From Chrysophaeum taylorii (Eukaryota > Sar > Pelagophyceae > Pelagomonadales > Pelagomonadaceae), in assembly GCA_029834535.1 (NCBI GenBank), contig JAQMWT010000466.1:62001-126000 (forward strand): a stretch of 64,000 nt of DNA, read 5' to 3'. The position numbers and the translations under genes were made by a program. Positions within the stretch are counted from its first letter, which is position 1. Every line of letters starts with the position of its first letter. The notes below the pieces were generated by a model. That model was not told where the DNA came from and searched no databases. It was given only the letters and a program-made list of their open reading frames with translations. Below, in pieces: positions 1 to 64,000 of the stretch.

Positions 1-745
1 GCTTCGCTTCGATTCGCTGCACGCGTTGGTTGGTTTGTTCTTCCTCGTGACGCGGCTTCGCTTCGATTCGCTGCAGGCGTTGGTTTGTTCTTCCTCGTGA
101 CACGGCTTCGCTTCGATTCGCTGCACGCGTTGGTTGTTCTTCCTCGTGACGCGGCTTCGCTTCGATTCGCTGCACGCGTTGGTTTGTTCTTCCTCGTGAC
201 GCGGCTTCGCTTCGCGTTGGTTTGTTCTTCCTCGTGACGCGGCTTCGCTTCGATTCGCTGCACGCGTTGGTTTGTTCTTCCTCGTGACACGGCTTCGCTT
301 CGATTCGCTGCACGCGTTGGTTGTTCTTCCTCGTGACGCGGCTTCGCTTCGATTCGCTGCACGCGTTGGTTTGTTCTTCCTCGTGACGCGGCTTCGCTTC
401 GCGTTGGTTTGTTCTTCCTCGTGACGCGGCTTCGCTTCGATTCGCTGCACGCGTTGGTTTGTTCTTCCTCGTGACGCGGCTTCGCTTCGATTCGCTGCAG
501 GCGTTGGTTTGTTCTTCCTCGTGACACGGCTTCGCTTCGATTCGCTGCACGCGTTGGTTGTTCTTCCTCGTGACGCGGCTTCGCTTCGATTCGCTGCACG
601 CGTTGGTTTGTTCTTCCTCGTGACGCGGCTTCGCTTCGATTCGCTGCAGGCGTTGGCTTGTTCTTCCTCGTGACGCGGCTTCGCTTCGATTCGCTGCACG
701 CGTTGGTTTGTTCTTCCTCGTGACGCGGCTTCGCTTCGATTCGCT
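1..745. repeat. Minisatellite, about 50 bp unit with higher-order structure
   Basis: A GC-rich unit of about 50 bp, beginning GCGGCTTCGCTTCGATTCGC and ending TTCTTCCTCGTGAC, is repeated about 15 times and is cut by the window's left edge. Variants include CACG/CAGG, GACGCGG/GACACGG, GGTTTG/GGTTG, and a short unit lacking the ATTCGCTGCAC part. The short unit starts at 201 and again at 388, so a block of about four units recurs with a 187 bp higher-order period. The unit length is not a multiple of three and no frame stays open, so this is not coding. Confidence 0.95.
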
Positions 746-797
746 TCCACCGTCGGGACTTCCAAGGAAGAAAGAACACCGGCTAATAAAATAATCA

Positions 798-2684
798 TTA
801 GGGTTGGAGGCGCATGGCATAGGAGCGTCCGTTGGGGTTTTGGATTGGGAGGACGACGGGGGAGAGGACGGCCCACTCGTACCAGACGCGGGAGGCGTCG
901 GCGACGCGCCAGAGGTCGACGCGGAGTGGCTCTCGGGCCTTGAGTTTGACGGGGTGGAGGAAGGGGATAAAGAGCGGGAACCAGGAGAACATGCCCGTGG
1001 AGAAGGTGGGGGGGTTGATGGAGATAGAAATGTCGTCGTAGAGGCAGGCCTCGAAGTAGCCCGCGAGGCCGTGGACGGTCGCGTCGACGGCGGCGAAAAA
1101 CTCGAGGGAGACGGAACGGGAGTTGGTGTCGGCATCGCGGTAGTTCGGATTGGGGTGCTCGAAGAGAAAGCAGGACTGTGAGTCGGCGAGGGGTGCGAAG
1201 CGGTGGAGTTTGACGACGAAGGGCGTTTCCAAGCCGCGCGCGGGCGGAGGGGCCCCCGGGAGCACGAGGGCGGGGGGGGGTCCCGGAAGGTTTCCGGTAT
1301 TCGCGCGTCTCGCGTCGTACCAGAGCCTCGCGGCAGCGATGGGCGCGGCAAAGGACTCGTAGCGCCTCGGGATCGAGACGTGGGTGAGTTTTGCGAGGTG
1401 GCGCGCGCCGTCGAGACATTCGGGCGAGAGTTCGTTGTCGCCAAAGCTGCCGAGGAGCTCGGAGACGACGCAGTCGGCGAGGTCATCGATCTCGACGTCG
1501 CGCATGTCTCCAGCGAGGATCGCGACGACCCCGCGCCAGTCGTCGAGCTGGTGCGCGAGGGCGCGGAGCGTGACGAGGGCGTTGGCGTTTTTCTCGACGG
1601 CATAGACCCGGCGGAGGTCGACGCTCGCCGCTCGCGCGGCAGCCAGAGCGCAGCGGACGAGGGGCCCGCGTCCGGCGCCGAGGACCGCGATAACGGGGGG
1701 ATCGGTGCCGCGCCAGTCGGCCAAAAAGCGCTCGATCGCAGTTTGGTATCGCTCGTACTTGACGGGATCTCTTTCGAAGGTCTCGTAGGTTTGGGCCTCG
1801 AGGTCGTCGGCGAGCGGCTGGAGGGGCGCCTGGAGGTAGTCTCTATAAGGGAGCTCGAGTTCTTCGACCTGGGTGAGGGGCTCGCGGCGGGTTGTTAGGA
1901 GGTGGTTGAGGTACTGGGCATAGACGACGCGGCCCCTCGCGTGGCGGGGCCGGCCGCTCAGAACAAACCGGGTTTCTCGCGGTTCGGCGAGCGCGGCGAG
2001 AGACGAAAGGAGCGCCTGGTGCGATTTGGGGAGCACGGGGAAGCCGGCCTCGTTGAAGACGAAGACCTCGGCCGGCACGAAGACCGCCTTGATCGGCTCG
2101 CCACGCCACCGCCGTGCAGCGTCTCGCGAGGGCGGCTCGATCCCGATTTCGAGCGCGACGCACAGCGCGAGCGAGTGGTCGCAGAGCCGCCTCAACTCGT
2201 CCCACTTCTCCCACGAGTCATCATCGTCCTCCTCCTTTCCTCCTCCGAGCTTGCACTGGACCCACAGCTGCCAGCTCGCGGCGCGCTGGAGCACCTGGTT
2301 CACGAGCCGCGCCGCGGAGGTCGTAGAGCGTCGTAAGACGTCGGCGACGACGGCCGAGAGGCCGAGATGTCCCGCCCATTCGAGCTCCCGGCGGACTGCG
2401 GCCGCGGCCGCCGCCCGCCGCGCGCCCCCGATGGACCGCCAAGGCCACATCGAAACGCGGCCCACCACGAGCCGCGACCACTCGCCCGACGAGAGCACGA
2501 GGTCAGACCGCGTCATGGGTCTCGTGCGTCGATCCGATATGCCCAAGACATCGCGCGAGAGCCGCGGGTGCACGAGGGGCACTACCAAAAAGTCGAGGCC
2601 CTCGCTCCGGGCGCTTGCGAGCGCCGCGCGTAGCTCGGGCACGCACGGCAGCTCGACGCCGATTTTCGCGGACGACGACGTCAT
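798..2684 (-). CDS. PRMT5: Protein arginine N-methyltransferase 5 (type II, symmetric dimethylation)
   Basis: Single-exon gene of 628 residues, close to the usual PRMT5 length of about 640. Residues 1-285 fit the degenerate TIM barrel. YETFERDP (about 300-307) matches the segment whose Phe (Phe327 in the human enzyme) directs symmetric dimethylation. The SAM-binding loop is VLGAGRGPL (about 334). The double-E loop is SELLGSFGDNELSPE (about 408-422), with both catalytic glutamates present. The rest is the beta-barrel and dimerisation region. In the family, PRMT5 works with MEP50 on histones and on Sm and other RNA-binding proteins, in cytosol and nucleus; that role is carried over from family knowledge. 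The ATG start gives a full N-terminus. The gene ends about 50 bp from the minisatellite array. No intron is needed. Confidence 0.96.
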   Translation of the reverse strand: MTSSSAKIGVELPCVPELRAALASARSEGLDFLVVPLVHPRLSRDVLGISDRRTRPMTRSDLVLSSGEWSRLVVGRVSMWPWRSIGGARRAAAAAAVRRELEWAGHLGLSAVVADVLRRSTTSAARLVNQVLQRAASWQLWVQCKLGGGKEEDDDDSWEKWDELRRLCDHSLALCVALEIGIEPPSRDAARRWRGEPIKAVFVPAEVFVFNEAGFPVLPKSHQALLSSLAALAEPRETRFVLSGRPRHARGRVVYAQYLNHLLTTRREPLTQVEELELPYRDYLQAPLQPLADDLEAQTYETFERDPVKYERYQTAIERFLADWRGTDPPVIAVLGAGRGPLVRCALAAARAASVDLRRVYAVEKNANALVTLRALAHQLDDWRGVVAILAGDMRDVEIDDLADCVVSELLGSFGDNELSPECLDGARHLAKLTHVSIPRRYESFAAPIAAARLWYDARRANTGNLPGPPPALVLPGAPPPARGLETPFVVKLHRFAPLADSQSCFLFEHPNPNYRDADTNSRSVSLEFFAAVDATVHGLAGYFEACLYDDISISINPPTFSTGMFSWFPLFIPFLHPVKLKAREPLRVDLWRVADASRVWYEWAVLSPVVLPIQNPNGRSYAMRLQP

Positions 2685-3104
2685 AATACACCTTGCCGCC
2701 GCCGCCGGCGCGCCGGGGTTAGTTAGTTACAAGTGCAGGCCAGTAAGTTCGCCAGTAAGTTCACCTGGTCCCAATCTCTAACCCCAGTAAGTTCACCTGG
2801 TCCCAGTAAGTTCACCTAGTCCCAATCTCTAACCCCAGTAAGTTCGGCGTAAGCCCACTCGTGCTCACATCCACTCACCCCACTCTCCTTCGAGCTCGTC
2901 GCTCTCACCTCCGCCAATCGAAGCTGCTTTGATCCGTACACGCCGCTCGCCTTTGCGTTCACTCTAAAAACCCCTGTAAGTTCACTTGGTCCCAGTAAGT
3001 TCACCTGGTCACTAAGTTCACCTAGTCCCAATCTCAAACCCCAGTAAGTTCACCTGGTCCCAGTAAGTTCAACTACAGTGCGCGTGTACACGCCGGGAGG
3101 GGGC

Positions 3105-3664
3105 TTATCGGTATTGCGCAGCACGTGTGGGGTAGGGTGGAGTCGTCGACTCAGAAGAGGATATCCTCGGGGTTGCCGATCGACAGAGAGCCACGTAGAG
3201 CTGGACGTGGCAGAAGACGGGCTTCGCCAAGAGGACGCCGACCTCGCTGGGCGTCTGGCCCTGGCTCTTGGTGATCGTTTGGCGTCGGCGGGCCTTACGG
3301 GATACAGGTTGGAGGAGCCTCGGTGACAACGACACGATCGATCATGTATCTGGTACCGTTGCAGTGGCCGTGCGACGGGTCGAGGTTGCGAAGACTTTAA
3401 GCTCGCGATCAAAGTCAGCATGCCGTTGGTTGTCAGGGAGTTCAAAACTCGACTCTTGAGAGCGAGGCGTCGTCTTCCGACCCAACCTAGTCGGCCGAAA
3501 AGAACTCCGACGCCTCGTCTCCGGGAAAAAAAGGCCGCGGTCATGCGCGCGTTGTCAGCATCGACAACATCGTTTCGACGGGGCGTGAGAATGGCGCGCT
3601 GAAAGAGCCGCCGCGGGTCGTGGAAATAGTCTGCGAGGTCGCCGTAGACGGCTTGGAGGATCAA
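3105..3664 (-). pseudogene. Helitron/Pif1-type helicase C-terminal fragment, copy 1
   Basis: Minus-strand reading shows three pieces typical of the C-terminal part of Pif1-like helicases carried by Helitron rolling-circle transposons, in the expected order but different frames. They are a segment with FHDPRRLFQRAILTPRRNDV, then FLNSLTTNGM, then TITKSQGQT followed by PVFCHVQLYVALCR (normally PVFSHGQLYVALSR). The region normally lying between the second and third pieces is shortened. No Rep/HUH domain or helicase N-terminus is present nearby. This is therefore a decayed fragment, not a gene. A cellular PIF1 pseudogene is possible but less likely given the repetitive context. Confidence 0.75.
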
Positions 3665-3707
3665 TGTGTGGCTCGCGGGCCCACATGATCCTTACGCTAA
3701 ATCGAGG

Positions 3708-3755
<48 letters not shown>

Positions 3756-4104
3756 TCTGTCGATTAGTAGTTAGGACAAGTGCAGGCCAGTAAGTTCACC
3801 TAGTCCCAATCTCTAACCCCAGTAAGTTCGGCGTAAACCCACTCGTGCTCACATCCACTCACCCCACTCTCCTTTGAGCTCGTCGCTCTCACCCCGCCAA
3901 TCTAAGCTGCTTTTATCCGCACACGTCGCTATCCTTTGCGTTTACTCTAAAAACCCCAGTAAGCTCACTTGGTCTCAGTAAGTTCACCTGGTCACTAAGT
4001 TCACCTAGTTCCAATCTCCAACCCCAGTAAGTTCACCTGGTTCCAGTAAGTTCACCTGGTCCCAGTAAGTTCACCTGGTCCCAGTAAGTTCACCTATAGT
4101 GCGC

Positions 4105-4685
4105 GTGTAGACGCCGGGAGGGGGCTTATCGGTATTGCGCAGCACGTGTGGGGTAGGGTGGAGTCGTCGACCCAGATGATTATATCCTCGGGGTTGCCGA
4201 TCGACAGGGAGCCACGTAGAGCTGGACGTGGCAGAAGACGGGTTTGGGCAAAAGGACGCCGACCTCGCGGGGCGTCTGGCCCTGGCTCTTGTTGATCGTT
4301 TGGCGTCGGCGGGCCTTAAGGGATACAGGTTGGAGGAGCCTCGGTGACAACGACACGATCGATCACGTATCTGGTACCGTTGCAGTGGCCGTGCGACGGG
4401 TCGAGGTTGCGAAGACATTAAGCTCGCGATCAAAGTCAGCATGCCGTTGGTCGTCAGGGAGTTCAAAACTCTACTGTAAAGAGCGAGGCGTCGTCTTCCG
4501 ACCCAACCTAGTCGGCCGAAAAGAACTCCGACGCCTCGTCTCCGGGGAAAAAAGGCCGAGGTCATGCGCACGTTGTCAGCATCGACAACATCGTTTCGAC
4601 GGGGCGAGAGAATGGCGCGTTGAAAGAGCCGCCGCGGGTCGTGGAAATAGTCTGCGAGGTCGCCGTATACGGCTTGGAGGCTCAC
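4105..4685 (-). pseudogene. Helitron/Pif1-type helicase C-terminal fragment, copy 2
   Basis: This is the same segment as in the neighbouring unit, with the same order of motifs and essentially the same frame breaks, so the fragment was already broken before the tandem duplication. The first piece reads LFQRAILSPRRNDVVDADN, and scattered substitutions separate it from copy 1. It shares the flanking 19-bp repeats and GACA tract, which shows that the whole unit was duplicated, not the helicase piece alone. Confidence 0.75.
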
Positions 4686-4833
4686 TGTCTGGCTCTCGCG
4701 CCTACCTGATCCTTACTCTCGCGCCTACCTGATCCTTACCCTAAATCGAGGGACAAACAGACAAACAGACAAACAGACAGACAGACAGACAAACATCTGT
4801 CGATTAGTAGTTAGGATTATTATCACACGATCA

Positions 4834-6531
4834 TCAGTCGAGCCTCGAGATTTTTTTGTCCGGGAGGTCGGCGTAGTAGGACTTGTCTCCCCCCTGGTAT
4901 CGGAGGGTCTCGGTGATGCGGAGCTTGCGTTGCAGGTAGCGCTGGCGCTCCATGGAGGACCAGAAGGGGATGCGGTCCCAGTCCAAGTAGGGGACGCTGA
5001 CGACGTCGAAGCCGCGGGCCTCGAGGAGGCGGCGCTTGAGCATGGTGTGGCCGAGGGGCCGCCGGGGGTCGTTGGCGCAGAAGTGGGAGGGCCCGTCGAA
5101 CTCGAGGGCCACCACGAGGGCTGAGGGGTCGGGTTTCTTGACGAGCATGTCGACGTACAGGTCGCCGTACTCGTCCCTGACCGTCGCGACCACCTCGTGC
5201 TGGGTTTTGAGCGAGGCGAGGGTATCGGCGACGGCGCGGTGTCTCGCCGAGGAGCCCTGGTGGCGGTCGTCCTCGGCACGGCGCCAGGCACGCCGCGCGC
5301 GGGCGCGGACGATCGCCGGAACGTGGCGCTCTAAGCGTCGAAAAGCCTCCGCGTCGAGCTCGACGCGGAGGGCGAGGAGAGCCTGGTGCAGTCTCCTCAA
5401 ATCCTCGCGCTCCGCGAGATTGTCGAACCGCGCCCCGCACACCAAATCGGCCGCGGCGGCGGCGTGCGCGGGGCTCGCGTGCGCGAGGACGGCGGCCGAC
5501 CAAACGACGAGCGACACCTCGAGCGGAGGAGGGGTTTCCGCGGCGGCGGCGGCGAGGGGGGCGAGGAGACGCGCGAACACAGAAATGTCGGGGGGGCGGT
5601 CGAGGAGGGCCGAGGCCCACAACATGACGGCCGCGTCGCTGAGCGCGAGGTTGTCTTTCGTCGTCGATCCGGCGAAGGCGTGCGCGCGCCGAAAAAAATC
5701 GGGCGCGTCGAACGAGGCCGTCGCGAGCGCCGACAGCGTCTGCGAGACGTCGCGGACCGTCGCGGTTTCGAAAAAGGCTCTCGTATCCAGGCGCGCCAGA
5801 ACTCCTTCGATTGCGCCGAGAGCTTGGGTCGAGACGCGCCAGTCCGTCTTGGACAACTTGGCGCAGCTCCAGACGATCGTCGCGACGTCGCGCGCCGGCG
5901 CGATGCTTTTTTTGTTGAGGCTCCCGAAAAAGGCGACGGCCGCCTCGCGCTCCCGATCCGCCAAAGGCCCAGACGCCGCCGTGGCGATCGCCCACGCGAC
6001 GTTCGCCGCCTCCTTCGGCGACTTTCCCGCGTCGAAAGCCGCGGCGGCGCGCGCCACCAGCGCCCACAACGCGACTCGAGCGACACCTGTTAAATTACCG
6101 TCCTCTTCGCGCATAAATCGCGCCGCCGCCCAGCTCGCCATCGCGAGCTCTTCGGGACGGCCCCAGCTTTTAGCGTCTTCGCCTATTCGACGCAAAACCA
6201 TCTCGGCCGTCTCCGCGCGGCCGTCGTGCTTCGTCGCGCACAACGCGAGGGCACGAGCCGTGTTTGCGAGCTGCCGGGACTTCATTTGCGGCACGACCTC
6301 CCGCGCGGCGGCCAGGAGCTCCCGCGGCGGCGACGACGCGGCGCGGTACAGCAATGCGCACACGTTGATCTCGTTCGCCTCGTGCCGCCGTTCCCAGAGC
6401 ATCTCCGTCGACCGCTTCACGCACGTCTCCCTCGACAGCTCGCGCTGGAGCGCGCGGGACGGGCCCTCTCCCGCCTGCCACGCCGATAACCCCGCGCACA
6501 CCCGCAACCACAACACCACGATCGTGATCAT
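4834..6531 (-). CDS. RAP-domain organelle RNA-binding protein
   Basis: The predicted protein has 565 residues from the first in-frame ATG at 6531; the frame is open for 11 more codons upstream without an ATG. Residues about 60-400 are alanine-rich paired helices with recurring [ALW]-A-x-A motifs, as in the helical-repeat bodies of OPR/FASTK-like proteins. The C-terminus (about 470-540) is a RAP domain: ALEFDGPSHFC, then LGHTMLKRRLLEARGF and SVPYLDWDRI. RAP proteins bind organellar RNA and act in chloroplast or mitochondrial RNA processing or translation. The start, MITIVVLWLRVCAGLSAWQ, looks like a cleavable signal peptide ending in an SA-W junction. That resembles the bipartite plastid presequence of algae with secondary plastids, where an aromatic residue follows the cleavage site; plastid targeting is inference. 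Single exon. Confidence 0.88.
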   Translation of the reverse strand: MITIVVLWLRVCAGLSAWQAGEGPSRALQRELSRETCVKRSTEMLWERRHEANEINVCALLYRAASSPPRELLAAAREVVPQMKSRQLANTARALALCATKHDGRAETAEMVLRRIGEDAKSWGRPEELAMASWAAARFMREEDGNLTGVARVALWALVARAAAAFDAGKSPKEAANVAWAIATAASGPLADREREAAVAFFGSLNKKSIAPARDVATIVWSCAKLSKTDWRVSTQALGAIEGVLARLDTRAFFETATVRDVSQTLSALATASFDAPDFFRRAHAFAGSTTKDNLALSDAAVMLWASALLDRPPDISVFARLLAPLAAAAAETPPPLEVSLVVWSAAVLAHASPAHAAAAADLVCGARFDNLAEREDLRRLHQALLALRVELDAEAFRRLERHVPAIVRARARRAWRRAEDDRHQGSSARHRAVADTLASLKTQHEVVATVRDEYGDLYVDMLVKKPDPSALVVALEFDGPSHFCANDPRRPLGHTMLKRRLLEARGFDVVSVPYLDWDRIPFWSSMERQRYLQRKLRITETLRYQGGDKSYYADLPDKKISRLD

Positions 6532-6764
6532 ATGATCTTTTTGGGGGGATATTTGAACACCCAACCCCTAGTAGGAATCATTACTGTACTTTGTGGATAG
6601 ATAAGATAGATACCCCCTTCTCACCAGTCGACCTTCAAAAACAAAACCCTTGTTGCTTGCAGGTGTTGCACGTACGGTTGGTTCGGTTCTACTACGAGGT
6701 ATGGTGTCGCCGACTACTGTCATCATCGTCTGGGGCAAGTCCGACCTTGGGGTGATTTCGTTGT

Positions 6765-8681
6765 TCACTCGTCGCGGCCATCCAAGCATTGGATTTCGAC
6801 CGCGTTGGTCTTCGACCCTGTGTCTTTGGCCTCGGAGTCCTCCTTTATGGGCGCCAGCTGGACTTCGTCCTCGATCAGCGGGTTGGTGAGCGGCATAAAG
6901 AGCGGCTCGCCGGCGCGCTCTTTTTGTACCATGTAACAGACGGCAATGGTGAGAACGACGGCCAGGACGGCGGCGGCAGCGAAGAGGGCGCCGTAGAGGG
7001 TCTCGCTCTTGGTGTTCTTCTTCTTAGTCGTTTGCGAGTCCGGGCAGTTGAGGAGGAGGGCCTTCTCTAAGTCGTAGTCGAATTTAGGCACGAGGTCGAC
7101 GTCGCAATAGGGCGCCGACTCCGGAAAGAGCTGGGAGACCGGCTGCTCGATTCCACCGAGTTCGCGCTCGATGATGGGTCCTTTATTGACGGCGTGGACG
7201 ACGACCTTTCGAACGTCGATGTCGTCGATGTTCATGATGATGACCGTGTTTTGCGTTGGCTCGCTGTGAAGGACGTCGAAATCTGCGGAATATTGCAAGT
7301 CCTGAATGTCGCTCGGCTCCAAGACGCCAGCGCCAATAACGGCATCGAGCTCGCCGGAGAGGAGCGCCTCCTCGACTCGCGCGTGCGTCTCGAAGTAGAG
7401 GACTCGGACAAACTCGATATCGGGCTCGCCGCCCCAATATTCGGGGTTGCTTCCGAAAACGACCTCGCGGTCCAAGTCGTCGTCGTCGTCGTCGACGGTG
7501 CGCGAGACGAAGCGGAACGGGCCCGTCCCTGAAGGCGCGAGGGTACCGACGCACGTCACCGTCGAGCCATCGTCGCCGGTGATGCTTCCCCACGACGCCG
7601 GGCAGGAGTTGTGCGTCGCGGGTGAAGTGTAGATGCCGTGTGTGAAGGCCGCGGGCGACAGAATGCGCATTGGCCGGATGTAGGTGAGTTCCTGGAGGAG
7701 CGGGTAGTAGGGCTCGGTCGTTTCGAGGACGAAGTCGTCGCCGTCGCAGTACCAGTTAGCGAGGGCGCCTGGTAGGCCGTACCATCCGTGCCAGTCGGGA
7801 CCGCGCAACGGAGGCGCGAATACGTGGTCGAAGTTGAGCTCGACCACGGTGCAGTTGAACGCGGAGCCGTCGTGGAAGACGACGCCCTCGCGAAGCGAGA
7901 AGCGAAAGGTCTCGCCGCCGTCGTCGCGGATCTCGGTTGTCCAGGTCTTGGCGAGCGAGGCCTCAATCCTGCCCGACGGTCCGTATTTGACGAGGCCCTC
8001 GTAGATCCAATTGTTGGAGAAGAACTCGTTCGGCCGATAGCCGTGCGGATCGAGTGGCCCGACGCTTTTAAACAAGCCCGTTTGCGCACCGGGGGCGACC
8101 GTCACGTTCTTGCTCCCCTCCACGACGCGGACGCTCGCGATGGGATAGTCGAACTGCTGGGGGCCCGAGACGTAGCCTTCGAGGCGCCGACCGACGACCG
8201 ATGGAATCCGCTTGCCCCAAAGTGGCAGGTGGATAACCTCCGCGTGGATCGCCGACAAGATTTCCGTCCACGTCTCTTGACGCTCGACAGGGTCGACCTC
8301 GCTCGAGACGTTGGCGACCCACGATGCGAACGTCTTTGGATCGAGCGGCGGCTCGTGCGTCTGTAGGACGCTGTAGTGGGCCTCGTCCGGCGTCGTCCAC
8401 GAGGCCACGTAACTGTGCGGATCGTACGGCGCGCCCCATGTCTCTGAAAAAACGAGGTCGTAGTCGCCCGTCACCATCGCCGTGTTGAACTCTTCCTTCT
8501 CCAAAAAGCGCGACCGAGCCGTCAAGCCCACTTCCAGCAAGGCCGCCCGAATGTCGTCCTCGATGGCTCGATGCGACGCCTCGCCATCCAACACCACAAA
8601 ATCGAGCTCCACGGCGTTGCACTGCCCAGAGTCGTCGGCCCTCGCCGCCGCAGCCAACAACACCAGCCGCGACAAGAACAT
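6765..8681 (-). CDS. Circularly permuted family 5 solute-binding protein with C-terminal membrane anchor
   Basis: The protein has 638 residues from the ATG at 8681, giving a clean signal peptide (MFLSRLVLLAAAARA). Residues about 24-184 match the C-terminal part of NikA/OppA-type SBP_bac_5 proteins, including FSETWGAPYDPHSYVASW (NikA has a WGAPYDPH block near its C-terminus). Residues about 192-548 match the N-terminal and middle part: SVGPLDPHGYRPNEFFSN, IYEGLVKYGPSGRIEASLAK, FRFSLREGVVFHDGSAFNC, YYPLLQEL, SGTGPF and YWGG. The order of the two parts is the reverse of the bacterial family. A TM helix (about 561-585) and a cytoplasmic tail of about 50 residues follow. The predicted topology is a ligand-binding ectodomain with a single-pass anchor. 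No ABC permease or ATPase gene is nearby. Ligand unknown; nickel or short peptides are family guesses. Confidence 0.85.
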   Translation of the reverse strand: MFLSRLVLLAAAARADDSGQCNAVELDFVVLDGEASHRAIEDDIRAALLEVGLTARSRFLEKEEFNTAMVTGDYDLVFSETWGAPYDPHSYVASWTTPDEAHYSVLQTHEPPLDPKTFASWVANVSSEVDPVERQETWTEILSAIHAEVIHLPLWGKRIPSVVGRRLEGYVSGPQQFDYPIASVRVVEGSKNVTVAPGAQTGLFKSVGPLDPHGYRPNEFFSNNWIYEGLVKYGPSGRIEASLAKTWTTEIRDDGGETFRFSLREGVVFHDGSAFNCTVVELNFDHVFAPPLRGPDWHGWYGLPGALANWYCDGDDFVLETTEPYYPLLQELTYIRPMRILSPAAFTHGIYTSPATHNSCPASWGSITGDDGSTVTCVGTLAPSGTGPFRFVSRTVDDDDDDLDREVVFGSNPEYWGGEPDIEFVRVLYFETHARVEEALLSGELDAVIGAGVLEPSDIQDLQYSADFDVLHSEPTQNTVIIMNIDDIDVRKVVVHAVNKGPIIERELGGIEQPVSQLFPESAPYCDVDLVPKFDYDLEKALLLNCPDSQTTKKKNTKSETLYGALFAAAAVLAVVLTIAVCYMVQKERAGEPLFMPLTNPLIEDEVQLAPIKEDSEAKDTGSKTNAVEIQCLDGRDE

Positions 8682-8991
8682 TATCTTCAAAACCAAGAGA
8701 TTCGCAGGCCACACGTGCTGGTGCTATGTCTGATCTGGAGCTATGTCTGACCTGTTGTGGTGTTTCTTTCTTCAGTTATTGTTAGAGAAGAAAAGAAGAA
8801 GAAGTGTTCTAGGAATGTTTTTGAGGATGTTTTTTCTCAGTTCCAAAACACACTTGATAACGTCAAGTTGGGTTCGTAAGGAGGACAGAGATGAACGAGA
8901 TTTGCCGGGGTCGGACTGTCGAGCGGGTTAGTAGTTAAGAGTCATAGGGGAATTAATTAAAGCTTTGGAAACAAACCCTTCGCTCCTCACG
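8682..8991. promoter_or_regulatory. Divergent intergenic region
   Basis: These 310 bp separate the start codons of the solute-binding protein (-) and the MYND methyltransferase-like gene (+). The sequence is more AT-rich than both flanks, with TTTCTTTCTTCAG-type pyrimidine runs and a GTTAGTAGTTAAG stretch. It must hold both promoters, but I see no recognisable TATA box or named motif. Confidence 0.5.
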
Positions 8992-10467
8992 ATGGAGGCC
9001 GTCTTGGCCGAGCTCGGCGCTCTGAAGCGGAAGCGGCGGGAGCCCTCCAACGAGGCGACGTCGAAGCGACGACGGCGACGGCCTCGCGCGGGCGATGGGG
9101 TACGCGGGGTGCTCGCGAGCGTTACGCGCGCCCGCGCAGCTGCGATGCGGCGCGATGCCGATGCGGCGGTCGCGCACTGCCGGGAGGCCGCGCGGTGGGC
9201 GACACGGCTGTGCGAGGCTGCCATCGGGGACAACGATGCGGCCGATGTGCGGCGGCTCGCGAGCGTGGCCATCCGCGCCATGAAGGAGCTCGGCACGCGA
9301 AGCCGAGCGGTCGACGCGCTGTCCGCGGTCGATGCCACTTATCACCGCCTCCGGTACTTCGCATTGGGTCGCGGGATCGAGGTGCCGTGCCCCCGCGAGT
9401 ACTTCCGCCGCCTCCTCGACGCCAAAGCCCCTTTACCCGATGCCCTGGACGCTTCGGAACGCGAAGCGCTCGCGACGACGAGAACCGAGATCGCTGCCGC
9501 GAGTCAGAAATTCCTCGGCCGCCGCCGCCACGCGATCCCTCCCTGGACGATCCGCAAGACCTCCTGGAACCCGTTGTTGCGGCTCTACCGGTCGCGGTGG
9601 CGCGAGTCGGCATGGCTCCTGAGCGACGACGGCCCGTGGCGACGAGCGCCTACGGAGCCCCTCGTACCAAACGCCGAGGCGACCCCCTTGAAGCGCCGCG
9701 ACCCCGTCGCCCCCAAAACCCTGCACGCGTGGCGTCGCCTGCGCGACGACATCGCGCGCGAGTACTCGTTTGCGGTCCCCTCGGAACAAGCCCTCGAAGC
9801 TCTTTCTCGCTTTCAGAGAGTCGTAGAAGTCGGCGCGGGCACCGGCTACTGGGCCCGTTGCCTCCGCGAGCGCCGCGTCGAGGTGAGCGCCTCCGACCCC
9901 GACAGGGCCGAATACCACGGCGCCTACTCGACCTGGACCCACGTCGAGACGGCCTCCGCCGACGCCGTTCTCGCCCGACTGGCCCGCCGCGGCGACGATA
10001 TCCAAAAAATCGCCTTGCTCGTGTGCTACCCGCCACCCGACTCCGCACTCCTCGGAACTCTCGCGACGACCTTCGCCAAGATATCGCGCCCGGAGGACCG
10101 CCTCGCGCTCGTCGCCGAGTGGCGCGGCGATGCGGCCTCCTCTGCCTGCTTCCGAGCCCTCGCCGACGCCTATACCCTCGACGACAAAATCCCCCTCCCA
10201 AACTGGGGCGACACATCGGCCCATCTAACGCTCTGGCGGACCGGCGGCGGCCCCTGCCCCCTCGACACCTGCTCCGCCTGCGCCCGACACCGACCTCTGC
10301 GCCGCTGCCGCCTCACCTGCGACCTCCAATTTTGCTCGTCGGCTTGCGCGGCCACCCAGGCTTCGCTCCACGAGGACCTCGTCGCCCTCAAGTTGTTCTC
10401 CACGCACTGGGGGGTCCCCCCGGCCTTCAACGACTCGGCCCTCTTCGCCCGGCTTGGTTGTTGCTGA
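8992..10467 (+). CDS. Methyltransferase-like protein with C-terminal MYND-type zinc finger
   Basis: The predicted protein has 491 residues. The start chosen is ATG 8992 (CACGATGGAGG context). The N-terminus has basic clusters (KRKRR, KRRRRRP) that could be nuclear localisation signals, then a helical region. Around residue 275 is VVEVGAGTGYWARCLRE, a class I SAM-methyltransferase motif I, followed by an acidic strand end (VSASDPDRAEY) and a region with CYPPPDS, resembling the catalytic loop of N-methyltransferases. The end (about 425-462) holds CSAC, CRLTC, FCSSAC and a terminal His, which fits a MYND finger with its last Cys not obvious. MYND fingers bind proline-rich partners. A protein methyltransferase is the likely role; the substrate is unknown. 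The gene looks intact and intronless. Confidence 0.75.
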   Translation: MEAVLAELGALKRKRREPSNEATSKRRRRRPRAGDGVRGVLASVTRARAAAMRRDADAAVAHCREAARWATRLCEAAIGDNDAADVRRLASVAIRAMKELGTRSRAVDALSAVDATYHRLRYFALGRGIEVPCPREYFRRLLDAKAPLPDALDASEREALATTRTEIAAASQKFLGRRRHAIPPWTIRKTSWNPLLRLYRSRWRESAWLLSDDGPWRRAPTEPLVPNAEATPLKRRDPVAPKTLHAWRRLRDDIAREYSFAVPSEQALEALSRFQRVVEVGAGTGYWARCLRERRVEVSASDPDRAEYHGAYSTWTHVETASADAVLARLARRGDDIQKIALLVCYPPPDSALLGTLATTFAKISRPEDRLALVAEWRGDAASSACFRALADAYTLDDKIPLPNWGDTSAHLTLWRTGGGPCPLDTCSACARHRPLRRCRLTCDLQFCSSACAATQASLHEDLVALKLFSTHWGVPPAFNDSALFARLGCC

Positions 10468-10550
10468 AGACAGACCGACCACCCCGCGTAGCTTCGATCT
10501 ACGCGCCGCGCCGCGCGTGACCGAGACTTTTTTTGTGGAGAACTGGTTCT

Positions 10551-10551
10551 T

Positions 10552-10594
<43 letters not shown>

Positions 10595-10597
10595 GGA
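10551..10597. repeat. (GATA)n microsatellite
   Basis: About ten perfect GATA units followed by GATGGATGGATA, about 80 bp after the stop of the MYND gene. The following bases to about 10977 show no coding signal. Confidence 0.95.
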
Positions 10598-10977
10598 TGG
10601 ATAAGCGGGATGGGCACCACCGACTCGAGGCGCCAAACGACCGCCCGAGGGCCGGTTTCGAGCGAGCGACGCGAAGGCACGACTCTTACGCGCGAGAAGG
10701 GAATGCAAACCTTCGCGAATATTAGCCATCCTAGTTGCGCCCGAGCCCATCGGTCCCGCGTTCGTCCTTTGGCGACGACGTTGCCCTCCTTTAGTCACCC
10801 CGCCAGACCTAACTAAGTTCCCCCCACAACCTTCCCGCGGCAGCGAACCAGGCTATTTTCTTATCAGACCACACACCCGGAAAGAGTCTCTGAGCGACAC
10901 TCTCCCTGTTTACGCGCGCTCCCTTATTTCTCGTGGTCGCTCCCTCCTCGTGTTCCCGCGGGAGGGCGTGTTGCAAG

Positions 10978-12210
10978 TCACGTCTCAGTAGTACGGCCAA
11001 TGTTATGGAGCAGGAGATTCTCGAGCGCATCCATGTAAATTATCCAAGGGCCAGCCTGGATCGCCGCTTCGAACTCCGAGGCTTCGTAGTCCTCGCGCAT
11101 CTCGGCTAGAAGAATGGCGTGGTTGTCGTGCGCATCCAGGTAGCAGTTCGGATCGGCTGCTTTCGCGAATTTGTACTCAATTTGTGGCGTTGCACACCTT
11201 TCGTAGAAACAGGAGAATAAAATTTCGCGCAACCGAGTGCTTCGGATCAACTGCAATTGCTGCTTTGTACTCGCGCTCCGCGCCATCATAGTCCTTGCGC
11301 ACCTTGCTGGGCAAATATCCTAGTTGTATTACGCCATCGCGTAATGCGGATCCAGAGGTATACGTCGCTCGTAGGCCTTGATTCGTTCTTCGGCTGAACC
11401 AGCCGTCTTTCCGGGGCGAAAAATCCGATCGCGAACCATGCCGCGACGTTCGACGTGTAATTTGCCACGGCCGCGTGAAAAGATTTGAGCGCCTCATTTT
11501 TCAAGACGACACGACGCCATGCCAGCGGCCACCAGCGCCTCGGCCAACTGTCGAACGTCCTCCGGCGCCTCTTGGATCGACGTTAGCCGCTGCGTCATCG
11601 CCGGCGAGTTGATCGACGGACGATAAAAGAAGCTGGCTCCCGGGCCGTTCCGGTTGGGATGAGGCCAAGCGCTTCGCCAGGACTCGGAACACGCTCTTTC
11701 CGTCATGTCAGACTGCTCCGATTGTTCGAGCCTGGAGAGGATGCAGTCGACCTTGGCGGCATTTTCGTCTATCTTGGCTCGCTAGCGATGCTGTTGGTGT
11801 CGGAGCCGAGCGCCTTTCGTAAAAGTTCGACCGACGTGATCGACTGCTTCCTAGCGCTCTGCGTGATATTCCGAAAAGCGACCCTCGCCGTCAGCTTCAT
11901 AAAGTCGTTCTCGACCATGTCACACACAGTTCGATGAGCACGCGGAGCGCAACGATGACCGCTTATACGATTTCGAGGCCGGCACTCCCGGACGGTTCGC
12001 CCGAGCCGTCATATTCTCGACCCGGCGCTCGTAACCCGCGGGGAAGCTCACAATCGACTCAGCCCTCTCTAGTTTGACAGCGACGAGCTCACGATATCTC
12101 TCGGAGATGGGCTCGACGAACTTGCCGACAACGGGAAGTTTGTTCGCGGCCTCGATCTTGACGTCGCATGCCACCGGAGCAGCCCGCTTCGCCGTGACCA
12201 ATATTGACAA
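10978..12210 (-). pseudogene. Decayed tetratricopeptide-repeat (TPR) protein gene
   Basis: Minus-strand reading gives short open pieces separated by stops and frame changes. Three carry TPR-like text: DYDGAEREYKAAIAVDPKH, then FAKAADPNCYLDAHDNHAI with LLAEMREDYEASEFEAAI, and upstream KSFHAAVANYTSNVAAWFAI. The spacing fits 34-residue repeats with the usual A/G-x-x-x-Y and DP pattern. The upstream pieces (12210-11500) include a segment with LPVVGKFVEPISERYRELVA that I do not recognise; it may be the N-terminal part of the same gene. At least four breaks separate the pieces and no canonical introns restore them, so I call it a pseudogene. A multi-exon gene with non-canonical introns cannot be excluded. 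Confidence 0.55.
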
Positions 12211-13076
12211 TATTTGTCACGAAAAAAATGCCAGTTCGAAACAACGATCGGTCACAACAATAGTTGTGATTAATAACAATAGTGACCGAATTACTTTTTT
12301 TTTGTGACCAAATGACATGTCGAACGAAACCTGTCGTCGAAGTTCGGTCAATGAAAAGATGTCATCTGGTGTCATTTACTGTAGTCACGAAATGAATGTT
12401 ATTCGCATGCACGGCGACACGCACCACGCCTGAACAATTGCTGTCTAACCCAGATTCCCTGCTCTAAGCTGTGCCTTGGGGGCGCACAGCAGTGTCATAG
12501 TTGCCATACGCTTCTTTTATTACTAGCGCATCGGCGACAGGGGCAGCCAGCCGCCCATGACGCAAGAGGCAGCGATGAGCACGTTCCTACAGCGGCAAAA
12601 CCGATGAAGATCGGCATACAAAGGGGTACGAGACAAGAAAGGTCGCTTCGTGGAGCTTGGGGCTAGTGGCGGTGCACCACGTCGCACGGTCCGCTGGTCG
12701 GCCGGATTCACAGCTGAAGGCCCCACGGTAGACCATATGGACGAGGCTCATGGACGAGATGGCCGCCGCGACCACGACCGCCGCCGCGACCGCGGCCAGC
12801 AGACTCACCGGTCTTGGCTAGCGAATGACCACCACTGTCATGGTAGTCGTCGTCGTCGTCGTGGTCCGGCTCCCCGACCTGAAACCGATGCGTGCTTTTA
12901 ATTCGGAGACGGCACACTACATGAAAACAGCAGACTGCTGTTGATCTTCTTGTTGAGCCCACCAAATTCAACCAAAAGACACCACAGAAAAAGAGAAAAA
13001 AGTCGTTACCAAATGACACTCCAAACGACGTTTGCCCCAAGTATATCCTTTTGAGGAAAATCGTCGCGTCATCAAA
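12211..13076. other. Gene-free AT-rich spacer with a nested palindrome
   Basis: No coding region is seen. The part from 12200 to 12480 is AT-rich. At 12249-12288 arms CGGTCAC and GTGACCG enclose a second inverted pair, TCACAAC and GTTGTGA, around AATA. The direct element GTCAC/GTGAC recurs several times in the neighbouring 150 bp. The remainder, up to the FAD oxidoreductase start, shows only CGT/CGC-rich runs. The upstream promoter of that gene must lie here. Confidence 0.5.
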
Positions 13077-14547
13077 ATGGATGGCGAGCGATGCGAGCGC
13101 GTGGTTGTCATTGGCGGTGGGCTCACGGGCACAATTACAGCGCTCCAACTAGCCATGCGGAGCTATTCTGTCGTGATATTAGAGCGCGAAGCACTCATCT
13201 TGGCTGGAAGTGCCCTGATCCCGGCGCGTCTGCACCTTGGTGGCGAATACCCCATGGATAAGTCGATGGAAACTGGATTTGCGTGCATGAGGACAGCTGT
13301 TATATTCAGGCAAATGTTACCAGAGTGCGTTCTTGGTGGCCAATCTTCTCAGGAGTGTTTGTTTGCAAGTGCGCATGCCTCAGCTGAAATTCTTAGCGCG
13401 TCCGAGATACGTTCATTCTATGGCAAGCTTCAAGCTTACTACGCGCAGCTTTGTCGTGCGCACCCAGAAAATCGTGTTTTTGGTTGCGAAGATGAACTCG
13501 TTCGTGATAGTGAAGAAGAAGATCTGGTATTGTGTATTGTGTGCCTGATCTATAACCTTTCCCCAGGTGGGTCTTACGGGCGTACAGGGCGGCGTAGTTG
13601 CACGCGAACTGGGAATTAATCCAGCACGCCTTGGTTGCTTTCTGGAACTGGCTCTTCAGCATTTCAAGATCACAATTAAGACAGACGCAGAGGTCACGGA
13701 TGTGACCAAGGAATCTGAAGCCTGTTTCAAAGTCACGTTTCTAAACAAAGAGAAAGAGCAGGATATCGTGTTTTGCTCCTCCGTGGTGAACACTGCCAAT
13801 GAGTCTGGATTCTACCTTGAAAAAACCTACAGAACAGGTCTCTGCCGCGAGCGCACTGAGCTCCGCGGCATGGCCCTGGTTGATTGTTCGGATATGTCGC
13901 AACGTCAGATGACGAAGCGCCCTTGTTTTGTTTTTGAAGGCACGAACGGGGGGATGTGGCATCCGTTTAACGATAGCTATGCGTTTGTTTACTGGCCAGC
14001 GACTGGCGCAGCGTACTGGGAGGATACCTCACTCAACGAGTGGCGCGAATGGATGCATGCGCCATGTGGTGATGTCTTGCGCTTGAAGCGCGACCGATTG
14101 AACACGCAAATGCAGGCACAGCAGTCAAAGCTATTTCCTTTTCTCGCGCAGTGTCGACCGGTTAATATGATTCTGCGCCTCGTGGTGCACACAGACCAGC
14201 AGCCAAAGGAAGATGTTGTAGCTGCTCGTCGCAGACGCCCATACTCAGGTATTAAATGCCTCACCCCGGGGTTTTGGGCGCTGCGCACAGAAAAGGCCAC
14301 GTACGCGCCTGCCCTCGCACTTCAGGTTTTGGTAGCAGTGCAACGATATTCCGTGGATGTCAAGAAGCGTCGTAATTTTGTCGATGCATTCCCCTGCGAC
14401 AACAAAAGCAATTTAAATCAAGCGCCCGTCCCTCCAATCCATCCTTCTTGCAAGCTTCAGGGCATCGTGAAGTGTGAAAACTTTGATGCCATGGCTGAGG
14501 ACTTTGCCACACAACGAGGCTTTCCCACTGGTTTCAGTCGATGGTGA
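13077..14547 (+). CDS. FAD-dependent oxidoreductase (DAO-like), two exons with a 40-nt intron
   Basis: Exon 1 is 13077-13526, intron 13527-13566 (GTATTG...CCCCAG), exon 2 13567-14547; together 476 residues. The intron falls between codons, and joining the exons continues EEEDL into VGLTGVQGG without frame change, whereas reading through hits a stop. The ATG at 13077 has AAAATGG context. The N-terminus is a Rossmann FAD-binding motif, VVVIGGGLTGTITALQLA, followed by VVILERE, the acidic strand end that binds the ADP ribose. Residues about 150-175 fit the interdomain region of D-amino-acid-oxidase-type flavoenzymes. Substrate unknown. GC content and codon use are visibly lower than in adjacent genes, which could reflect transfer or a different base-composition region. 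Confidence 0.75.
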
Positions 14548-15159
14548 GATCCACGCTGACGTGCGATACAACGGGCGTTGCCAAACTACCATCGTCGTAA
14601 GAGTTGTTGCCTATCGTCGAAACTTTCAACAGCGACTTGGGGCAAATATTAGAGGTTACAAAACGAAACGCTGTTCCTGAACTGCGAGCGCTGCTTACCC
14701 GTGTCGTGCAAGTGGACTTCCGCAGGACCGTACCTTACGTGCGCACGCGTGGACACCACCGACCTACGTCCTTGACGGGACTCCCAGGCTCTGGAGCAAT
14801 TCCTCTTGTACATGAAGGCCTGAGTTGGGGACATTGTGAGATATTTTGTGGCGCTCCGAAAATGCGACACAGAAGACCATGGATGTGCTCCTTGCGCGTC
14901 CTGGCTTGCGGAAAGTACCTTCTTCGGCTTCATTTTTCTTGCTTGCTTCTGCACCACGGGCTTCTCCGTTGTGTACTTTTTCCCGCAGTGAAGTAGCGTG
15001 CGTTCCTTTACCACGGATTGAGTGATTGCGTGCTTTCACTTCTTCCAGCCGCAAATCAATTCTTCCGACTCTGAGATGCCGAGAAGACGAGGCATACTCA
15101 TCTCGGCCTGGCTAAGTTACCCTACCCACCCAATATATCTTCGATCTATCCTCCTGTAC

Positions 15160-15262
15160 TCCCACCCACCACTCTCCTTTCAGCTCGTCGACGCTCTCAC
15201 CCCCGCCAATCTAAGCTGCTTTGATCAGCGCACGCTCCCCCCTCTAACCTTTGAGTTTACTC
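15160..15262. repeat. Dispersed repeat island, third copy
   Basis: The stretch starting CCCACCACTCTCCTTTCAGC and passing through CCGCCAATCTAAGCTGCTTT to a final TTTGAGTTTACTC matches about 2868-2965 and 3850-3955 over about 100 bp with scattered differences and small indels. Only this island is shared; the helicase fragment and 19-bp repeats of those units are absent here. It is therefore a separately dispersed repeat, possibly a piece of the same mobile element family. Confidence 0.75.
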
Positions 15263-15660
15263 CTCCTAAATCCTCTCATGTAGGCGCGGCTGTTTCAAAT
15301 CGCGGATTTCGGCGGCGGCGGCGGCTTAGTGACTGCTCACGCTAGAAACTCTCGTTCATTCAAACTCCTTTCCCTCTCCGAAGTCGGCGACGGTGCCTCC
15401 GACCTCCGACTCCTAGCGCGACGTGTTAGAAGTCTTGGCGTAGGGCCTACGCGCCCGGCGCCGGCGGGGAGAGGCCCCGATGACTCGGAGGTCCTGCCGG
15501 CCTCTGGCTTCTAAGGCGTTGAAGATCGATTCCTGCTTACGAGCGCTCTTGGCGCCTGCTAAGCGACGGTGCAGCCCGATGACGACCTAGTGGATCGCCT
15601 TGCTGGCGTGCTCCGCGAAGAGGCCGATCGTGCGCCATCAAGCGCAGGCAGGAATTAAAG

Positions 15661-16060
15661 TTAGAGCTCTTCAGGGTGCTCCGGGTAGGCCTGGATGGAG
15701 GCGTCGCGGTCCGGCAAGATCAGGTAGGTGAACCAGTTGATCCGCCCATTCAAGTCGTCGTTACCGTGGGGGTTGCTTTCCGGGTGCGCGTCTGAGACGT
15801 TGACGCGGAAGGTGTTGAACCGAGCCAGCTGCTTCTTTCAGGTGCCGAGCGCCTTAAAGGCCTCGTCGAAGTCGTCAGGCTCGGGCTGGAGGACCTCGTA
15901 CCAGATGCATTTTGGTGGTTCGCCAAGAAGGTGTAATCGGGCTTCGCACAGAACGGGATACTACCTTGGAGTGCGCCATTGCGCTTGCAATTGAGTTCCT
16001 CGAACGTATCCAGCAGCGCCTCTGCTTGAGGACCTGCGTGCCGTAACCGCACGCGCACGC
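15661..16060 (-). pseudogene. Fragment of an unrecognised protein gene
   Basis: Minus-strand pieces in adjacent frames read like natural protein: LLDTFEELNCKRNGALQGSI followed by PFCAKPDYTFLANHQN, then WYEVLQPEPDDFDEAFKALG, then RFNTFRVNVSDAHPE and INWFTYLILPDRDASIQAYP, ending in a TAA stop at 15661-15663. I do not recognise the family. At least two frame changes lie within 400 bp and no intact upstream part is visible, so it is probably the decayed 3' end of a gene. Confidence 0.45.
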
Positions 16061-16440
16061 GAATAAGAGGCTAGCGTTGGCGAATTTCCCCACAGTGTGG
16101 GATGGGCCGTATTTTTTCTCGTGGGAGCTGCGGGAAATTTCGCCAGCGCTCGGCCGGAAATGCGCATCGCGTCCTTAATTCAAACAGCCCCCAAACACCG
16201 TCGCCCACGCGACACATACAAATTCGCGCGCCGCGGCACCGCTTACCATGACAAGGATATGTGTCAAGGAGGTAGCTAACCCAGCGAGTTTGGTCACTCC
16301 TCCTCCACAAGAATCGACGGCCGGCGCTGCGGCGTTCGGCCTTGGGATCTACTTCGCGACGAGGGTGTTTTTAAAGGTCGACTGCTAAGAGGGGGTTCGG
16401 TATTCGGGGGGGACTCCGTAGTCGTCGGGGACTTACGTTA

Positions 16441-16602
16441 GGGTCGGATAAGGCACGTGGGAGTCTCGCGCCGTGGCCAATAATCCCCAAGGATCAGCCG
16501 GCATTCTTGTCCGTCGCAAGTCGACCTAAAATGGTACCGATTTTATACTCGTCGGTAGCTGCCGATTTGCAGTATCTACATGGGAGAGAGAGGTATTTTG
16601 GC
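16441..16602 (+). repeat. Left terminal inverted repeat of the 5.0 kb transposon
   Basis: It starts GGGTCGGATAAGG after TA. The shared blocks with the right end include CCAAGGAT, TTGTCCGTCG, AAAATGGTRCCGATTTTAT and GTAGCTGCCGATTTG, in the same order on the opposite strand. A second, isolated copy of the outer motif (TTAGGGTCGGATAAG) lies at 16780-16794, between this TIR and the gene. Confidence 0.85.
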
Positions 16603-16918
16603 CCCGCGGGGGAGGCGGGAGCTTGGGTAGGGTCCGAGGATGGATGACGTCATTCACTGTATCCCCAAACACTCCCCCCAAACCTCCGCCTAAATCCAAC
16701 AATATATGCCGCGTTTGGCTAATTTGACGTTGAGCCTACAATGCTGTAAAATCCCAAATGTAGGTTTCTCGGACAATTATTAGGGTCGGATAAGAAAGCT
16801 CAAAACTAGGCCCTAGCCTACATTTCGAACACCAAACGAGAAACCCTCATTCAAAAGTGGATTGTCTCAGGCTATTTTCAAACATAGCCTGCAAAATCAC
16901 AAAATCGTCGTTCCGCCC

Positions 16919-19900
16919 ATGGAATCGGCCGAAGCGAGCAAAGAGTCGGCCCCGGGTCCTTCTGTAACCCCTGTGGACCCTTCGGTCCCGGCTGAGTTGA
17001 CGAAAGTGTCGAAAAAACCCGCTGCCAAACGTCAACGGCGAAAAAACCTCTTGAGGGGAGAGTGCGTGTGCTGCGTAGCGAGGCTCGACGCCGACGAGAC
17101 GGCCAGGGGCCAGCCGCTCGACCTGGAGCGACTCCTGAATATCGAGGGCGAGCTGCCCGACAAGTTCTACGTGTGCTCGAAAATGTGCCGGGACGACTTC
17201 ACCCCGAGCAAGCTACACACGACGAAGGGCGCGAAGGCCGTTCTCGCCCGGATCTCCGCGTCGCTAACTAGGACTCTCAAGACAACCATCCGCAGCGGGG
17301 ACGAGGTCCTCATCGAGCACGACTTCTCGGCGGGGCACAACATCCAGGGCGGCAACGGCGTTGTCCTGGGCCTAATCTACAACAACACTGTGTGTTGGGT
17401 CGAGTCATACGACGTGAAAACGATTCAGCAGGGAGAGATCCGCGTCCCGTTCTCCCACGTCAAGGCCAAGCCCGGCAAGGAGAACGACACCCCCCCGATT
17501 CGGCGACTACCACCCGGACGGCCTGCGCGTCCGACGCTTAGATCGAGTGGGTCATCGGTTATCTCCACACTGTCGTCGTCGTCGGACTCGAATGTGCGGA
17601 TCTCTGAGCTCGAGAAGGAGGTGTCGAAACTCCGGAGCACGGTCGACAAGCTCACGGCGGCCAAGACGGCTCAGCACTCTCGCTCTGTCACCGCCGAACG
17701 CGAGACGAAAGAAGCCCACGCCGACGCCTTCGCCGCGGAAATGGCGGCCGCCAAGGCAGACGCGGCGCGTCTCGAGGCCAAGTGGAAGTACGAGGACGAG
17801 GTCCGGGATGCCGCACGTCGGGAGGCACGGCTCCAGGTCCGCATCGAACGCCACCAGGCCTCCAATGAGAAGCAGCGCGACCGCGATGCCGCGAGGCTGC
17901 AGCGAGCCATCGACGAGCTCAACGCGACCAAGGCCCAGTCGAACGAGGCGGCGAGACAGGCTGCGGCGGCGGCCGAGTTTCGGGAGAGGAACCGACTGAA
18001 GAAATCGGACCCTCGGGCCATGCGACAACTCAAGAACAATTACGCCGCCCTCAATCAGGAAGCGAAGCAAATGGAGATAAAGCTCGCGGCTGCCGAGGAC
18101 CGCGTCCAGGCCCGGGAGGAGGAGATCGAGCGGCTGCGGGAGCGGGTCGCGGTCCTCGAGAAGCAGAACGCCGAAGTGTGGGTACCGCGGAAGCCGTCCG
18201 GCAAGGGATCCGGCAAGGGCACTCCGTGGGACTCGAAGCTCAGGGTGCTGTGTATGAAACTGCTCGCCTCGCGGGTTGCGCCTGCGGAAATCCCCGAGGT
18301 CCTGGTCTCGGTCGTCGAGGCGGTCGTTGGCCCGGAGCGAGTGCGCGACATGGAGCTCCCGTCCGCACGCTTCATTCGCGACCTGCGCTCCGAGATGGGT
18401 GTCCTTCACGAGGCCGCCGTCGCCCTCGCCGTGGGATACGGTGACGTCGTCGACGCGGCGACGGACGCGTCGCCGCTCGACGGCAAGGAGGTCGCGACTA
18501 CCCAACTTCGCGTCACACGCGGCGGCTTGACGGAGAACTGGACGCTGGGCACGAGCGAGATCTCCGACCAGAGCGCGCCTGGCGAGGCCAAGGCGATCAA
18601 CGATCGGTTTGGTGACCTGAATCGAGCGCTCCAGATCGTTAATCAAGTTTACCAGGAGCTCTACGGAGCCGACGCTGCTGCGGAGGCGCTCCCGGCCGCC
18701 GGCAGCGCCGGCGTGCAGAATCTCGCCGGCCGGGCCATCGTTACCGACAACGCCTCCGCCGCCATCGCATCGGTCCGCGAGCTCCAGGAGCATGTCCTCG
18801 CGGCGGTGCAGAAGGAGATCGGGGAAGAGCTGTGGAATTTGATGACGCAAGACGAGCGCGACGCGAAGACTCGTGTCTTTCACGGGAACTGGCAGCGACA
18901 TCTCGGTACGTCGTGCCGTCCCACCAGCAATTTGTTGAGCAGGCAACACATGGCTCGACGGCGGCGCCGCCGAGGAGGCCAAGATGCTCGACACGCTGCT
19001 GAAGGATAGCATCGAGAGCTCGGAGGCGAAGCACCTGCGCCTCACCGGCGAGTTGAACAAGGTCATTCATGCCTTGTCCAAGTGTATCGGCGAGGGCGTG
19101 GATCGCTATGGGAAGGGCTTCGGGACCCCTCTCCGGGCATTCCTCGAGGAGAAGCACCCGTCGGAGCTCTACCTCACGCTCGGCCGCACGGACAAGGGGA
19201 CGCGGCAGGACGCGTGCACCAACGCGGCCTGGGTCATCTTCCACAACCTCCCGTTTCTCGTCGAGTTCCTCGAGAACGCGAGCCACGCGCCGCAGAACAT
19301 CCTCAGGAACAACCTCTTCTCGACCTTGTCCTCGCAGGAGGTCGCCGGAGCCATTCGAGCCCGAGCGATCATCGACGACAAGCTCACGGTGCCTTTCCGA
19401 TTTTTCGCCGCATCGGACGCCCTCGAGGGTTGGTCGGTTCTCGACATGGCGGGCGTTCTCGAGCGAGTGCATGCCTTCTTCCAAGTCTGCCAGGATAATC
19501 CACAACTCGTTGCGACCGCCGGTTACGAGGCCTTCGACACTGAGATCGCCACCTACGCCCAGTTCCTCGAGACGCGGGCCGGGTCGGCGAAGCTGTCCGT
19601 CGACGGCCAGTCCACGATCCGCGACGTCGCGGCCGTTCGCTCCGCCTGACACCAATGATCCAGAGGCCAAGACCATGCTCGACGCGCTCCGGGCCTGGGG
19701 CCGCGGCATGCGCCGCACGTTCGAGGGGGGGCAGTCTATGCGCTACGTCGGCGACGGCGACCTCGCGGCGGTCAACCAGACGTCGGAGCTCCGGAGGGCC
19801 TTCGACGGCGCGCGGCGGAACTCGAACGAGGTCGAAGGCGAGTTTGGCGTATTGAAGTATTACAACGCCTCCTACGTCAACATGAGCGTCGTGAACTGCG

Positions 19901-21059
19901 TCGGGGTCGTCGCGTGCCAACGGGACCACATGTTCGACCGGGCCGCCACGAGTTTTACGACCAAGCGCCGGCGACGCGTCGCCAACGAGGTCGCTTGTCG
20001 AACGACGACGAAGGCTCGAATGCGCGATCGAGTTGGTGGAGGACGTCTCGCCACGCTCGGCGACGACTTTCGAGGAGTGTTGATGGAGGCGGCTCGTCGT
20101 GGTCGGCAGAACCACAAGGAGCAGGCTGCCGCGCGCGCGGAGGCGGCGAAGGAGCACCATCGCCGTCGTGCCGCCGCGTTCGTCGAGAAGGCCCTCGAGC
20201 GCCAGGTGAACGACTACGCCAAGGCCCAGGAGGCCATGAAAGTCAAGCCTGTCGTCGACGAGCAGGCCCTCGTCGGGAGGACCCTGCTCTCGACGGTCAA
20301 GAAGCGACTTGATGCGGCACTTAAGCAGATCTCGAGCGACGCTGCGCGGTCGAAGGTCCTCAAGGAGAACATCGACAGGTACGTCGTCGGCATGGGCATG
20401 GGCGACCTCAAACCCAAGTCCTACACCTCGGGCAAGGACCCGACGATCGGCTCGGCCGGTTCCAAGGCCAACATCGAATTCCTCACCGCGCACCTCGAGT
20501 ACGTCTACGAGCAGATCAAGACCAACTCCCGCGAGTTGGTCGCCGAGGCGGTAGTCCCGGCGAGCGCCGACGGCAGCTGCCAGTGCTCGGGACCGCGACG
20601 GCCCAGCGTCTCGAACTCGACGCGAGGCGGCACTTGAGCGTTGACGAGCTCAAGGCCAAGGTTGAGGAGTGCCGCGCCTTTCGCCATCCGAGGAAGCGGA
20701 CGCGGACAACGAGTGGCCGCTCGAAGCTACCGACGATTGACGTGGCGTTGGTCGGGTCACGCGTCGAGGTTCTCTGGGAGTTGTCGGGGCACCCGGGCTG
20801 CTACTGGATGCCCGGCACCATCGAGGCGGTATCCGACGAGAACTCCAAGGACGGTCGCAAGAAACTCGGGCTGGGTTGGATCTTCGTTTCCTATGACGAC
20901 GGTTTCAGCGGGTGGCTCCTCGCGAACCGCCCCACCTTCTTCAACGGCTCCAAGCCGGCTTCCTGGCGCTTCGTGTCCGAGGACAACGAATACGACGACG
21001 ACGACGACGAGGAGGAGGAGGAGGACGCGATGGACGTCGACGACGACGACTACGCATAG
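16919..21059 (+). pseudogene. Transposase-like gene of the TIR element, 37-nt intron, frame-broken
   Basis: From ATG 16919: a basic N-terminus with a CVCC...CSKMC zinc-binding pattern (about 45-85), a beta-rich segment (about 115-175), a long coiled coil (about 205-410), then a catalytic-looking region with ATDASPLDG, IVTDNASAA, the Trp/His block FHGNWQRHL and, much later, NEVEGEFGVLKYYN. The two Asp and late Glu, with a helical insertion between, suggest an RNase-H-fold DDE transposase laid out like hAT or KDZ enzymes; this is inference. Intron 18906-18942 (GTACGT...GAGCAG, 37 nt) restores the frame. The C-terminus (20740-21059) has a Tudor/PWWP-like strand pattern (GSRVEVLWEL, YWMPGTIEAV, WIFVSYDDGF) and a long acidic tail. 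Two later frame changes (near 19640 and 20570) are absent from the inverted copy, so this copy is probably inactive. Confidence 0.75.
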
Positions 21060-21267
21060 CTGCGTTCGCGGGCCCCGACGCCGGTCTCCCGAGGACGCCC
21101 GGAAAGACGAGGACACTAGAACTGGCCCCAGCGAACAAAAGGCGCCGTCTAAACGCCCACACGACCCTCATTGGGCCTACGGACATTCCCGACGCGCCGG
21201 TTGTTGTATTTGGAGCCGATGGCGTCGTGCAGAGTAGAGCCACCTATGCCCCCGCCTCCACCGAGGC

Positions 21268-21435
21268 GCCAAAATACCTCACTCCCAAGTAGATTCGCCA
21301 AATCGGCAGCTACGGACTTCGTTCCAAGATAAAATCGGCACCATTTTGGGTCAACTTGGCGACGGACAAAAAAGCCCGCCAATCCTTGGGGATTTTCGGC
21401 CCCGGCGCGGGACCCACGAGTTCCTTATCCGACCC
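21268..21435 (-). repeat. Right terminal inverted repeat of the 5.0 kb transposon
   Basis: It is the reverse complement of the left TIR, running from GCCAAAATACCTC inward to CCTTATCCGACCC at the outer end, followed by TA. It is more GC-rich than the left repeat at several positions but collinear throughout. Confidence 0.85.
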
Positions 21436-21437
21436 TA

Positions 21438-24030
21438 GCTTGGGTGGCTCTATTCCGCACGATGCCATCGGCTCCAAATATAACACCCGGCGCATCGGGA
21501 ATGTCTGTAGGCCCAGTGAGGGTCGTGCGGGCGTTTAGACTGCGCCTTTCGCGCGCTAGGGCCACTTCTATTGGCCCGGTCTTCACGCGACCTCATCCTC
21601 GGGGAAGACGTGTGTTAGGGCCGCAAACACAGATATTCGAAGTCGTCCTTTTCATCGACGTCCATCGCGTCCTCCTCCCCTTCCTCCTCGTATTCGTTGT
21701 CTTCGGACATGAAGCGCCAGGAAGCCGGCATGGAAAGGAGTCACTCGCCGAAATCGTCGTCGTAGGAAACAAAGATCTAACCCAGCTCGAGTTTCTTGCG
21801 ACCGTCTTTGGAGTTTTCGTCGAATACCGCCTCGATGGTGTCGGGCACGCAATTGCAACCAGGATGACCCGACAACTTACAAGAGAACCTCGACGCACGA
21901 CCCAAACAACGCAACGTCGATCGTCCGTAGCTTCGAGCTGCCAATCGTTGTACACTTCCTAGGGTGGCGAGAGGCACTCCACAACCTTGAACTTGAGCTC
22001 GTCAACGCTCAAGTGCCGCCTCGCGTCGGGTTCGACACGCTGGGTCGTCGCGGTCCCGAAAACTGGCAGTCGACGCTCGCCCGGGACCACCGCGACCAAC
22101 TCGCGGGAGTTGGTCTTGATGTGTTCGTAGACGTACTTGAGGTGCGCGGTGAGGAATTCGACGTTGGCCTTGGAACCGGCCTGGCCGATCGTCGGGTCCC
22201 TGCCCGAGGTTTATGACTTGGGTTTGAGGTCGCCCATGCCGGCGACGTACCTCTCGACGTTCGACTTGGAGGACGTTCGACCGCGCAAGTTGCTTGCTCG
22301 GGAGCTTGAGTGCCGTGTCGAGTCGCGTCTTGACCGTCGAGAGCTGGGCCCTCCCAAAGATGGCTTGCTCGTCGACGACAGGTTTGACTTTCCTTGCCTC
22401 CAGGGCCTTGGCGTAGTCATTCACCTCGCGTTCAGAAGAGGGCCTTCTCGACGAGAAAGCCGCGGCGAAGCGACGGCGATGGTGCTCTATCGCCGCCTCC
22501 CGGCGTGCGGTAGCCTGTTCCTTGTGCTTCTGCGATCACAACGAGCCGCCGCCGCCTGCATCAACGCTCCTTGAACGTCGTCGCTGAGCTTGGCGAGGCG
22601 TCCTCCATCAACTCGATCACAAGTTTTAGCCTTCGTTGTCGCTCGAAAAGCGACCTCGTCGGCGACGCGTTGCTGGCGCTTGGCCGCAAAACTCGTGGCG
22701 GGGCGGTCAAGGATATGGTCGTCCCGTTGGCACGAGACGACGCCGGCGCACCTTTCGACGACGCTCATGTTGAAGAAGGCGGCGTTGTAATACTTCAAGT
22801 TGCTAAACTCTAGTTCCGCCGAGTGCCGTCGAAGGCCCTCTGGAGCTCCGACGTCTGGTTGACCGCCGCCCGTCGCCAACGTAGCGCATAGACTGCCCCT
22901 TCTTCCAACGTGATGCCGCGGCCCCAGGCCCGGATCGCGTCGAACATGGTCTTGGTCTCTGGATCATTGGTGTCAGTCGGAGAATATAACCGCGCCCGAA
23001 CGGCCGCGGATTCGTGGATAGTGGACTGGCCATCGACGGACAGCTTCGCCGGTATATGGCGATCTCGGTGTCGAAGGCCTCATACTCGGCGGTCGCGACG
23101 AGTTGTGGATTATTCTGGCAGACTCTGAAGGAGGATGGCTGGAGATCGACCACCGTCTCGACGTCGGCTCCGTAGCGCTCCTGGTGTGAACGCGACGAAC
23201 GATTTGGAGCGCTCGACTCAGGTCGCCGAAGCGATTGGCCGCGATCGTCTTGGCCTTGCCAGCCATGCTCTGGTCGGAGATCTCGTACGCCCTGAGCGTC
23301 CACTTCTCCGTCTCGCCGCCTAATTTGATGCAAGTGGTAGCGATATCTTTGCCATCGAGCGTCGACGCGTCCGTCGCCTCGTCGACGACGTCACCGTAGC
23401 CCAGCGCGAGGGCGACGGCGGTCTTGTGAAGAACGCCCATTTCGGAGCGCAGGTCACGAATGAAGCGTTCGGACGGGAGCTCCACGCCTCTCGTCCGCGT
23501 GACCCAATCCTGCATCTGCTCGAACTACTCCTCCCAGGCCTGGACGCGGCCCTCGGGAGCCGCGAGCACGATCTCCGTTTGCTTCGCCTCCTGGTTGACG
23601 ATCGCGTAATTGTCCTTGAATTGTCGCACGAGGGTCCGATTTCTTCAGACGGTTCCTCGTCCACCCATCGGCCGCCACCGCAGCCTGTCTTACCGCCTCC
23701 TTTGACTGGGCCTTGGTCGCGTTGAGTGAGCTCGCCGATAGATTGTTACTCCTTCGCAGCATCGCGGTCGTACTGCTTCTCCCTCGCGGCAAAAAAATAG
23801 GCGCTCGTTCCGGACCCGGAGTCGCTCCTCCCGACGCGCGACACCTTGTCCTCCTACTTCCGCTCAGCCTCAAGACGCCCCGCCTCGGCCATGGCCAAAT
23901 CCGTATCGCTATCGAGAGCCTCGGCGAGGGCTTGGTTCCGTACGCGCTCGGCTGCTGTAGCGCGCACTTCTTGCGCCGCCTTGGCTGTCCTGAGCTGCCT
24001 GGATATGGTTGTCTCTTAACGCGAGGGATC
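21438..24030 (-). mobile_element. Inverted, truncated, degraded second copy of the TIR transposon
   Basis: The minus strand matches the interior of the 5.0 kb element from its coiled coil to just short of its right TIR. Shared text includes NATKAQS, RNRLKKSDPRA, ERFIRDLRSEMGVLH, ALGYGDVVDEATDAS, KYYNA, KVKPVVDEQA and the C-terminal reader-like segment. It lacks the N-terminal zinc-binding part and both of its own TIRs, and many stops and frame changes are scattered through it. It abuts the right TIR of the first copy directly, making a tail-to-tail inverted pair. Where the first copy has frame changes near 19640 and 20570, this copy reads through, with 14 additional bases at the first site. 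Confidence 0.85.
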
Positions 24031-24200
24031 ACCAAAGCTAGGGTGACGACGACAACGGAACTCTCTCTGAGCACGCGGACTAATCGGGCGAAGGGGCTGT
24101 CGGCTCGTCGCTCGGATCGCCGGACACGGGACACGATTCCCCGCGTCGCACCTACCACGATGCCCTTGGGCCCGACGGTGACGGTCTGGGTGATTGTCTT

Positions 24201-24627
24201 TCAAGCGAAAAGTATCCCAGCGTCAGCGCCGTAGTGCGTGCTCTCGACAGTCCCACGCGTCCGACCGCCACGTAGAACCATGACTTTTGGTCGTTTTAAG
24301 CCCCCGGCGGTAGCCTCGGCTGCGACCTTGCCGTCGTCGTCGGTCATCCGGTCAAAGTTGGTGCGTGGGGCCAGCTTGGCCGGGTCCACAGTCAACATCG
24401 GTGAGTGGTACTGTGAGTAGCCAGCCGCCGCCCTCGTCGATGAAGTAGCCAGCTCGCTTGGTGTCACGGAGGATCTTGGCCGGATCCCGGGCGAGCTCGT
24501 AGAAAGTCCCGACGAGGAAAGCGAGGGCCTCGGCGATGGTGATACGGTCACGGTCACTGCATGGGCGTTGCGAGCCTCGCTCCAGGTGGTGGTAGTGGGG
24601 AGTTTCGGATCCAGGGACCTCCCTCAT
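24201..24627 (-). pseudogene. Unidentified coding fragment beside the transposon copy
   Basis: Minus-strand frames give ITIAEALAFLVGTFYELARD followed by PAKILRDTKRAGYFIDEGG, then in another frame LAPRTNFDRMTDDDGKV and LKRPKVMVLRGGRTRGTVES. The text has the composition of real protein but I recognise no family. It does not match the N-terminal part of the neighbouring transposon gene. It may be the remains of a host gene disrupted by the insertion, or of another element. The frame change and absence of a complete start argue against an intact gene. Confidence 0.35.
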
Positions 24628-24672
24628 TGACGTCAGCTGTGGTAAAATTATTATCTATAACTGTGCCGGTCA

Positions 24673-26037
24673 ATGCTCGGCGCGCCGCACGGTGCCGAAG
24701 GGGCGACCCGCGCCTTCTTGTACGTGTCACCGCTGGCGATGGTGGCCCTCACGGCGAGCGGATGCACCCTGGCCTCGCAGCACGGCGACACGCTGGTTTT
24801 GTCGCTGTTCTTCGCCGCAAAGGCGTGGTTTGGAATGTTCTTGTTCGCGCGCGCGCGGCTGTTGTACGCGGCGATGCGACGGTCGATGGGCTTCCAGGGG
24901 GCGGCGAGTTTCCTCGTCGTCGTCCTGGGGTTTGCCATTGGGCTCGTCCAGTTTACCGACGAACGCATTCGCGAGTTCGTGTTTCTGCCCGAGCGCCGAG
25001 CCTCTCGAGGGGGTCTAGAACGCCTCGAGAAGGGCCACACTGCGATCGTCCTGTGGGCAACGCTCCTGATGAGCGCGACCGTTGCCGTCGACGTCGCCGT
25101 CGTCGTCCTCGCGCTCAGACTCTACGCCTCGCCGGTGGCCAACGCCGTACTCGTCTCGGCCACCGCCGGTCTCACGACCGACGCCGCGCACTACCGCCTC
25201 CTCTTAAAAAGGCATTTGACCTTGTGCGCGCTCTCCGTCGTCTCCACCTGCTGGGTCTGGGCCTCCCTCGTCCTCGCCGTGGTCCCCAGCGTCTGTCTCT
25301 GCGCCTTTATCGTCTGGTGGCACAAAGTCCTCGTGCGCACTCGCGTCGACGCCATCAGCGCCTTCGTCTGGTTGGCCACGGGCCAGGGGGGTAGTGGTGA
25401 CGTCTCTCCCCGCGAGATCTCCCCCCCTTCGTGTTTCGACGACCACGGCCGCGTCTACCTCGCGCGAGGAGCCGCGATTACCCTCTTCCTCGGCGTCTTG
25501 GCCCCCTTCGCCCTCGCCTACGCGACCGCCGGTCTCTCTTTCAACACCCTCACCTACTTTATGTGCGCCGACATGGCCGTCCACACCCTTCTGGTTGGCC
25601 TCTTCCTCAGAGCCCCCCGGAGACTCACCGACCAACGACGATCACAGCAGTACCACGAGCAACAACAACAACGACGACGCGACGCCGGCCGTAGTACTTC
25701 GAACGGGACGACACCTGAAACCTCCTCCACGACGACGACGACGGCGACAACACGGGACATTCTCAAAGACGAGGCCGCCGCCGAGGCTGCGGAGGGATCG
25801 TCGTCGAAGCGCGAGCTGCCCACCAACAGCTCGGACCCCGGCGCCGCCGCTCGTCGTGATGCACTCCCGACGCAGGAGGAGGCCCCGCCTTGTTCTTCTT
25901 CTTCTTCTTCTTCTTCTTATGAGCCCCCCCCAAGGTCGACGCGCGGTTCGTGCGCCGCGTGGCCTTCGAGTTTGAGCAGCGGCGGCGAACAGGTCGAAAT
26001 GGGGGCCTGGCGCTTGCAGACAGCGGCCTGTGTCTGA
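24673..26037 (+). CDS. Multi-pass membrane protein with low-complexity cytoplasmic tail
   Basis: The predicted protein has 454 residues. Hydrophobic segments at about 13-33, 38-60, 76-94, 122-148, 180-213, 264-285 and 297-312 suggest around seven transmembrane helices. Residues 315-454 are low complexity: Gln/Arg-, Thr- and Ser-rich, including runs encoded by CAA/ACG-type and TTC repeats. I recognise no conserved family motif; a 7-TM receptor-like topology is possible but unproven. The start ATG lies about 45 bp from the unidentified fragment, so an upstream exon could have been lost. The reading frame after the (TTC)n tract at about 25893-25918 is less certain, because another frame also stays open there. 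Its stop lies only 21 bp before the DGAT2 start codon on the same strand. Confidence 0.6.
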   Translation: MLGAPHGAEGATRAFLYVSPLAMVALTASGCTLASQHGDTLVLSLFFAAKAWFGMFLFARARLLYAAMRRSMGFQGAASFLVVVLGFAIGLVQFTDERIREFVFLPERRASRGGLERLEKGHTAIVLWATLLMSATVAVDVAVVVLALRLYASPVANAVLVSATAGLTTDAAHYRLLLKRHLTLCALSVVSTCWVWASLVLAVVPSVCLCAFIVWWHKVLVRTRVDAISAFVWLATGQGGSGDVSPREISPPSCFDDHGRVYLARGAAITLFLGVLAPFALAYATAGLSFNTLTYFMCADMAVHTLLVGLFLRAPRRLTDQRRSQQYHEQQQQRRRDAGRSTSNGTTPETSSTTTTTATTRDILKDEAAAEAAEGSSSKRELPTNSSDPGAAARRDALPTQEEAPPCSSSSSSSSYEPPPRSTRGSCAAWPSSLSSGGEQVEMGAWRLQTAACV

Positions 26038-26058
26038 GATCTATCCTAACCGCCGGCG

Positions 26059-27009
26059 ATGGGGTTCAAGGAGGCTGCCGAAGCGCTGCGGTCAGTTGGG
26101 CTCGCGGGCCTTACAACCCACTTGATTCTTGGGGGTTCGTGGGTCCTCGGGTCGCCCGCGATGGTGGTCGCCGTTGTGGTCGCTTCGCGCTTGAACGCTC
26201 CCATCGTGGCTGCCAGCGTCCTCGTCCTCGGGACACTTCAATTCGTGCTCTCCCCCAAGCCGTGGCCGGGCTTCGCGCGGTTTTTGCGGGACTGCGGGAC
26301 GCACGGGTACTATGCCTCGTGCACCATGCAGCTTCCCAAGGCCGACATCAAGAGGTCAAAGTCGATGCTGTGTTACCATCCGCACGGCATCGAGTGCGTG
26401 GGCTACTCGTTCAACGGCATTCATTCGCCCGAAATGATGCGGTACGAGGCCACCTATATCATCGCCAGCGGGATTTTTTATCTCCCAATTTTTTCGATCA
26501 TCTGCTACTGGCTCGGAAACGTCAAGTCGGCGACGGCTCAGACGATGCGCGACGTCATGGGTCGCGGAAAGAACGTCGCCCTGTTGCCGGGCGGCTTCGA
26601 GGATGCGACGGTCATGGTCAAGGGCCAAGAGCGGATTTACTTGAAGCACAGAAAGGGCTTCGTCAAGTTCGCGCTTCGCTACGGCTACGCCGTCTATCCA
26701 GTGTACACGTTTGGCGAGAGCGACACGTTCGCGACCTTTACCAAGTTTCCCGGCTTTCGGCTCTGGCTCAACCAGTACAAAATCCCTGCTGTCTTGGCCT
26801 GGGGCAACCCGTGGCTCCCCTTTCTGCCGCGTCCCGAGGCCCGCCTTCACACCGCCTTCGGAGAACCCATAGAGTTTCCTAAAATCGAGAGCCCGACGGA
26901 CGCAGACGTTGATCTCTGGCACACCAAGTACGTCACCGAGCTCGTCAACCTCTTCGAGACCCACAAAGCCCAGGCAGGCTACGGTGACCGCACCCTTATG
27001 GTTCTCTGA
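26059..27009 (+). CDS. DGAT2: Diacylglycerol O-acyltransferase type 2 (DGAT2 family)
   Basis: The protein has 316 residues, in the usual DGAT2 range of 310-390. A hydrophobic hairpin at about 15-65 would anchor it in the ER membrane. The catalytic motif HPHG is at about 105-108 (CYHPHGIE). LLPGGFEDA (about 176) corresponds to the conserved PGG-x-E block, followed by YLKHRKGFVKFALRYGYAVY, and the C-terminus VTELVNLFETHKAQAGYGD is typical. The family transfers acyl groups from acyl-CoA to diacylglycerol, making triacylglycerol; related members use monoacylglycerol or wax alcohols, so substrate specificity is inferred. Single exon with an ATG directly after a short leader. Confidence 0.95.
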   Translation: MGFKEAAEALRSVGLAGLTTHLILGGSWVLGSPAMVVAVVVASRLNAPIVAASVLVLGTLQFVLSPKPWPGFARFLRDCGTHGYYASCTMQLPKADIKRSKSMLCYHPHGIECVGYSFNGIHSPEMMRYEATYIIASGIFYLPIFSIICYWLGNVKSATAQTMRDVMGRGKNVALLPGGFEDATVMVKGQERIYLKHRKGFVKFALRYGYAVYPVYTFGESDTFATFTKFPGFRLWLNQYKIPAVLAWGNPWLPFLPRPEARLHTAFGEPIEFPKIESPTDADVDLWHTKYVTELVNLFETHKAQAGYGDRTLMVL

Positions 27010-27720
27010 ATATCAAGTGTTTTTTGCGCCAGTAGTCGTCGGAGTGTCGATCGCAACCCGCCGCCGCCGCCGCCTCCTCCTCCTCCTCTTCCACGTGGTC
27101 ATAAAAGGGAGAGTAGGGTTTTATCACCGCACCGAAGTGGGCACGGAGGAGGAGGGAGGGAGGGAGGGAGGGATCCTAGTAGTAAGGGTGCTGCTGGGAC
27201 TCCACGACCGCACGGTTGCCGCGGTCGTGGCACTCGCCGCCTATTGGGCAAGACGCCGTCTCGAAGTATGCAGGCAGGGCAGGCAGACGCGCACACATCC
27301 TAAATCCCGGCTTCTATATAGAGAACGCGCACGTCGTGCGCTTGCAACGCCGTCGCACCGATATACCACCAGGGAACGAGCGGCCGGTGTGGGTTACTTA
27401 TCAAAGGGAGCTGCGGGAGGTAGGGCAGTGTTGGTGGGTGGGAGGGGACCGGTGAGGGAGGATATGCCATGGTGAAAACAGCCGAGGACCGCGGGGGGCT
27501 TTCGAACGCGGCACCGGAGTCCGCACCACGGGAGGAGAGGAGAGGAGAGGAGAGGAGAGGAGAGGAGAGGGGAGCCGAGGAGAATAAAGAAGAGAGTAAA
27601 GAAAGAACGGAAGAACGAAATAATTCCACCGCTCATGAGAATGACGTAAATGCGGCGGCGGCGGCGGCGTCGTCGTCTGCGATCGTCTCGCTAGACTCCG
27701 CTCCATCGGTTCGTCGTCGT
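27010..27720. other. Convergent intergenic region with a purine repeat
   Basis: About 700 bp lie between the 3' ends of DGAT2 (+) and the TPR gene (-). It contains CCGCCGCC/CTCCTCCTC runs near 27060-27095, GGAGGGAGGGAGG at about 27155, and a pure (GGAGA)n tract at about 27534-27572. No gene is seen. The 3' untranslated regions of both genes must end here. Confidence 0.6.
27534..27572. repeat. (GGAGA)n microsatellite
   Basis: Seven or more near-perfect GGAGA units form a homopurine tract in the 3' flank shared by the convergent genes. Confidence 0.9.
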
Positions 27721-28683
27721 TTACATGCCCTGCTTGAGTTGCTGGACGACCCTGTTGAGACGGTGTTGCATCTGGTTGCAGAGGGTCCAGTTGGCTTGGC
27801 CGACAGTATTGGCAGGCATGGAGAGGACGTACTTGACATCCTGGAGGGCACTCTTGTAGCGCTCGACGGCCTCGAAGGCCTGCGCGCGACGGACGAGGGA
27901 CTTGACGTTGTCGGGCTCGACCTCCAATACTGCGGTGCAGTCCTCTATCGTGCCGTCGAAGTTGGAGAGCTGCTTGTAGCAGGCGGCGCGGTTGGAGAGG
28001 GCCTTGAGAGCGAGTTCGGTAGATTTGTCCGGGAGCGCGTCGAGGCACCGAGTGTACGCGGCTATCGCGCCCTCGAAGTCGGCGTTCTTATACTTGACGT
28101 CGCCGTCCTCCTTCTCCCGCGCGGGTTTCGAGAGGCCGGAGACCCGGCGTTTTTCGGAAGCCTCGAACTTGGGCTTGACCTTGGACTTGAGGGACGTGAG
28201 TTCCTTGTTGCCGCCGTCCAGCGCGAGGCCCCGGTCGATCGTCTTGAGACACTCCCCAAAGTCACCGTTCTGGGCTTGCTCCTTGGCCTTGGAGATGAGG
28301 CCGGCGACCTTATCCTGTCGCATGATCTCCTCCATTTCCGACGCCTGCTTCTTGAGATCGGAATTTCCCGGGTCGACGGCCAACCCCATCTTGATGTTGT
28401 CGACGGCCTCCTTGTACCTCTTGAGGGACCGCAACGCGACCGCCAGCCGAAAGTACCCCTTTATGAAATCCTTCTTGATTCGGATGCAGGCGCGACCGTC
28501 CTCTGCGGCCTCCTCCCAGAGCTCGAGAGCAGCATACGCGGCGCTCCGGTTGCTGAAGAAGGTCACGTCGGTCCCATCCTGCTCGATCGCCAACGTGTAC
28601 TTGGCGATCGCCTCGCGGTGCTTGCCGGCCTGGAACAACTTGTTCCCCTCCTTTTTGAAGGCCTGCGCAGCGGCGGACGACAT
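27721..28683 (-). CDS. TPR co-chaperone-like protein (STI1/TTC type)
   Basis: The protein has 320 residues. The N-terminal TPR block (about 5-110) reads AQAFKKEGNKLFQAGKHREA, then AIAKYTLAIEQD, FFSNRSAAYAAL and GYFRLAVALRSLKRYKEAV. These carry the N-x-x-F/Y, N-R-x-A and K/R carboxylate-clamp-type residues seen in Hsp70/Hsp90-binding TPRs such as STI1/HOP. A second block follows at about 190-310, with YKNADFEGAIAAYTRCL and LKALSNRAACYKQL. No DP or STI1 motif is evident, so it is a TPR-only adaptor. Binding of Hsp70 or Hsp90 C-termini is inferred from the clamp-like residues. Single exon, divergent from the megasynthase gene. Confidence 0.88.
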   Translation of the reverse strand: MSSAAAQAFKKEGNKLFQAGKHREAIAKYTLAIEQDGTDVTFFSNRSAAYAALELWEEAAEDGRACIRIKKDFIKGYFRLAVALRSLKRYKEAVDNIKMGLAVDPGNSDLKKQASEMEEIMRQDKVAGLISKAKEQAQNGDFGECLKTIDRGLALDGGNKELTSLKSKVKPKFEASEKRRVSGLSKPAREKEDGDVKYKNADFEGAIAAYTRCLDALPDKSTELALKALSNRAACYKQLSNFDGTIEDCTAVLEVEPDNVKSLVRRAQAFEAVERYKSALQDVKYVLSMPANTVGQANWTLCNQMQHRLNRVVQQLKQGM

Positions 28684-28778
28684 GGGCGACTCGTTTCTAC
28701 GGAACTCCGCGCGAGAGGGTTAAGCGATGACGAAATTTTCGACGTAGGACAGGGATCCCGCCGCCGATCCTCCGAGCG
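28684..28778. promoter_or_regulatory. Short bidirectional promoter region
   Basis: Only 95 bp separate the start codons of the TPR gene (-) and the megasynthase (+), so both core promoters and both 5' leaders must fit here or extend into coding sequence. I see no TATA box. Confidence 0.55.
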
Positions 28779-31700
28779 ATGATGGCTAGCCGATCGAGGC
28801 CGCGCGATGGGTTTACGCCTCCCGCGTGGTGGGCGCCGTGGTCCCGCGAGGAGTCGTTGATGGCGCAAGCGTGGGCGACCGTCGCGGCCTACGGGGACGC
28901 CCCATTCATGACGTGGCTCGACGACCGCGGCCGCGAGGCGGAGACCTTGAGCTTCGAGGGGTTGTGGGCGGAGAGCGCCGAGATCGCGTATCGGATGAAA
29001 CACCAGTGGGGTGTCGAGACGGGGGATCGCGTCTTACTCTGCTACATGCCGGGGATGCAGTTCATGGCGGCCTACTGGGCTTGCCTGCGCCTCCGGGCGA
29101 TCGCCGTGCCGACGTACCCTCCCGACCCAAACAAGCTCGAGATCGGCCTCAAGAAGCTTGGTCTCGTCAAAATCTCCTGCGACGCCAAGCTGTGTCTCAC
29201 GGAGCGGGTCATCGAGCAGATGCGAATCGCTCTCAGTCTGACCCACTCGTGGCCCAAGGGCCTCGCGTGGCGGAGGACCGACGACGCCGCGTCGTCCAAG
29301 AAGAAGAAGAAGACCACCACCACCACCACCTCTAGGGCGCCGCGCGAGGCGGTGGACGCTCCGGGCGAGGGGTCCGCGGTGGCCTTCTTGCAGTACACGA
29401 GCGGGTCGACCGGAGACCCTAAGGGAGTGATGTTGACCTTCGACAACATCTGGCACAACTGCAACGAAATGTACCTTCCCGCTCAAGTCCGACACCTCAG
29501 AAATCGGGGCGTCGAGCACGCTTGGGGCGGCGAGCCGCGCATCGTCGGGTGCTCGTGGTTGCCGCAGTTCCACGACACGGGCCTCGTGTTGTGCATCGTG
29601 GCCCCCTTCGTGGCGGGGTACCGGATGATCAATTTCTCCCCGTTGACGTTTTTGCGGTCGCCCCTCCTCTGGATGGACGCGCTGACCAAGTTTGGCGTGC
29701 ACTGGTCGGCGGCGCCCGACTTCTCGTACGAGCTGTGCGTACGCCGTCTCGCCGACCTCGACAAGGAGCCGACCTTTGACCTCTCGACGGTCCAGCAGCT
29801 GGCCTGCGGCGCGGGGGAGAGGTGCCGGCCCGCGCAACTCTCGCGCTTTTCGGAAACGTTTTCGCGGTTCGGCTTGCGACGCGACGTCTTCGTCCCAAAT
29901 TACGGCCTCGCCGAGCACGTCGTCGCGACGTGCGGGTGCGCGCAGGGAATTAAGCTCTCCGAAAAGCGTCCCGACCTCGCGTGTTGCGGCGAAGACTTTC
30001 AGTGCGATCTCAGGATCGTGTGCCCCGCCACCAGAGTGGAAAAGTCGTTGGGCGAATCGGGCGAGATATGGATATCCTCGCCGTCGGTCGCCAAAGGATA
30101 TTGGGGCAAACCTGATCTCACAAAAGAGATGTTTCTGGCGACGCTTTCGGACGGAGCGACGCGACACGCTTACCTCCGCACGGGCGACGAGGGGTACTTC
30201 GAGGTGGGGCCGCTCGGCCCGCGTCTCTTCATCTGCGGCCGCCTCAAGGACCTCATCATTGTCGGCGGCAAAAACTTCTATCCCGAGGACGTCGAGGTCG
30301 CCGCTCAAGAGGCCTCACACCACATTCGTCCGGGCTGCGTCGCCGCCTTCGCCGCGGTCGACGGCGGTACCGACACCTCGGACGAGGCCGTGACCTGCGT
30401 CTTCGAGCTCAGGACCAAGGCTCTCTCGGAGCTCGACGATGATTCCAAGCTCGCGCGCCTCGCCGACGCCGTGCGCCGCGCCGTCGGCGTTACATCCGGC
30501 ATCCTCCCTGCTCGCATCGTCATCATCGCCGAGCGCACCATCCCGAAAACCACGTCGGGTAAGGTCCAGCGCCGCCAGACCCGAGCCAAGCTCGACGCGC
30601 ACCAGCTGACGTGCCTCCACGACACGGCAGGCCTGCACCCGATGACCTCGAAAAGGACGCCCCTCTTCGGCGCCGACAGCTGGATCTCAAAGTCCATCGA
30701 CACGGCCCTCACCTTCTTCGGCGGCTCTTCTTCTTCTTCTTCTTCTTCGACGAAAAAGAAGGTCCTCCAGCACCAGGACAACGGCCGCGCCCCGCCCAAA
30801 GAGCGAGAGGACCACGCGCCGCGTTCGACAGCCGACGACGACGTTGCCAAAACCACCGAGGCGCTCGTCGCGACGATCCGCGAGGTCTCCAACGGCCCTT
30901 GCTCGGCGACCACCGCCTTCCACGAGCTCGGCCTCTCTTCGCGCCAGACCGTCGAGCTCCTTCGCCGCGTCGAGCGCGAAATCGACGTCGAACTCCCGCC
31001 GACCCTCGTTTTCTCCTGCCCGACGGTCGCTGCGCTCGCCGCCGAAATCTGCCGGATTCGCCGCGGCGACGACGACGACGACGTCGTCGTCAAGGTCGTC
31101 GAGGCGCCGCCGACCTACAGTTCGCGCGCCGTCGTGCTCGAGGTTTCGAGCGTCGCGGCTCGACTCCCCGGAAACTGCGACGACGTCGCGCGCGGCCTCC
31201 GCGACCTCGTGACCGCGCGCGTCTCCGCCGCCTCGACCGTGCCCTTTGCGCGATGGGACCTCGACGCCGTCGACCTCCGCAGCGCGCCGGCCCGCGCGCG
31301 AGCCTCCTACGGCGCCTTTTGTGCCGGCCCCCGAGGCTTCGAGCCGGCGGCCTTCGGCATGCGCCTCGCGGAGGCCGCGGCCCTCGACCCGCAGCAGCGC
31401 CTCTTCCTCGAGACTTCGTACGATGCGCTCCTCGCCGCCGGCTACCAACGCCGCAAGGATGATACTCTGGTCGACGCGACGTTACCCGCGACCTTTCCCA
31501 ACCGAGCGACCCTCGCCCCTCGCTTCCTCGCGGGCGCCAACGTCGCCGTCTGCCTCGGCATGATGAACATGGACGCGGCCTTATCTCTCAAACCCGAGGA
31601 CGTCGGCCCCCACGACCTCACCGGCAACGGTTACGCCAGCGCCGGCTCCCGCTTGTCCTTTCTCTTCGACATGCACGGTCCCTGCACCGTCGTCGACACC

Positions 31701-34700
31701 GCTTGCTCGGCATCCCTCGTCGCCGCCCACGCGGCCGCCCGTTTCCTTGAGGCCGAAGAGGCCGACGCAGCCCTCTTCGCCGGTGCGTTATTCTCCTTCA
31801 TTTCGATCTGTCTTTCCATTACTTTGTGTCTCGCCGGGGACGACTGTCCTTGACGATTGTGCGACCGAACTCGATGCGGCCGCCCGTATTATCGACGAAA
31901 GAAAAAACCGCCCGAATTGTCTGTCTCTCTTGTCTTGTCTTGTCTGGTCTGTCTGTCAGTCATTAACGGGGCGTACTTTCTTCGAGAATCGCGACATGTC
32001 CCGTGCATGCCTTTTTTTTTTATTCAACGCGTACGAACGGTAGCCGGAGACGATTGTTGATGAGGACGACGCCTGTCCTCTCCGTCGTCGCCGCGGTCGG
32101 TCGCGTCGTCGACGTGCTTGGCCGGCCAGTTGCCCGATGTGTGATGTGATGGTCACACCCCCAAAGTTGCCGGTCGCACCTGGCTCGAGCGATGTCGCGA
32201 TCACGCTGCTTCGAGTCGCGGCGACCCGCGCTCTTTGGTATCGACGACACGTTCTTTTCAACCGAAGCTCCGGCAGAAGTCGAAACCATGTTCGCCAAAC
32301 AACCACACTATCAAGTTGATGTCGGTTAAGTCGTATTTTTGATGGCGGTGTCGATACCTATGCCTCCTCAGAAGCCGTGGTCCACAAGCAAGCAACCGAT
32401 TTCTCTCGGCGTTTTGGATTCACGCAATCTCTGTGACCCGCTGTCGTCTATGGCGCCATCGAACGCTCGCGTTTTCGATGATGGCGAGGGAACGTCTCGA
32501 CGATGACAATACTGTCCGCATCGAGTAGAATTGTTACGGCGAAAATCGTGTCAACTTTAGACGGGTCTTCCGCAACGACTATTTCTTGTTTTTTTTTTGT
32601 TGGGAGTGCCCTCCGCCGACGCATCTTTCGAGCTTTATTTCAACCGGGAAATTGGCGCCTCCTCCACCTTGGCCGCGCGACACTATGGCTCGTATGGGGA
32701 TGTCTGTTGTGTTGCTGGTTGTTGTCATGCTACTCTTTTTAGTTCTGAGCCATAGGAACCTCGCTCATGCTCGCCCCGAGCTTCGTCCACGTGGGCGCTG
32801 CCGTCGCCGCTATGACGAGCGAGACCGGGCGCTGCCACACCTTCGACGCGGCGGCTGATGGCTATTGCCGTGGGGAAGGCTGCGGCGTCGTCATGCTTGG
32901 CATTCGACGACCGGATATGACTTCCCTTAAAGGCGGGGTCGCGGCCACAGGCTTTGCGGTCAAGCACAACGGGCAGAGCGCGACATTCACTGCGCTCAAC
33001 TCTATCTCGCAGACTCGACTCATGGAGGCATGCAAGGGTGCGCGATTGACCCTTGCCGTCGAGGCACACGGCACCGGTACCAAGCTCGGGGATCCAATCG
33101 AAATCGCGGGCCTCGCCAACTTTAAGAAGGCGACGACGGCGCCGAGAACTATACTGAACGCCGTCAAGGCCAACCTCGGACACACCGAACCCACCGCCGG
33201 TGCTGCCGGCTACCTCGCGAGCCTTATCGTCGCCGTCGCCAACGAGCCCCAGCCAAACGCTGCGCTTCGAACCGCCAATCCCGTTGCCAGGATCGAAAAA
33301 CTCGACTGCCTCGCGCCGCCAACGGACACCGTTGTAGCCGGCGCGACGTCCTCACCGCGAGCTTTCTCGGTCGGGGTGAGCTCGTTTGGCTACAGTGGGA
33401 TCATCGCCCATGCGGTCCTTAAAGCAGTAGCTTGCATCGACGACGACGATAACGACCTTTCACCGACTCTCGACGTACGCGACGGCCGCTTTATTCTTGG
33501 CGACGAGGCCTCGGTGAAAGAAGATCTCGTCGTGCGCCGTCGCCGCAGCCCAGGCGAAGTGCTCGAGGCGCGAGCTTTGAGCAAACGGCTCATGACAAAA
33601 CAACGCGGTGTCCTCGATGCGAGGCACCCCTGGTTGCAGCACCGTCCAAGCGCCGACGGCGTTGTCGTTTTCGATATCAAGCGCATGTCAGCAGGAGGTT
33701 GTGACGATCCGTCGAATTCATCCTGTCTGTTGGAGATCGCTCTTGCTTCGGCGCATGCCACGGGCGTTAATGTTCTCGTCGATGTCTCAATCACCGCATC
33801 ACCGACGTCGTCGAAAGGACGCAGGAAAGTACCAACGCGGTCCGTCATCGATGATGACGAGCTTCGACTTGAAAATAGCGACGGAGAGGCCGTGCTTGTC
33901 GCAACACTAGCGTCATCCTATGAGCCCCTCAGGGGTATGCGCCGCTGCGTGACAAAGGGACGGCCACCTGTGGTGTCGTCGATATACGTGTGCGAAGAGC
34001 TTGGCGCTGCCTGGCGCCTTGGCAAGAATGAGGCTCGCGGTCTTGTCGTCAAACGCACTGGTTCGACGTTACGTGCGTCTTCCCTCGAAGCTGCGAGGCG
34101 ACTTACGGGCGTCTTCCTGTCGCGGGACGTAGAATGGGTGCACGTCGACGAAGTCCGCCAGCTCGCTGACGACGGCGACTCAACACGAGCTTGGGCCCGT
34201 GTGGCTAGGATCGGCGACTCGTCTAAGAACGATGACGCTATCGTCGTGGATTGCGATGTCATGGTGTCGAATCGTACCCTCGCACTGCGTGGGGCGTCGG
34301 CGCGATGTCACAAAGTCCCTGCCGTGGTTGATGAGGTCGCTGTCTACGAAGTTGGCTTGGCCTGGAAGAAATTTGAAACGGCTTCGAGGCGAGGCGATCT
34401 AGTGACCATTCTCATGCGTGTTGCTCAAAGTCTCAACAAACAACATGGAATTGCGCAGCCCGTCAAACTCCTGGACAGCGACTTGGCACGCGTTTCGCGC
34501 GATTCGCACGTGTTGATCGTTGCAGGTGATGATGAACAAGTCGGACACGCTTGGTCCTCTGCACTCTCACTGTTGCCGGTGTTGAGTCGTGAGCGTTCAC
34601 TGCTGCTTCCAAGATACTTGCGCCAGGCGGGATTTCGGCAGGTCGACATCGTCTCCTCGTCACCACCGATGCGTATGCTTGAGCCTCAGCTTGTGGTGGC

Positions 34701-37146
34701 AGACGCCAACGCATACACCCAGCTTCGTACATCGGACCAGTTACTGCATACGTTCACGACGGTCGAGGTGACTGCTGGACACCTGCTGCCACTCGCCGCT
34801 CGTTGGTTTGGCGGCGCAGTGGACGCCCTGCTTGTGAACGCCGCTCGCATTAGCACGCACGCCGCGACAGAGATGTGCAAGCTAAGGACCAAGCCGTTTA
34901 TCCTCGTCGGAAATGGTGACATCCCGATGGCCCCCTTCTATGCTGACAAAAGCGAAGAGCTTCGAATTGTTTTGTGCGGTGAGCGGAAGATTCAGGATCC
35001 GTCCCGAATTTCAACAACTGTGCTCGCTGGAGCCTCACCACACCTCACTGGCTTTGCACAGCGGTGTCGACTCGACGGCAGTCTCGCAGTGGCACAGGTA
35101 GGCCCCTTGTCATCACTCAAGCGCGGGGGTCTCGTCAGTACCTGTGTGCGTGGGGCGACCATGATCGCCTGGGCTGCGGCGGTTTTGACTCCGAGCATTG
35201 AAATTCGCTATTTTCTGCTCCCCGCTGGTTCGGCACCAACGACGAGCCCCGCAACAGCAACATCCCTGTCATCTTCCAGGCGCCGACGTAGAGAACAGAA
35301 GGGCAAGAAGAAGAGCGTCCGGAGCATTGTCGCCGAGGTTGTCACCCGACTCGTGGGACCAGAGGCGATTTCAACGTCATTCGCTGACATCGGCATCGAT
35401 TCACTCCAAGGGACAGAGATTGCTCGCGAGCTGAGCGAACGCCTTGGTCGTGAGGTCCCGCCGACGCTTCTTTTAGAAGCCCAAGGAATCGAAGACCTGG
35501 CGACTCTTCTCGGTGCCGATGAGACTAATGGTGCTGCGGTTGTTGAAATGGACGAGGTCGTGACTGACCAACCGACTCCTCAAGCGGAAACGTCCCTCGA
35601 AGTCGGAGTGGTGCACGGTGACAGCGTGCCTTCAGTTGAGGCGCAATCAGCGTCGATGTTACTACCGGAGACTGTTAAATGCGCGCAATCGACTCCCGAC
35701 CAAGAACTCTTGTTCTGGATGACGAAGCGGCAAAACCGCTTTGCGTGGCTTCCTGTGACGGCGATTGGCGAACTGGTTGGCGATGTCGACATCGCCGCGC
35801 TTGAACGTTCCGTTCACGCAGTTGTCATGCGTCACGAAGCTCTGCGCTCCCGGCTCGTTCGCGTCGGTCTGGGTGACAATGATAGCACGTTGTTCGTGGT
35901 CGACGACGACAAACGGCGTTTTCCTCAACTTGAAGTCCGTGAAGCATGTAGCGCTGGCGAGGCGCGCAACGAAGTGCAGACGTTTCACAACGAGTACGAC
36001 AACGACGCCTTCGCGCCGTTGTTGCCGGTTCGGGCCCTCCTTGTCTGCTATCCTCGGGAAGTCGCGCACCACAATGGAGTGCGGGCCACCAACGCGCTGC
36101 TTTACGTTTCGACTAATCACGCCGTGTCCGATGGCTGGTCGCAGCAGCTCCTCTACAACGACTTGGTTGCAGCGTACAACAATGATGGTGTCTTCCCAAA
36201 GGACAGACCCAAGCCAGCCCGAAGATATTGTGAATTCCTCGCGTGGCACAACGACCAAGTGGCGAGGCTGGCCGATGATCCCAAGGTCCAGGCGCATATT
36301 CGACAATACGCGGCTGCCACGCGGTTGCCGTCGCGCTGGCCGACTGTCTGTGGCACTGACAAAGTTGTCGACACACTCTTCGAGACTGGTAGCCTTCTCC
36401 ACACCGACGAGGTCGCCATCATTAGTGCTGCGAGTGTCGCAGCTGTGAAAGCGAGGCTGCGAGGAGATGTCGCAGACTTTGGCCGCGCGTCGCTTCCGTC
36501 CGTGCTACTCGCGGCCTACGTTACTGCCCTTGGTGATGCGCAGCTAGGCCGCTCTGTTGTGCTCCAGTACTCGCACACCGGGCGTATCGGGCAGCCTGAT
36601 CTTGCAGAGACTTACGGTCAGCTCGCTACGGACATGAACGTTATCGTTCCTGCCTCGGCCGAACCTGAGCAACAGCAACTTGGTGCCTTCATCTCACGCG
36701 TGCACAACGCTGTGGTGAACAGTCTGAGTCTTGGATCGGTTGTCCCCTACTCTCTCGCCTACCGTGCGTCCGACGGGCGCCACCCGCTGCCGCCCCAGTT
36801 CAACTGGTACGACCGCTACAGCGATATCCCACGATGGCGCGGACTGGAGGCGACAGAGATCGCTATTGATCAGACACAGATGCGCACCCGGACCTTCAAC
36901 TTGGGTGCGATCTACCTCATGTGCCTCGTACAGAGCGACGGCTGCCTGATGCTGAAGATTTTTTTTAACGAGCACGTCTACGCTCGCGAGACGATACAGC
37001 TCGCGCTTGAGAGAATCAAGTCCTTCCTCGATCTCCTTTCAAGCCAAACCCCGGCAAGTTGTGTCTTTGATCTTTTTTCGCGCTGCGCCTTGACTTGTCC
37101 TTATTCTATGTTTACTCAGGCCACTCCGATTTTCGCTTGGGGGTGA
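28779..37146 (+). CDS. FAAL-ACP-KS-(DH-like)-ACP-condensation hybrid megasynthase
   Basis: Exons 28779-31782 and 32756-37146 encode 2,464 residues. Domain order by residue: fatty acyl-AMP ligase 1-620 (YTSGSTGDPKGVML, WLPQFHDTGLVL, RLKDLIIVGGKNFYPEDVE); ACP about 680-765 with Ser in LGLSS; ketosynthase about 785-1225 with Cys in DTACSAS and the His of EAHGTGT and NLGHTE; a degenerate dehydratase-like region about 1285-1525; an unrecognised region to about 1830; ACP about 1840-1905 with Ser in GIDSL; condensation domain about 1980-2435 with NHAVSDG in place of HHxxxDG. The module has no acyltransferase, so extender units must be loaded in trans. No ketoreductase, thioesterase or adenylation domain is seen. 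Likely role: activate a fatty acid, extend it, and release it by amide or ester formation. Exon 2 is visibly less GC-rich than exon 1. Linkers hold in-frame poly-Lys/Thr and poly-Ser runs. Confidence 0.88.
31783..32755 (+). other. 973-nt intron inside the ketosynthase domain
   Basis: Donor G/GTGCGT and acceptor CCATAG/GA join FAG to TSLMLAPSFV, exactly the KS sequence expected after the active-site Cys segment (families read AGG-x-N-x-MLSP). The phase is 1 and the frame continues. The intron holds TCTTG/TCTG runs near 31920-31957 and T-rich tracts, with no gene visible. It is far longer than the other introns here. Confidence 0.85.
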
Positions 37147-40100
37147 TCGACTGCGACGCGTGCAGTCTGAGATTCCGAACTTCTTTCTACGTTACTTATA
37201 ATAATTAGGATGGGTGTTATGGCAAGTTATCATCATCATCATGATTATTGTTATTATTATTATTATTATTACTATTATTACTATTATGCGGACGATCGAG
37301 CGGCGCACACGCGCGCCATTCTCCTAGTTGAGTGCACACTTGTGGACAGTAGAGTTCTGCGGCTTCTGCAATTTGCAGCAAAGGTAGTCTCTATTTTTCT
37401 TACAGTAGAGTCAAGGATGAATCCGAAGCCATAGCAGTTGACCTGAAGGGAGGAAGGGAAAGGGAAAGCGAGGCAAAGAAGAGCGAGCCTTTTAGGCTGG
37501 CCCTTGTGCAGCACCATGCGAGAGCACAGCTTTATATCAAAATAATAATAAGGCAGGTCTGGCATAGTGCTGCGACCATCTCCGAGCGTCATCTTCTCGT
37601 GTCTTTCCCTTCCGCTGTCTCTTTCTGCTCCTCTTTATTTCCTTATCCTTCGTCTATTCCTTTAACCTCTTCTTACGCCACCACTTCTTGTACTTTTCTT
37701 CGGCTTGCTTCTCCTGCCTCTCCATTTCTGCTTTCCTATCTTCTTGCTCTCTCCTGCTCCCTTTTTTGCTGTCCTCACTTCTTCTATCTCTCCGTCCCCT
37801 TCCTACTTTTTGCCGTCCCCCTTTGCGCTTCATCCATTCTGACTCTATGCGCCTTGGGGGGTGCTAAAAACAATAATAAAATGTAAAAGTAACAATAGCG
37901 TAGCAAATTCTATAAGTAACTGCTGATTCTTTGAGCCTGTGGGATCATAATAATCACAAGAGACTAATAAGTATTCCACAACAAGCTTTTTGGTGATTTT
38001 GCGTGGTGAATCCAAGTCAGCTTCTCCATACTATAATGGCAATAGAGGGAGAAATTTTCTTTGACTCAGTCGGGACGTTCCCTATCCTGGACCTTAACTT
38101 CTATACATCACAGTCGCCAACCAATTTCTTCACACGCTGTTCACACTGTTCTTGCTGTCTCGTTGTCGTTAGAGACAAAGACGTACTGAGGCAGCGTCAT
38201 TCGCTGCATTTGTACTCTATCTACTCTAGAAATCCAGGCAGCGTGTATATCCTAGTTGGCAGCTTTCTGTCTCGAGGCAAGCAACTCCCAGGCTCAAAAA
38301 GAAATGAAAGACATAGAAGACGACGAAGAAAGAAGCTGAATAGAGAGGGCACAAACAGAGATTAAATGGAGGAGAGGCAGGAGAAGAAAAGAGAGGAGAA
38401 AGGGCGAGGACTAACTAACTTACTAGCTGACTGGGTCTTGCGCCGACGTCCAGTCAAAACGCCAAACTAAGTATATGGCCATCTAGCGTAATGTGTCACG
38501 CGTGTCGTCCTTCGAGCTGCTGTCCCCCTCGCCAGTCCACAGCTTGGGTCTTGTTGAGCGATCACAGGGGTTGTGGCGAGTCCTATTGCGCCGATATCGA
38601 CGTCAAAAACGCCTTTCTAACTAGCTCGCCTTCGGAAAAAGAGCCGCTAGGTAACGTTACGGTAAACGTAGCGGACTGCGGCGGGACGAGCTCACGGTGA
38701 AGAGACCTTCATCTTCTGGTCTCGTCGTGTCGCTACGACGCTACATAAATGCACGGCTACCGACGCTTCAAGCGGATGTACGCGGCAGCATCCATCCAAA
38801 CAAAAATCTGCTCTGGGAAGCGCAAGAGGAGTTCCAAGCCACGATGTCGAAGACATACGCAGACCCGCGGGTCTCGATCAAGCATAGCGCGTAGCTTATT
38901 TTAAGGCGGGAGGTACTCGAGCGGATTTTGTGATCGTCGACGGCAACCGCAAAAGTGTATCAGGCCGTCGCCAAGGTCTTCAGTTCGCAGCAGCGGCAAA
39001 AAAAGCTCGCTCGCGGCACGCGTGGTGGACTGGACAGCTAGTAGACGTCCAAGAGAGGTGCGGTTTTTGCGGTGGAATTTTTGTAGTTTTCGGGGGTACA
39101 TGTCGACGCATCCGTAAGACGACGACGTTGTCGTCGGCGGATGTCCGTGCGACAAAAACGCGTGCGATGCCGTCGACCCCAACGAAACCGACGAGCTCGA
39201 CATCTGCTTGCAACGAACGTATCTGATTGGCAAGGAAAGACCTCCCGAGACGCGCCGACTCGTCTTTTGCCGTGCAACATTCATTGCAGCTCGATCTTCC
39301 ATGGCATGGCGGCCTGCGGCATCATTTGCATGAATCTTCGTACCAAGTCTCGCTTGGCTCAAGTCGCTGTCTCTTATCCCGAGGACTGAAAATTCGTAGA
39401 GAATATGTGCTTTCTGCGTTGTTTATCTCTAGACTCAATATTTTCCTTGCCTACTGCTGTCTACCTTCAATCTCCACAGAAAATCAAGAGAAAGACACGC
39501 GCGTCATCATTTTGATATTTTGCATTGTGTTCGTGCACGTCGTATGCGTGAGCTTCGCGCGCCTGAACGGCACAGCAGGCTGATGGCTTTGAGCTTCTCT
39601 CGTAGTGTTCCTTGTTGGCCTTGGGATGGATGTGGCATGGAAGATAGAATTCGTGATTCGTGCGCGTAAAGTCGGGCTACCTCTTTGCCATGGCTGTGCG
39701 AGCCTCTTAAATCGCGTACTCTCGTCTTTGAGCTTGCCACGCTCATCGCGTAGAGCTGAGCTCGGGCTGCCACGCGCGAAGTCGTCCTTGGTTCGGTGAA
39801 ACTCCTTCTCTTGCTTGAGCGCTATATGAGCATGCCGACTGGCATCCGATTGATTTTGAAATTTCGACCGTGCGCGTCGAGCGCCACGTCGCGACGGATC
39901 AGTTCATCAAAGTCGTCCTCGACGCAGGGCATGGGCCCCGACGGCCAACAATTCCTGGACGAGATGGCGACGGTTTCGCGAGCTATCATGGTAGTCAGCC
40001 ACACTACCCTCTCCTAACGTCGCCAAGCTCGCGAACCTCTCTCGACGACGTGGGGTTTTGCGCCATAATGTGCCTCTGCTCATTCTTGCGCGCCCATGGC

Positions 40101-42621
40101 GGCTCGGCGCGTTTTGGCATGGACGACAGCGTCGCGTCTGGTCCTCTGGTTGTGAGGTCGTGGATGTTCTTCAGCACTTCGCCAATGATATCCAAGCTAG
40201 CTGCGAGGAGCTGGGACAAGTGCGACATTCTGTCGGGCGTTTAGCACGGGCCTCCTTGCAGCACACCATCCAAGTATCGGCTAAAGGCACCCGCGCTTTT
40301 TGCCGGTATTCTCGCTGTTGCCGACGGCCTCGTTGTCTACGGAGTGCCCGTAGGGTCCGGCACGCTGGAGAAACCTATGTTGTCTCCACTTGGCTGCGCG
40401 AGATTGACTCTCGAACGAGCCAAACGAATACTATTTGAACCATGCTGCAGAGTGTCTCCCCAAGTGCATGTTTGCCCTGGCGCTTTACTGCGTCGCTTCG
40501 CGTATGTGTACTATATCGTGCAGCGCTGCTAGCCGTGAGGCCGAGCTTCGATGACGCCGCCCTCCGCCATGTCGTGGCCGCACTCGGCGCCGAGGCACGT
40601 CGAGACTTTTTTTGACGCCGAAGACATCGTGCTCCAGCGCCTCCGTCTTCCCCGCGGACTGTTTTGTGGCGCCACCCGCTCTCGCGACGACGAGGACAGC
40701 ACCGAGTCCATCATATGCACGGATTTCCGTGGAGCCGCAAAGACGACGTGCACCGTTTTGGTCCATGGTTATCTACCACGACTCGTGTCGTTGGGTGCCG
40801 TCTTTCCGATCCGGCAATGAGATGCACCGTTGGCACCACCTTCTCGTCAGACTAGGGTTGCAGCTTGGCTCTCGAGGGTACACTGACCTCCCTCCGCACA
40901 AGCTGCGCTCGTTCAGATAACTAAGGCGGTGCTGCGACGTGTGCGGCTTCTATTTAGCATGATGATCTCCTAGTCCGGAAGAAGAGGTTGTATGTGTCGC
41001 GCCCAGTCGGTGCTTTGCTGTTTAAAATGTCGAGAAGAGATATACGCTGGTGCAATCAGCGCGAAGCGGCCAAGGGTGGTGGTCTTAGGCGTCGAGATGC
41101 AAGCAAGATGCTGCCCCAATCAATCAAGATGAAATTCACCAAGTCCCAGTCGCCGTCTTGAAGTTTGGCCGGAAGCCGTCTGACAAGAACTGGCAGTCGC
41201 TCGCGTAGAGATCTGCTCAGAAAGCATGACCTACATGGCAGCGGTGAGATATCGCGCTTCGTGTACTTGGATTCCATCAACATGCAGCCGATGTTTATTT
41301 GTTCTAGGCCATGGGCGCATTAAAAGCTCACCCGAGAATGTCGCGCGGCTTTTGCGGACCGTGGCCACGGTTCGCCATCGCGTGGTGTTGCGTTTTGATC
41401 CATCGACAGTTTAATACACTGCGGTCTCCTGGACTCAACCACAAAATCGGACTGTGGCCATTGCAGCTGGTCGAGCGAGCATGCCCGCGATCTCTATGAC
41501 AGCTTGTCCGCGCCGCGGCGCAATTTGCTTTGCCAATAGTGGATGCGGAGCAAGTACTGCAGAGTTGCTGAACTCGTGGATAGGGCTGGGGCAAAAAAAT
41601 GGGGATGCTTTGGTTGACTTGCGCTATCCCTTCGTCAAGGGGGACCATGTTGCGTTCAGCGCAGTCTCCTCGTTGGCTAAAGTGCGCGCGAAGGGTGATA
41701 TCCACGGCAACGTGCGACGCGTCGGTAATATGGCTTTTGACAAGAAGAGGCTCCTCCTAGACGTCGAGCGGCACTCGGGTAAAAAAAAAAACTAACTGGC
41801 TAGGGTGAGTATGATTTGCTTGCACGGGCATTTCGATCATCGATATGCAACGCTAATGAGCGACGTGAACGGCTATTTTCGATAATAAAAAGGGGCAGGT
41901 CGGCATATTGTGTCGCGATTTGATTTGCTTTGCTTTGCTGCGGTGATTCCCTGCGACTGAGCTAACTAACTAACTAACTAACTTCAGACCTCTCCCGAGC
42001 ATGGGAGCCAGGCCGGACCGACAGGAGCCAGTCCGGAATCACGGGCCTGTAGACGAGGGGCGCCGAAAGGTGGGTCGGCGGAGAGTGATCATCAAGCTTG
42101 TCGCCATGCGACGAGGAGACCGCGATGTGACTGACAACCAGCTCGTCGATAACCTTCCGTCTGCGCCCCCCGGCCATACCCCGTCCCACTGCGAACGTTC
42201 CGGCTGCCAACCGGCCCGCCCGAGAGGCGAATAGGTGCGACTGAGCACCTTATGAAAACACAGCTCGAGAAGCGGAGCGAATAACACGGACCCAAAGCCG
42301 CCGGTCCTTATTATACATACACGCGCGAAAAAAGTCTTTTACAACGAAGAGCCAAGAAGCTACTCATAGAAAAGAAGACTACTACTCGCAATCATTGATA
42401 ATAATCCCTCCAGGCCCAAGATGCTGATCTAGCAGCAGCAAAGGGGCAAACAACACAGACCTGAGCGAGGCAAAAGTTGCGACAAAAAGCCCCTGGGGGG
42501 CAGCGACGCGTAGAGGACCCGAGCGTAAACCGTCGCGCGAGGTCGTGGGCCTAGGCAGCTAGGCGTTGTAACGTCGACCTCGGCGGAAATATTTTCGCGT
42601 AGCCCGTCGGGCATCCTACTC
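37147..42621. other. Gene-poor region of 5.5 kb
   Basis: There are no open frames with recognisable domains on either strand. Base composition drops to near 45-50% GC in the first kilobase. Contents: an (ATT/TTA)n tract at about 37239-37289, a pyrimidine-rich stretch at 37590-37840, TAAC repeats at about 41960-41985, and scattered short open stretches below 160 codons with no consistent coding signal. Some of it may be 3' UTR or a further intron of the megasynthase, since a GC-AG type donor lies near that gene's end. Confidence 0.5.
37239..37289. repeat. (ATT)n microsatellite
   Basis: ATT/TTA triplets with occasional C substitutions, starting about 90 bp after the megasynthase stop codon. 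Confidence 0.9.
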
Positions 42622-44327
42622 CTAACGACGACGACGACGACGACGAGAGCCGAGGTCCGGCCTGGTGTCGCTGCCGCAATGACATGGCGAACACTCGAAG
42701 TGTGACAAGTAGATGGTGGCGGCGAAGACGAGGAAGTGGAGCGCCGCGACGTAGAGGAAGGCGCAGCGGCGCGCGGCCGAGTGCCGGGGCGCGGCGATTT
42801 TCTCGGGGAAGGTGCGCTTGGCGCGGGAGCGCTGGTCATTCTTCTCGGGGTGGTCGTCGTCTGGGGCCTCGAGGTCGCTCTTCGAGCGGCGGAGCTTGTC
42901 GACGAGCTGCAAGTTCTCGCGCGCGAGCTTATCCTTGGCGTCCTTCTCGCGCCTCGCGTCGTCGCGCGCCGCGACGACGTCTGTCTCGAGCGTCGCGACG
43001 CGGCGCTGGAGGAGCTTTGGGTCTGGTTCAACCTCGTCGTCGACGTCGTCGGCCGAGAGTTGCGCGCAAACCCCCCCCGTCTCCTCCGTTTCGTAGCGGA
43101 GGAGCTTCTTGGTGGAGTCGACCGTGCGTTCCGGATCATCCTTGGCCAGCGAGCGCCGCAGCCCGTCGAGCTCGCGGCGGTCGTCGGCCGCGGACTTGCG
43201 GACGTCTTCAAGAGCGCTCTCGAGGGCCGCGACGCTATGCTGAAGGTCCGCGTTTTCATCTCGGAGGACGTTGGCTTCGCGTCGCGAGTCGGCGAGCGCC
43301 GACCGCGACTCGTTGCGCTCGGCCTCTGCTTCCGCGAGCCGCCGCCGTTTGAGGTGCTGGTCTTGCGCGGACTTTTTGAGCATGGCGCGCAACATCGCCG
43401 CTTCGCGCTCCGCCGCCACAGCGCGCTCGCTCGCATCGGCGGCGACGACGTCCTCGAGCGCCGCCGGGGTCCCCTCTCGCGGTCGCGCCTCCCCTCGAGG
43501 CGGCAGCTTCGTCGCGAGCCGCTTCTCGAGCTCATCTTTCTCTTGCAAGACGCGCTGGAGCCTCCGCTCGAGGCCCCGCTCGCGCTCCCTCGCGGCATTG
43601 ATGCGCGCCTCCGCCTCGCGCTCGGCCTCGGCGGCTCGTTCCTCGGCCCGTTCCTCGGCCCGCGCGTCCGCCCCGCGTTCGGCGTCGCCCAAAGCGTCCT
43701 CGAGCTCGCGGATTTTGAGCTCCTGATTCTTGAGCTGCGCGAACTCGCCATCGTACATCTTCAGCTCGGTCGCGAGCTTGGCGTTCTCGGCGCCGAGTTC
43801 CCGTGCTCGCTGCGACTCTCGCCCGGCCCGCCTTAGAGCGTTCGCCGGGTCAGGCGCCGCGTACAGCGATCTGTACAGCGAAAGGAACGCCGAGTCGCTC
43901 GACCGCGCCCTGCGGCTCAACGCGTCCAACTCCTCCTGGTACGCCTTGAGGAGCTCAACGGCGCCGCTCCAGATGCGGCCTTCTCGTCCGCACACCTCGT
44001 CCACCGCCCGCCGCGCGGCCGCCCCCCCTTCCTCCGACGACGACACCATCGCCTCCAACACCCCCCGCGACGCGTCCCCATCCCCGCGAGCGCTCGCCGG
44101 CATGTACCGCTCCCGGAAGCCGCTCGTCAGCCGCGACAGCTGCTTCCGCGCCTCCGCCGACGCCTCCTTCCCGTCGGCGACCTAATATTGGGATGACGCA
44201 ACCAACAAACGAGAGCACTCACTTCGAGAGCGCGTGCGTCGAGCTCGGCGCGCCGCCCGTCGAGGTCGAAACCGACCCAGAACGCCGAAACCGTCTTGAG
44301 TTCCTCGTCATCGCCCACCTCGCCCAT
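42622..44327 (-). CDS. CASP: Golgi CASP-type golgin (CUX1 alternative-product homologue), two exons
   Basis: Exon 1 is 44327-44223, intron 44222-44182 (GTGAGT...ATATTAG, 41 nt, phase 0), exon 2 44181-42622; 554 residues. Exon 1 encodes FWVGFDLDGRRAELDARALE, the conserved CASP N-terminus (family FWKEFDLDSLRLELDE), and exon 2 continues VADGKEASAEARKQL in frame. Further CASP signatures are ELLKAYQEELDALSRRARSS, FLSLYRSLYAAPDP and MYDGEFAQLKNQELKIRELE. A long coiled coil follows (about 130-470) and a C-terminal TM helix (CAFLYVAALHFLVFAATIYL), giving a tail-anchored Golgi membrane tether acting in intra-Golgi transport. An upstream in-frame ATG at 44402 would add 25 mostly Arg residues; 44327 is preferred because family homology starts just after it. 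Confidence 0.9.
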
Positions 44328-44630
44328 CTTCTCACGCACACACTCAAGGCGGCGAAGGCGGCGGCGAAGAAGGCGGCGGCGACGGGGCCGCGACGGGGGC
44401 ACTCATCAACGCAAGAACTGTCCGTTGATAACTAACTCAAGCCAACGGAATTAAGACGGAGGGCTTGCCGCCGCCGCCGACGCCCCAAAAATATATATAC
44501 GTTGAGCAATTTGGGCTGTTGCAAAAGACTGACTCTATATGTAAGTAGGAGTTAGGATTCTGAGGAGGCTCTGCTGCTCAAAGAGCCAGATAGTGAGTGT
44601 TGTGGAGGATCGCGAAGAGCTGTCTGGTCA
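44328..44630. other. Intergenic region between dynein 3' end and CASP start
   Basis: About 300 bp between two genes on the same strand. It holds an ATATATAT tract near 44491, which could be part of the CASP promoter, and GCC/CGC-rich runs. No further gene is seen. Confidence 0.5.
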
Positions 44631-47600
44631 TCACGAGGTGTCCAAGAGGAGGGCCGTCCCTGCCAAGACCCACTTGGCAGGAGGGGCCTTCGTCTTGAGA
44701 TTGGCGGAAAAGACGTAGGTGTTGGCTCGTCTCGAGGTTTTGTAGCACGGACAGTGGTAGACATTCGTCTCGAACCTGTCCGCGGGCGCGGCCTTGCAGT
44801 TGATGACCGGCATTGGGAAGGTCATCTCGCGGGGCAAGGACGGTTCGAGCATCGTGGTGTAGCGCGCCCCCTCGAGGCACAAGCCGTAGACGTAAGCGCC
44901 GTCCCTCGACGGCGCGGTGATGTCGTTGGCCTCCTTTTTTGTGACGTCGACGGCGATGGTGAGGGTGTCGAGCGGGAGATTTTGGGCAGCCGCGCAGGCC
45001 TGGGTGACGGCGGTGAGGAAGGAGTTTGGGTTGACGAGACCCGAGAGCCAGGTGACGACGGGAACGTCGGTCGGCGCGGCCGCCCAGTCTCGAAGCTGTG
45101 CTATTCGTTGCTGGAGGTTGTGGAGCCACGATCCGAGAGGTCTCTCTGAGGGGTAGGCTTTTTTGGCCCAGGTCGACGGGCACCTGTCGAGAACAAGGGC
45201 GTCCTGGAGCGCTTCCATCGGCTCGGACATCGTCAGCTCGCCTCGGAAGCCGAGGTCGAGGTTCTCGAGGGACGTGACAATCTCGCGGATGAGGACGTTG
45301 AGGAGCTCGCACTCCTGGAGGAAGGTGGTGGCGTAGGGGCTGGGTTCGTCGAGGAGACCGCGGATGGCGTCGACGTCAAAGTTCGTCGGATCAGTGTACT
45401 GTTCGAGGACGTCCTGAAGCACGGCCTCGGCGACCTGCTGGGTGTTGGTGACGCCGTCGTCGCCGGCGACGGCAATTGCGGGCGAGAGGTCGACGATCGC
45501 GCGGCAGAGGCGCTCGGACGTGTCGGTCCGAAAGCCGATCTCGGCGTTTGGGTGCATGCCAAACGCGAGCGGCGAGTCGCCGTCGAGTTGCTGCTCGACG
45601 TGCTCGAGGAGTATCTTGTCTTGCGATATGGACGTCTGGGGGGCATGGAAGTAGTCGCGCTTGACGTCGGGGAAAGGAAACATGTCCATCTCGTCGAGGA
45701 CATGGTCACGCATGAAGAAATTGAGGTACTCGGCGAGGACGAGTCTGTCGAAATCGTCGACGACGTAACCGCCGTACGTGATCTCGCCAAACAGGTACTT
45801 GAGGTCGTCCCACGGCACCTTTGCGGGCCCGTTGTCCATGTAATTTCGCAGCACCGCGGCCGACGCGACGAGGTCGCCGATGGCGAAGGGGTAGAGTCGG
45901 TTGGTTCCCTGGGGTCCGAATTTTCGCCTTTCGACCACGATCGCGTGGAAGTGGCACAACGCAAAGAGAATGCCTCGAGCGCGCGGCTCGTGCTCCTCGT
46001 ACTCGTCGCGCGTGAACGTGCACAGCGCGAGTCGGAGGTTGGCTTTGAGACCCGTTGGAGGGTCGGAGGTGATCTTTATCGACCGGTCGAGGACGCCGAC
46101 CGGAATCGCGGGCGACGGGTCCGAACTAAAAAAGAGACGGAAATCGCCGTGCAGCAGCAAAGGGCCGTCGCCGCCGCGGCTCTGGTGATGATGATGATGA
46201 CGACGACTCCTCCCTGACGACGCGTCCAAGTCGTCGAGGAGCTTTTCGACCGATTTGAGGAAGGTGGGCATCAGGTGCGTGTTGTTGAGCAAGATCCAGT
46301 GGCCCTCGGCGCGAGCTACCTCGAGCTTGGCGCGCGCGACCAAATCCTGGCCCTGACCTAGAGAAATGTTGTGGTACGTCACGCCTGCGTCCATGTGATA
46401 CTTCGCTGCGAGCCGATCGACGTCGGCAACGACGTTGGCGCCCGGACTGAGCACAAAATAGATCGGAACGCGCGGCGTCGAGTCGGCGAAGCACGCCTCG
46501 AGCACTCCGTATGTCGTGAGATCGGCGTCGAGGTCCGCATACTCGGTCCCCCGTGGCATATGGCCGCGAACAAATTGTGCGAGCGCCGACGTGAGCCGAT
46601 CGGGCCGCAGACATCGCACCAAAAGCAACTTTTGAAAGGGGCGTCGGTCGAGATCTCGCCAGTCGAGCGGCAGCTTTTCTTTCTCGGGCGTCACGCAGTT
46701 GAACCACTCGAGGAACCGCGGCGCCGAGTCTCGCAAGTCGCTCGGCAGCTTTTCGAAGCCTTCCAGCGCGCTGAGGGCGTTGATCATCCCCCAGGCAGCG
46801 TCGCTCAGCCACGGCGCTGGTGGCTCGGAACAGCCTTCCTTGCGCGGACCCCGAAGCAAAAAGCTCTGCCCCTCCGCGCTGAACCCCGATAGCGCGCACG
46901 TCTTTGCTAGCGGCTGCGACGGCGGCGAGGAGGAGGACAACAACGGGCTTGTTGTTGTTGTTGTCGACGACGCGGCGTTGGCGCCGTCCACGTCGGCACT
47001 GCGCTGGAGGAGGGAAAAGCAGAGCTGCACGAGGAACGTGAGGCGGTGCTTCTCAAACAAGCTGCGCGTAACCCACTGGTAGATGGTGAAGCGCACGCTC
47101 GAGAGCAGACCGTCGACGCGAGTGTGCGCACACGCCTCTTCCGACGCGGCCACCGCGCGGTCCATGCCCGCGTGAAAAAAACGCGTAAAGCTCGCGAGCG
47201 AGTACTGATACATTGGTGACAGCCGGTGCAGCCGCAGCAGCATGAAATACAACTGCGACGCCTCGGCTGCGACGGGACGATATACCTCGCGAGCTTCGTT
47301 GATGCCCATCTCTGCGACCTTCCCCCTCTCGACCGCTTCGCTGATCTCAGCCGCCGTCGCTTTGGTCTTCTCGAGCCCTTCAATCAACGCGACGTCGCCG
47401 AGGATGTCTGCGGGCGCGTTCGCGAGCTTGAACAGCAGGTCGTCCTCGAGCTCCTTGAGTTGGATTTTGTAGCTGTTGAACGCCTGCACGAGATCGTCCT
47501 TTTCGCGCTCGAGCACGGGCTGCTCGCGCGAGACCACTTTCGCCAGCAGCTGGTCTTCGAGCCCCGACTCCGTCACTATGAAGTTGATCAACGTGCACGT

Positions 47601-50600
47601 TGCCGCGACCTCGGGCGCGAATTCTGCGGGTAGCACGTGTGTGATGGCACACCAACACATACAGCAGCACCACCAACACACTACGTACCAGGATTCGAGA
47701 GGCGCGTTTGGAGGTATAAGCGAAAGTTGGCGTCATACTCGAGGTCCTCCCAGCCCATGCGCAGGAAGAGCGTCTTTCCTTTGCGGACGACGGCGCGGGC
47801 GAGGATTGGGTCGAGCGCTGCGTCGATGGTTTCGCCGACATTCTCGATAATGGCAACCTTGCCATTGCGGATGCAGTCGGCAATGCGCGTCGCCCAATTT
47901 TTTTCGCCCAGCTGCATCTGGCAAATATTGTTGGCAGCCGCTGCCTTTGTGTCGTCAGCACCCTCGACCGCCGCGGCACCAACGAGGCGTGCCTCTTCGT
48001 GTGCGCGGATCCACGTGATGCCCTGGAGCTGCGGGTCAATGATGAGTGGCCAGCGGTGACAGTTGGCGATGATGGCGCCGTTTTCGATAGACATCCTGTC
48101 AGCGGGCAGGCCCTCGTTCATCCACTCGGCGATCTTGGCTTCGGTCGTAAGAAGCTTGATCGGTTCGACGCCGTCGGCCAGCGGGATCTCGCGGCTCTTA
48201 AGATCGGCGATCCAGTGGTTCTGGCACAAGTCCTCGCGGAAGCGCGAGCCAAAGGCGCCGACGTAGCTCACGAACGCCGCGCTGAGCGCGACGTCGCCGA
48301 CGAGAGTACCCTCGATCGTGCGGAGTTGGTCGACTTGGGTCCCCCATCGCAAATACTCGGAGGCAAGGCCGCTCGTGAGACGCTCGGCAAGCTGAAGCCG
48401 TTCCTCGCAGTCTCGCGCGACCTTTTCGACGTTGGCCTTGGCCTGCGTCGCCTCGAGGAATGACTGCTGGAGCTCGGCGAGCGTGTCGTCGATCTTCTTG
48501 AGCTTGTTCTCGACGGCGGCGAGGTCGTTCTCGGCGACGTCCTTTGCCTTTTGAGCTTGCTCGAGTTGGTCCATGAGTGGTTTAACCTTCTTGTAGACCT
48601 GGTTGAAGGTGATGATGTTCACAACCCAGTTGCACAAGTTGGCGGCCGCCATACTCTTGGCCTTCATCTTTTCGTAACTGAAGTTTGGGTCGGCAAGGTA
48701 CGGTTCGCACCTCTGGACGACGTCTGGCGGGATGTCTTCGCCTCGGAACGCTTCGAGTTGTTCCTTGAAGGCGTCGACCTTGGCCATCATCTTCTTGGCG
48801 TTGTCCCAGCCGAGGTTCTTCTTCTCGTTCTTGATGAGGATCAGCAGGGTGGCGGTGACCTTGTCGACGCCAGCCGGCGGCTTTTGGAAGCTCTTGAGCT
48901 CGGTCATCGAGGCCTTGTCGAGGCAGTTGACTGCTTCGAGTGCCGCGTCGAGCGCGGGCTTGGCGAGCGCGAGGTTGCTCGCGGCCGACTCCTCGATTGT
49001 CCGCGCTTCGCGGGCAGCGGCGTCGGCTTTGAGCCGCTCGCGGTCGGCGTCGGTCTGGGCGATCTCGGCCTCGCCCCGCTGCCGCCCCATCTTTTCCAGA
49101 AACTCGTCGCACTCGGCCTTTTTTTGGTCGACCTCGATCGCCTTATCGCGCAGGTCGTCTTGGAGCCTCGTGACATCGTCGCGAGTCGTCCTCAGCGTAT
49201 TGAGCCCCGTGTCCAGCCGCGTGATCATACTCGTCATCTCCTCGCGGCGCTTGGTCAAAAGTGTCTTGTAGAAGTTGATGAGCTCGAGGTAGGACGTCGG
49301 CGTGACGTAGTTGCACCGCTTCTCCGCGTCGTAGTACTTTCGCGAGACGAGACCGACGCTCGAGTGGACCTCGGCGACGTGGTACGCAACGTTGTCGTTG
49401 TCGAGACTGTCGTTAAGAAAGTGCTGCGCGACCGAAACCAGCGCGTCGCGCGGCCACGGGTGAAAGACGTCGATTGACGTTGCGCCGACGAGCGCCGGGA
49501 ACCGCCGCGCTCGAAGCCGCAGCGACTCGCCGATCGGAGAAATGCACAGCACGACGTGAAGGTTCGAGAGGACGCGGTCGATGAAAAATTGCATCAGCGA
49601 CTCGAAGCTGTCGGGCACGCCGACGGCCTTCGCCGCGTTTCGGAGTGTTGCGAAGATGGCGTCGTACTCGTCGCGCGTGAATAGATCTGGGATGTTCCCC
49701 GAGGCCAACAGGTCGTTGACGAGCACCAAAAACTGCTCGTCGACGATCTGCGAGTCGGTCAACACGAAAGATAAGGGGAGAGCAGGCTTGACGCCTGCTT
49801 TGCGATAGAGCTCCTTCAGGTCCTCCTTGAAACATCCAACGTCGTACGTCGACGTTACGGCGATCTGCGAGGTCGCGTTGCCGAGAATAAACGAAGCGAG
49901 CCGTGCGAGCGATTGCTTGCCGTTGCCGCCGACGCCCACGAGCAGCGCGTGGCCCCGCGGCAAGCTGATTATTCTCGCAATTCGAACCACGTGCTCCATC
50001 GCCTCGGTGAACAACACGAGGTTCATGATTGGGTTGCTTAGGTTGTATTCGGCGAGATAGTCCGAGAGCACGCGCTTGAGTGCGCTCAGGCTTGTCACCG
50101 GCGAATAGAGGCCCGCCGGCTCGACGTCGTCGGGCCCTCCAGGGGTAGACCCACCTCCTCCTGCAAAAGTCGTCCAGAGGTTGGGCGTCTCGAAAAGCGT
50201 GTCTGTCGACTCGCCGCTGTCGGTCAAATGCCTCTTGGCGACGTCCACGAGCATCGTCTGGGCGCGAATGATTTCGTTCGGCGTCTGAAGTCTGTCGGCA
50301 TAGACGCGCATCGCCTCGTGGACCATCAAGCGGCCGAGCGCATTTGGCGACCGGATGACCGCCGGTCTCGAAAGGCAGAGTCCTTGAAAGACGGTGGCAA
50401 GGTCGCGAAGCGTGAACTGATACGTGAATTTGGTCGCGCTCGGAAGAAATTTTTCCGTCATGCTCTGGTGGAAGTCGAGCACGGCATCGCAGATCGCCTT
50501 GGCACTCTTTGGAATCGATGGGTCAAAGCGACTCGTCGTCGTCTCGAAGTGCGATTTCAGAATCACCTCGAAGATTGACTTCGACACCTCGGACGCGACA

Positions 50601-53600
50601 AAGCCAAACGACGTAAAATGCCTTGATAGCCTCTGAGAAATATGAAAGCTCCCAGCTCGGGGGTTCATCGACGCCATGAAAGTCATGTCGACGATATGTT
50701 TGCGCAACGTCAGGTCGCTCCGGTCGAAGATATCGCTCGTGTCAACGAACTGGCGTACGAGCTCCAGAGGCGGTTGCGTGCCGTACTCGTCGACCTGGGG
50801 CATGTTCAAATCGAGAACGCACACGAGGAGTTTCTTGCCCGACGGTGGCCCGAACGTCTTTCCGGACCGCTTCTCGATCCTGCGCTCGAGCTGCTGTTGC
50901 AACGACAGGCTCGTTGTGAAGAAATTCAAATTGATGGACGACGTGACGTATCGTTCGGCCCCGTCCAAACTCTTCACAAACTCGCGCGACAGCTTCGTCT
51001 TTCCAGTGCCGGAGTTGCCGACGAACAAGAACGCGTGACCTTGGTGAAGCAACCCAATCGCCAAAGACTGCACAGCGACGAGCTCGCTCGTCCACACGAA
51101 GATCGACGCAAAGTTCTCCCCCGCAGGTTCGTACGGCTTGACCATGTCCTGGAACGCCTCGGTGTCGCCGGTCTTCGGGTTGACATAATAATCGAGCACG
51201 CATCCTGTTGACGGCCATGTCCATGCTTTGCCGACGAGGTTCTTGAACTCGTCGCTAAATTTGGCGCGGTCGACGCAGAGCGTGCCGAACACAAAGGCCA
51301 GCGACGAAAGAAGGATCTTCTCCAGCCTTTCGTTGTCCTTGCACGATTCCGGGCACGACGAAAGGCTCGTCTCAAACACGGCGAGCAGCGACTGGACTAA
51401 TGCGATCGGCGGTCTATTTTGAAGGACCTCGAGAGACCTCTCGAAAAAGATGCGCAACAGCTCCGGCACGTACTTTTCGAACAATTTTGGCAGCGCGGCG
51501 AGCTCGCTCGGATGCGTCCGCGTGTGCAGCCAGCTGTCTATGACCGGGGAATATGAAATGTCGGAGTCGTTGATGTACAAAATGCCAGCCCGAGAGACCG
51601 TGGCCGGCGTCGCGTTCTTCAACGAGTCGATCTCGAACACGAGCCTCATTGAGTCTTGCAACGGAATTCTCTCGTTGCTCACCAGCGTGAGGACCTTGTT
51701 GTCGTCCATGACCGTGTTCATCGACTCTATCCACACAGCGTCGATGTCGCCGTCCAGCAGTACCCACTTGGACGTCTGGGTTTGATGAAAGCCTTGGTCG
51801 TGGCTGTTGTTGCTCATGCCTCGCATAATGTGCGAAAGCACGCCGTCTTTCCACTCTTTGCTCAGCGTCATCATCCCGTACAGCTCGTTGGCCGAGATGC
51901 TCTTGGGGTTGATTATTTCGTGTACGCACGTTCTCGATTCGACGTTGAGCGCACGCGCAAGCGTCTTCCAAATCGTCGTTTTGCCACAGCCGGCAGGTCC
52001 AAGCAGCATTACCGAGTGGCGCACCATGAGTAGTTCCTGCAGTTGGCACGTTTTCGACACGAAAATTTCCTCGGCTTGCAAGCTGTGATCGTGCGTGACT
52101 TGGACGACTTTGCGCTTGAGGTCCTCGTTTTGTTTCGGGGGTACGTCAAGGCCAGGAAAGAGGTCTTCGATCAACCGAAGGAAAATCGGCGTGTCGACAC
52201 ACGGAATTTTAGGCAAATTGTAATCTCGCAGAGCGCGCATGAGAATCTGTGCCTCGGCGAGCTCGGGTTCTCCACGTTTGAGCATTCCCGCGACGCGAAG
52301 GACCGACTTGATCGCTCGTAGCTGCCAGTCGTAGTGCGCGCGTTTGGAGAGGAGCTCGTCGGAGAGCTTGTAGAGCGTAACAAACTTGGATGACAACGCG
52401 CGCGCCTCGATGAATCCTTCACTCATGAGCATGTTCTCGCAAATGGGCTTGAGATCAGGTCGGATCATTGCACAGCTCCGAAAGAGAACCTTGAGGTTTT
52501 CGGGTAATTCGGTGCGTCCGGCGTAACCAGGATTCATCGTTATGAAGAAGCCGCACGTCGGGATAAGCTCGATCACCGTACCGAAGAAGTCGAACTTGCC
52601 AATTTTGACGGGTGGTGTCCCATCCGGCAAATGCTGGTATTCGGGATCACGCCGCCCCGCGATGCTATATTTGACAATGGCGTCTTGAACAGTCTTGACC
52701 TGTGTCGCGACCACGGAGAGCACCTCGATGGAGATCCTGTTGAACTCGTCAAAGCAGCCAAAAGACCCACTTTGGGCGAGCCCCCGAAAGATGTCGGCCA
52801 TGGATTGGAAGTTCATCTGCTCCGAACAGTTGAACACGTAGCACGGCAGTCCCAGGGCTCTGGCCAAATCCTTGGTAGTCTCGGTTTTCCTGAAGACACA
52901 GTGTCAGTATTCGAAAGACATACCACAACATTGTTGTCAGTGGGTGAGGATGTGACATCACTGTGAGAAGGACACATGTGAAATCCAGACAGCCATTCTT
53001 TGTCAACAGCGAAAAGGTTCTCACCCGGTGCCGGCGGGTCCGGAGGGTGCTCCGCCTAGGTAGAGGCGTAAGGCTGTCGTGAGGGAGATGTAGCAGCGGT
53101 CAGTAAGCGGCGTGATGACAAGCCTGCCGACATTGCCAAGGTATTCGAACGAATAAACAGTGCGGAAATCGCAGATCTTGATGTCGACGTCGCGCTTGTC
53201 GGACAAGTAATACCGCAGCTGAGAGGACCACGCGAATTCCTGCGCGGTCTCAACCTTGTTGGCAATGAGCGACTGGACCACGTCGCGGTTGTGGACGTCG
53301 ATGGTAATAAGCGTGATGATCTTGGTCCTGAGGCTGCGGTCTAGCTTGCCTTGGACCTGTTTGATGAGAGCCTCGAGCCTCGTCGTGAGCACCTGCTCGT
53401 GCTTCTTGACGGCGTCTTCCGAGCCATTTTCTAGCTCGTCAAGCGACGTCTCGGTGTCTTCGGTCCAGATCAACTGGGAGGCCACCAATGTTATTTGTGC
53501 GGGGAACTTGGCAACCCACTCCTCTCGCGAGCACTCTCCGTCCCAGTTCGCGGCCGCCGCAACAGCGCCCTCGAGAATTGCGCGCAACGTATCGCGCATG

Positions 53601-55855
53601 CAGTCGGTGAGCTCGTTGAGCCACTTTTCGACGGCGCCAGTCATGAAGAAGGGGGACGCGAATTTGACAACCTCGCCGTCCTTGGCTTGCATGCCCGAGG
53701 CCGAATCCTGAATAATATTCGAGCTTCGCGAGGGGCTTGAGTCGTTTGGCTTGGCATTGTCTTGCGGGTCGGCGGCGGTGACAAGTTCGAGGTTGGCAAT
53801 GCCTTCGTACAGCGACCCAAGATGCGGCATGATCTTGGGCGGATTGTTGCTGTTCGACAGCACGTCGAGCAGCGCGGTGGAAGAGACGAAGTAGAACCTA
53901 GACGACGAAGATTTTTTTTTTCAGGAGAAAAATGTGTCCACCACCACCACAAACAACAACGACAATGGCGGTCAAGAAGACAACAATACGAACCTTGGAA
54001 AGATGCGTTTCTTCAGCGAGAGGTAATCTGCGAGAGCCTTTTGGCAGTTCTCGAGTTCTCGGTGCATCGCAGCGAAGCCCTGTTCTCGGCCTTCGGCGGT
54101 GCAGACATGGACGACGGCCGGCGCGTCTTGGATCTCTCCGATGAGTGTCTTGAAGCTGGCGTTGATTGCTTCGAACTTGGCGGTATGCTCGGGCAGCTGG
54201 GTGCGAATGTCGTGGGAGAGGAGAAAGATCGCTTCTAGCGACGCCCAACTGCGCTGGACGGCGAGGAGCATCTTCATGACGAGCTCGATGTTGCCGAGCG
54301 TCGACTGCCAGGTGGCGATCTGTGTGGAGAAGAAGTCGATGCTGCGGCCCATCGAGGCCATCGATTGGAGCTGAGTGTGGTGCTCGTCGAGGACCTCGAT
54401 GATTTCCTCTGGAAAGACGACGACCTTGACGACAGCGGCAGCGGCGGCTTCGTCTTTTTCGTCGATCGTCTCGCGGTGGTCGGCGACCTCGAACTTGGCG
54501 TCGGCCCAGTATTCTTCGATCGCGGCGAGTTTGTTCTCGACCTTGTTCTCCTTATTGGCCGTCTCGACGATGTCCATGATGGCGTCGACGTGACGGTGGA
54601 GGTCGAGCGCCAAGAGGTCTTCGAACGAGAAATCCGGTCCCTTATCGACTGGTTTTGCGGTGGTAACCGAGACGGCCCTCCAGTGTCGCTCGCGCATGGC
54701 GGGCGAGTGGAGCTCGGCGACAACCGGCAAGACGGCGACCATGTTGACGACAGATGTCTGGAGGTGAGAATAACACGGCCAGTCTCTGACTCTTCGAGGA
54801 AGTTGCTTGACCTGCGCGAGGAGCCGTTTGGTATGGTCGAGGAGTTCGTCCGAGTCGATGTCGGCCCAGAGGGTGTGTCTCCAGTGCCCGAAGAGGCTCT
54901 CGACGCAGGCGATAGTATCCCAGACCTGCTTGAGCATCCTGAGCTCGACGCGCATCTCGACGAGCTGTGCCAACCGCATTCTGTTGAGTTCGAATAGATC
55001 CTGGAGGTTGTCAAACCCCTCGGCCTCCCTCTCCATGATGCTGAGGCGCGCGTGTTGCGTATTGAGTTCGCGGTAGGCGTCGTCAGCGCGGTTTGGCTTC
55101 CACGTGAATGGTCCTTCGGTCGCGTCTCGAAACGCCGCGTGGAGCACCTTGACCCTCTCGATATAATCGACGATGTCGCGCTTGATGGTGTCGACCATGG
55201 CGTTTTGAAGCGGCTGAATCGACTCCTTGACGCGGAACGTCTTATTTACAACGTTGTCCCAGCGCATCGGCGCCTCTTCGAGAAAATGGAGCACGTCTTG
55301 CTCGCCGTCGCCAACAGTTCCCAGGTCAAGCGCGATGCCGTGCGTCTTGAGAAGGCCCACCATCTCGCGGAGCGGCGTCAAGGTGTCATCCATGCGAGGC
55401 ATGCGCTTTCTCACGTCGCGGATGTGCGTCATGACGGCCATCAAACCGTCCTTGTCGCCCTGCACGACCTTCGCGTCGAGGCCGCGGTCGATTTGCGTCA
55501 TCAGGTCGTACAGTTCGTTCAAGCCCGAGATGATGCGCGTCTGGAGGTAGTTGGTAAACATAAACATCCACTTGGTGACCCACGTCCCGAGGGCTTGCTT
55601 GATGGGCTGCGAGATGATTCGCAGAAAGTCGATCTCGTGGATCGGCTTGAGCTCCTCGACGTCGGCCTGAACCTCGAGGTACTGTCGGATTTTTTCATCA
55701 AACAAGTCGAGCCGCACGATCTCTTTGAGGGCGTACTCGTCGTCTATCACTTCTTCGACGTCCGGCGCTGCCGTCGACTCGTCGCCCTCGACAACCGATC
55801 CCTCAGCTTGGAGGTCGGCCGTCGTCAACGTTTCCTCAACCGCAGCGGCCTCGCG

Positions 55856-55887
<32 letters not shown>

Positions 55888-58800
55888 GCTGTTGTTCGAC
55901 GGGCACGAGCGCCGTCTCAAGAAATTCGTTAAGCATCTTCTGGAGGTCGGTCGTCCAGAGGTACTCGTACTTTTTGAACTGACGCCTCAACTGGTTGACC
56001 TTGGTTGCGGTGTCGTTGAGCCTCGACTCGATCGTCGCAAAGTACGACTTGACTTTTGGGTCTTCGGAGAGTTCTCGCAAGTAGCCGCCGGTCTCGGAGG
56101 CCGCGTCAAGGCGCTGAACGGTCGAGCCGACCTCGGCGAAGGTCTCGAGGAGATTTCGGAAGATGTTCTTGAGACCGCGCTTGTCTGGGTCGGTGCGGCC
56201 CGCTTCGAAAAAGCCAATCTCGGGAATGTAGCGCACCTCGTTGTCGACGAGGTGAAGCTCGATCTCCAGCATTGGACCTGGATTATGTTTGGCGAGATAC
56301 GTCGGGTCCAGTTGTTGCTCGAGTTTCACGCACGAGACGATGACAGCGTTCTTGAGGCCGGCGATGACGATGTTGTTGATAAAGTCGACGTACGCCTTCC
56401 AGTCGGGGAGCCCCGTCGAGACCTTGAGTTTTTTGTTCGAATCGCGCAGCAGGCCGTGGATCGCGATTCCGCACTCTCTCACTTGGCCGTACCGTTGGTT
56501 GAGTGTCACCTTCTGGAGTTGCTCAAAGTCAGCGATGGTCGCCGGCTTGCCGCTGCGGCGCATAAGCGGTTCCCTCGAGCAGCTATCCAGCAGCTCCTGT
56601 ATTTTGTGGAGGTTGGCCTTCATCATCGTAATGGTCGTCGTAACCTCGTTGACCTCGGCCATAGCCTCGTTGATGTACACGTCGATGTTGCTCGACTTCC
56701 AGTTGAAGGCCCCCGCCTTCTTGGCGGCGGCGGCGACGGCACTGGCGCTCGGGGTGGTCGTCGCGGCAGGGTTGTGGCCGATACCCTGGGCGAGGAGTTT
56801 GTTGATCTTGTCCAGCTCGGCGCGCAACAGCGGCCTCTCGACGGGCAAGAGGTTCGTTTGGATCCAGTTGTACATGTTGACGACCAAGTCGAGGTTGCCC
56901 ATGTGTCTTCGGAACACCTCCGAGTGTTGGTAGATTTCGAGCGCCGACGCGGGCGCGTCGAATCCCAAAAGCAGAAAGTACTTGACTTCTCGTAGTAGCC
57001 GGATGAGCAGCGGGTCGAAGTTGACGTAAAGCAAGCCTCCTGGTGTTGGCCGCGCAGCAGCAGCAGCGGCGGCGTCTTTGGTGGTGGTGGTGGTGGTGGT
57101 GGCTCGAGCATCGAGATCGTCGTCGACGGGTGCCGGCTCGAATCGGAGGAGCGGGTTCTTGAGCTTGGCTTGGCTCGAGGCTTCGACCGAATCTCCCCAG
57201 GCGGCGATTTGCGAGCGCTCGTAGTCGCTCAATTGGCCAAGGAAGGCCGTGTAGTCTCTGACGACTTGGCGCGCTTCCTCCGACTCCATGACTGCCTTCT
57301 CGAGTTGCGCGAGCTTTGTCATGGGGAGCTGGACGCGCTCGAGAAGGCCGCGGCACCACGTGAGAGCTCCCGCGATTGGCGGTAAATTCGAGGCGATGGG
57401 CGGGTTGTCGCGCTGGTGGACGAAGAGGGTCTGCATCTGGACGATATCCTTGCCGTAGTCGACGACGAGTTCGACGTATTTTTTTTCGAGTTCCTCCGCA
57501 ATCGCGGGTCGCTGGACGAGTGCGTCGAAGGCGTCGAGGAGCTTGAAGCGACCCGTCGTCGTCGGCGCGTCGTCGAAGCCCTGGGTTAAGACCGAAGCGA
57601 GCCTCCTTTCGAGCTCCTTGACGGCCCCGCGGAACTCGTAAAAGGCCTCGTCGAACTCCTTGGCCTCGACGCAGAGCAATCGGTCGTGGCCGTGGCGTCG
57701 CACCGCGGAAACGGCAGCCGCAAAGTCGCTGTGGATCTGCGCGATCGACGTCGTCAGGACTTTGCCCTTGGTGCCGCCGACCTCGATCTTGGCCAAATGG
57801 CTGAACTGCATCGTGGTGCGCGTGACCTCGAGGAGGTCGTGGGTGCGCTCCCAGAAGGCGTCGAGGCGCATGAAGACGGCGTTGTTCTGGACGCGCCACG
57901 GGTTGCTGGGGCACTCGATCGCCGCCTTGTCTTTGTACTTGAGGTAGACGGCCTTGAATTCACCGAGTATCCGAAGCGTTTCGCGGAACATGCGCACGGC
58001 GTCGCGCGCGTCGTCGCCCTCGATGAGCTCGAAGACGTTGCCCTTCTCGAGGTATCGAATGGCGCGACGCACGAGCGCGTTGCACACCTCTCGAAGCCAG
58101 ACGACGAGCCTGGTGGGCGTGTTGAAGTACGAGCTCGACTTCCAGACGAGAAGCAAGATGTGGACGAGTGGCGCGAAGAGCGTCGGCAAATCCAAAAAAT
58201 CGTAGCGCTCGTCCTCGAGCTTGGCGACCCACGGACGGAGGGGCGCCAAAAATTTGACGTTGTCGTTGGTCTCGAGGCGAGCGGCGACGAGGTCCTTGCA
58301 CAGTTTCGCAAATGGCGCGTTGTAGGTTGATTGGGCGCGATCGAGGCAGCTCAAGACGCGCCTCACGTTCGTCGACTGGAGCTGGTCAAAAATGTGGTTG
58401 AGATTTCGCGCTTTGTCGACCCAAAATTCGAGCTCGGCCCCAGGGCCCGGGTGTCCCGTCGCGAGCGACGTCTCGGGGTCTAGCGCGAGGACGGCCTTTA
58501 TCTGCTTGGTCCAGGTGATGATGTTCGACTCGAGCGCGTGGATCGCGTCCTTCGTTTCGAGGCTCTCGGGGAGATCCCGCGTGGCGACGCCCACCCTATC
58601 GTCGCTCTCCGACTCGCTCACGGCCCAGTCGGGCGGCAGCGGGAGCGACGTGACGCCCTCGACGCGACCGCGCACGATTTGGATGTTCGCGATGAAAGCG
58701 CTCAAGCTCTCGTCGACCTCGCGCACCACGAGTTCGCTCCAGTCGGCGCGGACGGCCAAGAGTATAGGTGCGAACACGCTTCTCGAAATCGCCTCGGCGT

Positions 58801-58974
58801 GGTCGAGGAGGCTTCCGCACGAGCATTCGCCGACGACGACTCGCGATTCGAGCTCGCTTTCGGCGAGAGGCTCGGTGCCGAGCTTGAGGACGTAGAGTAA
58901 AAGCCCCGCCGCGTCCTTGGGGGGGGTCGCCGACACACCGAGGAACCCTTTCTTGTCCTCGACAACGAACAGAG

Positions 58975-59005
<31 letters not shown>

Positions 59006-59157
59006 ATTGTAGTTGTCGAGCGAGGCGGGGGAGGAATCCAGAAATGCGCGCACCACCTGGAGCGTCTGGTCGCTCGACCTAAAGGCCTCGAACCGATCGG
59101 GTGTGACGTGCTTGAAGGAGACGGCCACCTGCTGGAAGACGTAGGCAAGGCGGGGGT

Positions 59158-59190
<33 letters not shown>

Positions 59191-59191
59191 T
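44631..59191 (-). CDS. Axonemal outer-arm dynein heavy chain (beta / DNAH9-11-17 type)
   Basis: Four exons (59191-53994, 53897-53025, 52889-47689, 47623-44631) with introns of 96, 135 and 65 nt encode about 4,754 residues; every join keeps frame. The tail has TWTKQIKAVL and FWVDKARNLNHIFDQLQS, typical of the beta-type outer-arm chain. P-loops: AAA1 GPAGTGKT (about 2019-2026, split by the 135-nt intron), AAA2 GPAGCGKT (about 2318), AAA3 GNSGTGKT (about 2645), AAA4 GVGGNGKQ (about 3006). The stalk coiled coil and microtubule-binding tip follow, then AAA5-6, and a C-terminal domain ending FSANLKTKAPPAKWVLAGTA. It is the ATP-driven motor for flagellar beating. It is some 200 residues longer than usual, partly through in-frame triplet runs: poly-Ala at the start, poly-Thr twice, poly-Gln near 56 kb. 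Confidence 0.96.
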
Positions 59192-59302
59192 ATCGGCCGG
59201 CCGGCGCTAAAACTTCGGGGGTAATTATTACAACTCGTGTGCTGCCTGCGATAGGGTCGACCCCCCAGGGGGCAGGCAGAATCAGGCAGACAAGCCGCAA
59301 AA
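59192..59302. promoter_or_regulatory. Divergent promoter region, dynein / AGC kinase
   Basis: These 111 bp separate the start codons of the dynein heavy chain (-) and the kinase (+). The region includes TAATTATTACAACTCG and a short CCAGGGGGCAGGCAG stretch with repeated CAGGCAGA. It must serve both genes. Confidence 0.5.
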
Positions 59303-62299
59303 ATGGCAATGGACGGCGAGGACTTGAGGGCGCTCGCGTTGAAGGATGTCGCGACGCGGATCCGGCGGAGCGTAGAAATCCGTAATAGACAGCAGTTCAA
59401 GGTGCTGTGCGAGAACTGCGTCGAGGGGAGCGCCGTGGTGTCGTGGCTGGTGTCGAGCGGAGAATGTGGGTCTAGGAGCGAGGCGTCCAAGCTGTGCTCC
59501 CGGCTGATCGGGGCCAAGCTGCTGTCGGGCGTGATGGAGCGCGGGTTCCGGGACAGCGACAGCGCGTTGTACCGGTTCTGGCAGGACGAGCCCTCGCGGG
59601 GGGGCCTGCTCGAGTCCGTCGCGTTGACGCCGGTCGACGAGGAGGAGGAGGAGGAGTCGTCGGAGGTGCGCGGTTTGAAGGTGGACGAGTGGGACTTCGC
59701 GCCGCACACGATCCACAACTCGCTCGCGCTGGACGCCGCGCTCGCCGAGGACCTCGTCGCGTACGCACGCGCGAAGAGAAAAGACGCGTTCGGTCGGCTG
59801 AGGGAGCTCCGGCGGAACGTGCGTCGCGTGCTCGCGAGAGAGGCCGTCGGCTGGACGCGCGCTCGGGTCCTCGGGAACGGCGCCGTGGTATCGAGGCGGT
59901 CGCGGGAGCCGCGCGGCCACTTTTATACGGTGCGGACCGACGGCGTCGTCGGCGGAACGCCCGACGAGTTCCAGAAAGAATTTCTTGATTTTGGGAGGCG
60001 GGCGCGCTGGGAGCCGAGTTTTGGGGAGGGCGTGGTGGTGGAGGCCGGGGTCTTCGAGGACGACCGCCCCCTCCCCGCCCCCATCGAACCACCGCACGTC
60101 GTCGACTGGGCGACGCTGGACTTGACCGGAAAACCTGACGGCATGTCGATCGCGCGCGGGATCGCGAACGACGTCGCCCTCCAGGCTGCTCTCCGGGGGG
60201 TCGACGTCGCGGCCGCCTCTCTCTGCGGGCGATGCGACGCGCGGCTGGCCGACCGCGCGGCCTGCCCGACCTGCGGGGTCGTGGTGTGTTTCCAGTGCCG
60301 GGGGCGTCTGGCCTGGGACGTCGAGCGGCGAATCGAGCTCAGAATCTGTCGTCGCTGTTACGTCGAAAGCCCCAAGATCTTTCACCCCGCGCTCGAGGAG
60401 CCGACGACCCCCAAGCTCGCGACCTGGTGGAACATGGCCGACGTCTCGGTCGAGCTCGACGGCGCCGCGGTGCCGGTACAAAAAAGCGACCACGAGGTCG
60501 CCGAAACGAAGAAGTGGACCAAGTGCGCGCGGTGCGGCGAGCGGGTGACGAGGACGGTCGAAGAGATGGAGGCCCACAGCGAGCGGTGCGTGATGGGCGC
60601 GCCGAACGCCGAGGTCTCGGGGGCGAAGACCCTGGGCGGGGTATTAAAGCGGCGCGATAGTAACAACGACGATCATGAAGGTCGTCGTCGTCGTCGTCGT
60701 CGTCGGTACCCGCGCGTCATCTACCGCACGTCGAATCTCCCCGGCAAGGCGTTCCGTCCGCGGCAGGTGTGCGCTTTGCAGGACGCGTTCGGCGAAGAAG
60801 ACGTGGTAGACGAGGGCGTCGAGGCGACGGTCGAGGCCGACGGGACCACCGTCCGGACGACCGGCGGGGCGCGATACGCTTACGAGATCAGCGTGAGACA
60901 CGGGCGAGTGCGAGGCGAACCAAACCACGTGACGGCCGAGGTGTTGTTGCTCGCTCACGCCGCTAGGGCCACGCCGACGCCCGGCGAGACGGAGCTGACG
61001 GTAGTGAGCCAGGTCGACGCGGGCCGGAACTCGCGAGCCCCGCACTGGATGGTCGCCCTCGTCCACGGCGAAGACGCGAGGTGCGGCGCGCTCGCGGCCT
61101 TCGAGTCGCCCGCGGCGGCGGCCGCGCGCGACATCGCCGACGCGGCCGCGGCGGGTGGGAAGGTGGGGCTCGACGACTTCGAGTTGGTCTCGGTCCTGGG
61201 AAAGGGCGGCTTCGGGACGGTCCTTCAGGTGCGAAAGAAAACGTGCGGCCGGGTGTTCGCGATGAAGGTGTTCAAAAAATCCGAGCTCCGACGCCGACGC
61301 CAGATCGAGCGAACGCGGACCGAGCGCGGCATCATCCAGCACGCGGACCATCCCTACGTCGTCAAGCTGCGGTTCGCCTTCCAGACAGACTCCAAGCTCT
61401 ACATGGTCATGGACTTCGCGCAGGGCGGCGACTTCTTCACCTTTTTGAGACGGTTCAAGAGGCTCGACGAGAAGTGGGCGCGCTTCTACCTCGCGCAACT
61501 CGCCCTGGCCCTCCAGCATCTCCACGACATGGACGTCGTGTACCGCGACCTCAAGCCCGAGAACGTCCTCATGGACGCCGACGGTCACGCTCTGCTCGCG
61601 GACTTTGGTTTGTCGCGCGACTTCGCCGCCCGCGAACCTCTCCCGAACGACCGCTACAACAACCACCTCGCCGCCTCCCGGAGCTACTGCGGTACCGAAA
61701 TTTTCATGGCGCCAGAGATGCTCCTCCACAGGGGCCACACCAGAGCTGTCGATTGGTGGGGTCTCGGCCTGCTCGCGCACGAGATGCTCGCCTCGCGACA
61801 CCCGTTCCAAGGTGCTTCGCACGCCGACACCCTCCGGAACATGGCCAGGAACGACCCCGACGTCGATCCCCGGATCTCCGAAATAGCGGCCGCTCTCATC
61901 CGGTCCCTCCTCCGCAAAAGGGTCGTCGACCGACTCGGCACCGAGAACGGCGTGCGAGACTTAGAGAAGCACGCCTTTTTCCAACCCCTCGACTGGGATG
62001 CCCTCGCAGCCCGGCGACTCCCCGCGCCCTACGTCCCCGACATCCGCTCGGACCTCGATACCTCCAACTTCGACGACGAGTTCACGCGCGAGACGCCCAG
62101 GGACTCGGACCAGAACGACAAACGCCGGCGTCGCCGCAGCCCGAGGGACCAAGCCAATTTCATCGTCGACCTCTTCACCCTCAACTTCAAGAACAAAGAA
62201 AACAACCATCCTGAGATCAACATGACGGGGGCCGCCAAGGAGGACGACGACTTCGCCGACTTTTCCTACTACGAGCCCACCCCCTTCGACGACGACTAG
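59303..62299 (+). CDS. DEP / zinc-finger / AGC-type Ser/Thr protein kinase
   Basis: The protein has 998 residues in a single exon (AAAAATGG start). Residues about 10-95 form a DEP domain (VLCENCVEGSAVVSWLVSSG, EASKLCSRLIGAKLL, DSALYRFW). Residues about 307-352 hold CGRC, CPTCGVVVCFQC and CRRC, a FYVE/RING-like cysteine array, and about 410-435 a second finger (CARCGERV...HSERC). The kinase spans about 625-925: GKGGFG, AMKVFKK, VYRDLKPENV, DFGLS, T-loop SYCGTEIFMAPE. A hydrophobic motif FADFSYY (about 982) fits FxxF[ST][FY], so phosphorylation by PDK1-like and TORC2-like kinases is expected. DEP and FYVE-like modules suggest membrane or phosphoinositide recruitment. Segments flanking the fingers (about 190-290 and 460-600) resemble START-type lipid-binding text, but weakly. 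Substrates unknown. Confidence 0.9.
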   Translation: MAMDGEDLRALALKDVATRIRRSVEIRNRQQFKVLCENCVEGSAVVSWLVSSGECGSRSEASKLCSRLIGAKLLSGVMERGFRDSDSALYRFWQDEPSRGGLLESVALTPVDEEEEEESSEVRGLKVDEWDFAPHTIHNSLALDAALAEDLVAYARAKRKDAFGRLRELRRNVRRVLAREAVGWTRARVLGNGAVVSRRSREPRGHFYTVRTDGVVGGTPDEFQKEFLDFGRRARWEPSFGEGVVVEAGVFEDDRPLPAPIEPPHVVDWATLDLTGKPDGMSIARGIANDVALQAALRGVDVAAASLCGRCDARLADRAACPTCGVVVCFQCRGRLAWDVERRIELRICRRCYVESPKIFHPALEEPTTPKLATWWNMADVSVELDGAAVPVQKSDHEVAETKKWTKCARCGERVTRTVEEMEAHSERCVMGAPNAEVSGAKTLGGVLKRRDSNNDDHEGRRRRRRRRYPRVIYRTSNLPGKAFRPRQVCALQDAFGEEDVVDEGVEATVEADGTTVRTTGGARYAYEISVRHGRVRGEPNHVTAEVLLLAHAARATPTPGETELTVVSQVDAGRNSRAPHWMVALVHGEDARCGALAAFESPAAAAARDIADAAAAGGKVGLDDFELVSVLGKGGFGTVLQVRKKTCGRVFAMKVFKKSELRRRRQIERTRTERGIIQHADHPYVVKLRFAFQTDSKLYMVMDFAQGGDFFTFLRRFKRLDEKWARFYLAQLALALQHLHDMDVVYRDLKPENVLMDADGHALLADFGLSRDFAAREPLPNDRYNNHLAASRSYCGTEIFMAPEMLLHRGHTRAVDWWGLGLLAHEMLASRHPFQGASHADTLRNMARNDPDVDPRISEIAAALIRSLLRKRVVDRLGTENGVRDLEKHAFFQPLDWDALAARRLPAPYVPDIRSDLDTSNFDDEFTRETPRDSDQNDKRRRRRSPRDQANFIVDLFTLNFKNKENNHPEINMTGAAKEDDDFADFSYYEPTPFDDD

Positions 62300-62909
62300 T
62301 ACTGCCTTCTTTCTCGAAACTATCGACGGGTGGGTGACTCCAGCCGCCGGATGGAACAGGAGGACAGGCGCCTTGACAAAACATGTGCATGAAAGATAAA
62401 AAAGAGAAGAATGACGCCGGCCTGGAACAAGTATCCAGCTCACCGCTGACTGACTGACTGACGGACTGACGGACTGACCATGGACCGGCGACCAGCAGGT
62501 CCGACACCCCTATACCAGGGCGTCGTCCGAAAGGGATGGTGTTGCTGAGGGTGCGGAAATCTGTTTAGTATATGCCCCCGACGCACATTATTGGCGTTGA
62601 ACACCCGAGATTTTATTTTATTGGCAACCGCTCGCGACGTCCTATAATATACAGAAGAACTACAAAAACTCCTCCCGGCGCCGTGTGGAAAAATTCCAAT
62701 TATTATTATACCAAAAACATGTTGATAATAAAAATAAATACGTCTGCTTGGCGTCCGTTTTGAATTGTAGTGAGAAGGAGTCTTCCGGAGAAGAAGCACA
62801 AAGTAAACAATGTGTTCAAACATAATAAGATACTAGGAGGACAAGCCAAGCAACCGGTGTTGAAGGGGGATTTCTTTCAAAGAGCGGAAGAATAAAGAAC
62901 GATGTTGTG
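62300..62909. other. Intergenic region with (CTGA)n repeat
   Basis: About 600 bp follow the kinase. A CTGA/CGGA repeat lies at 62443-62478. From 62570 to 62770 the sequence is AT-rich (about 60% AT) with several AATAAA-like signals. No gene is recognised. Confidence 0.55.
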
Positions 62910-63335
62910 ATGTTGAAAGAGATGGGGAGGGCGCTCCTGAACGCGACGGCGCAAGATGGTGATGTCGTCGAAGATGACACGCCTGGGACGCGGTTTATTG
63001 TCGCCGGTGCGATCTTCGTCGTGTCGATGTTTATGCTTGGGTGCGGAATTTCGTTCTTCCAACACCGAACCTCCCTGCGGTTCCCAACCGTCGCCTCGCC
63101 CGCACCCGAAAGGCTCGACGCCGCGACCGCAGCGAGGGATCGACGCGCGGCAGTCGTTCCGGACTCTATCATCGATCTCCCGACGGCAAAGCGGGTCGCG
63201 AGCGACGACGAAGACCTCAAGGAGGCTCTGCCCGCGCGGCTCCTCCCCGTCGCCTCCTCTGCCGTCGTCTCCACCGCGCACGTCGAGGACCTCGGCCGTC
63301 TCGAGCAGGGGATATGTCCCCCAGCCACGCGGTGA
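62910..63335 (+). CDS. Small single-pass membrane protein of unknown function
   Basis: The predicted protein has 141 residues from ATG 62910. A hydrophobic segment at about 30-50 (FIVAGAIFVVSMFMLGCGIS) is followed by an Ala/Arg/Asp-rich tail without known motifs. The topology would be a short N-terminus, one TM helix and a soluble tail of about 90 residues. Its stop lies 30 bp from the stop of the convergent glycosyltransferase. No family is recognised; conservation would be needed to confirm that it is a gene. Confidence 0.4.
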   Translation: MLKEMGRALLNATAQDGDVVEDDTPGTRFIVAGAIFVVSMFMLGCGISFFQHRTSLRFPTVASPAPERLDAATAARDRRAAVVPDSIIDLPTAKRVASDDEDLKEALPARLLPVASSAVVSTAHVEDLGRLEQGICPPATR

Positions 63336-63365
63336 AAACCGGAGCTTCTGTCGCGTCCGCCGCCC

Positions 63366-64000
63366 TTACTTGGAGGGCGGGTTGAGGGGTGCCATGTCAT
63401 CGTAGGCGTCACCGTTGAGGTCGCAGCGTACGGCGTATTTCGCGGCGCGGTCGCCGAGGGGTGTAGTCTCCAAGACAGAAAAGGCGAAGGGGTGGTTCGA
63501 GGGGGTCCGCAGGCCGTTGGAATGCCAGGTGTCGGCGTGCTCGTCGCGGAGCTCCCAACGGACTTGGCACTTCCACTCCGGACGCGATTTGAGAAAATCC
63601 AGTTTTTGGTCGAGGTCCATATTTTCGAGATCAGTAATAGTGCCGTCGAGAGGGGCGTCCATCGCAAAATTGGGTCCCCAGACCGTCTTGCAGCGGCGCA
63701 TCATCTCGTCGTCTTCCCCGCCCCAGCCCCAGTAGTTGTTCGGAAAGCCGTTGATGCACTCGAAGTCGAGGGCGTTCCAGCTGGCGATGCCGCCGACGTA
63801 ATCGGCGTTGCGCGTGTAGCGGTCCCATACCCTCGCCAGGTGAATTGGGACCGCGGGTCGCGCCGCGTACCAAGGCGCGATATCCTCCCCGGGCAACAAA
63901 TCGACGTCGTGGAAGACAAAGGCATCGCAGCCGACGTCGCTCGCGACGCGGTACCCGATGTTGAGGAGCTTGCCGCGGTTGAACTTGCGGCCGTCGTCCT
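63366..64000 (-). CDS. Beta-1,4-galactosyltransferase-like protein (GT7), partial at window edge
   Basis: The frame is open from the window's right edge; only the C-terminal 210 or so residues are visible. Near the edge, KFNRGKLLNIGY and FVFHDVDLLPGED contain the DVD metal-binding motif of GT7 enzymes. VGGIASWNALDFECINGFP followed by NNYWGWGGEDDEMMRRC is the signature WGWGGEDD block that binds acceptor sugar and metal. The family transfers galactose, GalNAc or xylose from UDP-sugars in the Golgi lumen; which one cannot be told here. It ends with TAA at 63366-63368. The N-terminal anchor lies outside the window. Confidence 0.93.
   Translation of the reverse strand, partial: DDGRKFNRGKLLNIGYRVASDVGCDAFVFHDVDLLPGEDIAPWYAARPAVPIHLARVWDRYTRNADYVGGIASWNALDFECINGFPNNYWGWGGEDDEMMRRCKTVWGPNFAMDAPLDGTITDLENMDLDQKLDFLKSRPEWKCQVRWELRDEHADTWHSNGLRTPSNHPFAFSVLETTPLGDRAAKYAVRCDLNGDAYDDMAPLNPPSK

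Follow-up and report, generated by a model that had tools for sequence, protein, structure and literature searches.

A circularly permuted NikA-type binding protein with a predicted C-terminal membrane anchor in an algal genome

An open reading frame (ORF) in the genome of the pelagophyte Chrysophaeum taylorii raises the question of what a eukaryotic gene may do with a protein that resembles NikA, the bacterial nickel-binding protein, when the two parts of the chain stand in the reverse order and are followed by a putative membrane anchor. The ORF lies on the minus strand of the 64,000-nucleotide stretch of DNA analysed here, referred to as the window, at positions 6765..8681, where 638 codons plus stop form one open frame from an ATG at 8681 to a stop codon ending at 6765 and encode a protein of 638 aa. 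Its third-position GC is 0.82, to be compared with an overall GC of 0.60 for the window. The source assembly comprises 70.8 Mb in 697 contigs and gives 84 matches to light-harvesting proteins, and therefore derives from a photosynthetic eukaryote, which fits the eukaryotic host assumed in an initial annotation made from the letters alone. By domain matches, the window also carries genes for PRMT5, for a RAP-domain protein, and for a diacylglycerol acyltransferase, as well as frames with AMP-binding and ketosynthase domains.

The initial annotation had proposed a true circular permutation, and the proposal was borne out by BLASTP, by phmmer, by shuffled controls, and by a second copy of the gene. 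In BLASTP against E. coli NikA, for which an unannotated stretch in an E. coli record (L013) served as the reference, ORF residues 206-556 match residues 35-358 of the NikA precursor (E 1e-38, 28% identity), and ORF residues 16-154 match residues 356-489 (E 1e-15, 27% identity); the two pieces adjoin in NikA at about residues 356-358, and their order is reversed in the ORF. With phmmer, the top match in the PDB is Brucella NikA (4oer, E 2.4e-56), reached in three stretches that place ORF residues 206-349 on 11-148, 376-539 on 150-313, and 16-161 on 332-472. A chance match is excluded, because the real first and second segments score 95.1 and 174.0 bits and their shuffled versions (40 shuffles each; 85 bacterial proteins) no more than 27.3 and 26.6 bits.

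According to phmmer, BLASTP, and alignment, the first segment (residues 16-189; positions 8115..8636, minus strand) corresponds to the C-terminal part of NikA, mature residues ~332-502, and the second segment (residues 190-552; 7026..8114, minus strand) corresponds to its N-terminal and middle part, mature residues ~2-328. At the seam (residues 184-192; 8106..8132, minus strand), the alignment passes from the old C-terminus of NikA into its old N-terminus with the linker absent, and the cut site falls in the loop that follows the YD..KALL helix (~318-333 of mature NikA). A structure model, in which the range 189-552 aligns with NikA 2-328, is no independent test of the permutation, because its input alignment was set so that the bacterial fragments sat at BLAST-defined places; it is the sequence evidence that tests it. 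Both segments are homologous to NikA, they are swapped, and together they amount to about one NikA length with no long part duplicated, while alignment and model register join the old termini and put the new ones at the cut. Judged by its sequence, then, the ORF is a true circular permutation of a NikA-type protein. Of the two lobes of NikA, lobe I has the native ends and lobe II the cut position. The latter lobe of NikA also holds His416 and the helix beside Tyr382, as described in the available text of PMC11091072.

The permuted order was not found among the 86 bacterial relatives examined, which consist of the best 80 of 332 from a scan of genome contigs with a mixed alignment query, together with six plasmid loci. 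The normal order, with the N-part followed by the C-part in the same frame and no intervening stop, is present in 85 of them, and the one whose order could not be read (L061) has its N-part removed by a contig end. At the protein level, both segments are recognised at E 1e-5 or better in 82 of 85, with the C-part after the N-part in each of these 82. One of the 85, L078, was considered as a permuted relative, as its HSP crosses the seam, and was rejected: the HSP starts at residue 8 and therefore spans the end of the signal peptide into the normal N-terminus, and the order is normal. A junction-spanning query of 130 aa matched 31 of 72,556 plasmid records, with at least 80% cover at one place in none of them. 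In phage records, 6 of 50,697 match, all unannotated; the best of these, at 28% identity over 78% of the query, is an unverified faecal clone (H41); it has the normal order, and is the only one of the six in which the order was read. Viral contigs gave no relatives with patterns from either segment or from the algal copies, and genome contigs gave none with algal-specific patterns from the two copies, in contrast to the 332 found with the mixed alignment. FastTree analyses of each segment have a long algal branch, with L017 (Oceanospirillum) as the nearest row for the first segment and L077 (Geomicrobium) for the second; since the nearest rows differ and the branch is long, no bacterial donor is proposed.

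The new ends carry features that suit a surface protein. Residues 1-15 (MFLSRLVLLAAAARA; 8637..8681, minus strand) are a predicted signal peptide fused at the permutation point, with a hydrophobic start followed by DDSGQC and a similar beginning in the second copy; the cleavage site given here is putative. At the other end, a predicted transmembrane (TM) helix (residues 563-585; 6927..6995, minus strand) coincides with a hydrophobic stretch at 564-582, having a mean Kyte-Doolittle value of 2.6, and with a helix at 559-589 in the structure model. It is followed by a predicted cytoplasmic tail (residues 586-638 plus stop; 6765..6926, minus strand), in which KERAGEPLFMPLTNPLIEDEVQLAP is the same in both copies. 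Prediction thus upholds the anchor, helix and tail, that had been claimed at first sight. The ectodomain carries three N-glycosylation sequons, and the whole is predicted to be a type I membrane protein with a bilobed domain outside. Cys21 and Cys546 flank the new ends, and one may guess at a disulfide between them that would hold the cut closed.

Regarding the family, the label NikA/OppA-type given initially was right as to family 5, the Pfam model SBP_bac_5 (PF00496) scoring 114.6 bits against a cut-off of 32.4, and can now be narrowed to NikA and CntA from the NCBIfam ranking. The best NCBIfam match is nickel_nikA (TIGR02294), with 243.7 bits in two stretches, below the cut-off of 393, a score that permutation and divergence may both have lowered; CntA comes second with 162.7 bits.

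The closest known system is ZCRP-B (Zn/Co Responsive Protein B, Kellogg et al. 2022), a diatom NikA homologue at the cell membrane that goes up under zinc or cobalt shortage and has one predicted TM near its N-terminus, with most of the protein outside (PMC9010474). The available text of that paper gives 30.5% identity to E. coli NikA (7e-49), lists putative homologues in diatoms, dinoflagellates, and prymnesiophytes, states that NikB and NikC homologues were undetected in diatom proteomes, and proposes that ZCRP-B either raises the local supply of metal to ZIPs at the cell surface or enters by endocytosis (PMC9010474). With ZCRP-B already described, there is a precedent, missed by the initial annotation, for a eukaryotic NikA with a membrane anchor. 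As far as prediction goes, the ORF is like ZCRP-B in being algal, NikA-homologous, outward-facing, and equipped with a single TM, and in that no NikB/NikC-type partner was found; unlike ZCRP-B, it has its TM at 563-585 of 638 residues. The main text of PMC9010474 is silent on a permuted order, and the ORF may differ from ZCRP-B in this respect; the BLAST values of the latter are uninformative about segment order, because a permuted protein too gives one strong piece, as the ORF does with 28% and 1e-38. In the literature searched, PMC9010474 was the sole paper found on ZCRP-B, and the accessible part of a pelagophyte paper (PMC13284251) makes no mention of ZCRP or nickel.

With moderate confidence, we read the ORF as a permuted, C-terminally anchored relative of NikA and CntA, most likely a topological variant of ZCRP-B, that captures a divalent metal or metal chelate at the cell surface; in other words, a metal scavenger of this kind has been described from diatoms, and the ORF is probably a variant of it. 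The signal peptide would send the protein into the secretory pathway, and the bilobed domain would be held outside the cell by one TM helix leaving a former mid-chain loop, not a native terminus. There, the domain would close around its cargo, Zn, Co, or Ni as the divalent metal itself or as a chelate, which would then be released near ZIP-type transporters or endocytosed, by analogy with the proposals for ZCRP-B.

The pocket residues bear on the nature of this ligand. In E. coli NikA, 12 residues surround the Ni chelates (PMC11091072). Half of them are kept in the ORF, namely Tyr22, Trp100, Arg137, Trp398, Tyr402, and Arg97, the last of which adjoins a 4-residue insertion, and half are changed (Thr23 to Arg, Met27 to Phe, Tyr382 to Asn, Arg386 to Val, Ser415 to Asp, and His416 to Glu); the two algal copies agree at all 12 positions. 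The 85 bacterial rows are likewise variable at positions 23, 382, 386, and 415, and five of the seven pocket positions that are constant in at least 72 of these rows are kept in the alga, the exceptions being Met27 and His416. The motif WGAPYDPH (residues 82-89; 8415..8438, minus strand) aligns with NikA 398-405 and keeps W398, Y402, D403, and H405. A short way on, DEAH (residues 99-102; 8376..8387, minus strand) aligns with S415-H416-A417-D418, with Glu100 in place of His416 and His102 two residues on; among the 85 bacterial rows, this column is His 73 times, Tyr 11 times, Phe once, and Glu never, and the His416 metal ligand typical of TIGR02294 proteins is replaced by Glu100 in the ORF. Arg336 (7674..7676, minus strand) is the counterpart of NikA Arg137, is Arg in 85 of 85 bacterial rows, and in NikA hydrogen-bonds a carboxylate of the metal chelate (PMC11091072). 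We infer from these positions that the chelate pocket was retained and the metal coordination changed.

The same residues can be turned to another reading, by which the protein would keep the permuted family 5 fold as a surface scavenger or receptor for some other ligand, such as a peptide, an opine, heme, or a metal-free organic chelator. Family 5 binding proteins take many different ligands, His416 and five other pocket residues are lost, and proteins that bind dipeptides, heme, agrocinopine, or oligopeptides also match, though more weakly; against this, NikA and CntA come first in the sequence comparisons, the best plasmid matches are annotated nikA, and WGAPYDPH, Arg137, and the two pocket tryptophans are kept, and we consider a ligand of this kind possible though rather unlikely.

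The capture of a metal or metal chelate, which we prefer, also has to be set against the transport systems of the alga. The initial annotation had seen no transporter partners near the gene, an observation that holds and that extends to the whole assembly, as a six-frame, exon-by-exon search for the NikB/C-type permease domain BPD_transp_1 (PF00528) gave 0 matches, with controls positive in 14 of 14 genomes; an intron-broken gene could escape such a search. A function together with NikB/NikC permeases, as in bacteria, finds no counterpart in these results, and the idea of an ABC importer subunit was dropped. A NicO-type transporter as partner was dropped as well, with 0 matches in the exon-by-exon search of the assembly (controls positive in 5 of 14). 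The assembly has urease, 19 CobW-family matches, and 10 ZIP matches (two ZIPs in one frame, one sub-threshold), and metal users, including nickel users, and candidate acceptors therefore exist. For one alga, the CobW/COG0523-type matches, a few of them partial, are many, and their number suggests an elaborate handling of zinc and cobalt. ZCRP-A of diatoms belongs to this same COG0523/CobW family.

Could the protein instead be a signalling receptor, whose ectodomain senses a metal or nutrient and whose 53-residue tail relays the signal? The identity of the membrane-proximal tail in both copies and the lack of a detected permease partner would suit such a role, but we find it doubtful, given that the tail has no Pfam domain (the matches of the ORF being SBP_bac_5 and one sub-threshold match over the TM), is modelled with low confidence (pLDDT < 50 for residues 591-638), and is short enough to fit trafficking as well.

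The second copy informs on whether the gene is genuine and maintained. The assembly contains one other SBP_bac_5 match (C578:88682-90601), 91% identical over nearly the full length, and this copy (L003:3683-5614, plus strand) has the same segment order, signal peptide, anchor, and tail. Over 636 codons, the copies give dN 0.050, dS 0.178, and dN/dS 0.28, with about 16% of synonymous sites different; by part, dN/dS is 0.25 for the first segment (codons 16-190) and 0.21 for the second. By this measure, both copies are under purifying selection. In two short parts, the 38 codons of the anchor region and the 15 of the signal peptide, dN/dS is > 1 from few changes, as fits stretches that mainly need to be hydrophobic. 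At the DNA level (window 4001-12000 against 9.5 kb of L003), similarity between the loci covers the gene and ~75 bp upstream, plus a repeat elsewhere, and the DNA directly 5' of both starts is alignable with many indels. Since both copies are single open frames that share little outside the gene and these ~75 bp, it is possible that the second copy was made via RNA.

That there is no true permutation, and that the ORF is a tandem fusion with missed outer exons (the flanking exons with extra lobes that the initial annotation had envisaged as a counter-case) or an assembly error, is very improbable: introns are possible in algal genes and the analysis rests on genomic DNA, but the order is shared by two loci with 16% of their synonymous sites different, the ectodomain has one NikA length and is sealed at its ends by a signal peptide and a TM helix, the start is signal-peptide-like in both copies with indels upstream, no remnant halves were found in four flanks of 3-4 kb, and an assembly artefact in particular was rejected because the second copy has the same architecture.

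As for the origin of the order, tandem duplication followed by loss of the outer halves is the textbook route to a circular permutation, and it was the route suggested initially. It is not established here; in four flanks of 3-4 kb, covering both copies, no convincing remnant halves were found (best E 0.085 and 0.21).

Compared with its relatives, the ORF is like NikA in its homology over the full length and in 6 of 12 pocket residues, and unlike it in segment order, membrane anchor, tail, the change of His416 to Glu, the lack of a detected NikB/C-type permease, and a score below the equivalog cut-off. CntA, which binds staphylopine-metal complexes, differs from the ORF in having the normal order. 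It belongs to an ABC importer and is anchored as a lipoprotein, and its NCBIfam entry calls it one. Among algal proteins, FBP1 of diatoms resembles bacterial siderophore-binding proteins such as FhuD (PMC6876252), and ISIP2a is a surface capture protein of the phytotransferrin type (PMC9010474). Both are like the proposed role of the ORF in the capture of metal or metal chelate at the algal surface with proposed endocytic internalisation, and unlike it in belonging to other families (FhuD-like; phytotransferrin) and in handling iron rather than Ni, Zn, or Co; the available texts have no word of permutation.

In the literature searched, with most subscription journals outside it, no permuted NikA or OppA was found among the matches listed, and the one clear case of a natural circularly permuted substrate-binding protein, as far as the available texts go, is bacterial. 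This is TpMglB-2 (Tp0684), a membrane-tethered glucose-binding protein in which ligand binding and the change of shape are preserved, and whose authors suggest that its order may be an adaptation to anchoring (PMC4990184, in the part available). It is like the ORF as a natural circular permutant and a tethered ligand binder, and unlike it in its bacterial source, its Cluster B fold, its lipoprotein nature, its very likely place in an ABC transporter, and its sequence family; the ORF matches SBP_bac_5 and NikA-type models, and not Cluster Bc (MglB-type).

The ORF is thus a duplicated and selectively maintained eukaryotic case of a permuted ligand-binding protein, for which a change of anchor is a plausible reason, and it would add one more alga to those with metal capture of the ZCRP-B type. 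A bolder proposal, which we put forward as speculative and rather unlikely in full, is that the ORF represents a new topological class among the family 5 binding proteins. In this algal lineage, the permutation would have been selected for shifting the tether away from the lobe with the native ends of NikA, onto the opposite lobe and to the C-terminus; a captured bacterial nickel-importer subunit would in this way have become a tail-bearing endocytic metal receptor, with ZCRP-B as its unpermuted, N-anchored cousin. The novelty may lie in the swapped order combined with the C-terminal anchor, not in a eukaryotic membrane-anchored NikA as such. It can be predicted that in algal NikA homologues the segment order may go with the anchor end, which is checkable in existing transcriptomes. 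Further permuted proteins may be overlooked, because profile searches split them into two weaker hits.

Some other features of the window deserve mention. A divergent frame adjoins the ORF on the plus strand (8935-10467), with a sub-threshold methyltransferase match (24.1 bits; cut-off 27) and a Cys-rich C-terminus that by eye is MYND-finger-like. Farther on, two plus-strand frames (28731-31853 and 32749-37146) carry AMP-binding, acyl-carrier, and ketosynthase domains, and the second resumes the ketosynthase profile at the break of the first; they are probably one polyketide-synthase-like gene, split by an intron near 31.85-32.75 kb. Finally, positions 2803-3751 and 3787-4795 form a direct tandem repeat of ~1 kb with pieces 90-98% identical, and the repeat is dispersed, because a piece of 754 bp recurs at 94.8% near the second gene copy (L003:8017-8770).
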